Assembly (NCBI RefSeq): GCF_033971325.1 | Contig: NZ_CP117180.1 | Coordinates: 130,041-194,040 of the forward strand | DNA from: Hydrogenobacter sp. T-2 | Lineage (GTDB): Bacteria; Aquificota; Aquificia; Aquificales; Aquificaceae | Reading direction: 5' to 3' | Length of the DNA: 64,000 nucleotides | Shown: positions 1 to 64,000 of the stretch, one piece after another | Position numbering within the stretch: the stretch's first letter is position 1 | Layout of the letters: every line of letters begins with the position of its first letter | Program-made: the position numbers and the translations under genes | The notes under the pieces: model-generated | Databases searched by the model: none | The model's input: the letters and a program-made list of their open reading frames with translations, nothing else | What the model was told of the DNA's origin: nothing

Positions 1-32
1 GTGCCTTTGGTCAAACCTTTTATAGGGATATA

Positions 33-242
33 ATGCCAAACCTTGAGGATTTTCCAGAGCCAATAAGAGAGGTTATATTGCAGGTAGAAAAAGTCCACTG
101 CGAATTCCATGAAATAGGCAAGCAAATAGACACCGAAAACCCAGACGAAGCCCTTGTTAAAGAGATGCAGGATACTTCCTTAACCCTTTATCAGCTTTTG
201 ATGAGGTTGGAACGCATGCTTATTGGGGTTAAAAAAGTTTAA
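33..242 (+). CDS. small hypothetical protein, 69 aa
   Basis: A short acidic/leucine-rich helical protein with no signal peptide, membrane segment or motif I recognise. The ATG follows a purine stretch (TAGGGA) that could act as a weak ribosome binding site; the region upstream is too short in the window to define a promoter. It ends inside the first element of the regulatory repeat that drives the next operon, so it is probably a separate upstream transcription unit. Function unknown; reality of the gene is moderately supported by codon use and by the fact that nothing else fills the stretch. Confidence 0.5.
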   Translation: MPNLEDFPEPIREVILQVEKVHCEFHEIGKQIDTENPDEALVKEMQDTSLTLYQLLMRLERMLIGVKKV

Positions 243-279
243 CATGCTTAACCAAATCTTAACAATTATCTTCTATAAT
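238..279 (+). promoter_or_regulatory. Pho-box-like promoter of the P1B-ATPase operon
   Basis: CTTAAC occurs at 247-252 and again at 258-263, an 11-bp period (unit CTTAACCAAAT), with a weaker TTTAAC at 238-243. Ten bases after the last repeat lies a perfect TATAAT (274-279), the geometry of PhoB-activated promoters where the box replaces the -35. The ATG at 288 is 8 nt after the -10, so the transcript should be leaderless. The same layout precedes phoX in this window. Confidence 0.72.
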
Positions 280-287
280 CTTCTGCA

Positions 288-662
288 ATGATTGAGTATG
301 TATCTCTCAGAAAAGGTGAGGCAAGGCTCTACTTTTCAAGCACTGCGGAAAGGGAGCTTTTTCTCCGTGGCATGAACGGGGTGGAGGGGGTTGAGGGGGT
401 GGAATACAAGGAAAATACAAGGACGCTTCTGATTAGGTTCAAAGAGGGTAGTTTTGCCCACTATCTTATAGAAAATCTTAAACGCGAAAAGGACTATCAA
501 AGATTGGAGGGTGAGGATGTAAACTTCTACCTTCAGCCTTTCCTCAAGCATCCAGTGATAAAGCTCGCCTTTAGCACCGCACTGCTTGGCTGGAAGGTAG
601 GCTTGATTTCCTTTGCGGTTTGCAGTATGTTTTTAACTCCATACCTTAAAAGTAATCTCTAA
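288..662 (+). CDS. HMA2-like domain protein with C-terminal membrane segment, 124 aa
   Basis: The first ~80 residues look like a ferredoxin-fold HMA-type domain without the CxxC metal site, similar to the N-terminal part of the P-type ATPase two genes downstream. Residues ~95-118 are hydrophobic and probably form a membrane hairpin or single helix. There is no Shine-Dalgarno; the ATG sits 8 nt after a -10 box, consistent with a leaderless first gene of the operon. CDS order continues with two small membrane proteins and the ATPase, so a role in the same membrane system is inferred. Cysteine-less HMA-like domains of this sort accompany P1B-6 ATPases in other bacteria; direct metal binding is not indicated by the sequence. 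Confidence 0.7.
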   Translation: MIEYVSLRKGEARLYFSSTAERELFLRGMNGVEGVEGVEYKENTRTLLIRFKEGSFAHYLIENLKREKDYQRLEGEDVNFYLQPFLKHPVIKLAFSTALLGWKVGLISFAVCSMFLTPYLKSNL

Positions 663-673
663 GGAGGTAAGGC

Positions 674-988
674 ATGTTTAATGTGAGTATTCCAAGCACC
701 ATAGGTGGATGCCTTTCCACCAACATGATGTTGTACGGTTTTGGTGCCCTTGCGGGGCTCGTGGTCCTTAGTAGGCTCATGAGGGATGCAAGACCTTTTC
801 TTGTGTCTACTACTAAGGAGGTTATAGCCTTTCAGCAGTGGCTCAGCGGAAACCTTGAAGAGGGCAAAGAGTTCTGGGAGGACGTGGTCTCTGAAGCCAA
901 GCACCTCTATAGGCTTGAGGTGGAGAAAAAGTTAGAAATTCTCCAAAAACAGCAGGAGATACTACAAAGAATAAAAGAAAGACTGTGA
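674..988 (+). CDS. small membrane-anchored coiled-coil protein (DUF5132-like), 104 aa
   Basis: An N-terminal hydrophobic segment containing small-residue spacing (YGFGALAGLVVL, residues ~17-33) is followed by a long amphipathic, Glu/Lys-rich helix ending in a predicted coiled coil. This is the layout of short DUF5132-type proteins that travel with P1B ATPases, though I cannot confirm the family without a profile search. A strong AAGGAGG stands 7 nt before the ATG. It lies between the HMA-like protein and another small membrane protein, all codirectional. The glycine pattern could mediate helix packing in a membrane. Function unknown. Confidence 0.65.
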   Translation: MFNVSIPSTIGGCLSTNMMLYGFGALAGLVVLSRLMRDARPFLVSTTKEVIAFQQWLSGNLEEGKEFWEDVVSEAKHLYRLEVEKKLEILQKQQEILQRIKERL

Positions 989-1000
989 GGAGGTAAGGAC

Positions 1001-1204
1001 ATGAACCAGATAACTTCTATTCTTGGAAAGGCAGTATGCTCTGGTCCCTTTAGTTTTGCTTTCGGCTTTGGTATTGGCCTATTAGCCTTTTATATGCTCG
1101 ATAGGGCAAAGGAAAGGAGAAGGCTTGAAGAAACACAAAGAGAGATAGAAGCTATGGTTAAAGCCCTTGAGCTAAAGCTCCAGCAGGAGAGCAAGACAGA
1201 ATGA
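1001..1204 (+). CDS. small membrane protein with charged coiled-coil tail, 67 aa
   Basis: Contains one membrane helix with a GxGxG-type pattern (FGFGIGLLAF, residues ~21-31) followed by a highly charged helix (Arg/Glu/Lys). Its plan resembles the preceding 104-aa protein and suggests a shared scaffold role. GAGGAGG precedes the ATG. Its stop overlaps the ATPase start (ATGA), indicating translational coupling. It resembles no enzyme. Confidence 0.65.
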   Translation: MNQITSILGKAVCSGPFSFAFGFGIGLLAFYMLDRAKERRRLEETQREIEAMVKALELKLQQESKTE

Positions 1205-3324
1205 CCTACAAGGTAGAAAAGCTATCTCCTGGAAGACTGAGGCTTACCTCATACCTCTTTCAGTATCTACATCATCCTGACGAGACCTTAAGGGCTTACT
1301 TTTCAAGGTTTGGTGGTGTAAGGAGGGTGAGCTATTCAAGATCTTCTGGAAGGCTTATCCTTGAGTATGACACAAAGAACTTTGACCTTATAGAGTTTCT
1401 AAGCCATATTGAAAACACACCTCGTGATGTCTTTCTTGAGGACCTATCAAGGGAAAAGCAAAGCAAACAAAAAGAGGCTAATGGAGCTTCTCGTTGGCTT
1501 ATGCTTAGCACCTTGGGCTTTCTGCCCTACCTTATGAGGGGTCTTCTGCCCACCTCCTTGCTCGCAGGCATGACCCTGCTCCTTTCCAAGCCTGTTTTTG
1601 AAAAGGCGATTAGCTCTCTTAGAAAGGGTAAACTGGACGTGCATATGCTTGACTCCTCTGCCATAGCATTGGCAAGCCTTACAGGCAGTCCACTCTCTGC
1701 CCATACCATGGTCTTTCTCCTTGCCCTCGGTGATTACCTCTCTGAAAGGGTGGAAAGGAAGGCTTATGAGAAGATTGAAAAGCTCTTTTCTTACAAAGAG
1801 GACACTGCTTGGCTTATGATAGGCAACGGTCAGGCGGTAAAGGTAAAAGCCCTTGACCTCAAAAGGGGAGACCTTATAGCGGTCTACGCAGGGGAGAAGA
1901 TACCAGCGGACGGTGTAGTGGAAGAGGGAGATGCCCTTGTAAATCAAGCATCTCTTACAGGAGAATCTAACCCTGTCCACAAAAAGACGGGAGACAAGGT
2001 CTTTGCAGGAACCTTTGTGGAAGATGGCAAGCTCTACATAAGGGTGGAAGAGGTAGGAGAAGAGACGGTAGTGGCAAAGATAGCCAAGATAGTGGAAGAG
2101 AGCATAAAAGAGCCCATAAACATCCAAAGGATGGCAGAAGAAACAGCCAATAGATTGGTTATGCCCACAATAGGTCTTGGTGCTCTCTCTTATATCACAA
2201 GCGGTCAAATAAGCAGGCTCACTTCAACACTAATAATAGACTATCACACCGGCATTCACCTTGCCACACCTCTGACAGTGCTCTCCAGCGTGGCACAGGC
2301 TTCCACCTATGGCATCCTCATAAAGAGCGGTGGAAAACTTGAGGCTCTCTCAAGGGTAGACACCTTTGTGATGGACAAGACGGGCACTCTAACGGTGGGG
2401 CATCCAGTCATAGAAGATGTGGTGGGTCTTGAGGTTTCAGAGGATGAGACCCTTCTGTATTCTGCTTCTCTTGAGCAGAGGATAACTCATCCGGTGGCAA
2501 GGGCTATAGTAAAGCTCGCAGAAGCAAAAGGCTTGGAGCTCCTGCCAAGAGAAAACTCTCAATACCACATAGGTCTTGGAATAGAGGGTGAGCTAAATGG
2601 CACGAAGTTTATGCTTGGAAGCACGCGCTTTATGCAGAAAAAGAAGATAAGGATAAGCCAAGAAATAAGAAGCCTTGTGGACAAGTTTCACTCAGAGGCA
2701 AAGTCTGTGCTGTATCTTGTGAGAGAGAGAAAGATAGTAGGGCTTCTTACCTTCAGAGACCCTCTCAGGGAAGATGCAAAGGATGTGGTGGCGGAGCTAA
2801 AAAGAAGGGGCAAAAGGGTGGTGCTTTGCACGGGAGACAATGAGGGCATAGCCAAGTATATGGCAAAGGAGCTTGGTATAGAGGAGTATTATGCAAGGGT
2901 ATTCCCTGCGGAGAAGGCAAAGGTGGTGGAAAAGCTCAAAAAACAGGGAAGGGTGGTAGCCTTTGTGGGTGATGGTGTAAACGATTCGCCTGCTCTTTCT
3001 GTTGCGGACGTGGGTATTTCTCTGAGGAGCGGGACGGATATAGCTATAGAGGTGGCGGACGTGGTTATAGGGGACAGCCTTTGGCATCTTGTGGATGTGG
3101 TGGACATAGCGGAAAGAACTATAAGAAAATTAAAGACCATATACAGATTAAACGGTCTTGCAAACACGGTGGGTCTTATTGGGTCCGCCTTGGGACTCTT
3201 TGGTCCCTCAGTTTCAACGCTTATAAACAACGGCACTACAGTGCTGTTGGGCTTATATTCCATAAAAAACCCTAAGGAGGTGAAAAGCCATGGAAGAGAA
3301 GAAGGACCTTGCACAAGAGCTTGA
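1201..3324 (+). CDS. P1B-type (P1B-6-like) metal-transporting ATPase with cysteine-less TM4 motif
   Basis: A 707-aa P-type ATPase. Visible motifs: actuator TGES (253-256), phosphorylation DKTGT with Asp392, the P1B-specific HP dipeptide (430-431) and hinge GDGVND (590-595). The N-terminus holds a degenerate HMA-like domain without CxxC and an Arg-containing PGRLRL motif. The intramembrane metal site, normally CPC/SPC/TPC or SCA, reads D-Y-H-T-G at 347-351. Alignment of DY-HTG with the DY-SCA of the P1B-6 subclass suggests that subclass, but with no cysteine. Family members export or compartmentalise transition metals using ATP; P1B-6 enzymes are linked with iron, including ferrosome organelles. 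The substrate here is therefore uncertain. The gene is flanked by small membrane and coiled-coil proteins in one operon under a Pho-box-like promoter. Confidence 0.93.
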   Translation: MTYKVEKLSPGRLRLTSYLFQYLHHPDETLRAYFSRFGGVRRVSYSRSSGRLILEYDTKNFDLIEFLSHIENTPRDVFLEDLSREKQSKQKEANGASRWLMLSTLGFLPYLMRGLLPTSLLAGMTLLLSKPVFEKAISSLRKGKLDVHMLDSSAIALASLTGSPLSAHTMVFLLALGDYLSERVERKAYEKIEKLFSYKEDTAWLMIGNGQAVKVKALDLKRGDLIAVYAGEKIPADGVVEEGDALVNQASLTGESNPVHKKTGDKVFAGTFVEDGKLYIRVEEVGEETVVAKIAKIVEESIKEPINIQRMAEETANRLVMPTIGLGALSYITSGQISRLTSTLIIDYHTGIHLATPLTVLSSVAQASTYGILIKSGGKLEALSRVDTFVMDKTGTLTVGHPVIEDVVGLEVSEDETLLYSASLEQRITHPVARAIVKLAEAKGLELLPRENSQYHIGLGIEGELNGTKFMLGSTRFMQKKKIRISQEIRSLVDKFHSEAKSVLYLVRERKIVGLLTFRDPLREDAKDVVAELKRRGKRVVLCTGDNEGIAKYMAKELGIEEYYARVFPAEKAKVVEKLKKQGRVVAFVGDGVNDSPALSVADVGISLRSGTDIAIEVADVVIGDSLWHLVDVVDIAERTIRKLKTIYRLNGLANTVGLIGSALGLFGPSVSTLINNGTTVLLGLYSIKNPKEVKSHGREEGPCTRA

Positions 3325-3565
3325 AAGGATTAAGACAGAGCTTGAGGAGCTAAAGAAGAAGATGGGTATTGCGGAGGAGGAAAAGAGCCTAAAGGACCTC
3401 CCTGCGGAAGCCCTCTCAAAGGTTATGGAAGTTAGCAAAGAGATAGTCAAAACCACTGCGGAGATCGGAGAAAAGGCTCTCAAGGTTGTAAAGTATTCCG
3501 TTGAAGGTGCAGTAGAAGGTGCAAAGAAGGCTCTAAAGGAAGAGGAGAAGAAGGAACAAGGATGA
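3290..3565 (+). CDS. amphipathic coiled-coil protein, 91 aa
   Basis: Almost entirely predicted helix: a Lys/Glu heptad-like segment (residues ~5-30) followed by an amphipathic A/V/K/E-rich helix (~45-85) of the kind that binds membranes or packs against another helix. No cysteines, no signal peptide. It overlaps the 3' end of the ATPase gene by 35 bp and has AAGGAGGTG before its ATG, so coexpression is near certain. A structural role beside the ATPase is inferred from position only. Confidence 0.72.
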   Translation: MEEKKDLAQELERIKTELEELKKKMGIAEEEKSLKDLPAEALSKVMEVSKEIVKTTAEIGEKALKVVKYSVEGAVEGAKKALKEEEKKEQG

Positions 3566-3819
3566 ACTTTATAAGGACAAGGAGCGGAAGGTATCTTAAT
3601 ACTCTGCATGTTATATCCCTCTCGGTAGAGGAGGCAAAAATAGAGATAGAGGGCAAAAAGAGGCTGGTTTACAAGGTGGTTGCCTACATGAGCCAGCCTC
3701 TCCTTCCTGCGGTTTTGGGCATATACTCCACAGAAGAGAAGGCTTTTGAGGTCCTGGAGGACATCATTAGGAGGCTATCTCAGGATGAAAGGGTCATACA
3801 CATTGAAAGCGAATACTGA
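3562..3819 (+). CDS. hypothetical protein, 85 aa
   Basis: A small soluble alpha/beta protein of the type Aquificales and Firmicutes encode as short conserved hypotheticals: begins MNFIRTRSGRYLNT, has alternating strand-like segments, ends in an acidic tail. Start overlaps the preceding stop by 4 bp, so it belongs to the ATPase operon. No recognised catalytic residues. Function unknown. Confidence 0.6.
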   Translation: MNFIRTRSGRYLNTLHVISLSVEEAKIEIEGKKRLVYKVVAYMSQPLLPAVLGIYSTEEKAFEVLEDIIRRLSQDERVIHIESEY

Positions 3820-4138
3820 AGACTACATAAGGGAGCTTAAACTTCTTGCTCATCATATACAGGAGACGCACGGAGAAGTTCTCAAAAACATACAAGAACC
3901 CATCTTACTTGAAGTGGAGCTTCCTGAGAGAGAGATCGCACTATTTATCATAAGCTCCGAAGGAATTCGTCAAGCCATTAGCACTCAGGAAGCTAAAAAT
4001 GTGGTAAAAGTAAACTACAAAGACCTTATGAGGCTCGTGGAAAAACCCTCAAGGATAATCCGCTACATCTTTGAAGGGAGGGTAAGAATAAAGGGAGACT
4101 ACCAAAGAATTCTCTCCATCCTACAAAATCTTCTCTAA
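3785..4138 (+). CDS. SCP2-like sterol/lipid carrier domain protein, 117 aa
   Basis: The C-terminal half (KVNYKDLMRLVEKP, then an IFEGRVRIKGDY segment) matches the end of SCP2/sterol-carrier-like domains, in which an R/KGD..K element closes the fold. The open frame extends upstream inside the previous gene; I chose the ATG at 3785, and a TTG at 3803 with GAAAGGG upstream is an alternative. It overlaps the previous gene by 35 bp. SCP2-like proteins bind lipids or acyl groups, which would fit a membrane-compartment operon, but the ligand is unknown. Confidence 0.6.
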   Translation: MKGSYTLKANTEDYIRELKLLAHHIQETHGEVLKNIQEPILLEVELPEREIALFIISSEGIRQAISTQEAKNVVKVNYKDLMRLVEKPSRIIRYIFEGRVRIKGDYQRILSILQNLL

Positions 4139-4341
4139 AGAAGTCTGTTTATTGCCTTGGTTATGAGGTTTTCTATTAGCCCACCCACCACGAAGGACTC
4201 AATTAGTATGGTTCTGTCCTTTTCGGTAAGGAAGGTATCCCTTTCGCGTTTTCTGAGTTTCTCCCCCTTCTTAAGAAATCTCCTGTAGCAGTCCTTCTCC
4301 CTCTCAATCTCTTGGATTAGTGCCTCTATCCTCTCCTTCAT
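4135..4341 (-). CDS. small helical protein under Pho-box-like control, 68 aa
   Basis: A charged helical protein (Glu/Lys/Arg-rich first 45 residues, more hydrophobic C-terminus). I do not recognise it. Support for expression is the promoter: two CTTAAC repeats 11 bp apart and a -10-like hexamer just upstream, in the same geometry as phoX. The ATG lies 7 nt from the hexamer, so translation would be leaderless. It converges on the SCP2-like gene with a 4-bp overlap. A small effector of the phosphate response is possible but speculative. Confidence 0.55.
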   Translation of the reverse strand: MKERIEALIQEIEREKDCYRRFLKKGEKLRKRERDTFLTEKDRTILIESFVVGGLIENLITKAINRLL

Positions 4342-4348
4342 GTTAGAT

Positions 4349-4381
4349 AGTTTAACTGAAAAGTGTTAAGATTTTGTTAAG
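4349..4381 (-). promoter_or_regulatory. Pho-box-like promoter of the 68-aa ORF
   Basis: On the minus strand CTTAAC occurs at 4381-4376 and 4370-4365 (unit CTTAACAAAAT, 11-bp period). Ten bases downstream is TAAACT (4354-4349, 4 of 6 to TATAAT), then 7 nt to the ATG at 4341. No Shine-Dalgarno is present. Confidence 0.6.
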
Positions 4382-4421
4382 ATTTATGTTTTCTTCTTTG
4401 TGCTACACAAGGCAAAACTTA

Positions 4422-5525
4422 TTAAACAAGGACTCCTTGGTAAACATCAAGAAGTTTTTCAAAAGTAGCATTCCAAGAGAAATTACTAAGCACAAAGGAG
4501 CTGACCTTTTCTTTGTTAACCAGACTCACCTCGTTGCAGGCACGGACTATGGCGTGGTAGAAGGCTTCCAAAGTGAGCTCTTTTACCAAAAACTCCTTAA
4601 AAGGTTGTGTTTCAAGACCCATATCATAGGCAACCAGCAGACAACCACAAGCCTGAGCTTCAAGAAAGGCAAGCCCGTAGGTTTCTCCTGTAGAGGTGCT
4701 CACAAAGATATCACAGCTTGCATAAACTTTTGCCAAATCCTCTTCTCTTTGGAGGTATCCAAGATAGGTGAGGTTAGGAAGTTTCTGAGATAGCCTTTCT
4801 ACTCTTTTCCTTAGAGGACCGTCTCCTACCACCACAAGATGGAAAAGGGTAGGGTCAAGGTGTTGAAAGACTTCTAAGAGAAGGTCTAAGTTTTTCTCTG
4901 GCGAGAGCCTACCAGCGTATATTAGCTTAAATCTACCAGCATATATGCCAAGGGCTTTTTCAAAGTATGGGTCTCTTTTAGAGGGGTTAAAGACCTCCGT
5001 ATCCACTCCGAGGTTTACAGTGATTATGTTTTCAAGACCGCAGGCCATTAAAAACTCCTCCTGCACCCTTGAGGGGGTTATTATAAGGTCTGCCTTTGCG
5101 AGCTTTTTTCTTATGGTATGCTCCAAAAGCACCCTTTTGAGCCTTTCTGGAGCGGGCAAAAGCGAAAGGTCCGTCCTTATGTCAGAATGGTAAAAGACGC
5201 TTAGTAGATAGTTGTCAGACTTTAAATGATTTATGGGTTGATAGGTGCCACCCAGCTCTACTACATCAGGCTCCTCTATTTTCAGTATTTCCCTTATCTC
5301 CGCAAAGGAGGAGAAGAACCTATAACCACCTGTTAAAGGCAGAGGAAAGGAGGGAAGCTCGTAGACCTTGGTGGAGTTAATATGGTATGTTCTTCTTTCC
5401 TTTCCGGGTATTATAAGCACATGCTCTATACCCTTTTTCTGCATATACTTGCTTTTTTCAAGAAGGTATCTCCTTATACCTCCGCTTTTGCTATGAAAGT
5501 ATGGGGTTATGTCAACAAGTTTCAT
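4422..5525 (-). CDS. GT4-family glycosyltransferase, 367 aa
   Basis: A GT-B fold retaining glycosyltransferase of family GT4. The N-terminus carries the acceptor-domain signature (DITPYFHSKSGGIRRYLLE). The C-terminal half has the donor site: LIYAGRLSPEKNLDLLLE, VVGDGPLR and the EX7E region STGETYGLAFLEAQACG. It would transfer a sugar from a nucleotide-sugar to a lipid or sugar acceptor at the inner face of the membrane. An in-frame start five codons earlier exists, but the ATG at 5525 has GGGAGG upstream and is preferred; the gene overlaps the end of the PHP-GT4 gene. Last gene of a three-gene operon behind a four-repeat Pho-box-like promoter, suggesting glycolipid synthesis when phosphate is scarce. 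Confidence 0.88.
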   Translation of the reverse strand: MKLVDITPYFHSKSGGIRRYLLEKSKYMQKKGIEHVLIIPGKERRTYHINSTKVYELPSFPLPLTGGYRFFSSFAEIREILKIEEPDVVELGGTYQPINHLKSDNYLLSVFYHSDIRTDLSLLPAPERLKRVLLEHTIRKKLAKADLIITPSRVQEEFLMACGLENIITVNLGVDTEVFNPSKRDPYFEKALGIYAGRFKLIYAGRLSPEKNLDLLLEVFQHLDPTLFHLVVVGDGPLRKRVERLSQKLPNLTYLGYLQREEDLAKVYASCDIFVSTSTGETYGLAFLEAQACGCLLVAYDMGLETQPFKEFLVKELTLEAFYHAIVRACNEVSLVNKEKVSSFVLSNFSWNATFEKLLDVYQGVLV

Positions 5526-7758
5526 GGACAAGCCTCCCAAGACCAGCTATGGCTAACATGTAGTCTATGTAAGTTTTTCTCATATCAAGGCTTCTTGCGT
5601 AGTATAGGGCTTCTTGAGACATACTTCTCCTTAGGCTTTCATTGGATAGAAGAAGGGAGAGCTTTTCTACAAAGTCCTCGGGCTTTGTGGCTATAAAGCC
5701 ATTTACACCCTCTTGAACATGCTCGTGAGATGCACCCTTTGAGCTTACTACCACAGGAAGACCGCTTGCCATAGCCTCTAAAACCACTTGCCCATAGGTC
5801 TCTGTTTCAGAGGGGAATAAAAACGCGTCAGAGCTTGCGTAAGCGGTAGCCAGCTCCTCTCCCACCATATAACCCACAAGGTGCACATTCTTTGGTTTTT
5901 TGTTCTCTATCTCTTTCCTATAGGGTCCATCTCCCACTATCACAAAGATGTCTTCGGGGAAGCATTTGGCAGTGTAAAGGAAAGTATCCAAACCCTTTTC
6001 TTTGGAAACCCTACCCACATATAGGATAACTCTTTGGTGCTTTTTAACTCCGAGCCTTTTAGACCAGAAGTCCTCATCTCTTTTGTAAGGAGAGAAGAGC
6101 TCTGTATCCACACCGCGTTTGAAGGTGCTTATCTTACTGTTATGTAATCCCTTATTTATAAAGGTCTTCATGTAGTGTTCTGAAGGGACAAAAAACTTGT
6201 CTGAAATATTACCAAGAAAGACAAAGGCTTTCCATAGAAGACTTTCCACTTCGGGGTCTCCCGTATATGTTCTTGCGTATGTGGGTATGTCTGTGTGGAA
6301 GGCAGAGGTAATCCTAAGACGGAGAATCTTACCCACAAGAAATCCCATAAGTCCAAGAGGACCTGGCGTGGCTATGTGAACTTGAGTAAAGCCTTCCCTC
6401 TCAAGAAGGTCCATAAGCTCTATCAGGTTTGGAAGACCCATTTTTAACTCTTCGTAAAAGGGTGTGGGTATCTCCACAATAGGCTCTAAGTTTATGAGCT
6501 TTTCCTCTTCCTTCACCTGTGAGTTAGAAACTATTATTGTGAAGGGTAGGTCTTCCTCAAGGGCTATCTGTCTTATGAGCTTAGCACTTCTTGCAACGCC
6601 GTTTATATGGTGGTAGGTGTCTGTAAGGTAGGCAACCTTTGGAGACCTTCCGTTGAGTATACCAAACTCTTTTCCAAGAACCTTTATCTTTTCCTCTTCC
6701 CTTTTTTGGGCGTATTTTAAAAAGGCGGGGAAGCCATGAGCCATGAGGGACAGGCATAGCTCCCCAAGGGTTTGCGGTGAGGGGCTTTTCAAAAACCTTT
6801 CCAAAGTAAAAGAGGGCAGTTTTTTTGCTATTTCCCTCAATAGGTCTGACCTCTCGGACTTTATACCGAGAAAATTTCTCAAAAGCATACCCACCAGTGG
6901 GTTGTCTGAGTGCATAAAGACATAATCGGTTATGGGTCTCACTTCAGAGGGTATATGGTTTTTGCTCTTTAAGAAGTCATAGCCTACTCTGCATATCATG
7001 TTTAGAAGCCTTTTGTCTCCCAGCTCTTCTGTATCCACATGCGTTCTCCCTTCCCATAGACCCCTTAAAAAGTCCTCTTTGCTTACCGCACCCTCAACCG
7101 CAGTCCAAGTCTTTCCCACGTCCATTCCACCATGGTCATCTGAGCCTGCGGTGAAGGCTATTCTATCTCTTATCCTCTGAGGCTCTATCCTGTGTCTTTC
7201 CGCAAGGGCATGTATCTTATCCCATCCATCGTAGGCACGGGCTATGGACTCTTCCACATACCTAACATTGTCTCCCCTTGTCCCGTTTATCACCTCCCAG
7301 TTGTCAAAGAGTAAAACCAACTTTTCTAAAAGGCTACGGGTTATCTTAGTTCCCTGAACAGAATATAGAGGATGGGCAAGGGAGTGGGCTATTCTATGAG
7401 ACTTTAGGTATTTGACAAAATCGTAAAGGTTGTTTCTTAGCCTTAGAAGGTCTTGATGTTGAGCCTCCGTGATGCCGTATACCAGCACATGAACCTTTCC
7501 CTTCTCTTCGGGAATTTCCACCGTATACTCACAGCTTATAAAGACCTCAGGAAGATGTGCCAGCTCAAGGACTCCGTTTATGGTGTTGTGGTCTGTAATG
7601 GTTATAAAGCTCATACCCCTGTCTTTGAGCCTTTTGTATATCTCCATAGGCTCTGTGAAGCTCTCTGGACATCCCACCAGCCTACTAAACCAACCCCCCG
7701 GCAGGTTGGAAGCCTTTGAATGAAGGTGCAAGTCCGCTTTTGCTAAGTAATTCCCCAT
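5512..7758 (-). CDS. PHP-domain / GT4 glycosyltransferase fusion, 748 aa
   Basis: Two domains. Residues ~1-240 are a PHP metal-dependent phosphoesterase-like domain: ADLHLHS near residue 8, TDHN near 57, then AHPL and a GSDDHGG motif. Residues ~370-740 are a GT4 glycosyltransferase (VAYLTDTYHHINGVARSAK; RGVDTELF; ILYVGRVSKEKGLD; VGDGPYR; ETETYGQVVLEAMASGLPVV). GT4 enzymes of this kind build phosphate-free glycolipids or mannosides; the PHP domain may hydrolyse a phosphate monoester in the same route. Both domains look intact. It overlaps the downstream GT4 gene and the upstream DUF2334 gene, so it is the middle gene of one operon. The acceptor and sugar cannot be read from sequence. Confidence 0.88.
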   Translation of the reverse strand: MGNYLAKADLHLHSKASNLPGGWFSRLVGCPESFTEPMEIYKRLKDRGMSFITITDHNTINGVLELAHLPEVFISCEYTVEIPEEKGKVHVLVYGITEAQHQDLLRLRNNLYDFVKYLKSHRIAHSLAHPLYSVQGTKITRSLLEKLVLLFDNWEVINGTRGDNVRYVEESIARAYDGWDKIHALAERHRIEPQRIRDRIAFTAGSDDHGGMDVGKTWTAVEGAVSKEDFLRGLWEGRTHVDTEELGDKRLLNMICRVGYDFLKSKNHIPSEVRPITDYVFMHSDNPLVGMLLRNFLGIKSERSDLLREIAKKLPSFTLERFLKSPSPQTLGELCLSLMAHGFPAFLKYAQKREEEKIKVLGKEFGILNGRSPKVAYLTDTYHHINGVARSAKLIRQIALEEDLPFTIIVSNSQVKEEEKLINLEPIVEIPTPFYEELKMGLPNLIELMDLLEREGFTQVHIATPGPLGLMGFLVGKILRLRITSAFHTDIPTYARTYTGDPEVESLLWKAFVFLGNISDKFFVPSEHYMKTFINKGLHNSKISTFKRGVDTELFSPYKRDEDFWSKRLGVKKHQRVILYVGRVSKEKGLDTFLYTAKCFPEDIFVIVGDGPYRKEIENKKPKNVHLVGYMVGEELATAYASSDAFLFPSETETYGQVVLEAMASGLPVVVSSKGASHEHVQEGVNGFIATKPEDFVEKLSLLLSNESLRRSMSQEALYYARSLDMRKTYIDYMLAIAGLGRLVHETC

Positions 7759-8431
7759 AGCTTATTAACCTCCTTTCCTTTTTTATATTGCTTAGTATTT
7801 CTTTCCAAAGCCTGACCTTTCTCTCGTCTCTAAAGTCTGTCATATGAAGTGCAAGCCTGAGAACTTGGTGGTCTTTGTAGAGCCTTTGCATGCTGGGAAG
7901 AGCCTTTAAGCTAAGCCAAGACAGAAGATTTCTACTGCTAAAGCTAAGAACGGGAGAGCTTATGCTTTTTTCATTGCCTAAGTCTTTTATATGCCACCTG
8001 TAGGCTACGCCTTCAAAACCAAGAGAGTAAAGCACATCCTCAAGGTAAGGATTTCCTATCCATGCGGGTGGGACAAAGATGGTGGTTTTTAGACCGAGGT
8101 ATTCCATAAGCTCCAAGCCTGAGCGAACCCTCTCATAGGTTTCAATTAGGTCAAGTCCTCCAAACTCTCCCTCCCCGTCCGTCCAAAGCAGGTCTTGAAG
8201 CCTTTTTTTGCCTTTGTGTGTATAACCGTGCAATACTAACTCCGCTCCGAGGTTTTTTATGAGGTTCAAAAAGTTCCCATCTCCTCTCAGTGGTGCATAT
8301 TCCCAGAAGTAAGGCACTACCAAGAGGGAAAATCTATTCAATTCCACATCCTCTAAAAGCTCAAGGGCACTTAAAAACTCCACCCTATAGTAAGGGCTCA
8401 CATCATGCAGTTCCACTATTGCGAGCTTCAT
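7685..8431 (-). CDS. DUF2334-like polysaccharide-deacetylase-fold protein, 248 aa
   Basis: Begins MKLAIVELHDVSPYY, the N-terminal Asp/His-containing strand of the NodB/DUF2334 fold, with a second metal-type motif LHGYTHKG near residue 92. These resemble metal-dependent deacetylases of the carbohydrate esterase 4 fold. There is no signal peptide, so it acts in the cytoplasm, perhaps on a glycolipid or nucleotide-sugar intermediate. It is the first gene of the operon with the two GT4 enzymes and overlaps the second gene by 74 bp. The ATG is 7 nt from the -10 of the Pho-box-like promoter and has no Shine-Dalgarno, so a leaderless start is likely. Confidence 0.75.
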   Translation of the reverse strand: MKLAIVELHDVSPYYRVEFLSALELLEDVELNRFSLLVVPYFWEYAPLRGDGNFLNLIKNLGAELVLHGYTHKGKKRLQDLLWTDGEGEFGGLDLIETYERVRSGLELMEYLGLKTTIFVPPAWIGNPYLEDVLYSLGFEGVAYRWHIKDLGNEKSISSPVLSFSSRNLLSWLSLKALPSMQRLYKDHQVLRLALHMTDFRDERKVRLWKEILSNIKKERRLISYGELLSKSGLAPSFKGFQPAGGLV

Positions 8432-8438
8432 GAGAATA

Positions 8439-8493
8439 AGGATAGGTTGGAAAAGTTAAGATTTCTTTAAGGTTTGGTTAAGATTTGGTTAAG
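8439..8493 (-). promoter_or_regulatory. four-repeat Pho-box-like promoter of the DUF2334-GT4 operon
   Basis: On the minus strand four repeats stand at exact 11-bp steps: CTTAAC (8493-8488), CTTAAC (8482-8477), CTTAAA (8471-8466) and CTTAAC (8460-8455), i.e. two tandem 22-bp boxes. Ten bases downstream of the last is TATCCT (8444-8439) as -10, then 7 nt to the ATG at 8431. This is the most complete example of the motif in the window. Confidence 0.78.
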
Positions 8494-8495
8494 AA

Positions 8496-8510
8496 GGGGG
8501 CAAAGCCCCC
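8496..8510 (-). terminator. GGGGGC-AAA-GCCCCC hairpin after thiC
   Basis: A perfect 6-bp GC stem with a 3-nt loop starts 9 nt past the thiC stop and abuts the Pho-box array of the next unit. The same hairpin type recurs at 11204 and 24164, so it is probably this genome's standard terminator. Confidence 0.7.
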
Positions 8511-8518
8511 AAAAGGTC

Positions 8519-9928
<1,410 letters not shown>

Positions 9929-9944
9929 TCACAAAGGGATTTAG

Positions 9945-9973
9945 TTCAATATGATTTTTGTAAGGGTTATAAT
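9945..9973 (+). promoter_or_regulatory. candidate sigma-70 promoter of the M23 peptidase-bactofilin unit
   Basis: TATAAT at 9968-9973 with TTCAAT 17 bp upstream (9945-9950). The -10 is perfect, the -35 weak. It leaves a ~20-nt leader with GGGGA before the ATG at 10000. Confidence 0.45.
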
Positions 9974-9999
9974 CTTAATAAGACTTTTGGGGGATTAGA

Positions 10000-10839
10000 A
10001 TGAAGGATAGGATTACAATAACAATTTTATGGCATGACCACAGGAAACCACTCAGTCTTAGCGTAAGAAAGTCCTTTTTGAGGAATTTGGCTATCTTGCT
10101 TTCCCTTGTGCTTTTGCTCCTTATAAGCCTTAAGGCTTGGGCTCTTTGGAATTATGTAGAGAAGTGGAGGTTATTGGCTAAGAAGGAACAGCTCATACAA
10201 AGGGTTGCTGACTTAGAAGAAGAGTGGAAAAGGCTTGACGAGGAAAGGCGGAAGATAGAAGAGAAAAAGCACAGGCTTAGTCACTTGGAGAAAAAGCTGT
10301 TGGATATACAGAAATACCTCTCAGAAAGGGGGGTGAAAATAAACTTAAGGGGTGCGGTAGGTGGTGGAAGGGCCTTTGAACCTGCACATTTAGACTACCT
10401 TGAAGCCCTAAATCTTTTTGCAGAAGAGACTTACAAAAGCTTGAAGGGTCTACCCATAGGTTATCCAGTCTCAGGAAACATAACCTCCACCTACGGACTT
10501 CGTAAAAATCCCTTCGGCAGGGGATATGAGTTTCATACAGGTATAGACATAGAAGCACCACAAGGCACACCTGTTAGGGCTACTGCGGATGGTGTTGTGG
10601 TGCTTGCGGACAGGTTTGGGAATTATGGGAAAACTGTAATAATAAGGCATCCTACTGGTTATTCTACCCTATACGCTCATCTGTCTCGTATTGAGGTCCA
10701 TAATGGTCAACGCATAAGGGCAGGTCAGACAATAGGTAGAGTTGGCTCTACAGGCAGGTCTACTGGACCACACCTTCATTATGAGGTTATATTGGACAAC
10801 AAGGCTTTAGACCCCATGAAGTTCTTAGTTTGGAGGTAA
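10000..10839 (+). CDS. M23-family (LytM) metallopeptidase, membrane anchored
   Basis: The 279-aa protein has a cytoplasmic stretch of ~25 residues, one membrane helix (~29-47), a coiled coil (~58-110) and a C-terminal M23 domain (~150-279). The zinc-site motifs are visible: FHTGID (HxxxD), LYAHLS and HLHYEV. M23 enzymes cleave peptidoglycan cross-bridges, or act as degenerate regulators; here the catalytic residues are present. Three nucleotides separate it from the bactofilin gene, the classical pairing in which a bactofilin scaffold localises a periplasmic LytM peptidase to control cell shape. Confidence 0.92.
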   Translation: MKDRITITILWHDHRKPLSLSVRKSFLRNLAILLSLVLLLLISLKAWALWNYVEKWRLLAKKEQLIQRVADLEEEWKRLDEERRKIEEKKHRLSHLEKKLLDIQKYLSERGVKINLRGAVGGGRAFEPAHLDYLEALNLFAEETYKSLKGLPIGYPVSGNITSTYGLRKNPFGRGYEFHTGIDIEAPQGTPVRATADGVVVLADRFGNYGKTVIIRHPTGYSTLYAHLSRIEVHNGQRIRAGQTIGRVGSTGRSTGPHLHYEVILDNKALDPMKFLVWR

Positions 10840-10842
10840 AAC

Positions 10843-11223
10843 ATGCTCGGCCCAAAGAAACAAGATAAACAAGCTCCAGAAAAGGTTGAAACCTTTATAG
10901 CCCATGGAGTGGAGTTTGAGGGTAATATAAAACTTACCGATGGCACGGTGGTAAGGGTAGATGGCAAAGTTATAGGAGACGTAAAGGGTAGGGCAAGCCT
11001 AATAGTGGGGAAAAGTGCTGAGATACTGGGTAATTTGGAGTTGGAACGCGTGGTTATATATGGCAAAATTGAGGGTAATATAAAGGCTAAGGATGTAGAC
11101 CTGCAGGGTGGTGTAGTAAAAGGAGATATAACCGCAGAAGTGCTTCACATAGAAAGAGGGTCTATCTTTAACGGAAAATGTGTTATGGAGGAAGCAAGTA
11201 AAGGGGGGCAAAGCCCCCAATAA
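10843..11223 (+). CDS. bactofilin family polymer-forming protein
   Basis: A 126-aa bactofilin: central right-handed beta-helix built from short repeats (GNIKLTDGTVVRVDGKVIGDV..., then GNLELERVVIYGKIEGNIKAK), flanked by short unstructured ends. Bactofilins self-assemble into filaments at the membrane without nucleotide. Gene order with the M23 peptidase supports a shape or wall-remodelling role. Its last seven codons overlap a terminator hairpin, so the GGQSPQ tail is dictated by RNA structure. Ends 1 nt from the convergent acsA stop. Confidence 0.93.
   Translation: MLGPKKQDKQAPEKVETFIAHGVEFEGNIKLTDGTVVRVDGKVIGDVKGRASLIVGKSAEILGNLELERVVIYGKIEGNIKAKDVDLQGGVVKGDITAEVLHIERGSIFNGKCVMEEASKGGQSPQ
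11204..11218. terminator. GGGGGC-AAA-GCCCCC bidirectional hairpin inside bactofilin 3' end
   Basis: Perfect 6-bp stem with AAA loop, placed just before the bactofilin stop (11221-11223) and 7 bp beyond the acsA stop on the other strand. It can serve both convergent genes. The stem is translated as part of the bactofilin C-terminus. Confidence 0.65.
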
Positions 11224-11224
11224 T

Positions 11225-13117
11225 TTAGTCTTCCAGCGTTGAAACATCTCCCACAGGAAGCCCGAGCTCCTGAGCCTTTAGCACCCTTCTCATTATCTTT
11301 CCGCTTCTTGTCTTGGGAAGTTTTTCCACAAACTCTATCTCGTCTGGGACTGCTATAGCACCGAGTATCTGTCTTACGTGCTGTTTTATCTCTTCCTTGA
11401 GGTGGTCTGTGGGTTCAACACCCTTCTTTAGAATTACAAAGGCCTTTATAGACTCACCTTTTATCTCATGAGGCTTTCCTATAACCGCTGCTTCCGCCAC
11501 CGCTGAATGGTCTACAAGAGCACTTTCCACTTCCATAGTTCCTATCCTGTGTCCTGCCACGTTGAGCACATCGTCCGCACGACCCAGTATCATTATGTAG
11601 TCTTCTTCGTCGTAAGAGGCAAGGTCTCCTGCAAAATAGTATCCTTGGATGGTGTTCCAATACTTTTCATACCTATCTGGCTCACCCCAGCAGGTTCTAA
11701 GCATGGAGGGCCATGGGGTTTTTATAACCAAGTTGCCCACTGTATTAGGTGGAAGCTCTTTCCCAGAGCTGTCTACGACCGCCACCTCTATGCCAAAGTA
11801 GGGTTTTCCTGCCTTTCCGGGCTTAGCAGGGTATGCGGGAATAGTAGTTATCATATGCATACCTGTTTCTGTTTGCCACCAAGTGTCTACTATGGCACAG
11901 TTTTCCCTGCCTATGTGCTTGTAATACCAATGCCAAGCCTCTGGGTTTATGGGCTCACCCACAGAACCCAGTATTCTCAGAGAAGAAAGGTCATACTTGG
12001 CAGGCCACTGCTCTCCATATCTCATAAACATCCTTATGGCAGTGGGTGCGGTGTAGAAAACATTTACCCTATATTTTTCTACATAGCTCCACCATCTTCC
12101 GGGGTCAGGGTAGTCTGGTGCACCTTCTGTTATCAGGGAAGTAACTCCGTTGGCAAGGGGTCCATAGACTATGTAGCTGTGTCCAGTTATCCATCCTATG
12201 TCCGCGGTACACCAGTAAATGTCATCCTCATGAAGGTCAAAGGTTATCTTTGTAGTAAAGTATGTACCCACCATGTAGCCACCGGTGGTATGGAGCACAC
12301 CCTTGGGTTTACCTGTAGTTCCAGAAGTGTAGAGTATAAAGAGAGGGTCTTCCGCATCCATTTCCACGGGTTCACAGTTTGGAGAGCTGTTTTTAACAAG
12401 CTCATCAAAGCTCACAAAAAGTCCTCCAGAGCCATTTAACACATCACCGTCCCTGTCCCAGACCACCACCTTTTCCACAAAGCCAAGACCATCTATAGCC
12501 CTTTGCACTGTGGCAAAGAGGTCAATCTTTTTACCTCTTCTTTTCGTATAGCTGGCGGTTAGCACCACCTTTGCCTTTGCATCTTCAATTCTGAGCCTGA
12601 GAGCCCCTTCGCTAAAACCTGCAAAAACCACGCTATGTATTGCACCAATTCTGGCACACGCAAGCATACAAGCTATAGCTTCTATGGTATTAGGCATGTA
12701 TATGGAGACCCTATCTCCTTTTTTAACACCAAGGGACTTAAGACCATTGGCTATACGGTTTACAAGCTCCAAGAGCTCGCCGTAGGTTATCTTTTTCTCC
12801 CTTCCATCCTCGTCCACAAAGATGTAAGCGACCTTGTTTCTTTTGCCTGCCTGCACGTGCCTGTCAAGGCAGTTGTAGGTTATGTTGGTTTTGCCGTTTA
12901 CAAACCATTTGGCGTAGGGGTAGTTCCACTCAAGCACCTTGTCCCACTTTTTAAACCAGTGTAGTTCCTCTGCCACCTTCGCCCAGAAGGCTTCTCTGTC
13001 CTTGATGGACTCTTGGTATAGGCTGTCGTAGTCCTTGACCCATGCCCTCTCCACTATGTGGGCTGGAGGACTATACTTTTCTTCCACCTTGAGGTGAACC
13101 TCTTCCCTTACTTCCAT
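11225..13117 (-). CDS. acsA: acetyl-CoA synthetase (AMP-forming)
   Basis: Converts acetate, ATP and CoA to acetyl-CoA via acetyl-AMP. The 630-aa protein has the adenylate motif YTSGTTGKPKG, the WWQTETG motif and the C-terminal TRSGKIMRR carrying the catalytic lysine that is a known acetylation site in the family. Full length. Transcribed away from a DUF4212/SSS symporter pair of the acetate-uptake type, with a sigma-70-like promoter (13148-13176) in the shared gap. This indicates acetate assimilation alongside autotrophy. Confidence 0.96.
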   Translation of the reverse strand: MEVREEVHLKVEEKYSPPAHIVERAWVKDYDSLYQESIKDREAFWAKVAEELHWFKKWDKVLEWNYPYAKWFVNGKTNITYNCLDRHVQAGKRNKVAYIFVDEDGREKKITYGELLELVNRIANGLKSLGVKKGDRVSIYMPNTIEAIACMLACARIGAIHSVVFAGFSEGALRLRIEDAKAKVVLTASYTKRRGKKIDLFATVQRAIDGLGFVEKVVVWDRDGDVLNGSGGLFVSFDELVKNSSPNCEPVEMDAEDPLFILYTSGTTGKPKGVLHTTGGYMVGTYFTTKITFDLHEDDIYWCTADIGWITGHSYIVYGPLANGVTSLITEGAPDYPDPGRWWSYVEKYRVNVFYTAPTAIRMFMRYGEQWPAKYDLSSLRILGSVGEPINPEAWHWYYKHIGRENCAIVDTWWQTETGMHMITTIPAYPAKPGKAGKPYFGIEVAVVDSSGKELPPNTVGNLVIKTPWPSMLRTCWGEPDRYEKYWNTIQGYYFAGDLASYDEEDYIMILGRADDVLNVAGHRIGTMEVESALVDHSAVAEAAVIGKPHEIKGESIKAFVILKKGVEPTDHLKEEIKQHVRQILGAIAVPDEIEFVEKLPKTRSGKIMRRVLKAQELGLPVGDVSTLED

Positions 13118-13147
13118 GTTAAACCTCCTATGTGGGTTTATTTAAAA

Positions 13148-13176
13148 AGTATAACCCAGCAATGTCCTTGTGTAAA
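13148..13176 (-). promoter_or_regulatory. sigma-70 promoter of acsA
   Basis: On the minus strand TTTACA (13176-13171), 17-bp spacer, TATACT (13153-13148). AGGAGG lies before the ATG at 13117. The rest of the 221-bp gap 13118-13338 is AT-rich with no other gene; an activator site could lie there but I see no clear palindrome. Confidence 0.6.
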
Positions 13177-13297
13177 TGTAAGCGTTAAAAATAGGCGTTT
13201 GTTGTTTAAAATCCTTAGCAATACAATCAAAAACATACGACTTTTATCACATATTTTTGAAATACAGGCATAAATATATGCTAAAGTTAATACACTC

Positions 13298-13325
13298 TTG
13301 ACACGAAACAAAAAACCTGTAAAAT
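13298..13325 (+). promoter_or_regulatory. sigma-70 promoter of the symporter operon
   Basis: TTGACA (13298-13303), 16-bp spacer, TAAAAT (13320-13325), then GAAAGGAGG before the ATG at 13339. Confidence 0.65.
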
Positions 13326-13338
13326 AAATCACAAACTT

Positions 13339-13614
13339 TTGAAAGGAGGTAAAACCATGCTGTCAAAAGAACAGCTGGAAAGCTATTGGCGGGAGAACCG
13401 AAACCTTATGATTCTGGTTCTCCTAATCTGGGCTCTTGTCTCCTACGGTGCAGCCCTTATATCAGGCTGGCTCAACAAAATAGTTATATTTGGCTTCCCT
13501 CTTGGTTATTACATGGGGTCTCAGGGTGCTTTGATAGTTTTCCTTATTCTTATCATCTTTTATGCAAAGAAAATGGACAGTGTAGATAAAAAATACGGAG
13601 TAGAGGAGGAATAA
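13339..13614 (+). CDS. DUF4212 sodium:solute symporter small subunit
   Basis: A 91-aa protein with two membrane helices and the DUF4212 signature: an N-terminal YWRENRNLM segment, WxLVSYG, and a helix near FPLGYYMGSQGALIVFLILI. DUF4212 proteins are small subunits encoded directly before VC_2705-type SSS symporters, as here (1-nt gap). Likely needed for the activity or assembly of the acetate/organic-acid permease. AAAGGAGG precedes the ATG. Confidence 0.9.
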   Translation: MKGGKTMLSKEQLESYWRENRNLMILVLLIWALVSYGAALISGWLNKIVIFGFPLGYYMGSQGALIVFLILIIFYAKKMDSVDKKYGVEEE

Positions 13615-13615
13615 T

Positions 13616-15616
13616 ATGGTGGATAGGAATTTTATAGAAAGGCTAAGAAAGGTATACGCCATCTACACTGGTGGTCTCATATTGCTTCTTATTCTTCTTT
13701 ACATTGGTGAAAAGTTCTTTGGACTTTCTCCCACCTTTATAGGCTATGTTTTCCTTTTCGGAACTATAGCGGTATACGCTGCCATAGGTATTATTTCAAG
13801 AACGGGTCAAGTTGCGGAATACTATGTGGCAGGAAGAAGAGTGCCTGCGGTTTTTAACGGAATGGCAACTGCAGCGGACTGGATGTCCGCAGCCTCTTTT
13901 ATAGGAATGGCTGGAGCTCTCGCACTTCAGGGTTATAACGGTCTTGCTTTCATTATGGGATGGACTGGAGGATACGTGCTTTTGGGTGTCCTTATAGCAC
14001 CCTATCTGAGAAAGTTTGGTGCATACACCATTCCAGACTTCTTGGATGCCCGATATGGTGGCAAGTTTCCGAGGTTTGTAGGTATAGTGGCAACTCTTAT
14101 AGTGTCCTTTACCTACCTTGTTGCACAGATAACTGGTGTTGGAATAATCGCCAGCAGGCTCTTGGGTCTCCCCTTTGAAGTGGGTGTCTTTGTGGGTCTT
14201 GTAGGTATTCTGGTTTGCTCCTTTCTCGGTGGTATGAAGGCGGTTACATGGACGCAGGTCGCTCAATATATAGTGCTAATAATAGCCTATCTAATACCAG
14301 TGACCGTTCTCTCTTATAAATACACAGGCAATCCCATATCTCAAGTCTCCTACGGCTTTGCTCTTCAGGGTATAGAGCAAAAATTTGCACAGCTAAGGGA
14401 AGACCCAAAGGAGCAGGAAGTTAGAGAGATATGGAAAAAGAGGGCAGAAGAGCTAAAGGCAAAAATAGAGACACTGCCTCAGAGCTGGGAGCAAGGCAAA
14501 AGGGAGCTTGAGGAAAAGCTAAGGGCTCTGCCTGCGGATGACCCCCAAAGGGCGGAGATAGAAAAACAGCTAAAAGAGTATCCTAAGTCTCCTGAGGAAG
14601 CCAAGGAAAAGTGGACTGATGCCATGAAAAAGGCAACTGAGGCTTCTAAACCTCCAAAATCCTACATAACTCCTCCTTCTGATGCAAAAGGCATGGCAAA
14701 CTTTCTTGCACTCACGCTTATGCTTATGCTCGGAACCGCAGGACTTCCACACGTTATAATGAGGTTTTACACCACACCAACGGTAAGGGAAGCAAGAACC
14801 TCTGCAGGATGGGCTCTCTTCTTCATACTTCTTCTATACATAACCGCACCAGCTTATGCAGCCTTTGGAAGGTATGAGATGCTAAACTTGGTAGGCAAAG
14901 CCTTTAGTGAACTTCCTGACTGGGTCCAAAAATGGGCAAAGGTAAACCTAATAACCATAAGGGACCTAAACGGAGATGGTATAGTGCAGTTTGCAGAGAT
15001 ATCCATACATCCAGATATGATAGTGCTTGCTACTCCAGAGATAGCTGGTCTTCCTTATGTTATAGCTGGCTTTGTGGCAGCGGGAGGTCTTGCTGCAGCA
15101 CTTTCCACTGCGGACGGATTGCTTATTACCATCTCTAACGCCATATCTCACGACCTTTATTACAAGATGATAAACCCTAACCTTTCACCTTCTACAAGGG
15201 TTAAGATAGGAAAAGCTCTACTGCTTGTGGTTGCCCTTATAGGTGCCTATGTTGCCAGCTTCAGGCTTGCTATAATCGTTGAACTCGTTGCCTGGGCTTT
15301 CTCTCTTGCCGCAGCTTCTCTCTTCCCAGCTCTCGTGCTTGGTATATGGGACAAGAGGATGAACAAGCAGGGAGCTATAGCGGGTATGATAGTGGGTCTT
15401 ACTGCAACCATCATATACCTATACCTTAGCAGGTTCAAAGGCATAGAGCTTTTCGGCATAAAGCCCATAGCATCCGGTATATTTGGCATGCCTCTTAACT
15501 TCCTCGTTGCCCTTGTGGTCTCAAGGCTTACACCACCCCCGCCTCAGAAGCTCCAAGAGTTTGTAGACAGCATACGCTATCCAAAGGGTGCAGTAAAGGC
15601 TGGAGCTCAGGAGTAA
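13616..15616 (+). CDS. SSS-family sodium:solute symporter (VC_2705/ActP-like)
   Basis: A 666-aa multi-helix permease of the sodium:solute symporter family. Early helices carry GRRVPAVFNGMATAADWMSAASF and the GGYVLLG motif typical of the family. A hydrophilic Lys/Glu-rich insertion (~residues 247-350) interrupts the membrane region, and a later loop contains an EF-hand-like sequence (DLNGDGIVQFAE), both consistent with the VC_2705 subfamily. Opposite acsA, so acetate is the likely cargo, though other monocarboxylates are possible. Overlaps the next gene by one base. Confidence 0.92.
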   Translation: MVDRNFIERLRKVYAIYTGGLILLLILLYIGEKFFGLSPTFIGYVFLFGTIAVYAAIGIISRTGQVAEYYVAGRRVPAVFNGMATAADWMSAASFIGMAGALALQGYNGLAFIMGWTGGYVLLGVLIAPYLRKFGAYTIPDFLDARYGGKFPRFVGIVATLIVSFTYLVAQITGVGIIASRLLGLPFEVGVFVGLVGILVCSFLGGMKAVTWTQVAQYIVLIIAYLIPVTVLSYKYTGNPISQVSYGFALQGIEQKFAQLREDPKEQEVREIWKKRAEELKAKIETLPQSWEQGKRELEEKLRALPADDPQRAEIEKQLKEYPKSPEEAKEKWTDAMKKATEASKPPKSYITPPSDAKGMANFLALTLMLMLGTAGLPHVIMRFYTTPTVREARTSAGWALFFILLLYITAPAYAAFGRYEMLNLVGKAFSELPDWVQKWAKVNLITIRDLNGDGIVQFAEISIHPDMIVLATPEIAGLPYVIAGFVAAGGLAAALSTADGLLITISNAISHDLYYKMINPNLSPSTRVKIGKALLLVVALIGAYVASFRLAIIVELVAWAFSLAAASLFPALVLGIWDKRMNKQGAIAGMIVGLTATIIYLYLSRFKGIELFGIKPIASGIFGMPLNFLVALVVSRLTPPPPQKLQEFVDSIRYPKGAVKAGAQE

Positions 15617-15843
15617 TGGAGCAATTCCTCAATTACACCCTTGCCTTTTATATGTGGCTCGTCCTTGGGCGAGCCGCCCTATCCTTCTTCACGACAGATA
15701 GAAGAAACTTCTTCTACAACATGCTTTATATGCCTACAGAACCCGCATACAGGGTCTACAGGAAGTTTCTTCCCTGTTGTCATACCCTTGCCATAGTCAT
15801 AACCCTTTTACTACTTAGGTATGCGGTCATAAAGTTACTCTAA
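15616..15843 (+). CDS. YggT-like small membrane protein, 75 aa
   Basis: Two hydrophobic helices separated by a segment with TEPAYRVYRKFLP, resembling the TEP.LRP.RR.LP loop of YggT proteins. Start and stop overlap both neighbours (ATGG.. shared with the symporter stop; stop shared with the CBS protein start), so it is translated as part of the symporter operon. Precise role unknown; YggT proteins are implicated in membrane/division physiology. Confidence 0.6.
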   Translation: MEQFLNYTLAFYMWLVLGRAALSFFTTDRRNFFYNMLYMPTEPAYRVYRKFLPCCHTLAIVITLLLLRYAVIKLL

Positions 15844-17696
15844 TGTTAGACGCAGAAAGGTTTCTCTCGGAGATTGAACCCTTTAACCTTCTCAGTGAAA
15901 AGCAGAGAAGAGCTATAGCCCATAACCTATTGGTGGAATGCTACAAAAAAGGTGAGGTAATATTTAAAGAAGGCTCAAAACCTTTAGAGTTTCTATACAT
16001 ACTTAGAAGTGGCAGTGTTCTGCTTGAGAGAGAAGGAGAGCCAGTAGAATACCTCCATGAAGGTGAGTGCTTTGGATATGTGTCTTTGATGAGCAAAAAC
16101 CCACCAACTTCAACCGCAAAGGCTGTAGAAGATAGTGTGGTTTTTTTACTTAATAGAAAGATTTTTAGCTCCCTGATGGGAGAGCACGAAGGATTTAGAG
16201 AATATTTTACTCAAAAATTGGCAAGAAGGTTGGTTGCCTCAAAAAAACAACATACCTCCACGGTAGAAAAACATATGGAAGTTCTTCTTGAAGACCTAAA
16301 CCTAAGACCACCACTTACCCTTGATGGCTCTAAGACAGTTGAGGAAGCTATAAGAGAAATGGTGGCAAAGGATAGCACCTATGTTCTTGTAAGACTTCAA
16401 GAGGGTCTGGGAATACTAACCGAGAGGGATGTGCTAAAGAGGGTATTAGCCAAAGGGCTAAAGCCAGAGGAAGTAAAACTGAAAGATGTTGCCACCTTTC
16501 CAGTAGTTTCTATAGAAAGCAATAAAACCCTTTACGAAGCCATGGTGCTTATGGCAAGGCATGGCATAAGGAAGATACTCGTTCTCAAAAACAGCACACC
16601 CATAGGCTTGCTTGAGGACAGAGATATTATAGCCTATGAGAGCAAGAATGCGGTTCTACTTATAAAGGAGATAGACAAGGCAAAGACAGTGCAAGAGCTA
16701 AGATACCTTTACGGACTTGTAAGGGAGCAGGTGTTGGATTTGGTCTTTCATGGCACAGACCCAGAAAAACTTGGAGAATACATATCAGAGATAAACGACC
16801 GCTTTATGAAAAGGGCGGTTTACATAGCTTTGAATAGGCTTGGAGAAGAACCCCTCGTTCCCTTTAGCATAATGGTCTTAGGAAGCGAAGGCAGGAAGGA
16901 GCAAAGCCTAAAAACAGACCAAGACAACGCACTTATATATCAAGACTATCCACTTCTTGACTTTGAGCCAAGAGCATATTTTGAAAGGTTTTCAAAAGTC
17001 TACATAGAGGTTCTTCTTCAGATAGGCTTTCCGCCGTGTCCTGGTAATGTGATGATATCAAACCCCTTCTGGAGAAGGTCTGCAGGAGAATGGGAAAGGG
17101 TGGTGTCAGAGTGGATTGAAAAGCCAAAGCCAGAAAACATACTTAACGTGGCGATTTTCTTTGACTTCAGAAATGTGTTTGGTGACCAAACTTTGGTGCA
17201 AAGACTGTGGCAACACGTGAAAAATAGCATAGAGAAAAACCCGGGCTTTATTCCCTTCCTTGCGGTAGATGCAGTAAGGTTTAAGCCACCTCTTGGATTT
17301 TTTAGAGACTTTGTAGTAGAAAGAAGTGGAGAGCATAAGGGCGAGATAGACATTAAAAAGGGTGGCATATTCCCCATAACTCAGGGTGTGCGAGCCTTAG
17401 CACTTGAAAAGGGCATATCTCAACAAAACACCTTTGAGCGTATAGAGGAGTTAAGTAAAAACGGAGTTTTAACACCAGAATATGCAAAAGACTTAAAAGA
17501 AGCCTACAGATTTCTCCTCGGTATAAGGTTCAAGTTTCAGGCACAAAAGATAAAAGAAGGCAAAGAGCCAGACAACTACATAAACCCTGACCAACTATCA
17601 AAGGCAGAAAAGGGAACGCTTAAGGATGTATTCAGGATAATAAAAGAGTTTCAAGAGTTTCTATATGAAAGATACAACTTGAGGTATTTTGAATGA
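15843..17696 (+). CDS. cNMP-binding / CBS / DUF294 nucleotidyltransferase protein, 617 aa
   Basis: Domains in order: cyclic-nucleotide-binding domain (~20-135), a CBS pair (~150-275), DUF294 GlnD-like putative nucleotidyltransferase (~300-450, motif GSEGRKEQSLKTDQDNALIY with the metal-type D..D), and the DUF294 C-terminal domain. Proteins with this layout are frequent beside acetate/SSS permeases and are thought to be signal-transduction regulators; the target is unknown. Overlaps genes on both sides, so it is cotranscribed with the symporter and the exonuclease below. Confidence 0.92.
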   Translation: MLDAERFLSEIEPFNLLSEKQRRAIAHNLLVECYKKGEVIFKEGSKPLEFLYILRSGSVLLEREGEPVEYLHEGECFGYVSLMSKNPPTSTAKAVEDSVVFLLNRKIFSSLMGEHEGFREYFTQKLARRLVASKKQHTSTVEKHMEVLLEDLNLRPPLTLDGSKTVEEAIREMVAKDSTYVLVRLQEGLGILTERDVLKRVLAKGLKPEEVKLKDVATFPVVSIESNKTLYEAMVLMARHGIRKILVLKNSTPIGLLEDRDIIAYESKNAVLLIKEIDKAKTVQELRYLYGLVREQVLDLVFHGTDPEKLGEYISEINDRFMKRAVYIALNRLGEEPLVPFSIMVLGSEGRKEQSLKTDQDNALIYQDYPLLDFEPRAYFERFSKVYIEVLLQIGFPPCPGNVMISNPFWRRSAGEWERVVSEWIEKPKPENILNVAIFFDFRNVFGDQTLVQRLWQHVKNSIEKNPGFIPFLAVDAVRFKPPLGFFRDFVVERSGEHKGEIDIKKGGIFPITQGVRALALEKGISQQNTFERIEELSKNGVLTPEYAKDLKEAYRFLLGIRFKFQAQKIKEGKEPDNYINPDQLSKAEKGTLKDVFRIIKEFQEFLYERYNLRYFE

Positions 17697-18310
17697 TAAG
17701 GGCTCTCATAGATAAACTCTTAGGGAGCAGGGAAGAGCTTAGCTGGGAGGTAAACAAAGAGACAAAAATTGAGGACCTGTGCTTTGTAGTCTTTGATACA
17801 GAAACTACTGGGCTTGACCTTAAAAAGGACGAAGCTCTAGGTATTGGTGCGGTAAAGATAGAAAACCTCAGAATAGACCTAAGCAAAAATTTCTATGCCC
17901 TTCTAAAGCCCACAAAGGAGTATAACGAATCAATAAAAGTGCACGGCATAACCCCAGAGGATTTACGCAGTGCAAGAGAGAGAAAAGAGATATGCATGGA
18001 GTTTTTAGAGTACGCAAAGGGATATATACTTGCAGGATACTTTCTTCAAATTGACATAGCCATGCTCAAAAGGCTTATAAAAGAGGAGTGTGGGTTTTCC
18101 CTGAAAGCCTACGCCCTTGACCTGCTCGACTTAGTGGAACACAAGGGTAAAGTGCCAACCCTTGAAGAACTTCTAAAAATCTTTAAACTTCCCATATCAA
18201 CCCAACACAACGCCCTTGAGGATGCATATATGACCGCCCTCCTATTGTTAAGACTTCTGAAAGATGGAAACTACAAGAAACTCAAAGACCTTCCCGTTAG
18301 GAGATTTTAG
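17693..18310 (+). CDS. DnaQ-like 3'-5' exonuclease
   Basis: A 205-aa DEDDh exonuclease: Exo I FDTETTGLD (near residue 34), Exo II region GYFLQIDIAM and Exo III HNALEDAYMTA. Similar to epsilon-type proofreading exonucleases, but encoded with a CBS-nucleotidyltransferase and an acetate permease, an association seen in other genomes, so a dedicated proofreading role is not implied. ATGA overlap with the preceding gene. Confidence 0.88.
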   Translation: MIRALIDKLLGSREELSWEVNKETKIEDLCFVVFDTETTGLDLKKDEALGIGAVKIENLRIDLSKNFYALLKPTKEYNESIKVHGITPEDLRSARERKEICMEFLEYAKGYILAGYFLQIDIAMLKRLIKEECGFSLKAYALDLLDLVEHKGKVPTLEELLKIFKLPISTQHNALEDAYMTALLLLRLLKDGNYKKLKDLPVRRF

Positions 18311-18379
18311 CTCCTTATTTATCCCTTAAGTTATACGAGGGTTGCTTTTCTCAAGGCTTTGATTTATAAGGGTTTTAAC

Positions 18380-18453
<74 letters not shown>

Positions 18454-18474
18454 TAGGAATGTATTATTATAGCA

Positions 18475-19539
18475 TCACAGCTCCACCAAGTCAAGAGGGA
18501 TTTCCGATAAAGGCTCTGCATATCCACCCTTTACAACCACTATATTCTCAAGCCTTATGCCAAACTTTCCAGGCAGGTATATACCCGGTTCCACAGTAAA
18601 AACCATCCCCTCTTCTATCTTCACATCCTTGTCTTTGCCCTTGTAATAAACCCTTGGATATTCATGTATTTCAACACCCACACCGTGTCCAAGAGAATGG
18701 TTAAAGAACTTGCCAAAACCCTTCTTTCTTATGTATTCCCTTGCGGTCTTGTCAATCTCTCCCAGTTTCTTTCCTACTTTTATCTTCTCAAGTGCAAGGA
18801 GATGAGCATCTCTTACCACAGTGTAAACCTTCTTAAACTCGCTATCCGCCTTTCCCAAAAAGATTGTTCTTGTGAAGTCCGTGCAATAGCCTTTCCACAA
18901 AAGCCCCATGTCTATGAGAATTGGCTCACCGTGTTTTATAGTCTTTTGAGAGGTCTCGTAGTGAGGTATAGCAGAACCCTTACCACTTGCCACTATGGCA
19001 GGAAAGCTCTCACCACTTGCCCCTGCTTTGAAAAACTCCCCCACAAGCCAAGACCTTACCTCAAGCTCAGTCATTCCTTCTCTTAGCTCATGCAAAAGCC
19101 TTTTGTATATCTTGTCGCTAATTTTCACCCCTTCCTTCATTATCCTTAGCTCTTCCTCATCCTTTATAGCCCTCACTTCCTTTAGAATGCCCGAAACGCC
19201 CTTCCATATAAAGCTACCCTTTAGAGCCTTCCTAAACTCACAACTCACCCTATCCTCTTCATAGCCTACCTTGGAAACCTTTAGTCTTTTTAGGAAGTTC
19301 TTTATCACCCTTATGGCATTTTCTTTAATGAGCACCACATCCCAGTCTTTTAGAGTAGACCTGGCTTTTTCGTAATACCTGCCATCGGTCAAAAGATGAT
19401 AAGAGTCCCTTGTAATGACCACATAGGCATGGCTTGACCTAAAGCCAGAGAGATAGAAAACGTTAGCCTGCGAACTAAAAACAAAAGCGTCAAGTTTATG
19501 CTTTTTCAAAAGCTCCTGAGCCTTTTCTATCCTTTTCAT
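18475..19539 (-). CDS. Xaa-Pro aminopeptidase / M24 peptidase
   Basis: A 354-aa M24 (pita-bread) metallopeptidase. The N-terminal creatinase-like domain has FYLSGFRSSHAYV; the catalytic domain shows the five metal ligands in order: DMGLLWKGYCTDFTRT, HSLGHGVGVEIHE, EGMVFTVEPGIY and the final RLENIVVV region. It removes N-terminal residues preceding proline. Start overlaps the rpoN stop (4 bp), placing it in the hemN-rpoN operon. Confidence 0.93.
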   Translation of the reverse strand: MKRIEKAQELLKKHKLDAFVFSSQANVFYLSGFRSSHAYVVITRDSYHLLTDGRYYEKARSTLKDWDVVLIKENAIRVIKNFLKRLKVSKVGYEEDRVSCEFRKALKGSFIWKGVSGILKEVRAIKDEEELRIMKEGVKISDKIYKRLLHELREGMTELEVRSWLVGEFFKAGASGESFPAIVASGKGSAIPHYETSQKTIKHGEPILIDMGLLWKGYCTDFTRTIFLGKADSEFKKVYTVVRDAHLLALEKIKVGKKLGEIDKTAREYIRKKGFGKFFNHSLGHGVGVEIHEYPRVYYKGKDKDVKIEEGMVFTVEPGIYLPGKFGIRLENIVVVKGGYAEPLSEIPLDLVEL

Positions 19540-20645
19540 GACCTGCCCTCAAGGATTCTTCTGTATTTGTTTACAGTCCTCCTTGCTATGTGTATGCCTC
19601 TATCTTTTAGTAGCTTTGAAATCTCTTGGTCAGAAAGCCTGCCCTTTTCAGATTGAAGTATCTCCTTTATGGCTTTCATTATCTCTTCTTTGCTATAGCC
19701 TTCCTTTGTCTCCCTTAGGAAAAAGGACCTAAGAGGGAACACTCCTATGGGAGTTTTTGCATACTTTCTGCTAACTATCCTGCTTACCGTTGAGAGGCTA
19801 ACCTCTGCCCTTTGGGCTACTTCACTGAGGGTCAGGCTCTTTAGAGGTTCTTTCCCCAGCATAAAGCCTGCCTGTCTTTCCAAAATTAGGTCTCCAACCA
19901 CACGCATAACCCTCCTTCTCATTTCCAATATAAAAGTTATAGGCTTTAGACTCCCTACCGCCTCCACATCCCAAAAGTCTTCCATAAGAAAAACATACCA
20001 CTGACTTCCATCGTATTCAAAGACCACATCCACACTACCGCCTTTATACGCCGCTTGACTACCTTCAAAGGGGCTAAGTTTTAACCTTGACAAAACCTCT
20101 CTTGCTCTAAGGTCTTTGCTTTTACCCTTTAGCACCTTTAAGACTTCTCTGTGAAGCTCTTCCTCCTTAGGGTATAGCTCCTCAAGTTGGACAAGTATAA
20201 ACTCCTCAAGGTTTCTACTGGCAGCACCCAAAGGTTCAATCTCTTTCATTATAAACTCTCTTATCTCCTCCACATACTCAGGGCTAACTCCGTAGTGTTT
20301 GGCTATTTCTCCTATGTCTCCGAGGAAAAATCCCTTGTGGTTAAGTCCAGATATTATCTCAAGGGCTATGTCAAGGTCAAGACCGTCAAACTCATACCTT
20401 ACTTGTTCTTCAACCTTACTTATTTCGCTTTGTGTAAAGATAGGTTGACGTTCTGTGTATTCCTCATAGAACCATCTTGGTTTTGTCTTTAGTGTCAGCT
20501 TTATCTGAGGGTTTTCTTCTTGTTTTAGCTCAAGCTCTTGCAGAAGTTCCTCCGAGGTCTTTAAAAGTAATTCAAGGCTGTTTTCTATTTTCAGTAGCAT
20601 GCTCGTCTTTACTTGTGGCAAAACCCTTATGGGCTTATCCTTCAA
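19536..20645 (-). CDS. rpoN: RNA polymerase sigma-54 factor
   Basis: Recruits RNA polymerase to -24/-12 promoters that require an AAA+ activator. The 369-aa protein has a leucine-rich region I, a core-binding region, a helix-turn-helix (LSEVAQRAEVSLSTVSRIVSRKY) and the RpoN box ARRTVNKYR near the C-terminus. It is shorter than typical (400-480 aa), mainly from a reduced acidic region II. Overlaps both neighbours. No activator gene is seen in this window. Confidence 0.94.
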   Translation of the reverse strand: MKDKPIRVLPQVKTSMLLKIENSLELLLKTSEELLQELELKQEENPQIKLTLKTKPRWFYEEYTERQPIFTQSEISKVEEQVRYEFDGLDLDIALEIISGLNHKGFFLGDIGEIAKHYGVSPEYVEEIREFIMKEIEPLGAASRNLEEFILVQLEELYPKEEELHREVLKVLKGKSKDLRAREVLSRLKLSPFEGSQAAYKGGSVDVVFEYDGSQWYVFLMEDFWDVEAVGSLKPITFILEMRRRVMRVVGDLILERQAGFMLGKEPLKSLTLSEVAQRAEVSLSTVSRIVSRKYAKTPIGVFPLRSFFLRETKEGYSKEEIMKAIKEILQSEKGRLSDQEISKLLKDRGIHIARRTVNKYRRILEGRS

Positions 20646-21888
20646 CCTTCTCCTCCTGCTTTGCAGTTATAAAGATGCTCACAATTCTGTTTCCTTCCAT
20701 TTTATCCACCACAAACTTAAACCCATCGTAGAAAAACTCATCTCCTTCCTCTGGAACCTTTGAAAGTTTTGCCATTACAAAGCCACCTATTGTATCATAT
20801 TCGTAGTCTTCTGGAAGTCCAAAGCCTATTCTCTTCGCCACCGTTTCCACATCTACCCATCCGCTTACCATGTATGTATCCTTGGAAACTTTGACTATGT
20901 CCTCTTCCCAGCTTTCTGGCACGTCTCCAAAGAGATACTTCATTATGTCGTATACGCTCACAAGACCAGAGATCTCTCCATGCTCACCCACCACAAGGGC
21001 AGTTTGAGTTCCATGAGCCCTCATCTCCTTTATAAGTTCTGTTATGCTAAGTATCTCTGGCACAAAGAGTGCCTCCCTCTTGAAGTCCTTCAGAGGTCTC
21101 CGCAGATTTTTTGAGATGGGAACCAAGTCCTTTACGTACAGCATACCCACTACGTTGTCAGGGTTTTTTGAAAAAAGTGGTATCTTACTATGCTTTCTTT
21201 GGATTATCTCCTCAATCACCTCTTCTAAGAGGCTATCTTCTGGTAACATAAATATGTCTGGTCTTGGGGTCATAATCTCCTTCACTGTGGTATCCTTTAG
21301 GCTTATAGCCCTTTCCACAACTTCCAAATCCTTCTTATCAAAATATCCAATAGACATACCTGTTTCAAGTAGCTCCATAAAGGTATCTCTGGAATCTTTA
21401 CCCTTTTCTTCTACCTCTACAAGACCTATAAGTTTGCTAACTGGTCCTATAAGGACTGTGCGAATAGGCTTTATAAGTCCATGGATGAGGATAAAGGGCA
21501 CATAGTATATGGGAGCAAGCCTTGTGGTAAAGGGTAGAACTGTGTTTTTTGGAAGCACCTCACCAAAGACAAATATTAGCATGCTTGAGAAAATAACCGC
21601 AAAGCCTGCACCCTTTGGACCCATAAGGTCCACAAATAGCTTTGTCCCATACGAGGATATGAGTATGTTTACCAGCTCGTTTCCAAGCAGGATGGTAAGG
21701 AGCACTTCTCTAGGTTTTGAAAGCAGTCTCAGAAGAGCCCTGTATATCCTTTTCCTTTCTTTGAGTTTGAGAAGATACCTGTTTGCACCAAAAAAGACCA
21801 CCTCTGAGGAGCTAAAAAAGCCAGACATGAATAGTAGAAAAAGAAATATAAGCACCTCAGTATAGATTGCATGAGACGAGCCGTCCAT
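20635..21888 (-). CDS. CNNM/CorC-type transporter (DUF21-CBS-CorC_HlyC)
   Basis: A 417-aa membrane protein: DUF21 transmembrane domain (~1-180), CBS pair (~200-320) and a C-terminal CorC/HlyC domain (~335-410; SGWVDVETVAKRIG, DYEYDTIGGFV). Proteins of this family are associated with magnesium/divalent cation efflux. Starts inside the 3' end of the ABC ATPase gene and overlaps rpoN by 11 bp. Confidence 0.92.
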   Translation of the reverse strand: MDGSSHAIYTEVLIFLFLLFMSGFFSSSEVVFFGANRYLLKLKERKRIYRALLRLLSKPREVLLTILLGNELVNILISSYGTKLFVDLMGPKGAGFAVIFSSMLIFVFGEVLPKNTVLPFTTRLAPIYYVPFILIHGLIKPIRTVLIGPVSKLIGLVEVEEKGKDSRDTFMELLETGMSIGYFDKKDLEVVERAISLKDTTVKEIMTPRPDIFMLPEDSLLEEVIEEIIQRKHSKIPLFSKNPDNVVGMLYVKDLVPISKNLRRPLKDFKREALFVPEILSITELIKEMRAHGTQTALVVGEHGEISGLVSVYDIMKYLFGDVPESWEEDIVKVSKDTYMVSGWVDVETVAKRIGFGLPEDYEYDTIGGFVMAKLSKVPEEGDEFFYDGFKFVVDKMEGNRIVSIFITAKQEEKVEG

Positions 21889-22768
21889 TCCGCTTTACCT
21901 CCCTAACTTCCTGCTCACACTCTTTTATTCTATACTTGCATTGAGAGAAAAAGGGACAAGGGCTTGGCAGGCTTTCCTCCACAAAATCCTCAAAGACCTC
22001 CTTCCTCTGGGAGGGATGCCTTGCTGGGACTGTGTCTAAAAGATACTGGGTATAGGGATGTAGAGGATTTTTGAGCACCTCCTTTGATAGACCAAGCTCC
22101 ACAAGTTTTCCTCTGTATAGAACGCCTACCCTATCTGAAACCCTTTCAACCGCCCTTATATCGTGGGTTATAAGCAGGGTGCTTATTCCCTCTTCTTTTA
22201 GCCTGAGAAAAAGCTCTAATATGCCCGCCCTGTAGCTCATATCAAGGGCTGAGGTAGGCTCGTCCGCCACTATCAGCTTTGGTTTCAAGACTATAGCCCT
22301 TGCTATAGCAACCCTTTGTCTTTGACCTCCAGAGAGCTCTTCTGGTCTTCTTTCTATGAAACCCTCCTCAAGCCCAGCCATAAGCAAGGACTGAAGCACC
22401 TTCTCTTCTTTGTCTTTTTCTCCATGAACGAGCAGTGGCTCTTGTATTATTTCCTTTACCTTCATGCGTGGGTTTAGAGAGCTCCTTGGGTCTTGGAAAA
22501 CCGCTGAAACAAGCCTTGTGTATTCCCTTCCCATTTGGAAAGGGTCTTTACCTTCAAAGAGAACTCTCCCTGAGGTTGGTTTTTCAAGTCTGAGAATGAC
22601 CTTACCTATAGTGCTCTTGCCAGAACCAGACTCCCCCACAAGAGAGAGTATCTCTCCGTATCCCATCTCAAAGCTCACCTCTTTTGCCGCCCAGATAGAC
22701 CTTTTGGAGAATAGACCAATGGTAAAGACCTTGGAAAGTTTTTCTATACGAAGTAGCTCCTCTTTCAT
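21857..22768 (-). CDS. oligopeptide-type ABC transporter ATP-binding protein
   Basis: A 303-aa ATPase like OppF/DppF: Walker [10 protein letters not shown], signature [14 protein letters not shown], Walker [14 protein letters not shown]-loop THD, and the C-terminal oligopeptide extension with a cysteine cluster ([14 protein letters not shown]). The permease and binding-protein genes are absent here, so it must partner with components encoded elsewhere. Overlaps hemN by 4 bp. Confidence 0.92.
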
Positions 22769-24135
22769 ATAGTCCTGGAAAACCTCTGCTCCTTTTTTGT
22801 CTTTATATACTGGTCAAAGACCATAGCGATGTTTCTTATCAAAAGCCTACCTTCTGGCAAGACCTTTATACTTCTGTCCTCTATCTTTAAAAGACCATCC
22901 CTTTCCATATCCATGAGCTCCTCTAACTCTGAAGAAAAGTGTTCTTCAAACCTTATACCAAAAGACCGGTCTATTTTCTCAAAGTCACAACGGAAATTGC
23001 ACATAAGCTCCATTATAACCTCACGCCTTATGAAGTCCTCTTCTGTAAGGATGTAGCCTCTCATGGTGGGTAGTTTTCCTGAGTCAAGGGCAAGGTAATA
23101 TTCTCTTATGGTCTTGTAGTTCTGGAAATATCCCTCATGGAGCATGCCTATAGAGGTTGCACCTATACCTATTAGGTCTACACCTTTCTTGGTAGTGTAG
23201 CCTTGGAAGTTCCTCCAAAGAGTCCCATCTCTTTGGGCTTGAGCCAGCTCGTCTTCGGGCTTAGCAAAGTGGTCCATACCTATAAAGACATAACCTGCCT
23301 TTTGGAAAAGGTCTATGGTCATCTCCAATATGGTTAGCTTGTCCTCTGGTGGTGGCAGTGTGGAGGGGTCTATTTTCCTTTGCAAAGGCTTAAGCCAAGG
23401 CACGTAGGCAAAGTTAAAGACCGCTGTCCTGTCTGGGTCAAGCTCTATGGTTTGAAGCAGGGTCTTTCTAAACTTCTCTGGTGTTTGATAAGGCAGTCCA
23501 TATATAAGGTCTATGTTTATACTCTTAAAGCCCAGACTTCTTAGGTCTTTCATAACCTTCCGCATAAGTTCGTAGGGTTGTATACGGTTTATAGCCCTTT
23601 GCACTTCTGGGTCAAGGTCTTGAAGTCCCATACTTACACGGTTAAAGCCCACCTCCCTTAGGGTTTCCAGTTGACCTTTTGAAAGGTATCTGGGGTCTAT
23701 TTCTACGCTTATCTCCGCATCCGGTGAGATATTAAAGACCTCTCTTATTTTGCCAAAAAACTCTCTTATCTCCTCATTGCTTAAGAAGTTTGGAGTGCCA
23801 CCACCCCAGTGGAGTTGAACCACTGGTCTTGAAGTATCAAGGTAGCCCTTGAGCATTTCCATTTCTCTGTAGACATAGTCCAGGTATCTTTTAGTAACAT
23901 CTTTCCTGTGGGAGATTATCACATTACAGCCGCAGAACCAGCAGGCACTTTCGCAAAAGGGTATATGAAAATAGAGAGAAAGGGGTCTCTTAGAAAAATT
24001 GCTCTGAAGAAGCATTCTCTTGTAATCCTCTTCCCTTACTTCCTCGTTAAACTCTGTAGCAGGGGGATAGCTTGTGTATCTTGGACCAGGACGGTCATAC
24101 TTTTTTATGAGGCTTTCGTTAAAAACAGTTTTCAT
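22765..24135 (-). CDS. hemN: oxygen-independent coproporphyrinogen III oxidase
   Basis: Radical SAM enzyme converting coproporphyrinogen III to protoporphyrinogen IX in haem synthesis. The protein (456 aa from the ATG at 24135) starts [24 protein letters not shown], typical of HemN, and carries [11 protein letters not shown], the CxxxCxxC cluster motif with the extra cysteine, plus WGGGTPNFL. The frame is open 12 codons further, but that upstream ATG lies in a terminator hairpin, so 24135 is preferred. First gene of a five-gene operon ending at the tRNA. Confidence 0.95.
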
Positions 24136-24163
24136 AAGATATAAATATAGTCTCTTTTCAAGT

Positions 24164-24178
24164 GGGGGCATTGCCCCC
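24164..24178 (-). terminator. GGGGGC-ATT-GCCCCC hairpin after the rhodanese gene
   Basis: Perfect 6-bp GC stem, 3-nt loop, starting 8 nt past the rhodanese stop (24187) in the gap before hemN. Confidence 0.65.
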
Positions 24179-24186
24179 AGAGGAAT

Positions 24187-24657
24187 TTACTTCACGTATT
24201 CTGTCGCAGCCCTTCCCACCTCTTTTGCAAGTTCTGTCATACCACCCCTGAATTGAAAGGCTTTGTCAAAACCTAAGGCTCTGAGTGCGGTAACCACCGC
24301 TGCAGCCCTGTCTCCCGTATGGCACACCACCACTATTTTCCTGTCCTTTGGAAGCTTGTTTAGGTTTTCTTCTTTGAAGAGTTCATGCATGGGTATGTAG
24401 AGGGTGTTTTTCCATGTGGGTCCTACCACTGCAATCTCCGCAGGAGTTCTTACATCAAGAATCACAAAGTCTTCGCCCTTTTGTATCATCTGGAGAAGCT
24501 GTTGAGTGGTTATTTGGCAAGGTCTTTGCCTGAGAACCTCTGGCGTCATCTGAGAAAACATGCCATTGAAACGTTTTGCAAGCTCCTTATCGTAAGAAAG
24601 GGCTGTCCCCACAAGGCTCAAAGCTCCCAAGGTTAAGGTAAGCAGTATTTTTTTCAT
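24187..24657 (-). CDS. secreted rhodanese-like sulfurtransferase, 156 aa
   Basis: A Sec signal peptide (MKKILLTLTLGALSLVGTALS) precedes a single rhodanese domain: FVILDVRTPAE and the active-site loop VCHTGDRAAA with Cys112. It would act in the periplasm, perhaps in sulfur-compound oxidation typical of these organisms; no sox or sulfide gene is adjacent. Expressed from a near-perfect consensus promoter, so probably abundant. Confidence 0.9.
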   Translation of the reverse strand: MKKILLTLTLGALSLVGTALSYDKELAKRFNGMFSQMTPEVLRQRPCQITTQQLLQMIQKGEDFVILDVRTPAEIAVVGPTWKNTLYIPMHELFKEENLNKLPKDRKIVVVCHTGDRAAAVVTALRALGFDKAFQFRGGMTELAKEVGRAATEYVK

Positions 24658-24693
24658 GGCTTTCCTCCTTTGATGATTTTAGTCATTTATTCA

Positions 24694-24722
24694 ATTATAA
24701 GTATATTCTAATACTTTGTCAA
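24694..24722 (-). promoter_or_regulatory. consensus sigma-70 promoter of the rhodanese gene
   Basis: On the minus strand a perfect TTGACA (24722-24717), 17-bp spacer and perfect TATAAT (24699-24694). The strongest promoter match in the window. Confidence 0.8.
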
Positions 24723-24758
24723 TGCTTATCATAAAGGGCTATTAACCTCTGCCTATGT

Positions 24759-24764
24759 TATACT
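24759..24764 (+). promoter_or_regulatory. -10 element of the methionine adenosyltransferase gene
   Basis: TATACT in the divergent gap, about 30 nt before the GTG start, with no good -35 at the expected distance. Confidence 0.4.
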
Positions 24765-24797
24765 TTTGTGTTAGCAACTTTTAAAGGAGGTAGCTAA

Positions 24798-26000
24798 GTG
24801 GCAAACATAGTGATAACCCCTATGACCTTTAGACCAACCTATGAGCTTGATGCGGAGATAGTGGAGCGTAAAGGCACTGGACATCCAGACACCATATGCG
24901 ACTACCTTGCGGAAAACCTTTCAAGAGAACTGTGCTTGTGGTATTTGAGAGAATACGGTGCGGTTATGCATCATAATGTGGATAAGGCACTTCTTGTGGG
25001 TGGTGTTGCAAGGGCGGAGTTTGGCGGTGGTGAGGTTATAGAACCCATAGAGATATACCTTGTGGGTAGAGCAATATTAGAAAAAGATGGCAAAAGGCTT
25101 GACGCTCATGACCTTGCGGTAGAAAGTGCAAAAAGATGGTTAAGGGAAAATATAAAGAATTTGGATGTGGAAAAACATGTGGTTATACACACAAAGATAA
25201 AACCTGGAAGCAAAGACTTGGTGGAGCTTTTTGAAAGATTTCAGAAAAAGGGCGAAGTGCCACTGGCAAACGACACCTCCTTCGGCGTAGGTTATGCACC
25301 CCTTGATAGCTTAGAGAGGGCTGTATTTGAGGCGGAAAGGTTTCTAAACTCAGAGGAGATGAAAAAAGAGCATCCGGAGATAGGAGAAGACATAAAGGTT
25401 ATGGGCGTGCGTATAAAGGACAAGTCTAGGCTCACTATAGCACTCGCCTTTGTAGGTAAGTATATAAGGGACATCCAAGAGTATTTCCAAAAGAAAGAGG
25501 AAATACACAGAAAGGTCAAAGAAAGGGTAGAATCCATCGTATCCAAAGAGGTGGATGTTTTCATAAACACAGCAGACAGCAGGGAAAATAACTCTGTCTA
25601 CATTACAGTGACTGGCACATCCGCAGAGCAAGGAGACGATGGTCAGGTGGGTCGTGGCAATAGGGTAAATGGTCTGATAACTCCCTACAGACCCATGAGC
25701 CTTGAGGCAGCAGCAGGTAAAAACCCAATCTCTCACATAGGCAAGATATACAACAGGGTTGCAAACCTCATAGCCCAGAGGGTAGTGGAGGAAGTGGAAG
25801 AGGTGGAGGAAGCCTGCTGCTATATAGTCTCACAAATAGGAAAACCCATAAACGAACCTCAGGTCTTGGATGTGAGCGTAAGAACCAGGAAAGACCTCAA
25901 AAGCCTTGAAGAGCTTGTGAGGAAAATAGCACAAGAAGAGCTTGATAAGATGCCTGAAGTTTGGAAAGGCTTTGTGGAGGGTCTATATCCAGTAGCCTGA
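24798..26000 (+). CDS. archaeal-type S-adenosylmethionine synthetase
   Basis: A 400-aa methionine adenosyltransferase of the archaeal family (AdoMet_Synthase), not related in sequence to bacterial MetK. Characteristic segments: ERKGTGHPDTICD near the N-terminus, HHNVDKALLVGG, TSFGVGYAP, and GDDGQVGRGNRVNGLITPYRPMS. It makes SAM from ATP and methionine. GTG start with AAAGGAGG 7 nt upstream. The archaeal form is known in Aquifex relatives and supports the taxonomic placement. Confidence 0.95.
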   Translation: MANIVITPMTFRPTYELDAEIVERKGTGHPDTICDYLAENLSRELCLWYLREYGAVMHHNVDKALLVGGVARAEFGGGEVIEPIEIYLVGRAILEKDGKRLDAHDLAVESAKRWLRENIKNLDVEKHVVIHTKIKPGSKDLVELFERFQKKGEVPLANDTSFGVGYAPLDSLERAVFEAERFLNSEEMKKEHPEIGEDIKVMGVRIKDKSRLTIALAFVGKYIRDIQEYFQKKEEIHRKVKERVESIVSKEVDVFINTADSRENNSVYITVTGTSAEQGDDGQVGRGNRVNGLITPYRPMSLEAAAGKNPISHIGKIYNRVANLIAQRVVEEVEEVEEACCYIVSQIGKPINEPQVLDVSVRTRKDLKSLEELVRKIAQEELDKMPEVWKGFVEGLYPVA

Positions 26001-26016
26001 TTAATATCATAAACTT

Positions 26017-26045
26017 TTGAAATAAAAAGGCAAAGATGGTAGAAT
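26017..26045 (+). promoter_or_regulatory. sigma-70 promoter of nuoA (leaderless)
   Basis: TTGAAA (26017-26022), 17-bp spacer, TAGAAT (26040-26045). The ATG is only 6 nt after the -10 with no Shine-Dalgarno, predicting a transcript that begins at or next to the start codon. Confidence 0.68.
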
Positions 26046-26051
26046 AAAAAC

Positions 26052-26408
26052 ATGGAATACGTAGGCATTTTGCTGTTTTTCTTTATCGCCTTGTTTATAG
26101 GGCTTGCCTTTAGCTTTCTTAATGACCTGCTTGGTCCAAAGACAAAGGAAAAAATGGAAGGCTATCCCTACGAATGCGGTGTTCCTCTGTATGACCCAGA
26201 GGCAAGAGGAGTCTTTAAGCAAGGTTATTATCTGTTAGGTATTTCTCTTATTCTTTTTGACATTGAGGTAGCCTTTCTCTTTCCATGGGTAGTTGTCTTT
26301 GAAGAGGTAGGTCTTTATGGACTTGTGGGGGCATTGCTGTTTATCTTTATTCTTACCCTTGGTCTTGCTTACGAGTGGAAGAAGGGGGCTCTCAAGTGGC
26401 AGTTTTAG
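26052..26408 (+). CDS. nuoA: NADH-quinone oxidoreductase subunit A
   Basis: A 118-aa membrane subunit of complex I with three helices. Signature YECGVPLYDPEARGVFKQGYYL (Cys-containing loop between helices 1 and 2) and FDIEVAFLFPW match NuoA. First gene of a nuo cluster, read from a leaderless-type promoter. Confidence 0.95.
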   Translation: MEYVGILLFFFIALFIGLAFSFLNDLLGPKTKEKMEGYPYECGVPLYDPEARGVFKQGYYLLGISLILFDIEVAFLFPWVVVFEEVGLYGLVGALLFIFILTLGLAYEWKKGALKWQF

Positions 26409-26434
26409 ACAAAAAGGATATCTTATAAGAGGCT

Positions 26435-26737
26435 ATGACAATCTTGTTATATGGAGTTAGCAAACCCTTTATGAAGTCAGAGACTAAGGAGGAGCTAACT
26501 AAAGAACTTGCAACAAAGGCAGATATCGCAGAAGTTAGAACGGAGATAGAAAAGGTTAGGGCGGATCTCAGTGCGGAAGTAGAAAAAGTCAGGGCAGAGG
26601 TAAAAGTGCTTGAGGTAAGGTTTACTGCGGAGCTAAGGCTTATCAAGTTATGGCTTATTATTCTCACGGTGCTTGTAGCGGTCTTTAACAGAGACGCTTT
26701 GGGCTTAATTTTAGAGATAATAAGACTTTTAAAGTAA
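26435..26737 (+). CDS. coiled-coil protein with C-terminal membrane anchor (DUF1640-like)
   Basis: A 100-aa protein: a long heptad helix ([18 protein letters not shown], then repeated [15 protein letters not shown]-like units) followed by one C-terminal membrane helix (~73-92). Similar coiled-coil anchors fall in DUF1640-type families. It is wedged between nuoA and nuoB with the same orientation and a usable AAGAGG. Not a known complex I subunit; a role in complex assembly is only a guess from position. Confidence 0.65.
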
Positions 26738-26748
26738 GGAGGTTTGAG

Positions 26749-27285
26749 ATGGCTATGCTTAATTCTAACGGCTTTGTTTTGACAACGGTGGATGAGCTAC
26801 TAAGCTGGGGCAGACGCAATGCCTTGTGGCCGCTTACCATAGGACTTGCCTGTTGTGCTATAGAGATGATGCACGCTGCGGCCTCAAGATTTGACCTTGA
26901 TAGGCTTGGTGTCATATTCAGGGCCTCTCCAAGGCAGGCAGACCTTCTTATAGTGGCTGGCACTGTGGTTAACAAGGTGGCACCCATGCTAAAGCTCCTT
27001 TGGGAACAGATGCCAGACCCTAAGTGGTGTATAACCATGGGAGGCTGTGCTTCTGCAGGTGGTCCTTTTCCTACCTACTCAACACTGCAGGGTATGGATA
27101 GAATAATACCTGTGGATGTTTATATACCCGGTTGTCCTCCGCATCCTCAAGGGCTTCTCTACGGCATCCTACAGCTTCAGAAAAAGATAAAGGAAAAGGG
27201 CGTCAAGAAATATGACAAAGCCTTTGAAGAGTTTAAAAAGGATATAGAGCGTCAAGGACTTGTCCCAAGAGAAATAACCGTATGA
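26749..27285 (+). CDS. nuoB: NADH-quinone oxidoreductase subunit B
   Basis: A 178-aa peripheral-arm subunit carrying the terminal N2 iron-sulfur cluster. The four ligands are seen in LACCAIEM (tandem Cys), GGCASAGG and PGCPPHPQ. Full length; AAGGAGG upstream. Confidence 0.96.
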
Positions 27286-27293
27286 GGTGAAAC

Positions 27294-29051
27294 ATGCCTT
27301 GGATGAACAAAGCGGTAGCGGACAGAGTAAAGTTTGAGTTTAAGGATGTGGAGATAGAGTTTACAAGACACACAACCAACCTACATGTCAAGCAAGAAAG
27401 GCTTATAGACCTGCTAAGGCACCTGAAAGAGAAAGAAGGCTACAAGCTCTTTATAGACCATACATGTATAGACTTTCCTGATAAGAAGGAGAGGTTTCAA
27501 GGTTTATATATACTCTATAACCCAGATACCAATGAAAGGGTCATAGTCAAAACCTGGGCAAGGGACGGAAAACTTCCATCTCTTAGTGGGCTATGGCAGT
27601 GTGCCAAATGGGCAGAGAGAGAAGCCTACGATATGTTTGGTGTGGTTTACGAGGGGCACGAAAACCTTAGAAGGATGTTTATGTGGGAGGGCTACCCATA
27701 CCATCCACTTAGAAAGGACTTTCCCATGGAGGGCTTTCCGGAAGTGGAGCTCCCATCGCTTACGGAGCTATATGCAGGCAGGACAGAGCCACCAAGTCAC
27801 GACTATGAGCTTATGCACACAAGGGTGGCAACCATTGAGGACCTTGAGAGAACAGAAAAGTCAAGGCTTCAAAAGAAGGCACAGCTTGTGTTAAACTGGG
27901 GACCACTGCACCCTGGGACTCACGGCACCATATGGTTTTTATTTGACTTAGATGGCGAAAAAGTAGTCCAGTCAGACGTCATTCTTGGACAGCTCCACAG
28001 AGGAATGGAAAAGATAGCAGAGAACGTATATTACTTCCAATTCTTGCCTTACACAGACCGTATGGACTATATTTCTGCAGTCTGTAATGAACTTTCCTAC
28101 GTGACCGCAGTAGAAAAACTGCTGGGTGTGGAAGTGCCAGAGAAGGCGCGCTACATAAGGACTATGTTCGCAGAGCTTCAAAGGATAAACTCTCATCTGC
28201 TGTGGCTTGGCACTGGTGCCCTTGACCTTGGAGCGTTGACTGTTTTCCTATACGCTTTCAGAGAAAGGGAAAAGATAATGGATATTATAGAAGGAAACGC
28301 TGGCTTTAGGCTAACCTCTGCCTTTTTGAGGATAGGTGGAGTCCACTATGACCTTGCGGAAGGCACTTTGGATGTGGTAAAAGCCTTCATAAAAGACTTT
28401 CCCAACAGACTTAAGGAGTATCACAACCTGCTCACGAGAAATCGTATATGGCTAAGAAGGACAAAGGACATAGGTGTTATAAGTAGGGAAGATGTGTTTA
28501 GTTACGGTCTTACTGGTCCTGTAGCCAGGGGCTCTGGAGTGCCTTACGATATAAGGAAACTTGAACCCTACGCTGCCTACGATGAGGTGGAGTTTGATAT
28601 TCCTGTAGGTGAGGTAGGGGATGTCTACGACAGGTATTTGGTGCGTATGGAGGAGATGGTCCAAAGCCTAAGAATAATAGAGCAGTGCGTGGCAAAGCTG
28701 GAAAAACTTCCCAAGTCCGCACCCTACGTAAACAAGGAGCATCCAGCGGTAATGGCACCTAAGGAAGATGTCTTTATGGACCTTGAGGACATGGTAAAGA
28801 ACTTCCGTATAGTAGTGCATGGAGAGTCCGCACCAGTGGGAGAGGTATACTCCAGCGGAGAAAACCCAAGGGGAGAACTTGGCTTTTACATATACTCCAC
28901 AGGAGGCTCAAAGCCCTATAGACTAAGGATTAGGTCAGGAGCTCTTTATAACCTTTCCATATTCCCAAAGCTCATACAGGATGGAACTATTGCGGATGCC
29001 ATAGCCCTATTGGGAAGCCTTGACCCAGTGGTGGGAGAAACAGACAGATGA
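27294..29051 (+). CDS. nuoCD: fused NADH-quinone oxidoreductase subunits C and D
   Basis: A 585-aa fusion: NuoC (~1-175; DHTCIDFPDKKERF, HPLRKDFPM) joined to NuoD (~200-585; NWGPLHPGTHGT, HRGMEK, the GPVARGSGVPYDIR region, RIRSGALYN). It contributes to the quinone-binding module. Fusions of these subunits occur in several bacterial lineages. The stop overlaps the first Uma2 gene by 4 bp, so the latter is cotranslated. Confidence 0.96.
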   Translation: MPWMNKAVADRVKFEFKDVEIEFTRHTTNLHVKQERLIDLLRHLKEKEGYKLFIDHTCIDFPDKKERFQGLYILYNPDTNERVIVKTWARDGKLPSLSGLWQCAKWAEREAYDMFGVVYEGHENLRRMFMWEGYPYHPLRKDFPMEGFPEVELPSLTELYAGRTEPPSHDYELMHTRVATIEDLERTEKSRLQKKAQLVLNWGPLHPGTHGTIWFLFDLDGEKVVQSDVILGQLHRGMEKIAENVYYFQFLPYTDRMDYISAVCNELSYVTAVEKLLGVEVPEKARYIRTMFAELQRINSHLLWLGTGALDLGALTVFLYAFREREKIMDIIEGNAGFRLTSAFLRIGGVHYDLAEGTLDVVKAFIKDFPNRLKEYHNLLTRNRIWLRRTKDIGVISREDVFSYGLTGPVARGSGVPYDIRKLEPYAAYDEVEFDIPVGEVGDVYDRYLVRMEEMVQSLRIIEQCVAKLEKLPKSAPYVNKEHPAVMAPKEDVFMDLEDMVKNFRIVVHGESAPVGEVYSSGENPRGELGFYIYSTGGSKPYRLRIRSGALYNLSIFPKLIQDGTIADAIALLGSLDPVVGETDR

Positions 29052-29584
29052 CTACCAAAGACCTACTTACCTACAAAGACCTAAAGGATTTGCCAAAGGA
29101 AGGAAGATACGAAGTGGTAGAAGGGAGGCTATTGGAAATGTCTCCAGCAGGAGGTTGGCATGCTTATATGGTTGCGGAGTTATCCTCAAGGCTAAGAGAA
29201 AAGCTAAAAGATATAGGCTATGTGCTTGCAGGTGAACTGGGTCTTGTGATACAAAAAGAGCCTTTAACTTTGAGGGCTTCCGATATTGCCTTCTATTCAA
29301 AAGAGAAATTAAAGAAAGTCCCAAGAGGTCTTTTGCACGAACCACCAGACCTTGTGGTAGAGGTAATAGCAGAAGAAACTTCAATGGAATACTTTGAGGA
29401 AAAGTTGAGAGACTACATAAACTTTGGAGTAGGCAGGATGGTTTTTGTAGACCTCATTAAAAGGCTTGTCTTGGTGGTGGACGAAGAGAGAAAGATTGGT
29501 GTTCACTCCTTTGAGGAAGAAGTGGAAGTTTACAAGGGAGTTAAGATAAACTTTGCAAGAACCATAGAGGAGGCGGGCTTGTGA
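29048..29584 (+). CDS. Uma2 (DUF820) family nuclease-like protein, copy 1
   Basis: A 178-aa member of the Uma2 family, a PD-(D/E)XK nuclease fold. Typical segments: EGRYEVVEGRLLEMSP near the N-terminus, ASDIAFYSKEKL, and EPPDLVVEVIAEETS with the PD...EV(I) active-site region. The family is common in cyanobacteria and Aquificales, and its biological role is unsettled. It overlaps nuoCD and the second copy by 4 bp each, so it is fully integrated in the nuo operon. Confidence 0.85.
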   Translation: MTTKDLLTYKDLKDLPKEGRYEVVEGRLLEMSPAGGWHAYMVAELSSRLREKLKDIGYVLAGELGLVIQKEPLTLRASDIAFYSKEKLKKVPRGLLHEPPDLVVEVIAEETSMEYFEEKLRDYINFGVGRMVFVDLIKRLVLVVDEERKIGVHSFEEEVEVYKGVKINFARTIEEAGL

Positions 29585-30117
29585 AGGTTTTGGAGGTAAT
29601 AACATACGCTGATGTGGAATACCTGCCAAAGGAAGGCAGATACGAAGTGGTAGAAGGGAGGCTATTAGAAATGTCTCCAGCAGGAGGTTGGCACTCAAGG
29701 GCGGTAGCAAAGATAACAGAAAGGTTAATAAGGTCTCTTGAAGACACTAAGAAGGGCTATGTATTTGCAGGAGAGCTTGGACTTCTCATAAAGAAAGAGC
29801 CTCTGACCCTGAGGGCTTCCGATATAGCCTTCTATTCAAAGGAAAAGTTAAGCCACATTCCAAAGGGCTTTTTGCACGAACCACCAGACCTTGTGGTAGA
29901 GGTGATAGCAGAAGAGACTTCAATGGAATACTTTGAGGAAAAGTTAAGAGATTACATAAACTTTGGAGTAGGCAGAATGGTTTTTGTAGACCTCATTAAA
30001 AGGCTCGTCTTGGTGGTGGACGAAGAAAGAAAAATCGGTGTCCACTCCTTTGAGGAAGAGGTGGAAGTTTACAGGGGAGTTAAGTGGGAATTTTCAGAAA
30101 TTTTGGAGGTAGTGTGA
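29581..30117 (+). CDS. Uma2 (DUF820) family nuclease-like protein, copy 2
   Basis: A tandem paralogue of the preceding gene, same length. The N-terminal ~100 residues diverge moderately, whereas the segment from HEPPDLVVEV through VDEERKIGVHSFEEEVEVY is essentially identical, suggesting recent duplication or gene conversion. Nuclease-fold motifs are intact in both. GTG-type start at the overlap; stop overlaps nuoH (TGATG). Confidence 0.83.
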   Translation: MKVLEVITYADVEYLPKEGRYEVVEGRLLEMSPAGGWHSRAVAKITERLIRSLEDTKKGYVFAGELGLLIKKEPLTLRASDIAFYSKEKLSHIPKGFLHEPPDLVVEVIAEETSMEYFEEKLRDYINFGVGRMVFVDLIKRLVLVVDEERKIGVHSFEEEVEVYRGVKWEFSEILEVV

Positions 30118-31124
30118 TGGAGTTGTGGCTTTCTCTTTTGATAACTCTCATTAAAATCCTTGTGGTTCTTGGTGTTTTTCTTGGAGTAGGTGCATACCTT
30201 ACGTGGTTTGAGAGAAAGTTGGCGGGGCATATTCAGGCTCGTATGGGTCCAAAATTGGTAGGTCCCTTTGGGCTTTTGCAACCCTTGGCGGACGGCATAA
30301 AACTCTTAACAAAGGAGTCTGTTATTCCTCAAAATGCGGACAAGCCAGTGTATTACTTAGCGGTAGTTATGGCGGTAGCTCCTGCCATACTTCTTTTCTC
30401 TGTCATACCCTTTGGTCCTGAGTTTACCCTTTTTGGTTATCAGATAAAACCCATGATAGCGGATGTAAACATAGCTTTGCTTTTGGTCTTCGCTTTTGGT
30501 TCTCTGGCGGTATACGGAACCATATTCTCTGGATGGGCTTCTAACTCCAAATATGCCTTTCTTGGTTCTCTTAGGAAGGCCTCGGTGATAATAAGCTACG
30601 AAGTGGTGCTTGGTTTTTCTGTGCTTGGTGTTATTCTCCTCGCTGGCACTATGAGCACCACAGGTATAGTGCAAGCCCAGATAGAAAGGGGTGTATGGTT
30701 TATAGTCTACCAACCAGTTGCCTTTATTCTATACCTTTTCTGTATGCTTGCGGAATCTGGAAGAGTTCCCTTTGACATCCAGGAGGCAGAGGCGGAGCTC
30801 GTTACAGGTTATAACGTGGAATATGGCGGTATGAGGTTTGGAGTGTTTCCATTAGCGGAGTGGTATTTAAATGTTATGGCACTGTCTGCTATAGCTGTAG
30901 TGCTTTTCTTTGGTGGATGGTCAGGACCGTATATCTTTGGACCCTTGTCTCCTTACCTATGGTTTCTCATAAAGATGTTTGCCCTTGTCTTTTTTGTGCT
31001 GTGGCTACACTGGACACTGCCAAGGTTTCAAGCAAAGGATATAACTGAAATAGGCTGGAAGATAATGCTACCCATATCCATAGTGAACGTGGTTTTGACC
31101 GCAGTGTTAGCCTATATTCTATAG
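30117..31124 (+). CDS. nuoH: NADH-quinone oxidoreductase subunit H
   Basis: A 335-aa, eight-helix membrane subunit at the interface of complex I's arms. Motifs: ERKLAGHIQARMGP, GLLQPLADGIKLLTKE, ESGRVPFDIQEAEAELVTGYNVEYGG. An upstream in-frame ATG exists, but the start at 30117 follows TGGAGG and starts with the expected hydrophobic helix. No nuoI-N follow: the next gene is unrelated, so the rest of complex I is encoded elsewhere. Confidence 0.95.
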   Translation: MELWLSLLITLIKILVVLGVFLGVGAYLTWFERKLAGHIQARMGPKLVGPFGLLQPLADGIKLLTKESVIPQNADKPVYYLAVVMAVAPAILLFSVIPFGPEFTLFGYQIKPMIADVNIALLLVFAFGSLAVYGTIFSGWASNSKYAFLGSLRKASVIISYEVVLGFSVLGVILLAGTMSTTGIVQAQIERGVWFIVYQPVAFILYLFCMLAESGRVPFDIQEAEAELVTGYNVEYGGMRFGVFPLAEWYLNVMALSAIAVVLFFGGWSGPYIFGPLSPYLWFLIKMFALVFFVLWLHWTLPRFQAKDITEIGWKIMLPISIVNVVLTAVLAYIL

Positions 31125-31126
31125 TT

Positions 31127-31750
31127 ATGGAAAAACTTGAAGAAAGATTTGAAAGACTTGAGAGGCTCGCTGAATACTTTATAGAAGAAATGGCTGACTT
31201 CAAAAAATGGGTGGTGAGGTTTCTGTCCGAATACAAAAGGGAGGTGGATAGACAGATAAGAGAATATAAGGAGGAAACAAATAAGAGGATAGAGGAATAT
31301 CGTAGAGAAAACAACAAACGCTGGGGCGAGCTTGCCAACAAATTGGGAACAATCGTGGAGGACATCATATATCCAGCCTTTAGACCTGTGATAAGGAAAT
31401 ATTTTGGCTGTGAGCCAGAGAAAACCTTTATGAGACTTGAATACATCAATCGTGAAAAGGGTATATATGAGGAGTTTGATGCGGTAGCGGTCTGCCAAGA
31501 CAAGGCTTTTCTTCTTGAGGCGAAGTCTACTCCGAGAGAAAAGCACATAGAAGAGTTTAAGGAAAAGGCAAAGAGGTTTCTGCAATACTTTTCTGAGTTT
31601 GGAGATAAGAAGCTAATCCTCATCATGGCAAGTCTTAGCTTTAAGGAAGACTTTGTTAAGCAGTTATCTAAGACTAACATATACGCTATGGCTTATAGAG
31701 AATGGGAATATATGGATATTCTGAACTTTGAGGAGGTGAAAGGTGCTTAG
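31127..31750 (+). CDS. coiled-coil plus PD-(D/E)XK nuclease-like protein, 207 aa
   Basis: Residues ~1-75 are a long charged coiled coil (repeated REYKEE / RENNKR units). The C-terminal domain has [21 protein letters not shown], a D...(E)xK pattern of restriction-endonuclease-like folds, seen in DUF3782-type proteins. It lies 2 nt past nuoH and ends inside the ilvD start region. Function unknown. Confidence 0.72.
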
Positions 31751-33410
31751 AAGTGATAAGGTTAAGAAGGGAATAGAGAGGTCGCCTCATAGGGCACTTC
31801 TCAGAGCCTGTGGGCTATCTGATGAGGATTTTGATAAGCCTCTTATTGGCATAGCCAACTCTTACATTGACATAATTCCAGGACACGTGCATCTGAGAGA
31901 GTTTGTCCAGCCTATAAAGGAAGAGGTTCGCAAGGCGGGTGGCGTTCCTATAGAGTTTAATGTGATAGGTGTGGACGATGGCATAGCGATGGGGCATTAC
32001 GGTATGCATTATTCTTTACCTTCAAGAGAACTTATAGCGGACTCCATTGAAACAGTGGTGGAAGCTCATCAGCTGGATGCTCTCATATGCATACCTAACT
32101 GTGACAAGATAGTCCCAGGTATGCTTATGGCGGTTGCAAGACTAAACATCCCTGCCATTTTCATAAGCGGTGGTCCTATGCTGGCGGGAGAGGTAAATGG
32201 CAAAAAAGTAGACCTCATAAGCGTATTTGAAGGCATAGGTCAGCTCAAGGCTGGGAAGATCACAGAAAGAGAGCTAAAGGTCATAGAGGAACATGCTTGT
32301 CCTACTTGTGGAAGTTGCTCTGGTATGTTTACCGCAAACTCCATGAACTGTATTACAGAGGTTTTAGGTCTGGCTCTGCCTGGCAATGGCACTATTCCTG
32401 CGGTAGACCCAAGGAGAGAGCTCCTTGCCCGCAAGACTGCAAGGCAGATAATGGAGCTACTTAGAAGAGATATAAGACCGAGAGACTTGCTAACACAAGA
32501 GACCTTTGACAACGCCTTTGCGGTAGATATAGCTATGGGAGGTTCATCCAATACCATATTGCACCTTTTGGCTATAGCAAGGGAGGCAGGCGTTGAATAC
32601 GACCTTGCACGCATAAACGAAATATCAAAGAGGACACCCAATATATGCAAAATATCACCTGCATCTCATTACCACATACAAGACCTTGACAATGTAGGTG
32701 GAATACCTGCCATCCTAAAAGAGCTTATAAGAGGTGGATATCTACCCTACCCAGATAGACCAACAGTGAGCCTCAAGACCCTTAGAGAAATAGCCCAAGA
32801 AGCACCAGACGCGGACGGTGAAGTCATAAGGAGAATAGAAGAGCCATACTCCAAAGAAGGTGGTATAGCCATACTCTTTGGAAACCTTGCACCAGAAGGT
32901 GCTGTGGTAAAGACCGCAGGAGTTGACCCTAATATGTTGGTCTTTAGGGGCAAAGCCATATGCTTTGATTCAGAAGAGGAAGCCATAGAAGGTATACTTG
33001 GGGGTAAGGTAAAGCCTGGTCATGTGGTGGTCATACGTTACGAAGGACCAAAGGGCGGACCTGGTATGAGAGAAATGCTTTCACCCACCTCTGCTATAAT
33101 GGGTATGGGTTTGGGAGATAAGGTTGCTCTTATAACCGATGGTAGGTTTTCCGGTGGTACGAGGGGGGCTTGTATAGGACATGTTTCTCCAGAGGCTGCG
33201 GCAGGAGGACCTATAGGGATAGTGCAAGATGGTGATGAGATACTTATAGACATTCCCAACAGAAGGTTGGAGCTTCTCATATTAGAGGAAGAGTTCACAA
33301 GGAGGATGGAAGGATTCCTTCCTAAGCAAAAGCCTATAAAAAGCTCATGGCTCAGGAGATATACAAAATTCGTAGCCTCTGCTTCAAAGGGTGCTATCCT
33401 TGAGGTATGA
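31743..33410 (+). CDS. ilvD: dihydroxy-acid dehydratase
   Basis: Dehydrates 2,3-dihydroxy-isovalerate/3-methylvalerate in valine and isoleucine synthesis. The 555-aa protein has the cluster-binding CIPNCDKI and [18 protein letters not shown] and the [19 protein letters not shown] motif near the end. GTG start with GAGGAGGTGA spaced ~7 nt. Other ilv/leu genes are not in the window. Confidence 0.96.
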
Positions 33411-33416
33411 TATAAT
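33408..33416 (+). promoter_or_regulatory. extended -10 promoter of the slipin gene (leaderless)
   Basis: TGATATAAT (extended -10) lies in the last codons of ilvD, and the ATG of the slipin gene is 7 nt downstream with no Shine-Dalgarno, another leaderless-type start. Confidence 0.55.
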
Positions 33417-33423
33417 TTAGAGC

Positions 33424-34290
33424 ATGAAGCCTATTTTGGACCTTTTGCCCTTTTTGTTGTTTATAGCAGTAGTTCTTGCCAGCATAGCGGGAGGCGACAT
33501 ACTTAAATTTATAGGAGGTATTGCCATGGGTTTTTCTCCTCTGATAGTTATAGCTATTGCAGTAATCGTATTTCTAGTCACTGCGGTGAAAATAGTGCCA
33601 GAGTATCAAAGGGCGGTTATCTTTAGGCTTGGAAGGGTAATAGGAGCAAAAGGACCTGGTATTTTTATACTTATACCCATAATTGACAGAATGGTAAAGG
33701 TGGACCTTAGGACCGTCACCCTTGATGTGCCTACACAGGACATAATTACCAGAGATAATGTGTCTGTTAGTGTGGATGCAGTAGTATATTTTAGAGTGGT
33801 TGACCCTGTTAAATCTATAGTGCAGGTTGAAAACTATCTGTATGCCACATCTCAGATAGCACAAACCACTCTAAGAAGCGTGTGCGGTGCTGCAGAGCTT
33901 GATGAACTACTTTCTGAAAGAGAAAAACTAAACCTTCAACTTCAGGAGATTATTGACAGACAAACAGACCCTTGGGGTGTGAAGGTGGTAGCTGTGGAGT
34001 TAAAAAGAATAGACTTGCCTGAGGAACTTCGCAGAGCTATGGCAAGACAGGCAGAGGCGGAAAGGGAAAGAAGGGCAAAGATAATTGCAGCAGAAGCGGA
34101 ATATCAGGCAGCACAAAAGCTGGCAGAGGCGGCACAAATACTTGCAACCCAGCCTATAGCCATCCAGCTTAGATACCTTGAAACCATACAAAACGTAGCC
34201 ACAAAGCCAGGCAATACGGTTCTTGTGCCAATACCTACAGAGCTTTTCAGAGTTTTCTTCGGTGAAAACAAGATACAAGGTCAGGGTTAA
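33424..34290 (+). CDS. SPFH/stomatin-like protein (slipin)
   Basis: A 288-aa stomatin-family protein: two N-terminal hydrophobic segments (~5-27 and ~38-57), a band-7/SPFH domain ([15 protein letters not shown], then [21 protein letters not shown]), and a coiled coil rich in Ala/Glu/Arg. Slipins organise membrane microdomains and often partner with NfeD proteases; no NfeD is next to it here. Slightly overlaps a DUF58 gene. Confidence 0.92.
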
Positions 34291-35131
34291 CAGGGTTGGA
34301 GTTATATTTATAGGCATAACCATATTTTTAGGCGTGGCAGCGGTAAATACCGCCAACAATCTACTATATCTTGTAGTATCCTATATGCTTTCCTTTATGC
34401 TACTTTCTGGCATTCTGTCCCTTTACAACCTAAGGGAGCTTGAGGTTGTCCTTATCCCACCAGAGGAAGTTTACGCTGGCACCATGACTGAGCTTAGAGT
34501 TTTGGTAAAAAACAGAAAGAGGCTTCCTGCCTTTCTGGTAGGTGTAAGGATAGGAGAGGGGAGCTATGTGTTTCCCCTTATACTTGGGGGCAAAGAAGTA
34601 GAGGGTATGGTTTCTACAATCTTTGAAAGAAGGGGGCATTACTCAAGTATAAACCTTGAGGTGGCTTCTTCCTTTCCTATAGGTCTCTTTGAAAGGTTTT
34701 ACAGCGTAGAAGTTCCTGTGAATCTGGTGGTGTTTCCAAAGCCTTTGGCGGTGGCGGAGACATATCTAAGTGCCTTTCAGAGGGAAAAGGGTCAAGCCAA
34801 GTTTCAAAGTAGGAGTCGCGGTTATGAGGAGCTCTACGGGGTTAGGGAATATTCTAATGAACCTCTAAAGCTAATCCATTGGAAGATTTCCGCAAAAACG
34901 GGCAGTTTATACGTAAAGGACATGGTGGAAGAGTCCGCACCGCCAGTAGTCCTAAGTTTGGACATGGTGGAAGGAACCTTAGAAGAGCGTGTATCAAAAC
35001 TTGCGTACTTAGTGAGAAGGTTTACTTCAGAGGGAAGACAAGTAGGGCTAAGGCTAACAGACAGGACTATACAGCCCTCAACGGGAGTATCTCACAAAAG
35101 GAGACTGCTAAGCGAGTTAGCCCTCCTGTAG
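34262..35131 (+). CDS. DUF58 domain protein
   Basis: A 289-aa protein with two N-terminal helices (~14-55) and a DUF58 domain ([36 protein letters not shown] is the family signature). DUF58 proteins typically act with MoxR AAA+ ATPases and vWA proteins in metal or complex maturation; no such partners are visible. The longest frame starts at 34223, but the GTG at 34262 is preferred because it leaves a normal short N-terminus. Converges on pheA with a 15-bp overlap. Confidence 0.85.
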
Positions 35132-36208
35132 AAGTGCCTTTGGATATGAGCCGAGGACTTTGACCATCTGAGACCTCTCCTGCAAAAGCTCCAAAGCCTT
35201 TTTTACATTCTCCTCTTCCGCATGTCCCTCCAAGTCCACAAAAAACACATAATCCCAAACCTTCTTTTTTGATGGTCTTGAGACTATCTTTGTGAGGTTG
35301 ACACCATGTCGGTAAAAACTCTCCAAAGCCTTATAGAGAGCCCCAGCCTCATCCCTTATGGCAAATATCAGGCTTGTTTTGTCTTTTCCAGTAGGCTTCA
35401 TCCACCTTTTCCCTATCACCAAAAACCTTGTGTAATTGTTAGGGTTGTCTTGTATATTTTCCGCAAGTATGTTAAGGTGATAGGTGTATGCGGCAACTTC
35501 ACTGGCTATAGCACCTGCATCCTCAAGCTCCATAACCAGCTCACAGGCTTTGGCGGTGCTTTCAGTTTCTATTAGGCTTGTCTGTGGGAGGTTTTTCCTT
35601 AACCACTCCTTACACTGTGCGAGTGCATGTCTATGAGAGTATATGGTTTTTATATTTTCTAATCCGTTTGCAGTAGATAGAAGATTGAGCTTTATGGGTA
35701 TTACCACCTCTCCTACTATTCTAAGGTCAGACTCTAAAAACATGTCAAGAGTATAGTTGACAACTCCTTCTGTGGTGTTCTCCACTGGAACCACACCGTA
35801 GTCAACTCTACCCGTCTCAACTTCCCTAAAGACATCTCCTATGGTGCTTACTGGCACATAATGGGCGGAGAAGCCAAAGTATTCAAGTGCAGCCTGGTGT
35901 GTAAAGGTTGCCTTTGGACCCAAATAGGCTATTTTAAGCTCCTTTTCCAGCGATAGGCAGGCAGAGATTATTTCTCTATATATATGGACTACCGCCTCGG
36001 TGGGAAACTCTTCGCCGTAAAGCTCCCTATTTAGTCTTATGATACGGTTTATTATTTCCCTTTCCCTTTCTGGAACATGAACCTCAAGACCCATACCCTT
36101 TTTTATCTCACCTGCCCTTTTGGCAAGCCTTGCCCTCTGATTAAGAAGCCTTAAAATCTCCTCGTCAATGGCGTCTATTTCTCTTCTTAACTCTTTTAGG
36201 TCTTCCAT
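35117..36208 (-). CDS. pheA: bifunctional chorismate mutase / prephenate dehydratase
   Basis: The 363-aa P-protein has a chorismate mutase domain (~1-90; DLKELRREIDAIDEEILRLL), a prephenate dehydratase domain (~95-275; AYLGPKATFTHQAALEYFG, ENTTEGVVNYTLD) and a C-terminal ACT domain (~285-360; TSLIFAIRDEAGALYKALESF) for phenylalanine feedback. A 28-codon upstream extension is rejected since the ATG at 36208 overlaps the preceding stop (TAATG). Confidence 0.95.
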   Translation of the reverse strand: MEDLKELRREIDAIDEEILRLLNQRARLAKRAGEIKKGMGLEVHVPEREREIINRIIRLNRELYGEEFPTEAVVHIYREIISACLSLEKELKIAYLGPKATFTHQAALEYFGFSAHYVPVSTIGDVFREVETGRVDYGVVPVENTTEGVVNYTLDMFLESDLRIVGEVVIPIKLNLLSTANGLENIKTIYSHRHALAQCKEWLRKNLPQTSLIETESTAKACELVMELEDAGAIASEVAAYTYHLNILAENIQDNPNNYTRFLVIGKRWMKPTGKDKTSLIFAIRDEAGALYKALESFYRHGVNLTKIVSRPSKKKVWDYVFFVDLEGHAEEENVKKALELLQERSQMVKVLGSYPKALLQEG

Positions 36209-36642
36209 TATCTGTCTGCAAGATGTAGGTGTTGAAGTTGATAATTGGTGGAATGTCTTGTGGGGTATAAACCCTTTTCCCGGACTTTCCAATACTTTCT
36301 GCGCTTTCTATAAACTTCTCTGAGATACTCTTTTAACATGAGGCTTGGATACTTACCCTTTGCTATTTTGTGAAGATGCCACCACCACTTTTCTATGGGT
36401 TGACTATCGTCATCTTCCATTGGCTCATCAGACCTTTCAAGAAGCTCAAGAAAATAATGCACATTTTGAAAGAGCTTTCTGTCCGCCTTTTTCACATAAA
36501 GGCTTTCTTCAAGCCCTTCTTGATAGACCTTCTCCCTAAGTTTGATTATTAGGTCTGGGTATCCTACACCATAGTTAAAGAGCAGTTCAACCTCCGCAAA
36601 ATAAATATAATCTGTATCAAGTTTCCTTTTAAGTTCACCCAT
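36208..36642 (-). CDS. hypothetical protein, 144 aa
   Basis: An acidic then basic, helix-rich soluble protein with a tryptophan cluster (EKWWWHLHK, residues ~84-92). I do not recognise the family. It overlaps pheA by start/stop sharing and is preceded by a TATAAT (36658-36653) shared with the divergent thiO gap, so it heads the pheA unit. Confidence 0.65.
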   Translation of the reverse strand: MGELKRKLDTDYIYFAEVELLFNYGVGYPDLIIKLREKVYQEGLEESLYVKKADRKLFQNVHYFLELLERSDEPMEDDDSQPIEKWWWHLHKIAKGKYPSLMLKEYLREVYRKRRKYWKVREKGLYPTRHSTNYQLQHLHLADR

Positions 36643-36662
36643 AACGAATTAAATTATATACC

Positions 36663-37697
36663 ATGATGAAAATCATTGTAGTGGGAAGTGGAGTAATAGG
36701 TTTGAGCTGTGCCTTGCTTCTTGCATCCGAAGGCTATAAAGTTCAAGTCATAACAAGAAACCCAGAAGAAGCTACCTCTTGGACCGCTGGAGGGATGTTA
36801 GCACCTTTCTCCGAAGGCTTAGAGGGTGAGCTTTTTGACTTCTCTTATCAGAGCCTTAAGGAGTATCCAGATTTTATAAGGTTTTTGAGTGATGTTTCTA
36901 AACAAAGGGTTGACTTTTGGCAAGAGGGTATATACAGGGTAGTATTAGAAGGAGAGGAGGAGCTTCTCAAGGTGGCAGAAAGATACAAAAGGGCAGGCTA
37001 TGGTGTTGAACTTTTACAGAAGGGAAAGGACTTGTCAAAGGATGTTATATCCCTTATACACTATACAGAAGAGGCGTGGGTGGACGCAGAGATGCTAATG
37101 GATGCTTTGCTTTTTGCTATGAATAGGCTTGGTGTGGACTATGTGGTGGATGAGATAACCAGCGTGATGAAAAAAGAGGATGAGATAGAAAGCATAAAGG
37201 GTATTAGGTCAGAATATAGAGGTGATTTTTATGTTTTTGCCTTAGGTTCTTGGACGAGAGAGCTTTTTGACCTTCCTGTTTATCCAATAAAGGGGCAAGC
37301 ACTTAAACTCAAAGGGGTAAGCCTCTCAAGAGTTCACTACTCCTCTATTTCTTACCTTATACCCAGAGAAAAATACCTTTATGTGGGTGCCACTTCTGAA
37401 GATGTGGGCTTTATGGGTGGCAACACCCTTGAAGGTTTAAAGCAACTTTCAGAAGGTGCTATACGTATTGTTCCTACTTTATCTAAGGCTACATTAATGA
37501 ACACCCTCTACGGCTATAGACCTGCCACGCCTGATGAGAAGCCTATCTTTCAAGTTGGAGAAAACTACTTTATAGCAACAGGGCACTATAGAAATGGTAT
37601 CCTACACGCACCTATTACTGCAAGGGTTGTAAAGGACCATATGAAGGAGGAAAGCTCTCCTTTTATTGACCCTTTTTCACACAGAAGGTTTGCTTAA
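36663..37697 (+). CDS. thiO: glycine oxidase ThiO
   Basis: FAD-dependent oxidase supplying dehydroglycine for the thiamine thiazole. The 344-aa protein starts with a GxGxxG Rossmann motif (VVGSGVIGLSCALLLASEGY), has TSWTAGGMLAPFSE, and a C-terminal FATGHYRNGILHAP-like segment (IATGHYRNGILHAP) typical of ThiO. In other organisms it lies with thiS/thiG; here it stands alone beside phoX. Confidence 0.88.
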   Translation: MMKIIVVGSGVIGLSCALLLASEGYKVQVITRNPEEATSWTAGGMLAPFSEGLEGELFDFSYQSLKEYPDFIRFLSDVSKQRVDFWQEGIYRVVLEGEEELLKVAERYKRAGYGVELLQKGKDLSKDVISLIHYTEEAWVDAEMLMDALLFAMNRLGVDYVVDEITSVMKKEDEIESIKGIRSEYRGDFYVFALGSWTRELFDLPVYPIKGQALKLKGVSLSRVHYSSISYLIPREKYLYVGATSEDVGFMGGNTLEGLKQLSEGAIRIVPTLSKATLMNTLYGYRPATPDEKPIFQVGENYFIATGHYRNGILHAPITARVVKDHMKEESSPFIDPFSHRRFA

Positions 37698-37733
37698 AGT
37701 CTTAATGAAATCTTAACAGTAATACCTTATCTT
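37693..37733 (+). promoter_or_regulatory. Pho-box-like promoter of phoX
   Basis: CTTAAT (37701-37706) and CTTAAC (37712-37717) are 11 bp apart, with an additional CTTAAA at 37693. Ten bases later is TATCTT (37728-37733), then 8 nt to the ATG. This is the promoter whose gene identifies the motif as phosphate-linked. Confidence 0.7.
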
Positions 37734-37741
37734 TAGAAACC

Positions 37742-39658
37742 ATGGGAGAATACTTTGAAGAGATTTTGGAAAGGGCGATTAGCCGTAGAGATGTTCTAAA
37801 AGGGATGCTGTTGGGTAGTGTTGTGCTGGGACTATCTCCTAAAGTTTCCTTCTCAAAAAGTTTGGGCTTTAGAAGCATTCAACCAAGCACAGAGGATAGG
37901 ATAATTCTGCCAGAAGGTTTTGAATATGTGGTGCTCATACGCTGGGGTGATGCCTTAGACAAAGGACCATCTCTTGACTGGAAGAGGATTTACGAAAAAG
38001 GTCCTTCATGGGAGGATGTGGAGCGTCAAAAATTTTCCTTTGGATATAACTGTGATTATGTAGGTTTTTTCAGACTGTCGGATGATAGGGCACTGCTTGT
38101 GGTAAACCATGAATATACAAATCCAGAGCTTATGTTTTCCAATTTTGCTCCCTCGGGGCAAAGACCAACCAGAGAAGAAGCTATGCTTATGTTAGAAGCA
38201 CATGGCGTGTCTGTGGTAGAAATAAGAAAGTCCAATGGTAAGTGGCATTATGTGAAAGGCTCACCTTACAATAGAAGGATAACAGGCTCTACCAGATGTG
38301 AAATAAGCGGTCTTGCAAAAGGGCACACACTCATGAAATCCTCCTACGATAAGGAAGGTGAGTTCGTATATGGCACTCTAAATAACTGCTCTGGTGGTAA
38401 AACTCCTTGGGGAACGGTGTTAACCTGTGAAGAGAACTTTCATAGCTACTTTTGGGGAGACGAGTTTAAGATAGAACACCCTAAAGCAAGGTTGATACAG
38501 GAACTTCACTACCGTTATAGGGTTCCCAGTGAGTGGGCTATGGTGTATGGTTTTTATAAATACAGTGAGCGTTTCAATATAGAAAAGGAGCCTACAGAAC
38601 CACTTCGTTTCGGTTGGGTGGTAGAGGTTGACCCATTTAACCCTACAAAACCACCTATAAAGAGAACCGCTCTCGGAAGGTTCAAGCACGAAGCAGCAAA
38701 CTGTGTAGTAGCACCAGATGGTAGGGTGGTGGTCTATATGGGAGATGACGAAAGGTTTGAGTATGTCTATAAGTTTATTACAAAGGGTAAATATGACCCT
38801 AACAACAGGCAAGCAAACATGGACCTTCTTGATGAGGGTGAGCTATATGTGGCAAAGTTCAAGGATGACCTTACTGGAGAGTGGATACTTATAGCCAAGT
38901 GCGAAAAAAAGCCAGATGGCACTTATGCTATAACACCCAATCCAGACCTTCCTGAACCTTTCAAAAGCGACCCAGTCCTTTGTTTCATAAACACAAGAGG
39001 CGCTGCGGATGCACTTGGAGCTACCATGATGGACAGACCAGAAGATATAGAATGGAATCCGTTGACAAAAAGTGCATGGGTAGCTCTAACCTTTAATGAA
39101 AGAAGAGGGGCAAGCGGGCAACCGGGAACTGACAGAGCTAACCCCAGAGCGAACAATGTAATGGGGCACGTGTTAGAGATAAAAGAGGCAAACGGTAATC
39201 CTGCGTCAACCACATTCACGTGGCAAATACCAATACTTTGTGGTGATCCCAACGCTTCTGAAGAAAACAAGAAATTGATAATTTACGGTCAACCTGCAAG
39301 CTCCTCAACGCCTGCTATTTCTGCACCAGACAACTTTGTGATAGATAGGCTCGGAAACGTATGGATAGCCACAGATGGCAATCCAAACTCCTCAAGACTC
39401 AAGAAGAACGACGGAGTTTACGTGCTTAATCCCTTTACTAAAGAATTTAAAATGTTCCTCTCTGGAGTGCCTGGCTGTGAAATATGCGGACCTGAGTTTT
39501 CGGATGACTGGAAAACCTTTTTCTGTGCCATACAACACCCAGGAGAGGGTGGTTTAGGGGGTCAACTAACAAGATGGCCATATGAGAGCGATATTCCAAT
39601 TCCAAGACCTTCGGTAATAGCAGTCTGGAGGAAGGACGGAGGAGAAATATTTGCATAA
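37742..39658 (+). CDS. phoX: PhoX-type alkaline phosphatase (DUF839), Tat-exported
   Basis: A 638-aa secreted phosphatase. The N-terminus has a twin-arginine motif SRRDVLKGM followed by a hydrophobic stretch, so it is exported folded. PhoX motifs: GYNCDYVGFF, NHEYTNPE, GGKTPWGTVLTCEENFHSY and the C-terminal GPEFSDDWKTFFCAIQHPGEGG. PhoX enzymes use iron and calcium and release phosphate from organic esters. Pho-box-like repeats directly upstream support induction by phosphate limitation; the ATG is predicted to start a leaderless message. Confidence 0.94.
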   Translation: MGEYFEEILERAISRRDVLKGMLLGSVVLGLSPKVSFSKSLGFRSIQPSTEDRIILPEGFEYVVLIRWGDALDKGPSLDWKRIYEKGPSWEDVERQKFSFGYNCDYVGFFRLSDDRALLVVNHEYTNPELMFSNFAPSGQRPTREEAMLMLEAHGVSVVEIRKSNGKWHYVKGSPYNRRITGSTRCEISGLAKGHTLMKSSYDKEGEFVYGTLNNCSGGKTPWGTVLTCEENFHSYFWGDEFKIEHPKARLIQELHYRYRVPSEWAMVYGFYKYSERFNIEKEPTEPLRFGWVVEVDPFNPTKPPIKRTALGRFKHEAANCVVAPDGRVVVYMGDDERFEYVYKFITKGKYDPNNRQANMDLLDEGELYVAKFKDDLTGEWILIAKCEKKPDGTYAITPNPDLPEPFKSDPVLCFINTRGAADALGATMMDRPEDIEWNPLTKSAWVALTFNERRGASGQPGTDRANPRANNVMGHVLEIKEANGNPASTTFTWQIPILCGDPNASEENKKLIIYGQPASSSTPAISAPDNFVIDRLGNVWIATDGNPNSSRLKKNDGVYVLNPFTKEFKMFLSGVPGCEICGPEFSDDWKTFFCAIQHPGEGGLGGQLTRWPYESDIPIPRPSVIAVWRKDGGEIFA

Positions 39659-39732
39659 AAACTCATGCCTTGCCTCCTTCCCCTCTTTTTAATTTCTTAT
39701 GACAAAAAACATCACTTTTTGGAAACTTAGCT

Positions 39733-39738
39733 TATAAT
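39733..39738 (+). promoter_or_regulatory. -10 element of the OsmC gene
   Basis: TATAAT inside TTAGCTTATAATTATTA (39728-39744), about 30 nt before the ATG at 39768, which has TAGGAGG. The same 16-17 bp stretch recurs before the 6-phosphogluconolactonase gene. No good -35 is visible. Confidence 0.45.
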
Positions 39739-39767
39739 TATTAACCACTTTTTGGTAGGAGGCAGGC

Positions 39768-40184
39768 ATGAAAGTAAGGGTGGTTCAAAAGGAAGACTTT
39801 CACTTCATAGGTACAGGTGAGTCTGGCAGAGAGGTGCCAATAGACGCAGCGGGTTATGTGGGTGGTAAGGGTAGAGGTATAAGACCTCCAGAGCTTCTCT
39901 TTCATTCCATAGCGGGTTGTGTGGGTATACATCTCTACGAAGCTCTGCATAAAGAAGGCAAGCACACGGAACACATAGAGATAGAAACGGATGCAGAGAG
40001 GATAACAGAGGGATATCCAAAGGTTTTTACCAAGATATACCTCTTTGTAAAGGTAAAAGGCGATGTCTCTGAAGAAGATGTGAAAAAAGCCTTAGATAAA
40101 ACCATATACGACCCTGGAACCTGTTCCATAGCCTACATGATAAACAAGGTGGCACCCATAGAATACAAAATAGAGCTCTTGTAG
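39768..40184 (+). CDS. OsmC/Ohr family protein
   Basis: A 138-aa OsmC-fold peroxidase with the two redox cysteines in IAGCVGIHLYEAL and DPGTCSIAYM. Family members reduce organic hydroperoxides using thiols; some bind other substrates. It sits 10 nt upstream of cfiB with the same orientation, possibly cotranscribed to protect the oxygen-sensitive carbon-fixation enzymes, which is inference. Confidence 0.88.
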   Translation: MKVRVVQKEDFHFIGTGESGREVPIDAAGYVGGKGRGIRPPELLFHSIAGCVGIHLYEALHKEGKHTEHIEIETDAERITEGYPKVFTKIYLFVKVKGDVSEEDVKKALDKTIYDPGTCSIAYMINKVAPIEYKIELL

Positions 40185-40194
40185 GAGGCGGTGC

Positions 40195-41613
40195 ATGTTT
40201 AAAAAGGTTCTCATAGCAAACAGGGGTGAGATAGCCTGTAGGATTATAAGAGCCTGCAAGGAGCTTGGCATAAGAACCGTTGCCATATACAATGAGATAG
40301 AGTCCACCGCAAGGCATGTGAAGATGGCGGATGAAGCCTATATGATAGGGGTAAACCCCTTAGATACATACCTTAATGCGGAACGTATAGTAGACCTTGC
40401 TTTGGAAGTGGGTGCGGATGCCATCCATCCGGGCTATGGCTTTTTGGCAGAAAACGAACACTTTGCGAGGCTCTGTGAGGAAAAGGGAATAAACTTTATA
40501 GGTCCTCATTGGAAGGTTATAGAGCTTATGGGAGACAAAGCGAGGTCTAAGGAAATAGCCAAAAAGGCAGGACTTCCCACTGTGCCCGGAAGCGATGGTA
40601 TTCTAAAGGATGAGCAAGAAGCCAAACAGATAGCGAGAGAAATAGGCTACCCTGTGCTTTTGAAGGCTTCCGCTGGTGGCGGTGGAAGAGGTATAAGGAT
40701 ATGCAGGAACGAGGAAGAACTGCTGAAAAACTACGAAAACGCCTATAACGAAGCCCTAAAAGCCTTTGGCAGGGGAGACCTTTTGCTTGAAAAATACATA
40801 GAAAACCCACACCACATAGAGTTTCAGGTTCTTGGGGACAAATACGGTAATGTTATACATCTCGGTGAGAGGGATTGCTCCATTCAAAGGAGAAACCAAA
40901 AGCTCGTAGAAATAGCACCATCTTTGCTCCTTACTCCCGGTCGGAGGGCATACTATGGAGAGCTTGTAGCTAAGGCGGCAAAGGAGATAGGATACTACAG
41001 TGCAGGCACTATGGAGTTTGTAGCAGACGAGAAGGGAAACATATACTTCATTGAGATGAACACAAGGATTCAGGTAGAGCATCCAGTCACGGAGATGATA
41101 ACAGGCGTGGACATAGTAAAGTGGCAGATTAGAATCGCTGCTGGTGAGCCTCTAAGATATAAGCAGGAAGACATAAAGTTTAATGGCTACTCCATAGAGG
41201 TGAGGATAAACGCAGAAGACCCCAAAAAGAACTTTGCACCAAGCATAGGAACTATAGAAAGGTATTATGCACCCGGTGGCTTTGGTATAAGGGTGGAGCA
41301 TGCAGCGTCAAGGGGTTATGAGGTAACCCCCTACTACGACTCTATGATAGCCAAGCTCATAGTCTGGGCTCCTCAGTGGGAGGTTGCCATAGACCGTATG
41401 AAGGCAGCTTTGGAGACCTACGAGATTACTGGCATAAAGACCACTATACCCTTGCTTATAGAGATAATGAAGGACCCAGACTTTAGGGCTGGTAAGTTTA
41501 ACACCAAGTATTTAGAGACCCATCCTCATCTCTTTGAGTATGAGGAGGTAAGAAACAAGGAAGATTTTGTAGCCTTTATATCTGCGGCGATAGCCGCATA
41601 TCATGGACTATAA
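40195..41613 (+). CDS. cfiB: 2-oxoglutarate carboxylase small subunit (biotin carboxylase)
   Basis: A 472-aa biotin carboxylase: MFKKVLIANRGEIACRIIRA start, ATP-grasp glycine-rich loop KASAGGGGRGIR, and the FIEMNTRIQVEHPVTE catalytic segment. It carboxylates biotin on the large subunit with bicarbonate and ATP. Size, sequence and pairing with a biotinylated large subunit match the Hydrogenobacter 2-oxoglutarate carboxylase, which makes oxalosuccinate in the reductive TCA cycle. A pyruvate carboxylase role cannot be excluded from sequence alone. Confidence 0.92.
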   Translation: MFKKVLIANRGEIACRIIRACKELGIRTVAIYNEIESTARHVKMADEAYMIGVNPLDTYLNAERIVDLALEVGADAIHPGYGFLAENEHFARLCEEKGINFIGPHWKVIELMGDKARSKEIAKKAGLPTVPGSDGILKDEQEAKQIAREIGYPVLLKASAGGGGRGIRICRNEEELLKNYENAYNEALKAFGRGDLLLEKYIENPHHIEFQVLGDKYGNVIHLGERDCSIQRRNQKLVEIAPSLLLTPGRRAYYGELVAKAAKEIGYYSAGTMEFVADEKGNIYFIEMNTRIQVEHPVTEMITGVDIVKWQIRIAAGEPLRYKQEDIKFNGYSIEVRINAEDPKKNFAPSIGTIERYYAPGGFGIRVEHAASRGYEVTPYYDSMIAKLIVWAPQWEVAIDRMKAALETYEITGIKTTIPLLIEIMKDPDFRAGKFNTKYLETHPHLFEYEEVRNKEDFVAFISAAIAAYHGL

Positions 41614-41626
41614 AAGGAGGTAAGGC

Positions 41627-43588
41627 ATGCAGGCCGTGGAGATAATGGAGGAAATTCAAGCACAGCTCAAGGAAATGGAGAGGTCTGGCTTTAGGAAAAA
41701 GATACTTATCACAGACCTCACGCCAAGGGATGGTCAGCAGTGCAAACTTGCCACCCGTGTAAGAACCGATGACCTTCTACCTCTGTGTGAGAAGTTAGAC
41801 AAGGTAGGTTTTTATGCGGTGGAGGTCTGGGGTGGTGCCACTTATGACGTGTGCCTTAGATATCTCAAAGAAGACCCATGGGAGAGGCTAAGACGCATAA
41901 AGGAGGTTATGCCCAACACCAAACTTCAGATGCTCTTTAGGGGTCAGAACATTGTAGGATACAGACCCAAGTCTGACAAGCTGGTTTACAAGTTTGTAGA
42001 AAGGTCTATAGCTAACGGCATAACTGTTTTTAGGGTCTTTGATGCTCTTAATGACAACAGGAACATCCAAACTGCAGTAAAGGCTATAAAGGAGCTTGGT
42101 GGAGAAGCCCATGCGGAGATAAGCTACACAAGGAGCCCCGTGCATACCATAGAGAAATGGGTAGAGTATGCCCTTGAGATAGCGGAGATGGGTGCGGACT
42201 GGCTGTCCTTCAAAGATGCCACTGGTATTATTATGCCCCTTGAAACCTACACCATAATAAAGAGGATAAAGGAAGCCACAGGTGGAAGACTGCCGGTTTT
42301 ACTTCATAACCACGACATGAGTGGAACTGCTATAGTGAACCACATGATGGCAATACTTGCGGGTGTGGATATGGTTGACACTGTTCTATCTCCACTTGCC
42401 TTTGGCTCATCACACCCAGCAACGGAGTCCGTGGTGGCAATGCTTGAAGGCACACCCTTTGACACAGGTCTTGACCTAAAGAAAATAGAAGAGTGTGCGG
42501 AGATTACTAAACATATACGCAAGAAATATAAGAAATACGAGACTGAATACGCAGGAGTTAACGCCAAAGTGCTTATACACAAAATACCGGGTGGTATGAT
42601 TTCCAATATGGTGGCACAGCTCATAGAGGCAAACGCTATAGACAAGATAGAAGAAGCCCTTGAGGAAGTTCCAAATGTAGAGAGAGACCTTGGATATCCA
42701 CCACTTCTCACACCCTCCTCTCAAATAGTAGGCGTGCAGGCAGTCCTTAATGTTATATCTGGTGAGAGATATAAGGTGATAACCAAGGAGGTAAGAGACT
42801 ACGTTGAAGGAAAATACGGAAAACCACCAGGTCCTATTTCAAAGGAGCTTGCGGAAAAAATTCTCGGATCTGGCAAAGAACCAGACTTTTCAATAAGAGC
42901 TGCAGACCTTGCAGACCCCACAGACTGGGACAAGGCATACGAGGAGACAAGCACACTGCTCGGAAGAGAGCCTACAGACGAGGAAGTGCTTTTGTATGCT
43001 CTGTTCCCGATGCAAGCCAAGGACTACTTTACCGCAAGGGAAAAGGGAGAGCTAACCGCAGAGCCGATAGAGGAGTTGGCAGAAGCTACAGAGGTAAAAC
43101 CCGGCACGGTGCCCGGTGCTGCACCTGTGGAGTTTGAGGTTATATATCACGGGGAAAAATTCAAGGTGAAGGTGGAAGGTGTGAGTGCCCATGCGGAGCC
43201 CGGTAAGCCGAGAAAATATTATGTAAGGGTAGATGGAAAGCTGGAAGAGGTGCAATTAACACCTCAACTTGAAGCTGTGCCTTCTGGTGGTGTTCCTCAA
43301 GCGGTGGTTCAGGCGGAAGGAAAAGGTATACCAAAGGCAAGCCAGCCAGGAGATGCAACAGCACCTATGCCCGGAAGGGTTGTGAGGATTTTGGTAGAGG
43401 AAGGTCAACCTGTTAATGAAGGTCAAACGGTAGCTATAGTGGAAGCCATGAAGATGGAAAATGAGATACACGCACCCATTACTGGCGTTGTAAAGAAGAT
43501 ATTCGCAAAACCGGGTGATAATGTGACTCCTGACGATGCACTTTTGAGGATAGAACCCGTTAAGCCAGAGGGCGATACTTACGGATGA
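41627..43588 (+). CDS. cfiA: 2-oxoglutarate carboxylase large subunit (carboxyltransferase + biotinyl domain)
   Basis: A 653-aa protein: HMGL-like carboxyltransferase (~20-300; TDLTPRDGQQC, and Lys196 in SFKDATG), a conserved central domain, a Pro/Ala-rich linker, and a biotinyl domain at the C-terminus with the biotin lysine (Lys609) in EAMKMENE. It transfers carboxyl from biotin to the 2-oxo acid acceptor. Together with CfiB this is the signature carbon-fixing carboxylase of Hydrogenobacter-type reductive TCA. AAAGGAGG precedes the ATG. Confidence 0.92.
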   Translation: MQAVEIMEEIQAQLKEMERSGFRKKILITDLTPRDGQQCKLATRVRTDDLLPLCEKLDKVGFYAVEVWGGATYDVCLRYLKEDPWERLRRIKEVMPNTKLQMLFRGQNIVGYRPKSDKLVYKFVERSIANGITVFRVFDALNDNRNIQTAVKAIKELGGEAHAEISYTRSPVHTIEKWVEYALEIAEMGADWLSFKDATGIIMPLETYTIIKRIKEATGGRLPVLLHNHDMSGTAIVNHMMAILAGVDMVDTVLSPLAFGSSHPATESVVAMLEGTPFDTGLDLKKIEECAEITKHIRKKYKKYETEYAGVNAKVLIHKIPGGMISNMVAQLIEANAIDKIEEALEEVPNVERDLGYPPLLTPSSQIVGVQAVLNVISGERYKVITKEVRDYVEGKYGKPPGPISKELAEKILGSGKEPDFSIRAADLADPTDWDKAYEETSTLLGREPTDEEVLLYALFPMQAKDYFTAREKGELTAEPIEELAEATEVKPGTVPGAAPVEFEVIYHGEKFKVKVEGVSAHAEPGKPRKYYVRVDGKLEEVQLTPQLEAVPSGGVPQAVVQAEGKGIPKASQPGDATAPMPGRVVRILVEEGQPVNEGQTVAIVEAMKMENEIHAPITGVVKKIFAKPGDNVTPDDALLRIEPVKPEGDTYG

Positions 43589-43598
43589 AAACTCAAAA

Positions 43599-43619
43599 GG
43601 TGGTCATAAACGGACCGCC
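43599..43619 (+). terminator. hairpin terminator after cfiA
   Basis: GGTGGTC (43599-43605) pairs with GACCGCC (43613-43619, one G-U), followed by a CT-rich tail. Placed 11 nt past the cfiA stop. Confidence 0.6.
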
Positions 43620-43641
43620 CTCTTCTCTAAGACAAAAGTAG

Positions 43642-43647
43642 TATAAT
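43642..43647 (+). promoter_or_regulatory. -10 element of bcp (leaderless)
   Basis: TATAAT with the bcp ATG 7 nt downstream and no Shine-Dalgarno. No good -35. Confidence 0.5.
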
Positions 43648-43654
43648 TGTTAAT

Positions 43655-44131
43655 ATGCTAAAAGAAGGAGAGCTTGCACCAGACTTTTGTCTTGAAGGGA
43701 TAGACCATGAGGGGAAAGAGGGTAAGTTTTGTCTAAAGGACTTGCTTTCCTCTCCTCTTATACTTTATTTTTACCCCAAAGATGATACCCCTGGTTGCAC
43801 GCAAGAAGCCTGCGACTTTAGGGATAATCTCAACATACTCAAGTCAAAAGGCTTTGTAGTTATAGGCATAAGTCCTGACAGTTTGCAGTCTCACAAAAAG
43901 TTCAAGGAAAAGTATGGACTTAACTTTATATTGCTTAGCGACCCTCAAAAGGAAGTTATGAAAGCCTATGGTGCCTATGGCAAGAAGAAGATGTATGGGA
44001 AAGAGACAGAGGGGGTAATTAGGAGCACCTTCGTGATATCTCCAGAGGGAAGGATACTAAAAACCTTTTACAATGTCAAGGCAAAAGGTCATGTGGAAAG
44101 CCTCCTTAGAGAACTTGACATAACCCCTTGA
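43655..44131 (+). CDS. bcp: peroxiredoxin, Bcp type
   Basis: A 158-aa thiol peroxidase. Peroxidatic Cys48 lies in DDTPGCTQEACDF, with resolving-type Cys53 five residues on, the alpha-helical 1-Cys/2-Cys Bcp pattern. Uses thioredoxin to reduce hydroperoxides. Probably leaderless, independent from cfiA because a hairpin separates them. Confidence 0.93.
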   Translation: MLKEGELAPDFCLEGIDHEGKEGKFCLKDLLSSPLILYFYPKDDTPGCTQEACDFRDNLNILKSKGFVVIGISPDSLQSHKKFKEKYGLNFILLSDPQKEVMKAYGAYGKKKMYGKETEGVIRSTFVISPEGRILKTFYNVKAKGHVESLLRELDITP

Positions 44132-44144
44132 CAGGTTGTATAAT
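44115..44144 (+). promoter_or_regulatory. sigma-70 promoter of the lipoprotein gene
   Basis: TTGACA (44115-44120), 18-bp spacer, TATAAT (44139-44144), overlapping the last codons of bcp. AAAGGAGG precedes the ATG at 44181. Confidence 0.62.
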
Positions 44145-44180
44145 GATAGCTTAATATAATCAATAAAGGAGGTAGCTAAA

Positions 44181-44381
44181 ATGAGGAAGTTTATAGCACT
44201 TGGAGTTGCGAGCTTGGCACTCCTTGCAGCATCCTGCCAGCAAAAGCCTGCGGAGCAACCAGCAGAACAACCGCCTGTAGAAGAGCAACAGCAACCTGCT
44301 GAACAGCAGGAACAACAACCTGCAGAGCAACAAGGATCTGAAGAACAGCAACCTGTAGAACAACAACAGGGCGGAGAGTAA
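44181..44381 (+). CDS. Gln/Glu/Pro-rich lipoprotein, 66 aa
   Basis: A type II signal peptide with lipobox LLAASC (Cys near residue 19) followed by a low-complexity tail of Gln, Glu, Pro and Ala (QPAEQ/EEQQ-like units). After processing the mature lipoprotein would be only ~48 residues of disordered repeat. Strong promoter and ribosome site suggest abundance. Function unknown. Confidence 0.75.
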   Translation: MRKFIALGVASLALLAASCQQKPAEQPAEQPPVEEQQQPAEQQEQQPAEQQGSEEQQPVEQQQGGE

Positions 44382-44398
44382 AAGCAGTAAGCACATTC

Positions 44399-44413
44399 GG
44401 GGGTTTTGCCCCC
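44399..44413 (+). terminator. GGGGG-CCCCC hairpin after the lipoprotein gene
   Basis: Five G-C pairs (44399-44403 with 44409-44413), loop TTTTG, then an AT-rich tail. Confidence 0.6.
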
Positions 44414-44443
44414 ATTTAAATTCTTTACTGAGGGGAAGAAGTT

Positions 44444-44743
44444 ATGTATGCAATTATAGAAGCTGGTGGAAAGCAGTATAAGGTTGAAAAAGGAGCTAAG
44501 TTAAAGGTAGAAAAACTGCCCAGTAATGTTGGTGCGGTTCTTGAATTTTCCCCTGTGCTTTTGAGAAGAGAGGATGGTTCTATAGAGTTTGGCAAGGGTA
44601 AAGTCCTTGCTGAGGTCTTATCTCACGGGAAACACAAGAAGGTTATAGTGTTTAAGTTTAGAGCAAAGAAAAACTATAAGCGTTGGAGAGGACACAGACA
44701 ACCCTACACAGAAATATTGATAAAGGATATACAGGAGGTATAA
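44444..44743 (+). CDS. rplU: 50S ribosomal protein L21
   Basis: A 99-aa ribosomal protein beginning [20 protein letters not shown], with the C-terminal [18 protein letters not shown] typical of L21. Directly upstream of rpmA (1-nt gap), the usual order. Confidence 0.97.
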
Positions 44744-44744
44744 T

Positions 44745-45011
44745 ATGGCGTCCAAGGCAAGTGGTGGTTCAACGAGGAACGGTAGAGATAGTAATTCCAA
44801 AAGGCTTGGTGTAAAAAGGCATGATGGTCAGATAGTCAAGGCAGGAAACATAATAATAAGACAGAGAGGGACAAAGGTTTATCCCGGCGTAAATGTGGGA
44901 ATGGGTTCGGACTTTACCCTCTTTGCTTTGATAGATGGTGTGGTGAAGTTTGAAAATAGGAGAAATAAGAAGGTAGTAAGTGTCCTGCCCCTTGAGACCG
45001 CTACAGCCTGA
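44745..45011 (+). CDS. rpmA: 50S ribosomal protein L27
   Basis: An 88-aa L27: [22 protein letters not shown] near the start, [12 protein letters not shown] in the middle. Overlaps the convergent thyX stop by 11 bp. Confidence 0.97.
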
Positions 45012-45930
45012 GCTTTTTGTCTGTCTCTCTGTAGCCTACTAAGTCTTTTATGGCTTCTGCGAATTCTCTTATTTCTTTTTGAGCTCCTTCATGGGTTCTT
45101 AAGGTTATGAAGTTATCCAGAGCCACTCGTGGCACCGTCCAATAAAACCTTGTCTTCATAAACTGAGGCAGAATACCCCTTGCCAGTTCTTTGGCGACTT
45201 CCTTTTCCGTCATAGCCTTGTATAGGTCTTGTAGGTCTTGCACATACCAGTTTATCTTTTTCAGAAATAGTGAGTTCCAGGGTTCTTCTACTGGTTCTTC
45301 AATTGACGCCTGCTTGTTGCTCTTTGCCTGCTTTCTAAGATAGCCAGGAGTGTAAAAGTCTGGCTCGTAGCTCACATATCTTCTGCTAACTTCGTTATAT
45401 GAGCCAAACCTATGCCTATGCCACTGGCGGGCTACAAAGAGCGGGCATTCCACTACAAAGGTATAGTAGTCCATATCTGTCCCGAGCTCAAGACTATCAA
45501 CCAAACCAAGCCAGCCAGAGGAAGTCTCTATTTTATCTTTCACGTAGGCGTGGTCTGTAGAGTAGGCTTGTGGCTCTTGACCGAATATTATAGCAGTGGT
45601 AGCAGGCAGTTTTTCCTCTAAAGCTTTTTTTACCTCTGATGGGAATAGCTCCATGGCGTTTATGTAGTTCCTTAGGTTGAGCCATATGTATCCTTTAGAA
45701 TAGTAAACTTGCACTGCAGGGCTTGGTAGGTTTTTAAGGATTTCAAGCCAAAGCCCTTTATCAGCTTCAAAGGCTATTATTACATGCTCAAAGGGTGAGG
45801 CATGCTTGTGCTGGAAGAGATATCTTATAAGCCTTGTGTCCCTTTCTTTGTCAACCTCTTCGTCCTTTGCAAAGGATACACGAGCACAGCGGACTATTCT
45901 TTGGTCAGAACCCATTATGTAGACTTTCAT
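45001..45930 (-). CDS. thyX: flavin-dependent thymidylate synthase ThyX
   Basis: A 309-aa ThyX with the [14 protein letters not shown] motif (RHRxxSxNExSxRY) that binds FAD and dUMP. It methylates dUMP without dihydrofolate production. Longer than typical (~220-250 aa) with extra N- and C-terminal segments, as seen in thermophiles. Start overlaps the sirtuin stop by 4 bp. Confidence 0.94.
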
Positions 45931-46616
45931 AAGACCTCCAGTAGTTTTTTCACACCACTGCTTGCTGGTTCTCTTATTATAACATCTGCAATGGGAGAGA
46001 CAGGTGTGCTTTCTGGGTTTATCTCTATAACCTTTGCACCATGCTCCTTTGCAAGGTATGGAAGCTCACCCGCAGGATACACCACTGCGGAAGTGCCAAT
46101 AACCACAAACACATCGCAACTCCTTGCCCACCCTATGGCAAGCTCTAAGGCATCCTCAGGCAGAGCCTCTCCAAACCAGACCACGTCTGGTCTAATATGC
46201 CCACCACATTCCTTGCAGGCAGGTGGAAGCTGTGCGTAGCTTACAGAATAGTCATAATAAACCGCACCACAGGAGAGGCATTTGACCCTCCATATATTCC
46301 CATGAAGCTCCACAAGTCTTTTTGAACCAGCCCTTTGGTGAAGCCCATCCACGTTTTGGGTAATAAGCAGGAAGTCTTCGCAGTATTTTTTCTCAAGCTC
46401 CACAAGTGCAATGTGCCCAGCGTTAGGCTCTGCTTTTGCTATTACGCTCCTTCTCCAAAGATACCACTCCCACACCAAAGCTGGGTTTCTTCTAAAAGCC
46501 TGGGGAGTGGCAAGATCTTCTGGTCTGTAGCTTTTCCAAAGACCACCTTGCCCCCTAAAGGTGGGAACACCACTCTCTGCGGATATGCCAGCACCAGTGA
46601 GGACTGCTAACTTCAT
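45927..46616 (-). CDS. NAD-dependent protein deacylase (sirtuin)
   Basis: A 229-aa sirtuin: [27 protein letters not shown] with the catalytic His, and four zinc-ligand cysteines ([14 protein letters not shown]). Removes acyl groups from lysines; acetyl-CoA synthetase is a known target class, and acsA is in this window. Cotranscribed with thyX. Confidence 0.93.
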
Positions 46617-46916
46617 AGGTAATTAGTTTATAGCTTTTTGGATGTGTAGTTTCAACTCCACACGATGGATTGGCAACGAGCAAAAGCATAAAGGTAAACA
46701 CTTCAATGGGATAGCCAATAATATAGATGCTGAGGCACTCTGAAAAGCTCAAAGAAAAGACTGCCATATTGTAAGTTAACAATCATAGACCTTTCAATCC
46801 TCTTTGGTTAATACTACCCATTAACTTCAATAGGTAAAGGAGCTATTCAGTTGCCAGAAGGTCATGGGAACAAAAAAATCCCTAAGAGTCCTTTAGCTTA
46901 TAATTATTACTATACC
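46617..46916. other. 300-bp gene-free gap with CRISPR-repeat-like stretches
   Basis: No coding frame. It holds GTTTCAACTCCACACGATGG extending to 46677 (from 46649) and a second CTTTCAATCCTCTTTGGTTA at 46791, both beginning like CRISPR repeats of thermophiles. They are not identical and there is no regular spacing. The right end contains the 6-phosphogluconolactonase promoter. Confidence 0.35.
46899..46904 (+). promoter_or_regulatory. -10 element of the 6-phosphogluconolactonase gene
   Basis: TATAAT inside TTAGCTTATAATTATTA (46894-46910), 12 nt before the ATG at 46917; no Shine-Dalgarno. Confidence 0.45.
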
Positions 46917-47573
46917 ATGAAGAGGGTAAACAACAGAATTCTCTTTTCTTCTCCACAAGTGGATAGGCTTTTGCTCGGTTTTCTTTTGAGGCTCTTTGGT
47001 CTGTTTCTTAAAAGGGAAAGGATTTGCCATGTCGCTCTTGCAGGTGGGAAAACTCCAATAGAGCTTTACAGAATGCTTTCTTCTCAAAAGCTACCTTGGG
47101 ATAGGCTTAGGTTTTATCTTAGTGATGAGAGGTATGTGCCTTTTTCTTCCGAGTTAAGCAACTATAGGGTGGTAAAAGAGGCGATAGGTAATAGAGGCAG
47201 GCTTGCCTTTTTTAAGACGGAGATGCCACTGGAAGAATGTGCTATGGATTATAGTTTTCAACTCCCAGATAGACTACATATAGCACTTCTTGGCGTGGGT
47301 GCGGACGGACATACTGCCTCTTTGTTCCCGGGTGTGGAGTGCCAAGATGTTAGTCCGAAGGTTTGCATAAGCAGGTCTCCTGATGGACTTCTTAGGCTGT
47401 CTCTAAAAGAAGAGTATCTCAATGAATCCTGTGTCCTTGTTTTTTTCCTAAAAGGTGAAGAAAAGAGGCAAGCTCTTGAAGCTATTATCAAAGGAGAAGA
47501 TATTCCTGCCAGTAGGCTCGTGGGTAAATTAAAGAGCTACATATTCACTGACATAACCTATCCCTTGAAGTGA
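46917..47573 (+). CDS. pgl: 6-phosphogluconolactonase
   Basis: A 218-aa DevB/Pgl-type enzyme: HVALAGGKTPIELYR, FYLSDERYVPF and the GVGADGHTASLFPG signature. Hydrolyses 6-phosphogluconolactone in the pentose phosphate pathway. The frame opens 22 codons earlier, but MKRVNNRI at 46917 follows a TATAAT by 12 nt. Slightly short for the family (230-260 aa). Confidence 0.88.
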   Translation: MKRVNNRILFSSPQVDRLLLGFLLRLFGLFLKRERICHVALAGGKTPIELYRMLSSQKLPWDRLRFYLSDERYVPFSSELSNYRVVKEAIGNRGRLAFFKTEMPLEECAMDYSFQLPDRLHIALLGVGADGHTASLFPGVECQDVSPKVCISRSPDGLLRLSLKEEYLNESCVLVFFLKGEEKRQALEAIIKGEDIPASRLVGKLKSYIFTDITYPLK

Positions 47574-47690
47574 GAATCCATGCCTACTGCTATGTCCAAA
47601 AACCCTTTTTCAGGAACACATCTTCGACTTACCACAAGCATACAAGTTAACTCATCATACCAAAATAGAGGTTTAATATCCATAGCTTAA

Positions 47691-48845
47691 ACACCACCTC
47701 ATACCTTATGTTCTCAAACTTCACACTAGGGAGCGTTTCATTCACTGTGTAAAAATAAAGTAAGGAGCTCTTAACATTAAACAGCCAAGCAAAGAAAGAG
47801 TAAAACAATACCGCAAGGATTTCAACGAGCCACTCAAAGACCTGATGGCTCAAACTATAGTCAAAACGCTACAGGCAGAATTGTATCAATTCCTCAGCTA
47901 CAAAAACACAAACGCTACTATAACACTAACTCCACAAATGGCTCATACAAAAAACCATAAATACACCCTCAGGTCAAATCAAAGTCTCTATACCAAGAGA
48001 CAGACTATCCGAGTTTGAACCCACGCTTGTCCCAAAAGGTGAAAAAGTCCTGCTTAAAGAACTCCAAGAAAAACTCTTCCTACTATACTCTAAAGGCTTA
48101 TCCACAAGAGATATACAAAACATCCTTGAAGACATATACCGCACAAGACTTTCTGCAAGCACCATATCAAGGTTAACTGACAGAATAATGCCAGAGGTCA
48201 AAGACTGGAATAGACACAGATGGCTACAAAGAGATACTTGGCTTTTGGCTTTCAAGACAGGAAAGTGCCAGCTTTTGGGTAAATGTTTTCAATGACCTCA
48301 AGGCAAGAGGAGTAGAGGACATACTTGTAGTGGTAAGCGACGAGCTAAAAGGTATACAAGAAGCAGTAAGGAGCGTATATCCCATAAGTGACCATCAGAA
48401 GTGTCTGGTTCACAAGGTAAGGAACAGTCTAAAGAAGGTCAAATACAAAGACAGGAAGAGAGTAGCCAGTGCATTGAGGGCAATATACATGTCTACCACG
48501 CAGATGCAAGCTAAGGAGAACTTTGAGAGGTTTAGGAGGGAATACCAAGTAGAGTATCCACAGGTAGTGAGGGACTGGGAAAGAGAGCTTGAGGAGATAT
48601 TGACCTTTTACAGATATCCCTATGAAATAAGGAGGATGTTGGCGACTACGAACTTTGTGGAGAGTATAAACAGCAAGATAAGGAAGGTAATATATGGCAA
48701 GAGGATATTTCCAACGGATGAGGCGTTGTTGAAGGTGTGTTATGGAGTAGCTATGGACTTAGAGGAGGGTAAAGCCTTTGAGGGATTGGGAGAGGATATA
48801 TGCTCAGCTGATAATTCTTTTTGAGGGTAGGCTATGAGGTGTGGT
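47691..48845 (+). mobile_element. decayed IS256-family insertion sequence
   Basis: Imperfect terminal inverted repeats: ACACCACCTCATACC at 47691-47705 and GCTATGAGGTGTGGT at 48831-48845 (12 of 15 after reverse complement). They enclose a broken Mutator-type transposase. The ~1155-bp length is below the usual ~1.3 kb, matching an internal deletion. I see no matching 8-bp target duplication. Confidence 0.75.
47768..48824 (+). pseudogene. IS256-family transposase, broken
   Basis: Coding similarity runs through three frames. An N-terminal part (LKDLMAQTIVKTLQAELYQF) is followed by STNGSYKK, then a frame change at an A-run near 47949-47954 into TINTPSGQIKVSIPRDRLSE, and EFEPTLVPKG, LYSKGLSTRDIQNILEDIY. 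At ~48209 the sequence jumps from VKDWN to DTDGYKEILGFW in another frame: about 40 residues, including the first catalytic Asp region, are missing. The C-terminal part (48330-48824) remains open, with HKVRNSLKKVKYKDRKR and the TTNFVESINSKIRK catalytic-Glu region. It cannot encode an active transposase. Confidence 0.88.
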
Positions 48846-48945
48846 AGAATTTATACAAATTTTGAAATGGCCTCAATATTGCTACTTTATGGGTCAATAA
48901 GAGCTCCAAGTGAATTAGGGACATAACTTGATTATCATATACAGC

Positions 48946-50435
48946 ATGGTTGAAAACATAAAGGAGTTGGAAAGCAAAAGGGCACGGGTAAGGCTTTTAA
49001 TTATTCTTTTTCTCCTCTCCTTATGCTTTTTCTGGTAGTTAACGCCCTTTATTACTACACTGCAGTGAAGCCTCTAATTGAATATGCAAGAATTAAAGAC
49101 AATGTGGAACATTTAAATCAAGTGCTTGATTCTGTAGGAGAATTACAAATAGAGAGAGGGCTTTCTCTTATTACCCCAAGTGAAAATAGCAAACTACAAG
49201 AACAAAGAGAAAAAGTTAATCTTAATCTTTTGAAAAACCTAATAGGGCAAGAAGCAGTTGAAAGCCTGTTACATTTTAGAGAAAAAGTTGATAACAAAAA
49301 AGTAAACAGGCTGGAAATATACTTATTCTATACTAATATAATAGCTAAAATCCTTGAAGATATACGCGTATACTATTGGTATTACCCTCAAAATGTGGAA
49401 CTGTACAGACACATGCTTGTAAAAGTTACTCTCCTATATATCATAGAGTATGCAGGTAGGGAAAGAGCACTTTCAGTGTTTTGCGCATCAGAATCCTTAG
49501 AGAATCGTGCAAGGGCATGTCCTAAGGAAATATATGAAGAATATATTGAAGTAATTAAATTTCAAGAAGTTTATACTAAAGGACTTTTGAAGTTTTTGGA
49601 CACAGAGACAAGTCGTAAAGCAAAGCGGGAAATTTACCAATTAAGTGACGAACATGAAAAGATAAGACATATTATTAGTTCTGGCTTGCCCCTTAAAAAC
49701 TACGAACCTATGAAGGTCTACGATATTATAACAGGAAGAGTTGGAAGGATAAAAGATTTTTACAGATATTATGATCATATTTTTCAGAATTATTTGGATG
49801 AATACAGGGAAGAAGCTGTCCTTAATCTTGTAAAAATAACTCTGATGGGTTTTCCCCCCTTTTTATTTTTCTTATGGCTCGTTTTTCAGTTCAGCAGACA
49901 TTACAGGACTATTCTTGACTTGAGTATTAGAGATACTCTCACGGGGCTTTATAACAGCAGATTTTTCTGGGAAATTTTTAGAATAGAGGTGGAAAAGGCA
50001 AAAAGATACAACCGTAGTCTTGCTCTTCTAATCCTTGACCTTGATAACTTCAAGCCCATAAACGATTTGCACGGACACACTATAGGAGATATGGTTTTAA
50101 AAGAGTTAGCTAAAATTATAAGAAGGAGAATAAGGAGCTCCGATTTTGCAGCTCGCTACGGTGGTGATGAGTTTGTTATAGTACTTTTAGAAGTTAAAGA
50201 AGAGGAAGCTCTAAAATTTGCGAACACTCTAAAAACCATGATAGAAAACACAAGGATTAAGACCAGTAAAGGACATGTAAGCCCAAAGGTTTCCATAGGA
50301 ATAGCTCTATATCCAGACCATGGCAAAGACCATCTTGAAGTTTTTTCCTGTGCGGACACAGTTCTTTTAAACATAAAAAAGCACAAAAAGGGCAGTGTTG
50401 AAGTTTTTAAGCCTCAATCACCTTACCGGGATTAA
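48946..50435 (+). CDS. membrane diguanylate cyclase with NIT-like sensor; probable frameshift near the start
   Basis: The intact frame is 49023-50435 (470 aa). Its periplasmic region resembles a nitrate/nitrite-sensing NIT domain (ELQIERGLSL and EYAGRERALS motifs), then a second membrane helix (~280-300) and a GGDEF domain with GGDEF at 380-384 and an RxxD inhibitory site (RSSD) five residues before it. It makes cyclic di-GMP. The first membrane helix is split: a plausible start at 48946 (MVENIKELESKRARVRLLIILFLLSL) reads in another frame and meets a stop, while the 49023 ATG has no Shine-Dalgarno and starts mid-helix. A one-base change near the T-runs would join them. Ends 29 bp inside the convergent glcD. 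Confidence 0.82.
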
Positions 50436-51798
50436 ATAGGTTCTTAGGGTCAAAAAGCCTCTTTATACCCTTGAGAAGCTCATACCCCGCTGGTCCAAAC
50501 TGCCACTGGAGAAACTTTTTCTTTGTAAGACCCACACCATGCTCTCCAGTTATAGAGCCATTGTATTTGAGAGCTATTTCAAACACCTCATCCACAGCCC
50601 TTTCTGCTCTTTCTTCCTCTTCCCTGTTTGCCTTATCATAGAGAAGGTTCACATGCAAGTTCCCATCGCCTATATGACCGAATATAACCATCATAAGGTC
50701 ATACTTCTTTGCTACTTTTCTGAACTCTGGTATGGCTTCTGAGAGGTATATCCTTGGTATTACTATGTCTTCGTTTATCTTACCTGTTTTGAGATTTCCC
50801 AAGGCTGGACCAAGGCTCTTTCTGGCACTCCATAGTTTTTCTTCCTCTTCTTTGCTTTGTGCGGTTTTCACTTCAATTCCCATAGGCTCAAGAAGGTTTT
50901 TTATATCTCTTATGTCTTCTTGGACGCTTGAGGGTGAGCCATCTACTTCTATAAGGAGCAAGGCGGATACCCTTGGCAGACCCACTGGCTTGTAGTCCTC
51001 CACAGCCCTTATGGCGTCCTCATCCATAAACTCAAGGGCAGAGGGAAATATGCCTGAGGTGAAAATTTTGGTGACCGCCTTGCCCACATCCTCAAGCCTG
51101 TTAAAGAGAGCCAGCGCGGTTGCCCTTGCCTTTGGCTTTGGTATGAGCTTGAGGGTTGCGGAGGTAATAAGACCTAAGGTCCCTTCTGAGCCTACAAGGA
51201 GCTTTGTAATATCGTAGCCTGCCACATCCTTTATAACAGGGTTGCCTGTCCTTATGGTCTGTCCCTCCTTTATGACTGCGGTAAGTCCAAGCACATACTC
51301 ACGAGTGACCCCATACTTTAGACATCTTGGACCGCCTGCGTTCTCTGCAATGTTGCCTCCAAGGGTGGAATACTTAAAGGAGGAGGGGTCTGGTGGATAA
51401 AAGAGCCCAAGTTTCTCCACATACTCCTGAAACTGGGAGGTTATTACCCCGGGTTGGACCTCTGCAGTGGCATTGTCTACGTTTACCTCAAAGCTATTCA
51501 TCCTCTCAAAGGAAACCACCACACCCCTTTCTGAGGTAGGCACAGCACCACCAGTTAGACCAGAGCCAGCACCCCTTGGAAATATAGGTATATCCTCTTC
51601 GTAGCAAACCTTTACCAGCTTTACCACATCTTCATGACTTTCTGGAAAAACCACAGCAGAAGGGAGAGCCCTCTCAATAGGTATAGGAGTTGCATCGTAA
51701 GAATAGAGTTTTCTCTCCACAAGAGAGGTGTTTACCTTTTCCTTTCCAAGAACTTCCACAATCTTATCTATAGGTTTTTTTCTAAGCACTCCAAACAT
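50407..51798 (-). CDS. glcD: FAD-linked glycolate oxidase subunit GlcD-like
   Basis: A 463-aa FAD-binding oxidase/dehydrogenase (FAD_binding_4 plus oxidase C domain). Motifs: PRGAGSGLTGGAVP (FAD PP-loop), DPSSFKYSTLGGNIAENAGG and the C-terminal GEHGVGLTKKKFL. Oxidises 2-hydroxy acids such as glycolate or lactate. GlcE and GlcF partners are not adjacent, so D-lactate dehydrogenase activity is also possible. Confidence 0.9.
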   Translation of the reverse strand: MFGVLRKKPIDKIVEVLGKEKVNTSLVERKLYSYDATPIPIERALPSAVVFPESHEDVVKLVKVCYEEDIPIFPRGAGSGLTGGAVPTSERGVVVSFERMNSFEVNVDNATAEVQPGVITSQFQEYVEKLGLFYPPDPSSFKYSTLGGNIAENAGGPRCLKYGVTREYVLGLTAVIKEGQTIRTGNPVIKDVAGYDITKLLVGSEGTLGLITSATLKLIPKPKARATALALFNRLEDVGKAVTKIFTSGIFPSALEFMDEDAIRAVEDYKPVGLPRVSALLLIEVDGSPSSVQEDIRDIKNLLEPMGIEVKTAQSKEEEEKLWSARKSLGPALGNLKTGKINEDIVIPRIYLSEAIPEFRKVAKKYDLMMVIFGHIGDGNLHVNLLYDKANREEEERAERAVDEVFEIALKYNGSITGEHGVGLTKKKFLQWQFGPAGYELLKGIKRLFDPKNLFNPGKVIEA

Positions 51799-51833
51799 GC
51801 CATAAAATATAAACCCAGCCTATATTTATAACA

Positions 51834-52343
51834 ATGCCCCTTGTCAGTATGCTTTGGGGAAGTCAGGAGGGACATAGCTTTTATCCTTGGAAAATATTCT
51901 GGCTTTTGGAGAACCCTCACCCACATTGGGTAGAGACAGTAAAAGACAACCTAAAACTTGACTTCAGAGAAAGTGGCTTTAGGCAGTTTGTCTCCTTGTC
52001 CTCTAAACATCTTATTACCGATGCCATGCTCATGTTTGGGCTTGAGTATTCTCTGGAAAGAGAAAGGCTAATAGAAAGCCTCAATCCCATAAGGCTCACC
52101 GTCAGGGTAAAACCTGGTAGTTTTTTAGGCATTAGCCACCACTTTCTTGGAGCACCCTTCGAGATAGAAAATGACGAAGTGCTTAGGGAGTTCCTTTACA
52201 CTTCAAGAAGACTGCTTGAGGAAGGTGGCTTTGGGTTAAGTGTTGTGGTTATATCATACAATCCCTTTGTGGAGGATATAATTTTAGAAAACTTGGAGAA
52301 GATACGCGGTCTTAACTACAGGTTTCATGGAGCAAGGCTATGA
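51834..52343 (+). CDS. hypothetical protein, 169 aa
   Basis: Soluble alpha/beta protein with a Trp-containing N-terminus (MLWGSQEGHSFYPWKIFWLLENPHPHW) and no signal peptide. I do not recognise the family. Its stop overlaps the next small TPR gene by 4 bp, so they form a two-gene unit; the upstream gap to glcD is 35 bp. Confidence 0.6.
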   Translation: MPLVSMLWGSQEGHSFYPWKIFWLLENPHPHWVETVKDNLKLDFRESGFRQFVSLSSKHLITDAMLMFGLEYSLERERLIESLNPIRLTVRVKPGSFLGISHHFLGAPFEIENDEVLREFLYTSRRLLEEGGFGLSVVVISYNPFVEDIILENLEKIRGLNYRFHGARL

Positions 52344-52582
52344 TGGAAAAGGGCTACAAGGGTATTTTTAGCAAGATGGGAGAGGGTCTATTGGAAAAGT
52401 TCATAGAGGACCTAAAAAGGGAGATAGAAGAAAAGCCACAAGACCCAGAGCTTCTTTTTAAGCTGGGAGTTGCCTACACAAGAGCTGGAAAGGTTTCACA
52501 GGCAAGGGAGGTATACAAAAAGCTAAAGGAAATAGACCCCCAAAAAGCTGGCGAGCTTCTTGACATCATATACGAAGTGTAG
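52340..52582 (+). CDS. single TPR-repeat protein, 80 aa
   Basis: The central 34-residue unit (PQDPELLFKLGVAYTRAGKVSQAREVYKKLKEIDP) is a textbook tetratricopeptide repeat, flanked by a charged helix. One full repeat plus caps; likely a protein-protein adaptor. Overlaps the upstream gene. Confidence 0.75.
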   Translation: MMEKGYKGIFSKMGEGLLEKFIEDLKREIEEKPQDPELLFKLGVAYTRAGKVSQAREVYKKLKEIDPQKAGELLDIIYEV

Positions 52583-52584
52583 GT

Positions 52585-53001
52585 TCACTTGGTGGGTTTA
52601 TATATCACCGTTATGGTCCTTGCACCCACAAGAAGGGCTATACCTAAAGTCCAAAAGATCACATCAGTCCCCTTAATATTCCCGGCGAAGATATATATCA
52701 TAAACTCTCTTATCATAAAGGCTATGGCTATTTCTATTAGTATTTCAATTCTAACCCTTTCGTGCTCAAAGTAGTCCACAAAAGCCCTCACCAGTTCAAG
52801 GAGTATAACTATAGACAGCACGTTGGTGACCAACTCCTTTATGCTAAGCCTCACCGTTTCTTCGGTGAACACAAAACCAAGCTCCATAATGGTCCTTCCC
52901 AAGCCCACAAAGAGCGAGAAGAGAAGTATTACTATGGCTATGTTGAAGACTATTCCAGTAAAAAACTTGTAGAGCTTTAATATCTTCTCCTGCGGGTTCA
53001 T
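52585..53001 (-). CDS. PsiE-like phosphate-starvation-inducible membrane protein, 138 aa
   Basis: Four hydrophobic helices with charged loops, matching the layout of the PsiE/DUF4239-like phosphate-starvation-inducible family (LRELVRAFVDYFEHERV-like segment in the middle). The name reflects the family; there is no Pho-box-like repeat before it. It overlaps the citryl-CoA lyase gene by 4 bp and is read with it. Confidence 0.7.
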   Translation of the reverse strand: MNPQEKILKLYKFFTGIVFNIAIVILLFSLFVGLGRTIMELGFVFTEETVRLSIKELVTNVLSIVILLELVRAFVDYFEHERVRIEILIEIAIAFMIREFMIYIFAGNIKGTDVIFWTLGIALLVGARTITVIYKPTK

Positions 53002-53777
53002 ATCCTCTTGAGCTCTGAGGGAAGCTCCCTTGGTGGCACGCCCGTATATTCGGTCTCCGTTTCCTCATCAAGCCTTTTGGAGAAGGGCTTTTCCGTGGTG
53101 AGTTCTTCATAAACGTGTGCCACAAGCCCTGGCACCCTTCCTATTATGAAAAAGCCCTTTCCGAGCCTCCAATCAAAGCCCATCTCCGAGGTAACTGCAG
53201 CAATGCCTCCGTCCACATTGAGAACCAGCCTTTTACCCTTTTGCCTGCCAATTTCCTCTTGGACAGCTTCTGCAAACTCACAGTGCTTGCCATAAAAGCC
53301 AAGCTCTTTGGCTATATCCATAAGCCTCTTTGTTCTTGGGTCAAAGTCTTTGTAGTATCTGTGTCCATATCCTGGTATGGGTCTTTTTGCCTCAAGATAC
53401 TCTCTTACTATATCTTCCACACTCCTTTGACTTGCCACACCCTCTTGGATAAACTTCATGGCATCCTCAAGAGCACCACCGTGAGCAGAGCCAAAGGCAA
53501 GCACACCTGCCGCAACACCCACATTGAGCGAGTTTCCACCAGAAGCGACCGCCCTTGCGGATATAACAGAAGGTGGTGCTATGCCATGGTCTATTACAGA
53601 TACAAACATGGCTTCCATCATCTTGGATTCTTTCTCGTTGGGAAGCTCACCTTTGAGAATGAGGTATATAGCCTGAGCAAAGCTCAAGTTTCCCACAAGG
53701 TCCAAAAGTCTATAGCCCCTTATATAGGTCTCATGACCCACATGCTGGGTTATGGCGGTTCTCCACTTTTTCTCCAT
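52998..53777 (-). CDS. citryl-CoA lyase (short citrate-synthase-fold protein)
   Basis: A 259-aa protein of the citrate synthase superfamily but well below full length (~370-430 aa). The catalytic residues of the fold are present: a His in GSAHGGALEDAM, a His in GYGHRYYKDFDPRTKRL, and an Asp region NVDGGIAAVTSEMGF. This matches the Hydrogenobacter citryl-CoA lyase, which splits citryl-CoA to acetyl-CoA and oxaloacetate in the reductive TCA cycle. The ATG at 53777 has GGAGGTGG upstream. Read between a PpiD-like gene and a PsiE-like gene. Confidence 0.88.
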   Translation of the reverse strand: MEKKWRTAITQHVGHETYIRGYRLLDLVGNLSFAQAIYLILKGELPNEKESKMMEAMFVSVIDHGIAPPSVISARAVASGGNSLNVGVAAGVLAFGSAHGGALEDAMKFIQEGVASQRSVEDIVREYLEAKRPIPGYGHRYYKDFDPRTKRLMDIAKELGFYGKHCEFAEAVQEEIGRQKGKRLVLNVDGGIAAVTSEMGFDWRLGKGFFIIGRVPGLVAHVYEELTTEKPFSKRLDEETETEYTGVPPRELPSELKRI

Positions 53778-53778
53778 C

Positions 53779-55113
53779 TTATCCACCTCCAAGAAGTTCT
53801 TTGTTTATGCGTATTTTCGTGTTCTTTTTCAAATATTCCACATACTGGTTTAGCATAGCCTGAGATTTAAGACTAAGTATGTCTCCAAAAGCTTCTTCCT
53901 TTTCTTCTGGCTTTAATTCCCTTTTGCTTCTATTTTCCACAAGTATTACGCCATAGCCCTGTATGAGAGGATAAGGGCCAAAGACTCTATCTTGAGATAG
54001 CACTATACGAACCATATCCTTTTGGTCTATGTTGACCACTGCATTAAGCTGAAGGGCTGGCGTATCGGAGAAGTTGAGAAATCTCACCTGTGGTTTTTTA
54101 CCCTCCTTCAAGAGCCCAGCAACTTCCTGTGCCTTTTGCTCTACCAAAGATTGGGACTTTTCCTCTATGAGTTTTTCTCTTACCTTTTCCTTTACCTTTT
54201 CAAAGTCCTCATAACCTGCAGGAATAACCTGTTTTAGATACAGAACCAAATAATCCTCACCCTCCTTTGTAATGCTTACCCTTTCCTGAGAGGTGAGCCT
54301 TTGAGCTTCTTTCTCAAGAAGACCGCCCGTCTTCTGAAAGTCCTCTGGCAATTTGTATTCTTGATAGCCTTCTGCTTCTTTTCCAGCTTTTAGATTGTTA
54401 TAAATAGACAGTGCCTTCTCCTTATCCTTTTCTCTCCACACCCAAACCACTTTTCCTTCTGGTCTTTTGAAAAGCTCTTTGTTCTTCTGGTAATACTCCA
54501 ATAGCTCCTGTTCTGTAGGTTTGTATTTTTGGGATACATCCGCAGAGGTTATAAGGTAGAGACTACCGCTCAGAAGAGTGCTGTCCGCAAGAAGGTTTAT
54601 CTCTAACTCCTTTTCTGTAAGGTAAACGCCGTTGGTTAGAAAACTAAGGAGTTTTTGAATGCTAAGCAGTTTTCTTATGTATTCCTCGTATTCCTCTGGC
54701 GTCAAACCTATTCTTGAGAGCACCTCTCTGTATTTGGAAGAGCTAAAGAGCCCACCCTCTTGAAAGGATGGGTCAGACTTTATAACTTCAACCACCTCTT
54801 CATCGCTTGCAATAAAGGATAGACTCTTTGCCTTTTGATAAAGTAGCTCTTGGGCTATAAGGTTAGAGATAACTTGCTCCCTTATTAGCTCTTCCATCTG
54901 TGGGTTTTGCAGAAGGTCAGAAAACCTCAAAAGCTCTCTTCTATAGTCCTTAAGGGTTATACACCCTGAACCTACCTCCACCACACACCTCTTAGAAGGA
55001 GAAGTTATATCGCTGACACCTCCTGCAAAGAAGAGCCAAAGGAAAAACCCACCAGTAGCCAAAGCTACGATGGCTACGGTTATGTTCTTGTGCTTGTGCA
55101 AAATGGAATACAT
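53779..55113 (-). CDS. PpiD/SurA-like periplasmic chaperone
   Basis: A 444-aa membrane-anchored protein: one N-terminal helix (~9-32), then a SurA_N-like helical domain (LIREQVISNLIAQELLYQKAKSL, FLTNGVYLTEKELE) and a C-terminal region with FEKVKEKVREKLIEEK. A parvulin rotamase domain is present only in degenerate form, so it probably acts as a folding chaperone for exported proteins. The in-frame ATG six codons upstream (55131) is an alternative; 55113 has a TAAAAT 8 nt upstream, leaderless style. Confidence 0.8.
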   Translation of the reverse strand: MYSILHKHKNITVAIVALATGGFFLWLFFAGGVSDITSPSKRCVVEVGSGCITLKDYRRELLRFSDLLQNPQMEELIREQVISNLIAQELLYQKAKSLSFIASDEEVVEVIKSDPSFQEGGLFSSSKYREVLSRIGLTPEEYEEYIRKLLSIQKLLSFLTNGVYLTEKELEINLLADSTLLSGSLYLITSADVSQKYKPTEQELLEYYQKNKELFKRPEGKVVWVWREKDKEKALSIYNNLKAGKEAEGYQEYKLPEDFQKTGGLLEKEAQRLTSQERVSITKEGEDYLVLYLKQVIPAGYEDFEKVKEKVREKLIEEKSQSLVEQKAQEVAGLLKEGKKPQVRFLNFSDTPALQLNAVVNIDQKDMVRIVLSQDRVFGPYPLIQGYGVILVENRSKRELKPEEKEEAFGDILSLKSQAMLNQYVEYLKKNTKIRINKELLGGG

Positions 55114-55166
55114 GGGAGAAAATTTTAGCATATATTATTTTGAATTCCTTTTTCAGGAGGGCTAAT

Positions 55167-55610
55167 ATGCTAAGCAAAGAACAGCTTGAACTATTGAGAG
55201 AGAAACTTCTGGAGGAGAAGGCAAAATTTCTTGAACGTTACAAAAAGAAAGAAGACACACAGGCACGCATAGGAGAGGAGGTAAAGGAGCCTGGGGACTT
55301 GGAAGACATAGGTCAGATGACCTACACGCAGGAGCTCCTTGATACCCTATCCTCAAGGGAGTTTTTCATCATCAAGGAAATAGACCACGCCCTTAGTAAA
55401 ATGCAGGCAGGAACATACGGCATATGTGAATACTGCAACGAAGAGATACCCTTTGAGAGACTCTTGGCTATACCTTGGACAAGATACCATGCACACTGTG
55501 CAGAGAAGGCAGAAGAAGAGGGCATAGTGCCCACCTACCCAGCCTTTACCTTTGAAGCAACCATACCGGAGGAAATGGAAATTCAAAGAGAAGATATAAC
55601 AGAAGCATGA
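55167..55610 (+). CDS. DksA/TraR-type zinc-finger protein
   Basis: A 147-aa protein: coiled coil (~1-60, MLSKEQLELLREKLLEEKAKF) and a DksA/TraR zinc ribbon, CEYC then HAHC, where the third cysteine is replaced by His (C-x2-C-x17-H-x2-C). Such proteins bind the RNA polymerase secondary channel. AGGAGGG precedes the ATG at 55167; the extra 9 codons upstream are rejected. Divergent from the PpiD-like gene. Confidence 0.88.
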   Translation: MLSKEQLELLREKLLEEKAKFLERYKKKEDTQARIGEEVKEPGDLEDIGQMTYTQELLDTLSSREFFIIKEIDHALSKMQAGTYGICEYCNEEIPFERLLAIPWTRYHAHCAEKAEEEGIVPTYPAFTFEATIPEEMEIQREDITEA

Positions 55611-56767
55611 ACTTTGAGTTTTATCTACCCGTTGAGATAATCTTTGGTGTAGGTTCTGTAGACAAGATTGGAGAGGTTGGTAAACGCTTTGGCTACAGAG
55701 TCCTCATAGTCACTGGAAGGAAAAGTTCAAAGGAGAATGGCTCTCTTCAAAGGGTGATTGAATCCCTTAGAAGAAACGGTGCGGAAGAAGTTCTGGTATT
55801 TGACGAGATTGAACCAAACCCAACAGACAAGAGCGTAAACAAGGCGAGCGAGTTTGTGGTAAGGGAAAAGATAGACTACATTGTGGGTCTTGGTGGAGGG
55901 AGCAGTCTTGACAGTGCAAAAGCCATATCCATAGTCTCTTCCAACGAGGGCTACGCCTGGGACTATGTGAACTATCCTGAGGGTCCAAGGCTCATACCCT
56001 TCTTGAATAGACCTGTGATATGCATTCCAACCACTGCAGGCACGGGAAGCGAGGTAAACAGGTATGCGGTTCTTTCAAACCCCATAAGAAGGGAAAAGCT
56101 GGTTATATCTCACTCCTTAAACTACCCAAAGGTAGCCCTAATAGACCCATCCCTGACTGTGAGTATGGACAGAAGGCTTACAGCCATAACAGGCATAGAC
56201 GCCCTTATGCATGCCCTTGAGTCTCTTACCAACAGGCTCTCCAACACCCTTGCAGAAGAGCTTGCCATAAGAGCCATAAGCCTTATAAAGCAGTGGCTAC
56301 CTATTGCCATAGAAGAGCCAGAAAATCTTCAGGCAAGGTCTTATATGAGTTATGCGAGCATGCTTGCAGGCATTGCCATAGACAGAAAAAGGGTAGCCCT
56401 CATACATGGCATGGAGCATCCTGTGTCCGCCCACTACCCTCAGGTAGCTCATGGAGAAGGTCTTTCCGCTTTGGCACTTGCCATCACAGACTTTAATTAC
56501 AAAGGAAATCCACAAAAATACGCCCTCTTTGCAGAGCTTATGGGTTATGAGCCAAAGCCTCACATGGCAGTAAAAGTTCTTGAGGATTTCTTAGAAAGGC
56601 TTGGCATGAGACTTAGCCTAAAAGACCTTGGCGTGGAAAAGGAAAAACTTGAAAGGCTTACAGAGGATGTGTATATGCTCTCAAGAGGCTTGTTTGCCAT
56701 AAACCCCGTAGAGCCTACCCTTGAGGACGTGCAAAGGCTCTATGAAAGGGCATATGAGGGATATTGA
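55607..56767 (+). CDS. iron-containing alcohol dehydrogenase
   Basis: A 386-aa Fe-ADH: NAD-site VGLGGGSSLDSAKA, PTTAGTGSEVN, and the metal ligands in HGMEHPVSAHYPQVAHGEG. Converts alcohols/aldehydes, commonly butanol or lactaldehyde. ATGA overlap with the DksA-like gene makes them one unit. Confidence 0.92.
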   Translation: MNFEFYLPVEIIFGVGSVDKIGEVGKRFGYRVLIVTGRKSSKENGSLQRVIESLRRNGAEEVLVFDEIEPNPTDKSVNKASEFVVREKIDYIVGLGGGSSLDSAKAISIVSSNEGYAWDYVNYPEGPRLIPFLNRPVICIPTTAGTGSEVNRYAVLSNPIRREKLVISHSLNYPKVALIDPSLTVSMDRRLTAITGIDALMHALESLTNRLSNTLAEELAIRAISLIKQWLPIAIEEPENLQARSYMSYASMLAGIAIDRKRVALIHGMEHPVSAHYPQVAHGEGLSALALAITDFNYKGNPQKYALFAELMGYEPKPHMAVKVLEDFLERLGMRLSLKDLGVEKEKLERLTEDVYMLSRGLFAINPVEPTLEDVQRLYERAYEGY

Positions 56768-56855
56768 GTGTCAATATTTATGATTTAACGCATAGTAATC
56801 CTTTAAGAATTTCGTTATATTGTAATTTACTTAAAAACTCTTAGGAGGTGCTAAC

Positions 56856-57311
56856 ATGTATGGAAACTATATAGTGGATGTTCCAGAGGATGCAGTGGTT
56901 AATATTAACTACGTGGTGCTCAAAGAGGGTGTTACCCTTGACGATGTGGCGGAAAAGGTGGCATATTTGTGCGAGCACGTAAAAACTTACCACTCAGACA
57001 CAGGCTTTTACGGAGGCTTTGTGGCACTCAACACTGGCGGTGTCTCCCTTGAGGGTTCAACCGCAGGTCAGACCACAGAGCACCCACTCAAAAACAGAGA
57101 AGTGCTTATCATTACCTTTTGGAGGTCCTTGGAAGACCACGAAGAATCCCACAGAAGCGAAGGCTTTAACAAGCTCTTTAAGGAGCTAACAGAGCTTGCA
57201 GAAAGCACCCACGAAGTGGTATATCAGATGCTCTGGCAGGGCAAAGCTTACGACCCTGAAATGGCAAAGAAGGCAAGGGAAGCAAAAGAGGCAAACTGCA
57301 TTAACTGTTAA
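56856..57311 (+). CDS. short sulfur-oxygenase-reductase-like dimeric alpha-beta barrel protein, 151 aa
   Basis: The sequence resembles one half of sulfur oxygenase reductase: FVALNTGG..., ITFWRSLEDHEESHRSEGFNKLF, and QMLWQG align with the SOR ITFWKDWKDHEEMHRQNW.. and QMIWGP regions. His95 and His99 (HxxxH) match the SOR iron ligands His86/His90; Cys39 may match Cys31 (offset). SOR is ~310 aa and forms a 24-mer; this protein is half that, and the iron-ligand glutamate is not obvious (D near residue ~130). It ends in CINC. AGGAGG precedes the ATG. Substrate unknown: a stand-alone ABM-fold oxygenase is equally possible. Confidence 0.65.
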   Translation: MYGNYIVDVPEDAVVNINYVVLKEGVTLDDVAEKVAYLCEHVKTYHSDTGFYGGFVALNTGGVSLEGSTAGQTTEHPLKNREVLIITFWRSLEDHEESHRSEGFNKLFKELTELAESTHEVVYQMLWQGKAYDPEMAKKAREAKEANCINC

Positions 57312-57655
57312 TCCTCCCAATACTCTGCCCCACAGTCTTCTTTTTCCCAAACTACCACTTTGGAGACTGTGGGGTATTTCTCCTTGACCTTCTGGTATAT
57401 CCATCTTGACATGTTCTCCGCACTAGGAGAAAAGTCCACAATGTCATTGAGAAGCCTGTAGTCTGGCAGGAGCTCTTTCAAAAAGCCTTCCACCTCCAAA
57501 AAGTCGTAGCCCATACCACCTGCATCCACCTTGTCCGCCCTTATGTGAACCTCTACAAGCCATGTGTGACCGTGCACAGGCTCTGGAGCACCATGATAGT
57601 CTGTTAGAAAGTGTGCCCAGCTAAATTTTTTCCTCACTATCACATTCCAAGGCAT
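57308..57655 (-). CDS. queD: 6-carboxytetrahydropterin synthase QueD
   Basis: A 115-aa PTPS-fold enzyme of queuosine/deazapurine synthesis. Zinc ligands: FSWAHFLTDYHG and HGHTWLVEVHI; WEKEDCGAEYW at the end. The ATG at 57655 is preferred because it overlaps the preceding stop (TAATG). Overlaps the convergent SOR-like gene by 4 bp. Confidence 0.9.
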   Translation of the reverse strand: MPWNVIVRKKFSWAHFLTDYHGAPEPVHGHTWLVEVHIRADKVDAGGMGYDFLEVEGFLKELLPDYRLLNDIVDFSPSAENMSRWIYQKVKEKYPTVSKVVVWEKEDCGAEYWED

Positions 57656-57885
57656 TAGTCTATCTCCTCTCCTCTTATTAGCCTCTGTGCATAGTTTACA
57701 CAAGCCAAGACCATAAACCACAAGGCGTGATTGTTGATATCCTCAAACTCTTCTTTGACCCACAGACTTCCATCTTCCCTTTTGACTAACTTTATGTATT
57801 CAAAGGCTTTTAGAGCCAAGGCTTTGTTTGAAACCTTTTGTAGGATCTTCTCCTTTATCTCCTCAGGAAGCGGTAGCTCCTGCAT
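57655..57885 (-). CDS. hypothetical protein, 76 aa
   Basis: A small acidic protein beginning MQELPLPEEIKEKILQKVSNK, ending CVNYAQRLIRGEEID. GGGAGGA precedes the ATG at 57885. It overlaps queD and the PHP gene. I do not recognise it. Confidence 0.65.
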   Translation of the reverse strand: MQELPLPEEIKEKILQKVSNKALALKAFEYIKLVKREDGSLWVKEEFEDINNHALWFMVLACVNYAQRLIRGEEID

Positions 57886-58915
57886 GTTTATCCTCCCTAA
57901 AAGAAAATATAAAAAGTGGCACGAGCCCAAAGTAAAAGTTCCATAGTCTGAATTTATAAGTATAGCCGAGAAATAGGCTATTTTCAGAGGGAATTGGTAG
58001 CTCAAAGTATGAGCCTAAGTATGACTTTTCCCTTTCCTTTTCCAAAACTAAAAGTAAGCAGTTAGTTGGTGGAAGGACTTTGAGCCACGAACCCTCCTGC
58101 CAGAAAAGGGTGGACTTTTTACTAAAGGAGATTATACCTTTACCTCTCTTGAGCTCCTTAAGGAAGTCCTCTTTGCTTTCTATCCTTTTACTGCTTATGA
58201 GAAAGTTGCGTAGAATCCTAAAACTGTGCGTATAGTTTGGAAACAAAAACCTTATGCCCACTTCCCTTATGTATACCTTTACATGATGGTCAAGCCCCGC
58301 AACTATTGGATTTTTTATACCCATCTTCATATACATAAGAGCGTATCCTTTTATGTCCACAAGCCTCTTTATACAGTTCAAAGCCAAGTTTATGGAGATT
58401 AAAGACCTTAGAGCTATGTAAGGCAGGAGAAAGAAAAGGAGCATTTTTCTCTCAAGCAGAGCATCCTTTAGGTCTATTAGCTCAAAAAGATAATCTTCTG
58501 GAAGAGGTAGACGCCATTTATATTTTTCCTTGAAGGGATGTGCTACCACTTTTAGGTCTCCCACTTCAAGAATATCTCCGAGCACTTTACCCTTTTCATC
58601 TGTAATCTTTACTTCCTTACCCGCTATTATGCCCCCATCCGCAAAGTATTTTATATGGTCGTTGTCGTGGTCTGTAATTACGAGAAAATCTATATCTTCT
58701 TCCCTTGAAGCCTTTTTTAGGTCCTCTGGTTTTCCAAGAGAGTCGTAGGAAAACTGTGTATGGATATGGAGCTCAAAAGAATACAGATATACAGGTGGTA
58801 GGTCTGGGAAACTCGTCTTATTTACCTTTTCAACCTTAAAAAACCTTACAGGATAAAGCTCTGCAACCAGTATATATACTACAAGGAGAAGGATTACCAA
58901 AAGTATGTAGGTCAT
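57863..58915 (-). CDS. PHP-domain metal-dependent phosphoesterase, membrane anchored
   Basis: A 350-aa protein with an N-terminal membrane helix (~1-20), then a PHP domain: FELHIHTQFSYDSLG, ITDHDNDH, HPFKEKYK, GLDHH. PHP enzymes hydrolyse phosphoesters with two or three metals; the substrate is unknown. A second hydrophobic segment occurs at ~165-185 and another near the C-terminus. Overlaps trpS by 4 bp and the 76-aa gene by 23 bp. Confidence 0.82.
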   Translation of the reverse strand: MTYILLVILLLVVYILVAELYPVRFFKVEKVNKTSFPDLPPVYLYSFELHIHTQFSYDSLGKPEDLKKASREEDIDFLVITDHDNDHIKYFADGGIIAGKEVKITDEKGKVLGDILEVGDLKVVAHPFKEKYKWRLPLPEDYLFELIDLKDALLERKMLLFFLLPYIALRSLISINLALNCIKRLVDIKGYALMYMKMGIKNPIVAGLDHHVKVYIREVGIRFLFPNYTHSFRILRNFLISSKRIESKEDFLKELKRGKGIISFSKKSTLFWQEGSWLKVLPPTNCLLLVLEKEREKSYLGSYFELPIPSENSLFLGYTYKFRLWNFYFGLVPLFIFSFREDKHAGATAS

Positions 58916-60096
58916 CCCACTCTTGTTTTTAATCTCACTTCTTCCATAGTTTCTTTGGCTATCTGTCTTGCCTTTTCTGAGCCTTCCTCAAGTATATGTA
59001 TAAGAAGCTCCCTGTCTTTGGCAACTTGTTCTCTTTTTTCTCTGATAGGTTTAAGAAAAGCCTCAAGACCCTCAAGCATGATTTTTTTACAGTCCACGCA
59101 TCCAAGTCTACCGCTTTTGCATTCCCTTTCTATTTCTTGAGTTCTTTCTGATGGAGAGAAAACCTTATGGTAGAAAAACACAGGGCATATCTCTGGTCTT
59201 CCGGGGTCTCCCTTTCTTAGCTTTTGAGGATCTGTATAAAAGCTCATGACCTTTTTCTTTACCTCCTCTTCGCTGTCTGCAAAGTATATGGCGTTGTTGT
59301 AGGATTTGCTCATCTTTCTTCCATCTGTGCCTGGAAGTCTTGGAGTTTCTGTGAGCATAGCTTGAGGTTCTGGAAAGATTTCTCCGTATAAGTGGTTAAA
59401 CCTTCTTGCTATTTCTCTTGAGAGCTCTATGTGAGGTAGCTGGTCTTCTCCTACAGGGGCTGCCTGAGCCTTGTATATGAGTATGTCCACTGCCTGAAGC
59501 ACGGGGTAGCCTAAAAAGCCGTAAGTGTCCGTGTCGTAAAAGTCCCTCTTTGAGACATTGAGTTCCTTAAACATTTCCTTATCCAGATATCCCTCAAAGA
59601 GAGCGGTTATAAGAGCGTCAGATATGGTGTCAAGAAGTAGCTCCTCAAGAGCGTCAAAGTCTTCAACCTTGTAAGGAAGTTTTGCTACAAAGGTCTTTAT
59701 GTGGTCTCTAAGACCGCCTTTAAACATAAGGCTAAGGTCTGCAATCCTAAGGAGGTTATACTTAGTGTCCTTGTAAGTGGGGTTCCACTCAAGCCAGCTC
59801 TTGGGGGTTATCATGGAAAATATGAGGAAAAGCTCCGCATGTTCCTTTACCTTTGATTGTTGAAATACCACACTCTTTTTTGGGTCAATGCCTAAAGTAA
59901 GCCAGTCTATGAGCATATCCTCTATGTTCTGAGGTATCTCATCTACCTTTTTGTAGCCTGTAGTGAGGGCATGCCAGTCCGCTACCATATAAAAGGTCTC
60001 GTGTTCCTCTTGGAGTTTTACCCAGTTTTTTATCACGCCAAAGTAGTGCCCAAGGTGCAATTTCCCTGTAGGCCTCATACCGCTTAAAACTCTCAT
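58912..60096 (-). CDS. trpS: tryptophanyl-tRNA synthetase
   Basis: A 394-aa class I synthetase: HIGH-type KLHLGHYFG near the N-terminus and KMSKSYNNA as KMSKS. Longer than many TrpS (~330 aa) by central/C-terminal additions. Heads a minus-strand unit of four overlapping genes ending with queD. Confidence 0.96.
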   Translation of the reverse strand: MRVLSGMRPTGKLHLGHYFGVIKNWVKLQEEHETFYMVADWHALTTGYKKVDEIPQNIEDMLIDWLTLGIDPKKSVVFQQSKVKEHAELFLIFSMITPKSWLEWNPTYKDTKYNLLRIADLSLMFKGGLRDHIKTFVAKLPYKVEDFDALEELLLDTISDALITALFEGYLDKEMFKELNVSKRDFYDTDTYGFLGYPVLQAVDILIYKAQAAPVGEDQLPHIELSREIARRFNHLYGEIFPEPQAMLTETPRLPGTDGRKMSKSYNNAIYFADSEEEVKKKVMSFYTDPQKLRKGDPGRPEICPVFFYHKVFSPSERTQEIERECKSGRLGCVDCKKIMLEGLEAFLKPIREKREQVAKDRELLIHILEEGSEKARQIAKETMEEVRLKTRVG

Positions 60097-60138
60097 AGTC
60101 TAAATATTAAAACACAGCTAACGATTATAATAATTATC

Positions 60139-60885
60139 ATGGACCTTCTTACGGTTATAGGTGTTGTGGGAGGGCTTGTAGCTCTTCTTATAGGTGCGGT
60201 TCTTAAAGGAGCGAGCATTCTTTTTCTTATTCAGCCTGCTGCCTTCGTTATAGTGGTACCAACCACCCTGTTTGCAAGTTTAGTAACCGTGCCTTTGGCA
60301 AAGTTTTCTCTAATTATAGAAGGACTTAAACTGGCTTTTAAGGGCGGGGGCAACGAGGTTCTTGAGACAAAGACTCAGCTTGTCGAACTGGCAAATATTG
60401 TAAGGAAGGAAGGTATGCTTGCCCTTGAAACCCGTGCGGAGGAGATAGAGGATCCCTTTCTTAGAAGGGCTATAGACCTTATGGTTCTTGGTGTGGACGA
60501 AAACGTGCTTGTGGAAAGTCTTGAGGCGGAAATAGCAAAAAAGGAGGAAGACTTTGAAATAGCGGTGGAATACTGGAAAAACTCCGCAGAGAGTGCACCT
60601 ACCTTTGGGCTTGTGGGTGCGGTTTTTGGGCTCATGAAGGCTCTAAAGAGCCTTGACAACGCTCAGGAACTTGCTTATGGAATATCATCCGCATTTGTTG
60701 CAACAGTTTACGGTATAACCTTTTCTTACTTAATCTTTGGTCCTATCTCCAAAAAGATCAAGATAAAGTCAAAGGAGGAAATATTGAGAATGTATATGAT
60801 ATTGGATGCCTGCAGGATGATGGTGAGAGGCGAAAACCCAAGGCTAATAGAAGAAAGGCTTAACTCCTACGTTGAGGTCAAATAA
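60139..60885 (+). CDS. motA: flagellar motor stator protein MotA
   Basis: A 248-aa MotA/PomA-type stator subunit, four helices with a large cytoplasmic loop; the conserved EAEIAKKEEDFEIAVEYWKN and FGLVGAVFGLMKAL segments are present. Forms the ion channel with MotB. One-base overlap with motB. Confidence 0.92.
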   Translation: MDLLTVIGVVGGLVALLIGAVLKGASILFLIQPAAFVIVVPTTLFASLVTVPLAKFSLIIEGLKLAFKGGGNEVLETKTQLVELANIVRKEGMLALETRAEEIEDPFLRRAIDLMVLGVDENVLVESLEAEIAKKEEDFEIAVEYWKNSAESAPTFGLVGAVFGLMKALKSLDNAQELAYGISSAFVATVYGITFSYLIFGPISKKIKIKSKEEILRMYMILDACRMMVRGENPRLIEERLNSYVEVK

Positions 60886-61616
60886 TGGCAAGGAAAAAGA
60901 AGTGTCCAGAGGAAGTATCAGAGAAATGGGCTATACCCTATGCGGACTTTCTAACGCTACTTCTTTGTCTTTTTATAGCCCTCTTTGCTATGGCTCAAGC
61001 TGGCAAGCAAGCTGCTCTTGAATACGCTCAGGCTTTTGCGAAGGCTTTTGGTATGAGGCTTGTTCCCTTTCAGGAAACTCTGCCAAAGCAAATACTTCCA
61101 GAACCAGTGCTTAAAAGGGCGGAGCCAACAGAAAGGGGTAGAAGACTTCAAAGACAGCTTCAGGAGCTCCAAGAGATGCTAAAAGGTATGGGGCTTGAGG
61201 GAGAGTTTAAAATAGCCTACGAAGCAATAGGCATAAGGCTAATACTTCAGGAAAAGCTACTCTTTGAATCTGGAAGGGCAGATATAAAGTCAGAGATGAG
61301 ACCTGTGCTTGACAAACTTTACGAGATAATCAAAGACCTACCAAACCCCGTGGAGGTAGAGGGGCATACAGACAGCATACCCATATCCACTGAAAGGTTT
61401 CCTTCTAACTGGGAGCTGTCTACCGCAAGGGCGAGCGCCATTGTAAGATACTTCATAGCTAAAGGTATAAACCCAGAAAGGTTAAAGGCGTCAGGTTATG
61501 CGGACACCAGACCTATAGCTCCCAACACCACTCCAGAAGGCAGAGCCCAAAACAGAAGAGTAGAAATAGTTATTCTCAACATAAGGGGTTCGGAGCTAAC
61601 CCAACCTCAACCATAA
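60885..61616 (+). CDS. motB: flagellar motor stator protein MotB
   Basis: A 243-aa MotB: plug/ion-channel helix with the conserved Asp in WAIPYADFLTLLLCLFIALFAM (Asp ~24), and a C-terminal OmpA-like peptidoglycan-binding domain (VEGHTDSIPISTERFPSNWELSTARA, KASGYADTRP, NRRVEIVI). Indicates a flagellated organism. Overlaps the convergent aminotransferase by 41 bp. Confidence 0.94.
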   Translation: MARKKKCPEEVSEKWAIPYADFLTLLLCLFIALFAMAQAGKQAALEYAQAFAKAFGMRLVPFQETLPKQILPEPVLKRAEPTERGRRLQRQLQELQEMLKGMGLEGEFKIAYEAIGIRLILQEKLLFESGRADIKSEMRPVLDKLYEIIKDLPNPVEVEGHTDSIPISTERFPSNWELSTARASAIVRYFIAKGINPERLKASGYADTRPIAPNTTPEGRAQNRRVEIVILNIRGSELTQPQP

Positions 61617-62640
61617 GGCTTTCTGTGATAAAGTTTATCTCTTCCTCGGTAAGGTAAGGATGGACTGGTATGGAAAAGACTTCTTTTCTGAATTTTTCTG
61701 CGTTTGGTGTGGGTAAGTGCTCCGCACCTCTTAGCTGGTGCAAAAGATAGCTATAATAGACCCTTGCGTCCACACCCTTTTCTCTTAGTTTTTCCACTAT
61801 GGCGTCTCTGTTGGGATGCCTTAGGGTATAAAGATGGTATACGTGGTATGCTCCTTCTCTTGCCACAGGATGGACAAAGCCACCGTTTAAGGATTGCATA
61901 TACTTAGAGGCGTTCTCCCTTCTTTTTTTGTTGTGCTCTTCAAGCCTTTTTAGCATAAGGTATCCTATGCCTGCTTGAAACTCGGTTATCCTAACATTAA
62001 AGGCAGGGTGGTCTCCAAAGTCTATCCACTTTTTAATCTCTTTAGCGAGTTTGTCGCTGTTTGTGGCTATTGCACCACCTTCTCCCATAGGTAGGTTCTT
62101 GGAGGCATAAAAGCTAAAGGCGGAGATATGCCCGAGAGAGCCAGCCCTTTTGCCCTTCCAAAGAGCTCCGTGAGCTTGAGCAGAATCTTCAAGCACATAA
62201 AAGCCATACCTTTCAGAGAGCCACATAATGGCGTCCATATCCGCAGTCTGTCCGTATAGATGCACGGGTATAACCACCTTTGGTCTGTATTTTTTTACCG
62301 CATCCTCAAGTTGCTCAGGGTCCATGGTATAGTAGCTGTCCACATCCACTACCACTGGCACACCACCCGCAAGATAGACCGCATCAATGGTTGCCATAAA
62401 ACTCATAGCAGGGACTATTACCCTTTCTCCCTCAACACCAAGAGCCTTCAAAGCTATAAAGAGAGCTACAGTCCCAGAGCAAACAGTAAACATATGCTTT
62501 ACGCCAAGGTATTGGGCAAACTCCTCTTGAAAAAGAGAAGTCCACTTACCCCTCGTTATCTGCCCACTTTCCAAGATCTCAAGCACAAGCTCCTTTTCCT
62601 CTTGTGTAAACCTCTGCTCAATAATTTTAATCATAATCAA
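61576..62640 (-). CDS. DegT/DnrJ/EryC1-type PLP aminotransferase
   Basis: A 354-aa sugar aminotransferase. The PLP lysine is in SFYASKNLPMGEGGAI; N-terminal GQITRGKWTSLFQEEFAQYLG and HLYGQTADMDAI match the family. It probably makes an amino-sugar nucleotide for surface polysaccharide or lipopolysaccharide. No other sugar-nucleotide gene is nearby. Confidence 0.91.
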   Translation of the reverse strand: MIMIKIIEQRFTQEEKELVLEILESGQITRGKWTSLFQEEFAQYLGVKHMFTVCSGTVALFIALKALGVEGERVIVPAMSFMATIDAVYLAGGVPVVVDVDSYYTMDPEQLEDAVKKYRPKVVIPVHLYGQTADMDAIMWLSERYGFYVLEDSAQAHGALWKGKRAGSLGHISAFSFYASKNLPMGEGGAIATNSDKLAKEIKKWIDFGDHPAFNVRITEFQAGIGYLMLKRLEEHNKKRRENASKYMQSLNGGFVHPVAREGAYHVYHLYTLRHPNRDAIVEKLREKGVDARVYYSYLLHQLRGAEHLPTPNAEKFRKEVFSIPVHPYLTEEEINFITESLMVEVGLAPNPLC

Positions 62641-62713
62641 ACCAATATACGCCTAATACCATTGCAAAGTTGCGAAAGGTAAAGTATAGCAGGTCTATAG
62701 CCAATGCAAATTT

Positions 62714-64000
62714 TCACAAGACCTTAAGCAAAGTTTCCAATCTCTCTGCGTCAGTGAAGCTGGTGGACAAGTCCGCTGTAGGATGCCCATATAGACCGCA
62801 AAGGGAGACCACCTTTGTGTCTGTGTGCTTTTTCAAAAGCCTTATTACAAAGTCCGTTCTATAGCAATGGACTCCCACAAGCACCGTTAGGTCATGTTTC
62901 CCGTGCAGGACCGCATGGTGTGGGTTTGGTGGGTCCATCTCCACCGCAGGGTCATAATTTTTGAGCTTTGGTCTGTAGTCAGGCAAAGCCTTTATGTTAA
63001 ACTTCCCTACCTTTTCTATCAGTTCCCTTACAAGCCTTGCCTTATTTTGTAGCTCCTTATCTCCAAAATCCCAAAAGAGCAAGGGTCCCACCACCAGCGT
63101 GGGTTTTTCCGATTCCCTTATCCACTTTGCAAGGGTTTCAAAGGCTTGCTGGTAGCTAAGGACTTCTTCTCCTATGGTTGCCTCTCCGAGGAAAACCTCC
63201 CTTTGCATAGAGGTTCTTGTCCTGTCCTCCTCAGGCGTCGGCACTGCCTTAGGCTTTTTGTAATAGGAGGGTTTAAAGTCCGCAAGGTAAGGTGAAAAGT
63301 CAAAGCTAAGCTCTCTTTTGCCAAAATCCTCTTTCACATCTTCCTTTATGGAGAGACTGCTATAGAGGTCTTCTTTTATGAGGTCAAGCTCCACTGTAAA
63401 CTCTCCATGATATGCCTTTTCTTCCTCTTCCACTCCAAGACTGTAGCAAGTGGTCCCTACTATATCAAAAAGCACACCCTTGGCACCTTCTTGAGAAGCC
63501 TTTCTGAATATCTCATACCGCTTTTCGTAAAACTCATAACAGCAGTGTCCTATATAGGTGTATCCATTCTGAGCACACCAAAGGAGCGTATCCCTCAAAA
63601 GCTCAAAGGAGGTTATAGTAATAGGTATCATGCCCTTTTGGTAGGCGAGCCTGTAGGCATCTCCCACCGTGCAACCTCCACACTCCCCACAGTCATCAAG
63701 ATGTCTGTAGTCGCACCAGCGAGGCTTGGCGCAATAAGGCAGAAGCATAACCTTAGCCTTTTCTATGTTTTCTATAAGCCCACCACCTATGGACGCTATT
63801 ATGTTATTCAGTCTTTTTTTTTCTATACCCAAGTCTATTCCCTCTATTTTCCGCAGAGGGAAAAGCACAGCCTCTACAAGGTCATCCACTGTAAGGTTTA
63901 GCCCTTCCCAGTCCCTTTGAGAGAAAAACTCCCTTATTCTCTTTTCCACATCCACTATGGGTGTGTGCTTTAGATAAGCCTCAAGGTCGTATATGAGCCT
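62714..64000 (-). CDS. DUF116 family protein, 5' end beyond the window
   Basis: The reading frame is open to the window edge (upstream codons read RLIYDLEAYLKHTPI), so the GTG at 63955 is probably not the start and the gene is partial. DUF116 features: LLPYCAKPRWCDYR and CGECGGCTVGDAY cysteine clusters, HCCYEFYEK. The C-terminal ~170 residues, after a linker with PTPEEDRTRTSMQR, contain LVVGPLLFWDFGD and LTVLVGVHCYRTDFVIRLLKKH, resembling a CODH-epsilon/TPP-like nucleotide fold, but this assignment is uncertain. Cys clusters suggest metal or Fe-S binding. Confidence 0.75.
   Translation of the reverse strand, partial: RLIYDLEAYLKHTPIVDVEKRIREFFSQRDWEGLNLTVDDLVEAVLFPLRKIEGIDLGIEKKRLNNIIASIGGGLIENIEKAKVMLLPYCAKPRWCDYRHLDDCGECGGCTVGDAYRLAYQKGMIPITITSFELLRDTLLWCAQNGYTYIGHCCYEFYEKRYEIFRKASQEGAKGVLFDIVGTTCYSLGVEEEEKAYHGEFTVELDLIKEDLYSSLSIKEDVKEDFGKRELSFDFSPYLADFKPSYYKKPKAVPTPEEDRTRTSMQREVFLGEATIGEEVLSYQQAFETLAKWIRESEKPTLVVGPLLFWDFGDKELQNKARLVRELIEKVGKFNIKALPDYRPKLKNYDPAVEMDPPNPHHAVLHGKHDLTVLVGVHCYRTDFVIRLLKKHTDTKVVSLCGLYGHPTADLSTSFTDAERLETLLKVL

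Follow-up and report, generated by a model that had tools for sequence, protein, structure and literature searches.

The PHO box is defined by its architecture of tandem 11-nt repeats (PMC4415409), and a survey published in 2026 identified neither PhoP nor PhoR in Aquificales (PMC13170248). The reported control of ferrosomes is by iron and Fur, and the Clostridioides difficile ferrosome has been described with FezA and FezB only (PMC12574912); FezC, a DUF4405-type cytochrome (PMC11334425), is a component of only some ferrosome (fez) clusters. The window analyzed here, i.e., the whole stretch of 64,000 nucleotides from Hydrogenobacter sp. T-2, a member of the Aquificaceae living in hot springs (contig NZ_CP117180.1, positions 130,041 to 194,040), contains a seven-gene operon encoding a FezB-like P1B-type ATPase. 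Taken as a whole, our explanation, in which a Pho-type activated promoter would drive an operon for a ferrosome-like compartment, appears probable to us with good confidence.

Promoter of the P1B ATPase operon

On the forward strand, the Pho box (247-263) consists of a first CTTAAC (247-252), the spacer CAAAT and a second CTTAAC (258-263) with an 11-bp period, and it is followed exactly 10 bp downstream by the -10 hexamer TATAAT (274-279) and, 8 nt further, by the ATG at 288 (ORF 288-662), as the initial annotation had read these letters. No -35 consensus stands at the usual distance from this TATAAT. Further upstream, a TTTAAC at 238-243 precedes the first repeat by 9 bp instead of 11 and, being out of register, is probably not part of the box. 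The same annotation considered the layout identical to that in front of phoX (37742-39658, +; a 638-aa alkaline phosphatase, PhoX E=4.7e-43). This holds for the spacings, with CTTAAT at 37701, CTTAAC at 37712, 10 bp, TATCTT at 37728-37733 and 8 nt to the ATG at 37742, but not for the letters, since the phoX box (37701-37717, +) has one mismatched half-site and its -10 is TATCTT. Using a position-weight matrix trained on 31 Pho promoters, from which all fez and 68-aa-gene sites were excluded, the fez promoter reached 37.6 bits, within the range of the training promoters (21.9-38.3), while the background maximum was 7.5 over 135,738 positions. At the same promoter, the search for a Fur-like palindrome gave nothing with fewer than 4 mismatches. 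Judged from its sequence, 247-279 is a PhoB/PhoP-type promoter with a genuine Pho box and is under selection, and phosphate (Pho) control is the best reading for the operon, which we predict with high confidence. Because the operon has the same promoter switch as phosphate-starvation genes, cells would probably induce it under a shortage of phosphate and not of iron.

Two further Pho promoters of the window were absent from the initial annotation. One of them (4381-4349, -) serves a conserved gene convergent with the operon, which encodes a 68-aa charged protein (MKERI..., 4135-4341, -); its box is CTTAACAAAATCTTAAC (4365-4381, -), and its -10 (TAAACT, 4349-4354, -) is located 10 bp from the box. 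The other (8493-8439, -) contains an array of four repeats (8455-8493, -) upstream of the neighboring operon 4422-8431 (-), which encodes a DUF2334 protein and two glycosyltransferases closest to glycolipid synthases (GlcN-PG synthase and MGlcDAG synthase families) and likely remodels membrane lipids under phosphate starvation. At four Pho promoters (279-288, 4348-4341, 8438-8431 and 37733-37742) the ATG stands only 7-8 nt past the -10, and the corresponding mRNAs are therefore expected to lack a leader. Where a -10 can be recognized in fez orthologues, it stands 7-13 nt from the start, without a Shine-Dalgarno sequence. Note that a protein with a CZB (zinc-binding) domain is encoded directly upstream of the operon (L062 17918-18283, overlapping window positions 1-242), and that its orthologue in genome G042 has a perfect Pho promoter of its own.

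Reach and conservation of the Pho element

Our genome-wide statements rest on pattern searches. In the genome itself, the composite element CTTAAC-N5-CTTAAC, 10 bp, TANNNT precedes pstSCAB, phoU (followed by a histidine kinase), phoX and the fez-like operon, and further sites were found at the 68-aa convergent gene, the DUF2334/glycosyltransferase operon, a roadblock/MglA/GGDEF-EAL-like operon, a DUF302 gene and arsC, whose sequence looks like that of a low-molecular-weight arsenate reductase. Nine good sites are counted, and five of them fall inside ~16 kb (genome 122,157-138,533), namely those of pst, the roadblock/GGDEF operon, fez, the 68-aa gene and the glycosyltransferase operon. In congeners, the element also precedes PhnD, Porin_O_P, PhoD and additional PhoX genes. 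A TANNNT starts exactly 10 bp past the second half-site in all eight own-genome promoters and in 48 of 53 distinct genus sites, compared with 0-13% of the genus sites at other distances from the box and a background rate of 0.019 per position. With these sites, a Pho regulon of Aquificota would take a first shape, in a group for which the recent survey found no PhoPR.

Two members of this set deserve separate mention. The arsC site (L246 1053-1533, -; genome about 961 kb) is a Pho-type promoter with one mismatch and a -10 in phase, and would link arsenate defence with phosphate starvation. Beside pstS, the Pho-boxed operon L062 10161-14539 (-) encodes a 169-aa protein together with roadblock/MglA-like and GGDEF/EAL-like genes (by sequence appearance), which suggests that cells answer phosphate starvation through c-di-GMP or polarity.

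Conservation of the 11-bp repeats across Aquificales, a check proposed with the initial annotation, was then compared with that of the surrounding DNA. The box stands directly before g1, the first gene of the operon, 805-967 bp ahead of fezB, in 14 of the 15 family orthologues whose upstream DNA is readable, and is degenerate in the remaining one (a Thermocrinis MAG). Among the 14 orthologues, pairwise identity amounts to 99% in the half-sites, 27% in the 40 bp upstream and 40% in the 10-bp gap, i.e., the box was kept while its flanks diverged. In Hydrogenobaculum, whose clusters have an ATPase with 41-42% identity, all five show ATTAAC-N5-CTTAAC-N10-TAAGAT/TAAAAT before the first gene, and in Sulfurihydrogenibium-type clusters the element precedes a gene about 1.5 kb upstream. 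Because the box is kept in these three groups, the pattern that the initial annotation had named as speaking against phosphate control, in which orthologous operons lack the repeats while phoX keeps them, was not observed. The clusters of G078, G123 and one Caldimicrobium have no convincing box; in another Caldimicrobium cluster, TTTAAC stands three times, in phase with a TAAGAT. A short local match (E=4e-6) made the first gene of the Sulfurihydrogenibium clusters look like a PhoU; this identity was discarded, Pfam giving no PhoU match. It should also be mentioned that contigs labelled Acidobacteria J001 (L126) and Caldimicrobium (L124) contain Aquificaceae-type fez clusters that are 73-76% identical, and probably come from mis-binned or misnamed MAGs. 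With the same promoter found before pstS, phoU and phoX and kept at orthologous operons, the phosphate control proposed at the outset is supported.

In G036, whose neighboring glycosyltransferases are 95% identical, the same promoter is followed by a remnant of g1 and then directly by the glycosyltransferase genes (L202 5988-6228); the other operon genes have been lost along with the 68-aa gene, and a Pho-boxed PhoX gene is kept. From this gene content, PhoX is predicted to be independent of the fez-like operon, because a genome without the operon keeps its Pho-boxed PhoX gene. As a close relative lacking only the fez operon, G036 offers a natural comparison. In G029 (L081), fezB and g1 are broken by stops and frameshifts, and both Pho promoters are intact.

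Proposed role of the operon and alternative readings

The operon (g1-g7, 288-4138, +) adjoins the convergent 68-aa gene, and this gene order is kept over three Aquificota families. The first three products have one predicted hydrophobic helix each: g1 (288-662, 124 aa, predicted leaderless start) combines an alpha/beta N-terminal domain (weakly HMA_2-like) with a C-terminal helix, g2 (674-988, 104 aa) adds a charged tail to its helix, and g3 (1001-1204, 67 aa) has a glycine-rich helix and a coiled-coil-like tail. The predicted structure of g1, a low-confidence model, shows a ferredoxin-like order of elements, and the fold search gave no significant PDB match to it. The FezB-like P1B-type ATPase (1201-3324, 707 aa) has an N-terminal HMA_2-like region and IDYHTGI replacing CPC. 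It is followed by g5 (3290-3565, 91 aa, charged and helical), g6 (3562-3819, 85 aa, conserved in the cluster) and g7 (3785-4138), an SCP-2-like domain protein (PF02036, 24.8 bits vs a cut-off of 21.3).

In the tree, the ATPase clade (Aquificota and Caldimicrobium) is sister to the D-[YF]-S-C-A ATPases (100/99 support), both being separate from CPC and CPH pumps; the D[YF]SCA group is presumably the P1B-6 class, to which FezB belongs. A P1B ATPase of the D[YF]SCA type also occurs in a distant phylum, in the Thermodesulfobacteriota genome G464, where it is flanked by a g2 homologue (E=5e-13) and an HMA_2 protein; g2 is thereby a candidate for a FezA-type small membrane protein. Chlorobiaceae, archaeal and similar matches from the collection scan, considered as Fez relatives, turned out to be ordinary CPC or CPH pumps.

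We propose that an OmpR-family response regulator of phosphate starvation would bind the two tandem 11-bp CTTAAC units, standing in for the -35, and recruit RNA polymerase to the -10 located exactly 10 bp downstream (class II activation), presumably after phosphorylation at low phosphate. In promoters activated by PhoB or PhoP, the box replaces the -35, and the position of the box together with the fixed 10-bp phasing of the -10 therefore argues for activation rather than repression. The regulator would switch on the operon as well as the convergent 68-aa gene, the latter from its own identical element. The operon would most likely build a ferrosome-like membrane compartment, in which small single-helix membrane proteins may shape or scaffold the membrane while Fe2+ would be the most likely metal loaded by the P1B-6-like ATPase; phosphate may be used as mineral partner, or the cell may be shielded from iron freed at phosphate scarcity. 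The mineral of the C. difficile ferrosome is reportedly iron phosphate (Pi et al. 2023). If the conserved Pho promoter drives such a cluster, iron storage would be tied to phosphate status.

Several other readings were weighed against this one. That the CTTAAC repeats could be functionless in AT-rich intergenic DNA finds some echo in lone sites with one or two mismatches, which are frequent genome-wide (chiefly within coding DNA), and in one exact match that recurs in the genus (genome position 103232, CTTAACACCTCCTTAAC) and is merely the iscU ribosome-binding site on the other strand. Nevertheless, the counts refute such a chance origin, to which we assign practically no weight: the window has six sites with at most one mismatch vs 0.49 expected (0 of 100 shuffles reached six), exact CTTAAC-N5-CTTAAC pairs number 96 vs 1 for the reversed control (summed over 14 congeneric genomes), and 37 of 136 Aquificota genomes contain the composite promoter (box and phased -10), the reversed control giving zero matches; the exact -10 phasing and the selective conservation are to be added to these counts. 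The repeats could also be bound by another OmpR-type regulator, e.g., an envelope- or metal-responsive one, whose regulon merely overlaps phosphate genes. The genome encodes four OmpR-type response regulators, none of them clearly PhoB; the best fit (L089, near 771 kb) scores 236.6 bits against TIGR02154, under the equivalog cut-off of 296.2 that no response regulator exceeds, and the DUF302 gene and the roadblock/GGDEF-type operon are boxed as well. However, phosphate genes (pst, phoU, phoX, PhnD, Porin_O_P, PhoD and arsC) make up most of the targets that could be identified, and an arrangement of tandem 11-bp units is what defines a PHO box (PMC4415409), so that we regard this alternative as very unlikely.

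A reading that we hold possible, with more doubt than conviction, accepts Pho control and sees in the operon a plasma-membrane system of metal efflux or allocation instead of an organelle, which would detoxify Fe2+ or Mn2+ freed at low phosphate or supply iron to PhoX. PhoX enzymes use iron, PhoX belongs to the same regulon, and the ATPase is a P1B pump. Nevertheless, G036 keeps its Pho-boxed PhoX gene without the operon, and both the several co-conserved small membrane or coiled-coil proteins and the g2 homologue found elsewhere beside a P1B-6-type ATPase are easier to reconcile with a scaffolded compartment than with a pump acting alone. A ferrosome-like compartment thus remains the likely product of the operon as predicted from its genes, a reading to which we attach modest confidence. 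More tentatively, the ferrosome-type organelle of Aquificota may be a phosphate-starvation organelle, i.e., a compartment that co-manages iron and phosphate and is commanded by a Pho regulator, not by iron and Fur. Such a Pho context would make the function of this unstudied P1B subtype accessible to tests.

Comparison with described Pho and ferrosome systems

The absence of an earlier phosphate link for such a cluster, already noted in the initial annotation, agrees with our literature search, which found no link between ferrosomes and phosphate or Pho, between a Pho box and a P-type ATPase, or between Aquificales and a Pho regulon, although this is weak evidence as coverage of subscription journals was partial. 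In the literature searched, the metal-ATPase cluster is an unreported member of a Pho regulon.

As in the PhoB promoters of E. coli and the PhoP promoters of B. subtilis, two 11-nt direct repeats stand upstream of the -10, and as in known Pho regulons, the element is common to pst, phoU, phosphatase and phosphonate genes. The half-site CTTAAC(A) is similar to the PhoP site of B. subtilis (TTAACA) and to the cyanobacterial site (CTTAACC). It differs from the CTGTCAT of E. coli (PMC4415409).

With the ferrosome (fez) clusters of Desulfovibrio magneticus, Rhodopseudomonas palustris, Shewanella and Clostridioides difficile, the operon has in common a P1B ATPase akin to the D[YF]SCA type, small membrane proteins encoded beside it, and HMA_2-like domains. 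In contrast to these clusters, the ATPase motif is D-Y-H-T-G instead of D-[YF]-S-C-A, with H-T where the latter has S-C; no FezC/DUF4405 domain was detected in g1-g7 by domain search; g5-g7 and the 68-aa gene come in addition; and the predicted control is by Pho rather than Fur. The association of a Pho promoter with a ferrosome-like operon is, in this comparison, a new combination of two known kinds and not a new kind.

Follow-up and report, generated by a model that had tools for sequence, protein, structure and literature searches.

Pho boxes are direct repeats with a period of 11 bp, whose position in the promoter is familiar from E. coli. In Synechocystis, the box consists of three tandem repeats with a TTAA core, all of which are required for binding of PhoB, according to the consulted part of PMC11126600. 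Two systems acting on membrane lipids are closest to the genes described here. The first is PlcP-Agt, where a phosphate-linked hydrolase is combined with a GT4 glycosyltransferase (consulted sections of PMC9239053), and the second is GpgSDF of P. aeruginosa, where a GT4 enzyme and a predicted deacetylase act on a membrane lipid to make GlcN-PG (excerpt of PMC12713373). The HexSDF system of Clostridioides difficile makes aminohexosyl-hexosyldiradylglycerol, as outlined in the consulted part of PMC10128005, thus illustrating that a route to such a lipid exists.

The locus investigated in this study is contained in a window (the whole stretch of DNA that was analysed) of 64,000 nt, with the following features:

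8460..8493, last unit extending to 8450, minus strand: Pho-box array with 11-bp period and core CTTAA
8439..8444, minus strand: -10 hexamer TATCCT, 10 bp past the last CTTAAC
7685..8431, minus strand: DUF2334 / GpgD-like amino-sugar deacetylase, 248 aa (PF10096, E 1.1e-21)
5512..7758, minus strand: fusion of a PHP phosphoesterase domain with GT4, 748 aa, 74-nt overlap with the DUF2334 gene
4422..5525, minus strand: GT4 glycosyltransferase, GpgS-like, 367 aa, 14-nt overlap with the PHP-GT4 gene
4349..4381, minus strand: second Pho box (pattern match), directly downstream of the DUF2334 operon; 68-aa ORF at 4135-4341
37701..37733, plus strand: Pho box before phoX, which extends over 37742-39658 (PF05787, E 1.1e-146)
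247..279, plus strand: Pho box (pattern match) before a heavy-metal P-type ATPase gene group at 288-3324

Read on the minus strand from 8493 to 8429, the promoter of the operon has the sequence CTTAACCAAAT CTTAACCAAAC CTTAAAGAAAT CTTAACTTTTC CAACC TATCCT TATTCTC ATG. Its four units begin at 8493, 8482, 8471 and 8460, exactly in the 11-bp phase described in an initial annotation of this DNA, although the third reads CTTAAA instead of CTTAAC, and the distances of 10 bp to TATCCT and of 7 nt from there to the ATG (8431) are both as claimed. The -35 position, 17 bp upstream of TATCCT, is occupied by AAGAAA, which is identical to TTGACA in three of six letters, and the array promoter is thus devoid of a usable -35 element. 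In the sequence, the array begins a few bases past a GC-rich hairpin located behind the stop codon of thiC. Its tandem direct repeats resemble the cyanobacterial PhoB/SphR Pho box and the double pho boxes of E. coli, and it shares with Synechocystis the TTAA core and the location of the box just upstream of the -10 element, where it replaces the -35. Unlike in these Pho boxes, the core is CTTAAC combined with an A-rich linker and the gene starts right behind the -10 element at five of the nine sites of the genome. The DUF2334 promoter carries four units, whereas each of the remaining eight sites has two in phase. Since the ATG follows the -10 hexamer by only 7 nt, the transcript of the operon is probably leaderless and would start at the ATG or adjoining it.

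The assignment of the array as a tandem (double) Pho box is strongly supported, as the same box is found before phosphate genes of the same genome. The two-unit box followed by 10 bp and TANNNT matches at nine genomic sites with at most one mismatch, and the two-unit box pattern at 16 places with up to three mismatches, compared to three in controls. Besides the boxes listed above, others precede pstS-pstC (TIGR02136, E 4.7e-89; TIGR02138, E 2.9e-70), phoU (TIGR02135, E 2.3e-67), a homologue of arsC/low-molecular-weight phosphatases, the gene of a DUF302 protein and a small-GTPase gene group. The combination of 11-bp direct repeats of the TTAA type, a fixed distance to the -10 element without a -35, and boxes before pst, phoU and alkaline phosphatase genes is that of a Pho promoter. 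Consequently, the double PhoB box and phosphate-responsive promoter proposed in the initial annotation are backed by regulon content, spacing and conservation, while binding and induction remain predicted. At the five sites with a close gene start (130287, 134389, 138479, 167741 and 960994 of G000:C1), the ATG is located 7–8 nt behind the -10 hexamer, which leaves no room for a Shine-Dalgarno leader. This geometry recurs in relatives for arsC, DUF2334 and the 68-aa ORF, and it suggests, as far as can be read from sequence, that leaderless mRNAs are a feature of this Pho regulon.

Several of the genes behind these boxes have properties of their own. The group following the box at 247-279 encodes a heavy-metal P-type ATPase (TIGR01525, E 2.2e-145) together with two proteins of 124 and 104 aa, and this layout (window 247-3324) is reminiscent of ferrosome (fez) iron-storage operons. 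The 68-aa ORF, which is the next gene on the strand after the DUF2334 operon and has its own box, shows no Pfam or NCBIfam match; a box at the matching position is also present in G038, G039, G042, G046 and G048. In the GTPase group (L055, minus strand, 5627-7039 and 2661-5649), the box is followed by a 169-aa protein that matches no family, by another small ORF and by a small Ras-like GTPase, with further genes that, by eye, include an apparent EAL/GGDEF protein, and the group ends upstream of pstS. It may serve signalling or motility in connection with phosphate. In a Sulfurimonas MAG (L149, 1992-7488), genes for PHP-GT4 and GT4 are located behind genes that, judged by eye, confer arsenate resistance; in the window's genome, arsC likewise belongs to the Pho regulon.

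The operon itself consists of three overlapping minus-strand genes, DUF2334, PHP-GT4 and GT4, and contains no polymerase, flippase or sugar-nucleotide genes. DUF2334, which is listed without function in the consulted portion of PMC3597751, has as best NCBIfam match GpgD (NF053788, E 1.5e-28) with 99.9 bits, not reaching the cut-off of 280, and the second GT4 matches best, over its full length, to GpgS (NF053787, E 2.2e-59) with 201.1 bits, not reaching the cut-off of 480. The GT4 part of the fusion scores 112.4 bits against GpgS and 110.6 bits against the LTA glycolipid-anchor enzyme IagA/BgsA. On circumstantial grounds, the family matches point to the three proteins as putative parts for the synthesis of an amino-sugar glycolipid.

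The combination of a phosphate-linked hydrolase with a glycosyltransferase, the latter matching at the level of the GT4 family, resembles PlcP-Agt. In contrast to PlcP-Agt, however, the candidate hydrolase is a PHP domain fused to GT4 instead of a separate metallophosphoesterase, and a second GT4 and a deacetylase are added. No calcineurin-like phosphoesterase is found in the operon, and the three Metallophos proteins of the genome, detected with general models of which none is PlcP-specific, are all encoded elsewhere: a YaeI/LpxG-like protein beside the PhoB candidate, an unclassified 396-aa frame and a 266-aa protein that may be YmdB-like. A plain PlcP-Agt system is rejected, as these general models detect no PlcP in the operon. 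With GpgSDF, the operon shares a GT4 and a predicted deacetylase directed at a membrane lipid, but it differs in scores below the family cut-offs, in the absence of the flippase GpgF from its three genes, in the extra PHP-GT4 and in the Pho box; a plain GpgSDF system is rejected on the basis of the scores and the missing flippase. Its predicted product, a hexose and a deacetylated N-acetylhexosamine on diradylglycerol, is like that of HexSDF. The operon thus apparently represents neither PlcP-Agt nor GpgSDF but an undescribed form of phosphate-starvation lipid remodelling, and a literature search that combined PHP domain, glycolipid and phosphate starvation found no description of such a system in the parts of the sources covered.

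We consider it reasonably probable that the locus is a Pho-controlled lipid-remodelling operon, which by way of its tandem Pho box makes a phosphorus-free aminohexosyl-hexosyl-diradylglycerol. Upon phosphate starvation, a PhoB-type regulator, for which a 223-aa protein encoded at 771 kb is the best candidate, would be activated and, by binding to the 11-bp direct repeats, would replace the missing -35 and bring RNA polymerase to TATCCT. From the enzyme families, we infer the substrates, the order of steps and the product. PHP-GT4 would glycosylate diradylglycerol to hexosyl-diradylglycerol, with the metal site of its PHP domain plausibly hydrolysing phospholipid to supply the diradylglycerol in PlcP's place. 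The second GT4 would attach an N-acetylhexosamine and DUF2334 would deacetylate it, which would result in a cationic, phosphorus-free aminohexosyl-hexosyl-diradylglycerol in place of phospholipid.

The genomic neighbourhood of related genes bears on this proposal. The phylum-wide search for PHP-GT4 covered 136 genomes, and in a search of genome contigs the best 80 of 199 relatives of the fusion were used. Among these best 80 of 199, DUF2334, the fusion and GT4 are found together in Aquificaceae, Thermodesulfobacteriota and Hydrogenothermaceae (L119–L145 except the contig-cut L133, plus L190), and most Geobacter-type and other loci carry the fusion alone. In most of its distant relatives, from Geobacter, Verrucomicrobia and others, the fusion is accompanied by neither DUF2334 nor the second GT4, and the search of 52 such loci detected no Pho box of this kind, thus indicating that a link of the fusion with phosphate does not exist in every lineage. 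At 13 loci outside the main genera, the box was found in two (L143 and L190) compared to none in controls; in L141, L142, L144 and L145 the genes are present, with no recognised box in the locus DNA searched. In L129, L131 and L142, phoX adjoins the operon.

In the Sulfurihydrogenibium locus L143, a Pho box at 168-200 is followed in one gene row by OlsB-like (NF052554, E 1.9e-24), OlsA-like (NF052553, E 4.6e-38), DUF2334, PHP-GT4 and GT4 genes, with the Ols and GpgD scores of this locus below the equivalog cut-offs. An OlsA-like gene adjoins DUF2334 in nine loci (L086, L087, L088, L090 and L141–L145), four of which also contain an OlsB-like gene, and several of the others end before that region. 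Ornithine lipids are phosphorus-free and made under phosphate limitation, and the linkage of OlsB- and OlsA-like genes together with a Pho box favours phosphorus-free lipids also for the operon, although the window's own genome differs in that it contains no match to the OlsB-like protein of L143. The OlsB/OlsA-like pair may make ornithine lipid or may instead acylate the amino sugar. The role in glycolipid synthesis advanced by the initial annotation thus remains circumstantial, although it is strengthened by the lipid-glycosylation and deacetylation families, the Ols linkage behind a Pho box and the adjoining phoX in three relatives, whereas its statement that glycolipids replace phospholipids is unproven.

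The resemblance of the second GT4 to GpgS and of DUF2334 to GpgD could alternatively indicate that the operon makes, under Pho control, an aminoglycosyl phosphatidylglycerol of the GlcN-PG type, the product of gpgSDF (PMC12713373, in the excerpt consulted), to control charge without replacing phospholipid. We regard this as unlikely, as both equivalog scores remain far under their cut-offs and the operon carries an extra glycosyltransferase in PHP-GT4 and no gene for a flippase, and as the OlsB/OlsA-like linkage and the Pho box favour phosphorus-free lipids. On the other hand, the nearest characterised enzymes, GpgS and GpgD of P. aeruginosa, modify phosphatidylglycerol itself, which weighs against the preferred lipid-remodelling role, as a modification of this kind would save no phosphorus. 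Even less probable, in our view, is a Pho-regulated envelope polysaccharide or surface glycan, where the GT4s would build the sugar that DUF2334 deacetylates: although the GT4 domains also match exopolysaccharide and LPS transferases with lower scores, their best matches are lipid glycosyltransferases, an OlsA-like gene is linked and genes for polymerase, flippase and sugar-nucleotides are missing from the operon.

In 38 homologous sequences, which reach down to about 30% identity, the PHP metal ligands D9, H11, H13, D56, H57, H129, D207 and H209 are invariant and E77 and H90 nearly so, and this His/Asp/Glu set is found together with a PHP fold, as in PHP phosphoesterases. An AlphaFold2 model of the fusion has a mean pLDDT of 90.0. 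As a fold search with the whole chain was dominated by GT4 structures, a separate model of the PHP domain (pLDDT 88.6) was predicted and used for the search; it superimposes on PsfC (Z 17.9, rmsd 2.8, 207 aligned), 2yb1 (Z 15.4, rmsd 2.9, 176 aligned) and RNase AM (Z 14.8, rmsd 3.2, 181 aligned); the structure comparison was also run with Foldseek. A sequence search of the PDB with the PHP domain alone found nothing at E 0.1. The modelled PHP fold alone says nothing of the substrate. The linker contains a hydrophobic segment with a mean hydropathy of at least 1.2 in 29 of 38 rows. In the window's own protein the value is only 0.97, and insertion of the linker in the membrane is thus no more than suggested.

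It is conceivable, although we hold this more specific proposal only tentatively, that cleavage of the phospholipid head group and glycosylation of the diradylglycerol reside in one PHP-GT4 polypeptide, independent of PlcP, and that together with GT4 and DUF2334 this polypeptide leads to G-NG-DAG in Aquificota and Thermodesulfobacteriota. This lipid, which belongs to the predicted class with a hexose and a hexosamine on diacylglycerol, has been found in Yellowstone streamers and is attributed to 'unknown thermophilic bacteria' in Table 2 of PMC4318418, whose consulted part names Aquificae among the members of the G-NG-DAG-bearing streamers, and a second survey (PMC7044123, consulted in part) also contains G-NG and NG-GA headgroups. 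G-NG-DAG is thus a candidate for the product of the operon, whose sugar order may differ. In the portions of the hot-spring lipid literature covered, it is assigned neither to Aquificae nor to phosphate.

The genome encodes four OmpR-type regulators with a Trans_reg_C domain, and the 223-aa protein at 771 kb of G000:C1 is the only one with PhoB (TIGR02154) as best match (E 2e-70), with its 236.6 bits below the cut-off of 296.2. Its gene (L058 2593-4403, minus strand) overlaps an upstream gene, carries no recognised Pho box and is followed by that of the YaeI/LpxG-like metallophosphoesterase with overlapping ends; no histidine kinase adjoins it and no PhoR is linked at this locus. A HAMP histidine kinase is located behind phoU instead (L053 2378-4102). 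Binding to direct repeats is general in the OmpR family, and with four Trans_reg_C proteins in the genome, the array might be bound by another family member and the operon respond to a signal other than phosphate. We consider this improbable in light of the regulon content, since pstS, phoU and phoX carry the same box and the box is conserved across genera.

This conservation was investigated in a family set of 43 genomes, each at least 90% complete, where the strict box pattern has 72 matches in 20 genomes and none in the other 23, and the reversed control is absent from all 43. Of 28 new loci found in this search, 24 were readable and 21 of these have homologues of the same regulon genes downstream, which in 10 cases are pst, phoU or phoX, whereas L091, L092 and L114 have none; the other four of the 28, L100, L105, L110 and L113, had an ambiguous orientation and were left out of this count. 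Upstream regions of DUF2334 were scored at 30 loci over 24 core letters. The scan of relatives for the array before the same operon, as proposed in the initial annotation, found it kept in all 14 same-genus genomes, where the four units match at 23–24 of 24 core letters, the -10 element is located at +16 and the ATG follows it by 6–8 nt. Scores are 24, 22, 21 and 20 in genus g4 (n=4), 17, 17, 17, 18, 19 and 22 in g8 and 16 in g9, with the last one or two units and the -10 element mostly retained in the lower scorers of g8 and g9. Other genera (g20, g20, g16, g12 and g5) show scores of 14, 13, 12, 21 and 16; in the g12 genome G064, three in-phase units are followed by TAATAT.

Within the 64,000-nt window, the exact four-unit pattern matches once, and with up to three mismatches it has three matches, all overlapping the array, compared to 0.46 expected. 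The pair followed by 10 bp and TANNNT has five window matches at four sites with up to two mismatches, compared to 0.06 expected. Three units with two mismatches are not above chance (5 found, 4.39 expected), and the strength of the array thus rests on its exactness. The array is the sole site of TTAA-N7-TTAA-N7-TTAA in the 1,692,950 bases of the genome, where it contains two overlapping triples, each counted once per strand as TTAA is palindromic, and the reversed-pattern control is absent genome-wide. That the array is a functionless AT-rich repeat that arose by chance or from low complexity, as the TTAA-rich intergenic DNA and the occurrence of three units with two mismatches at least as often in shuffles could suggest, is thus rejected as next to impossible in light of the unique triple, the 72 family matches compared to none in controls, the retention in 14 of 14 same-genus genomes and window counts above expectation.

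Collectively, our study delineates a Pho regulon in the Aquificales, a thermophilic lineage of deep branching for which our literature search found no description in the parts of the sources covered. It provides a testable role for DUF2334 and for the widespread PHP-GT4 fusion, and it proposes genes for the aminoglycolipid G-NG-DAG of Yellowstone streamers. A possible link between phosphate and iron storage at the gene group of window 247-3324 is also of interest. If the proposed role of the operon is true, the lipid profiles of hot springs could reveal phosphate limitation.
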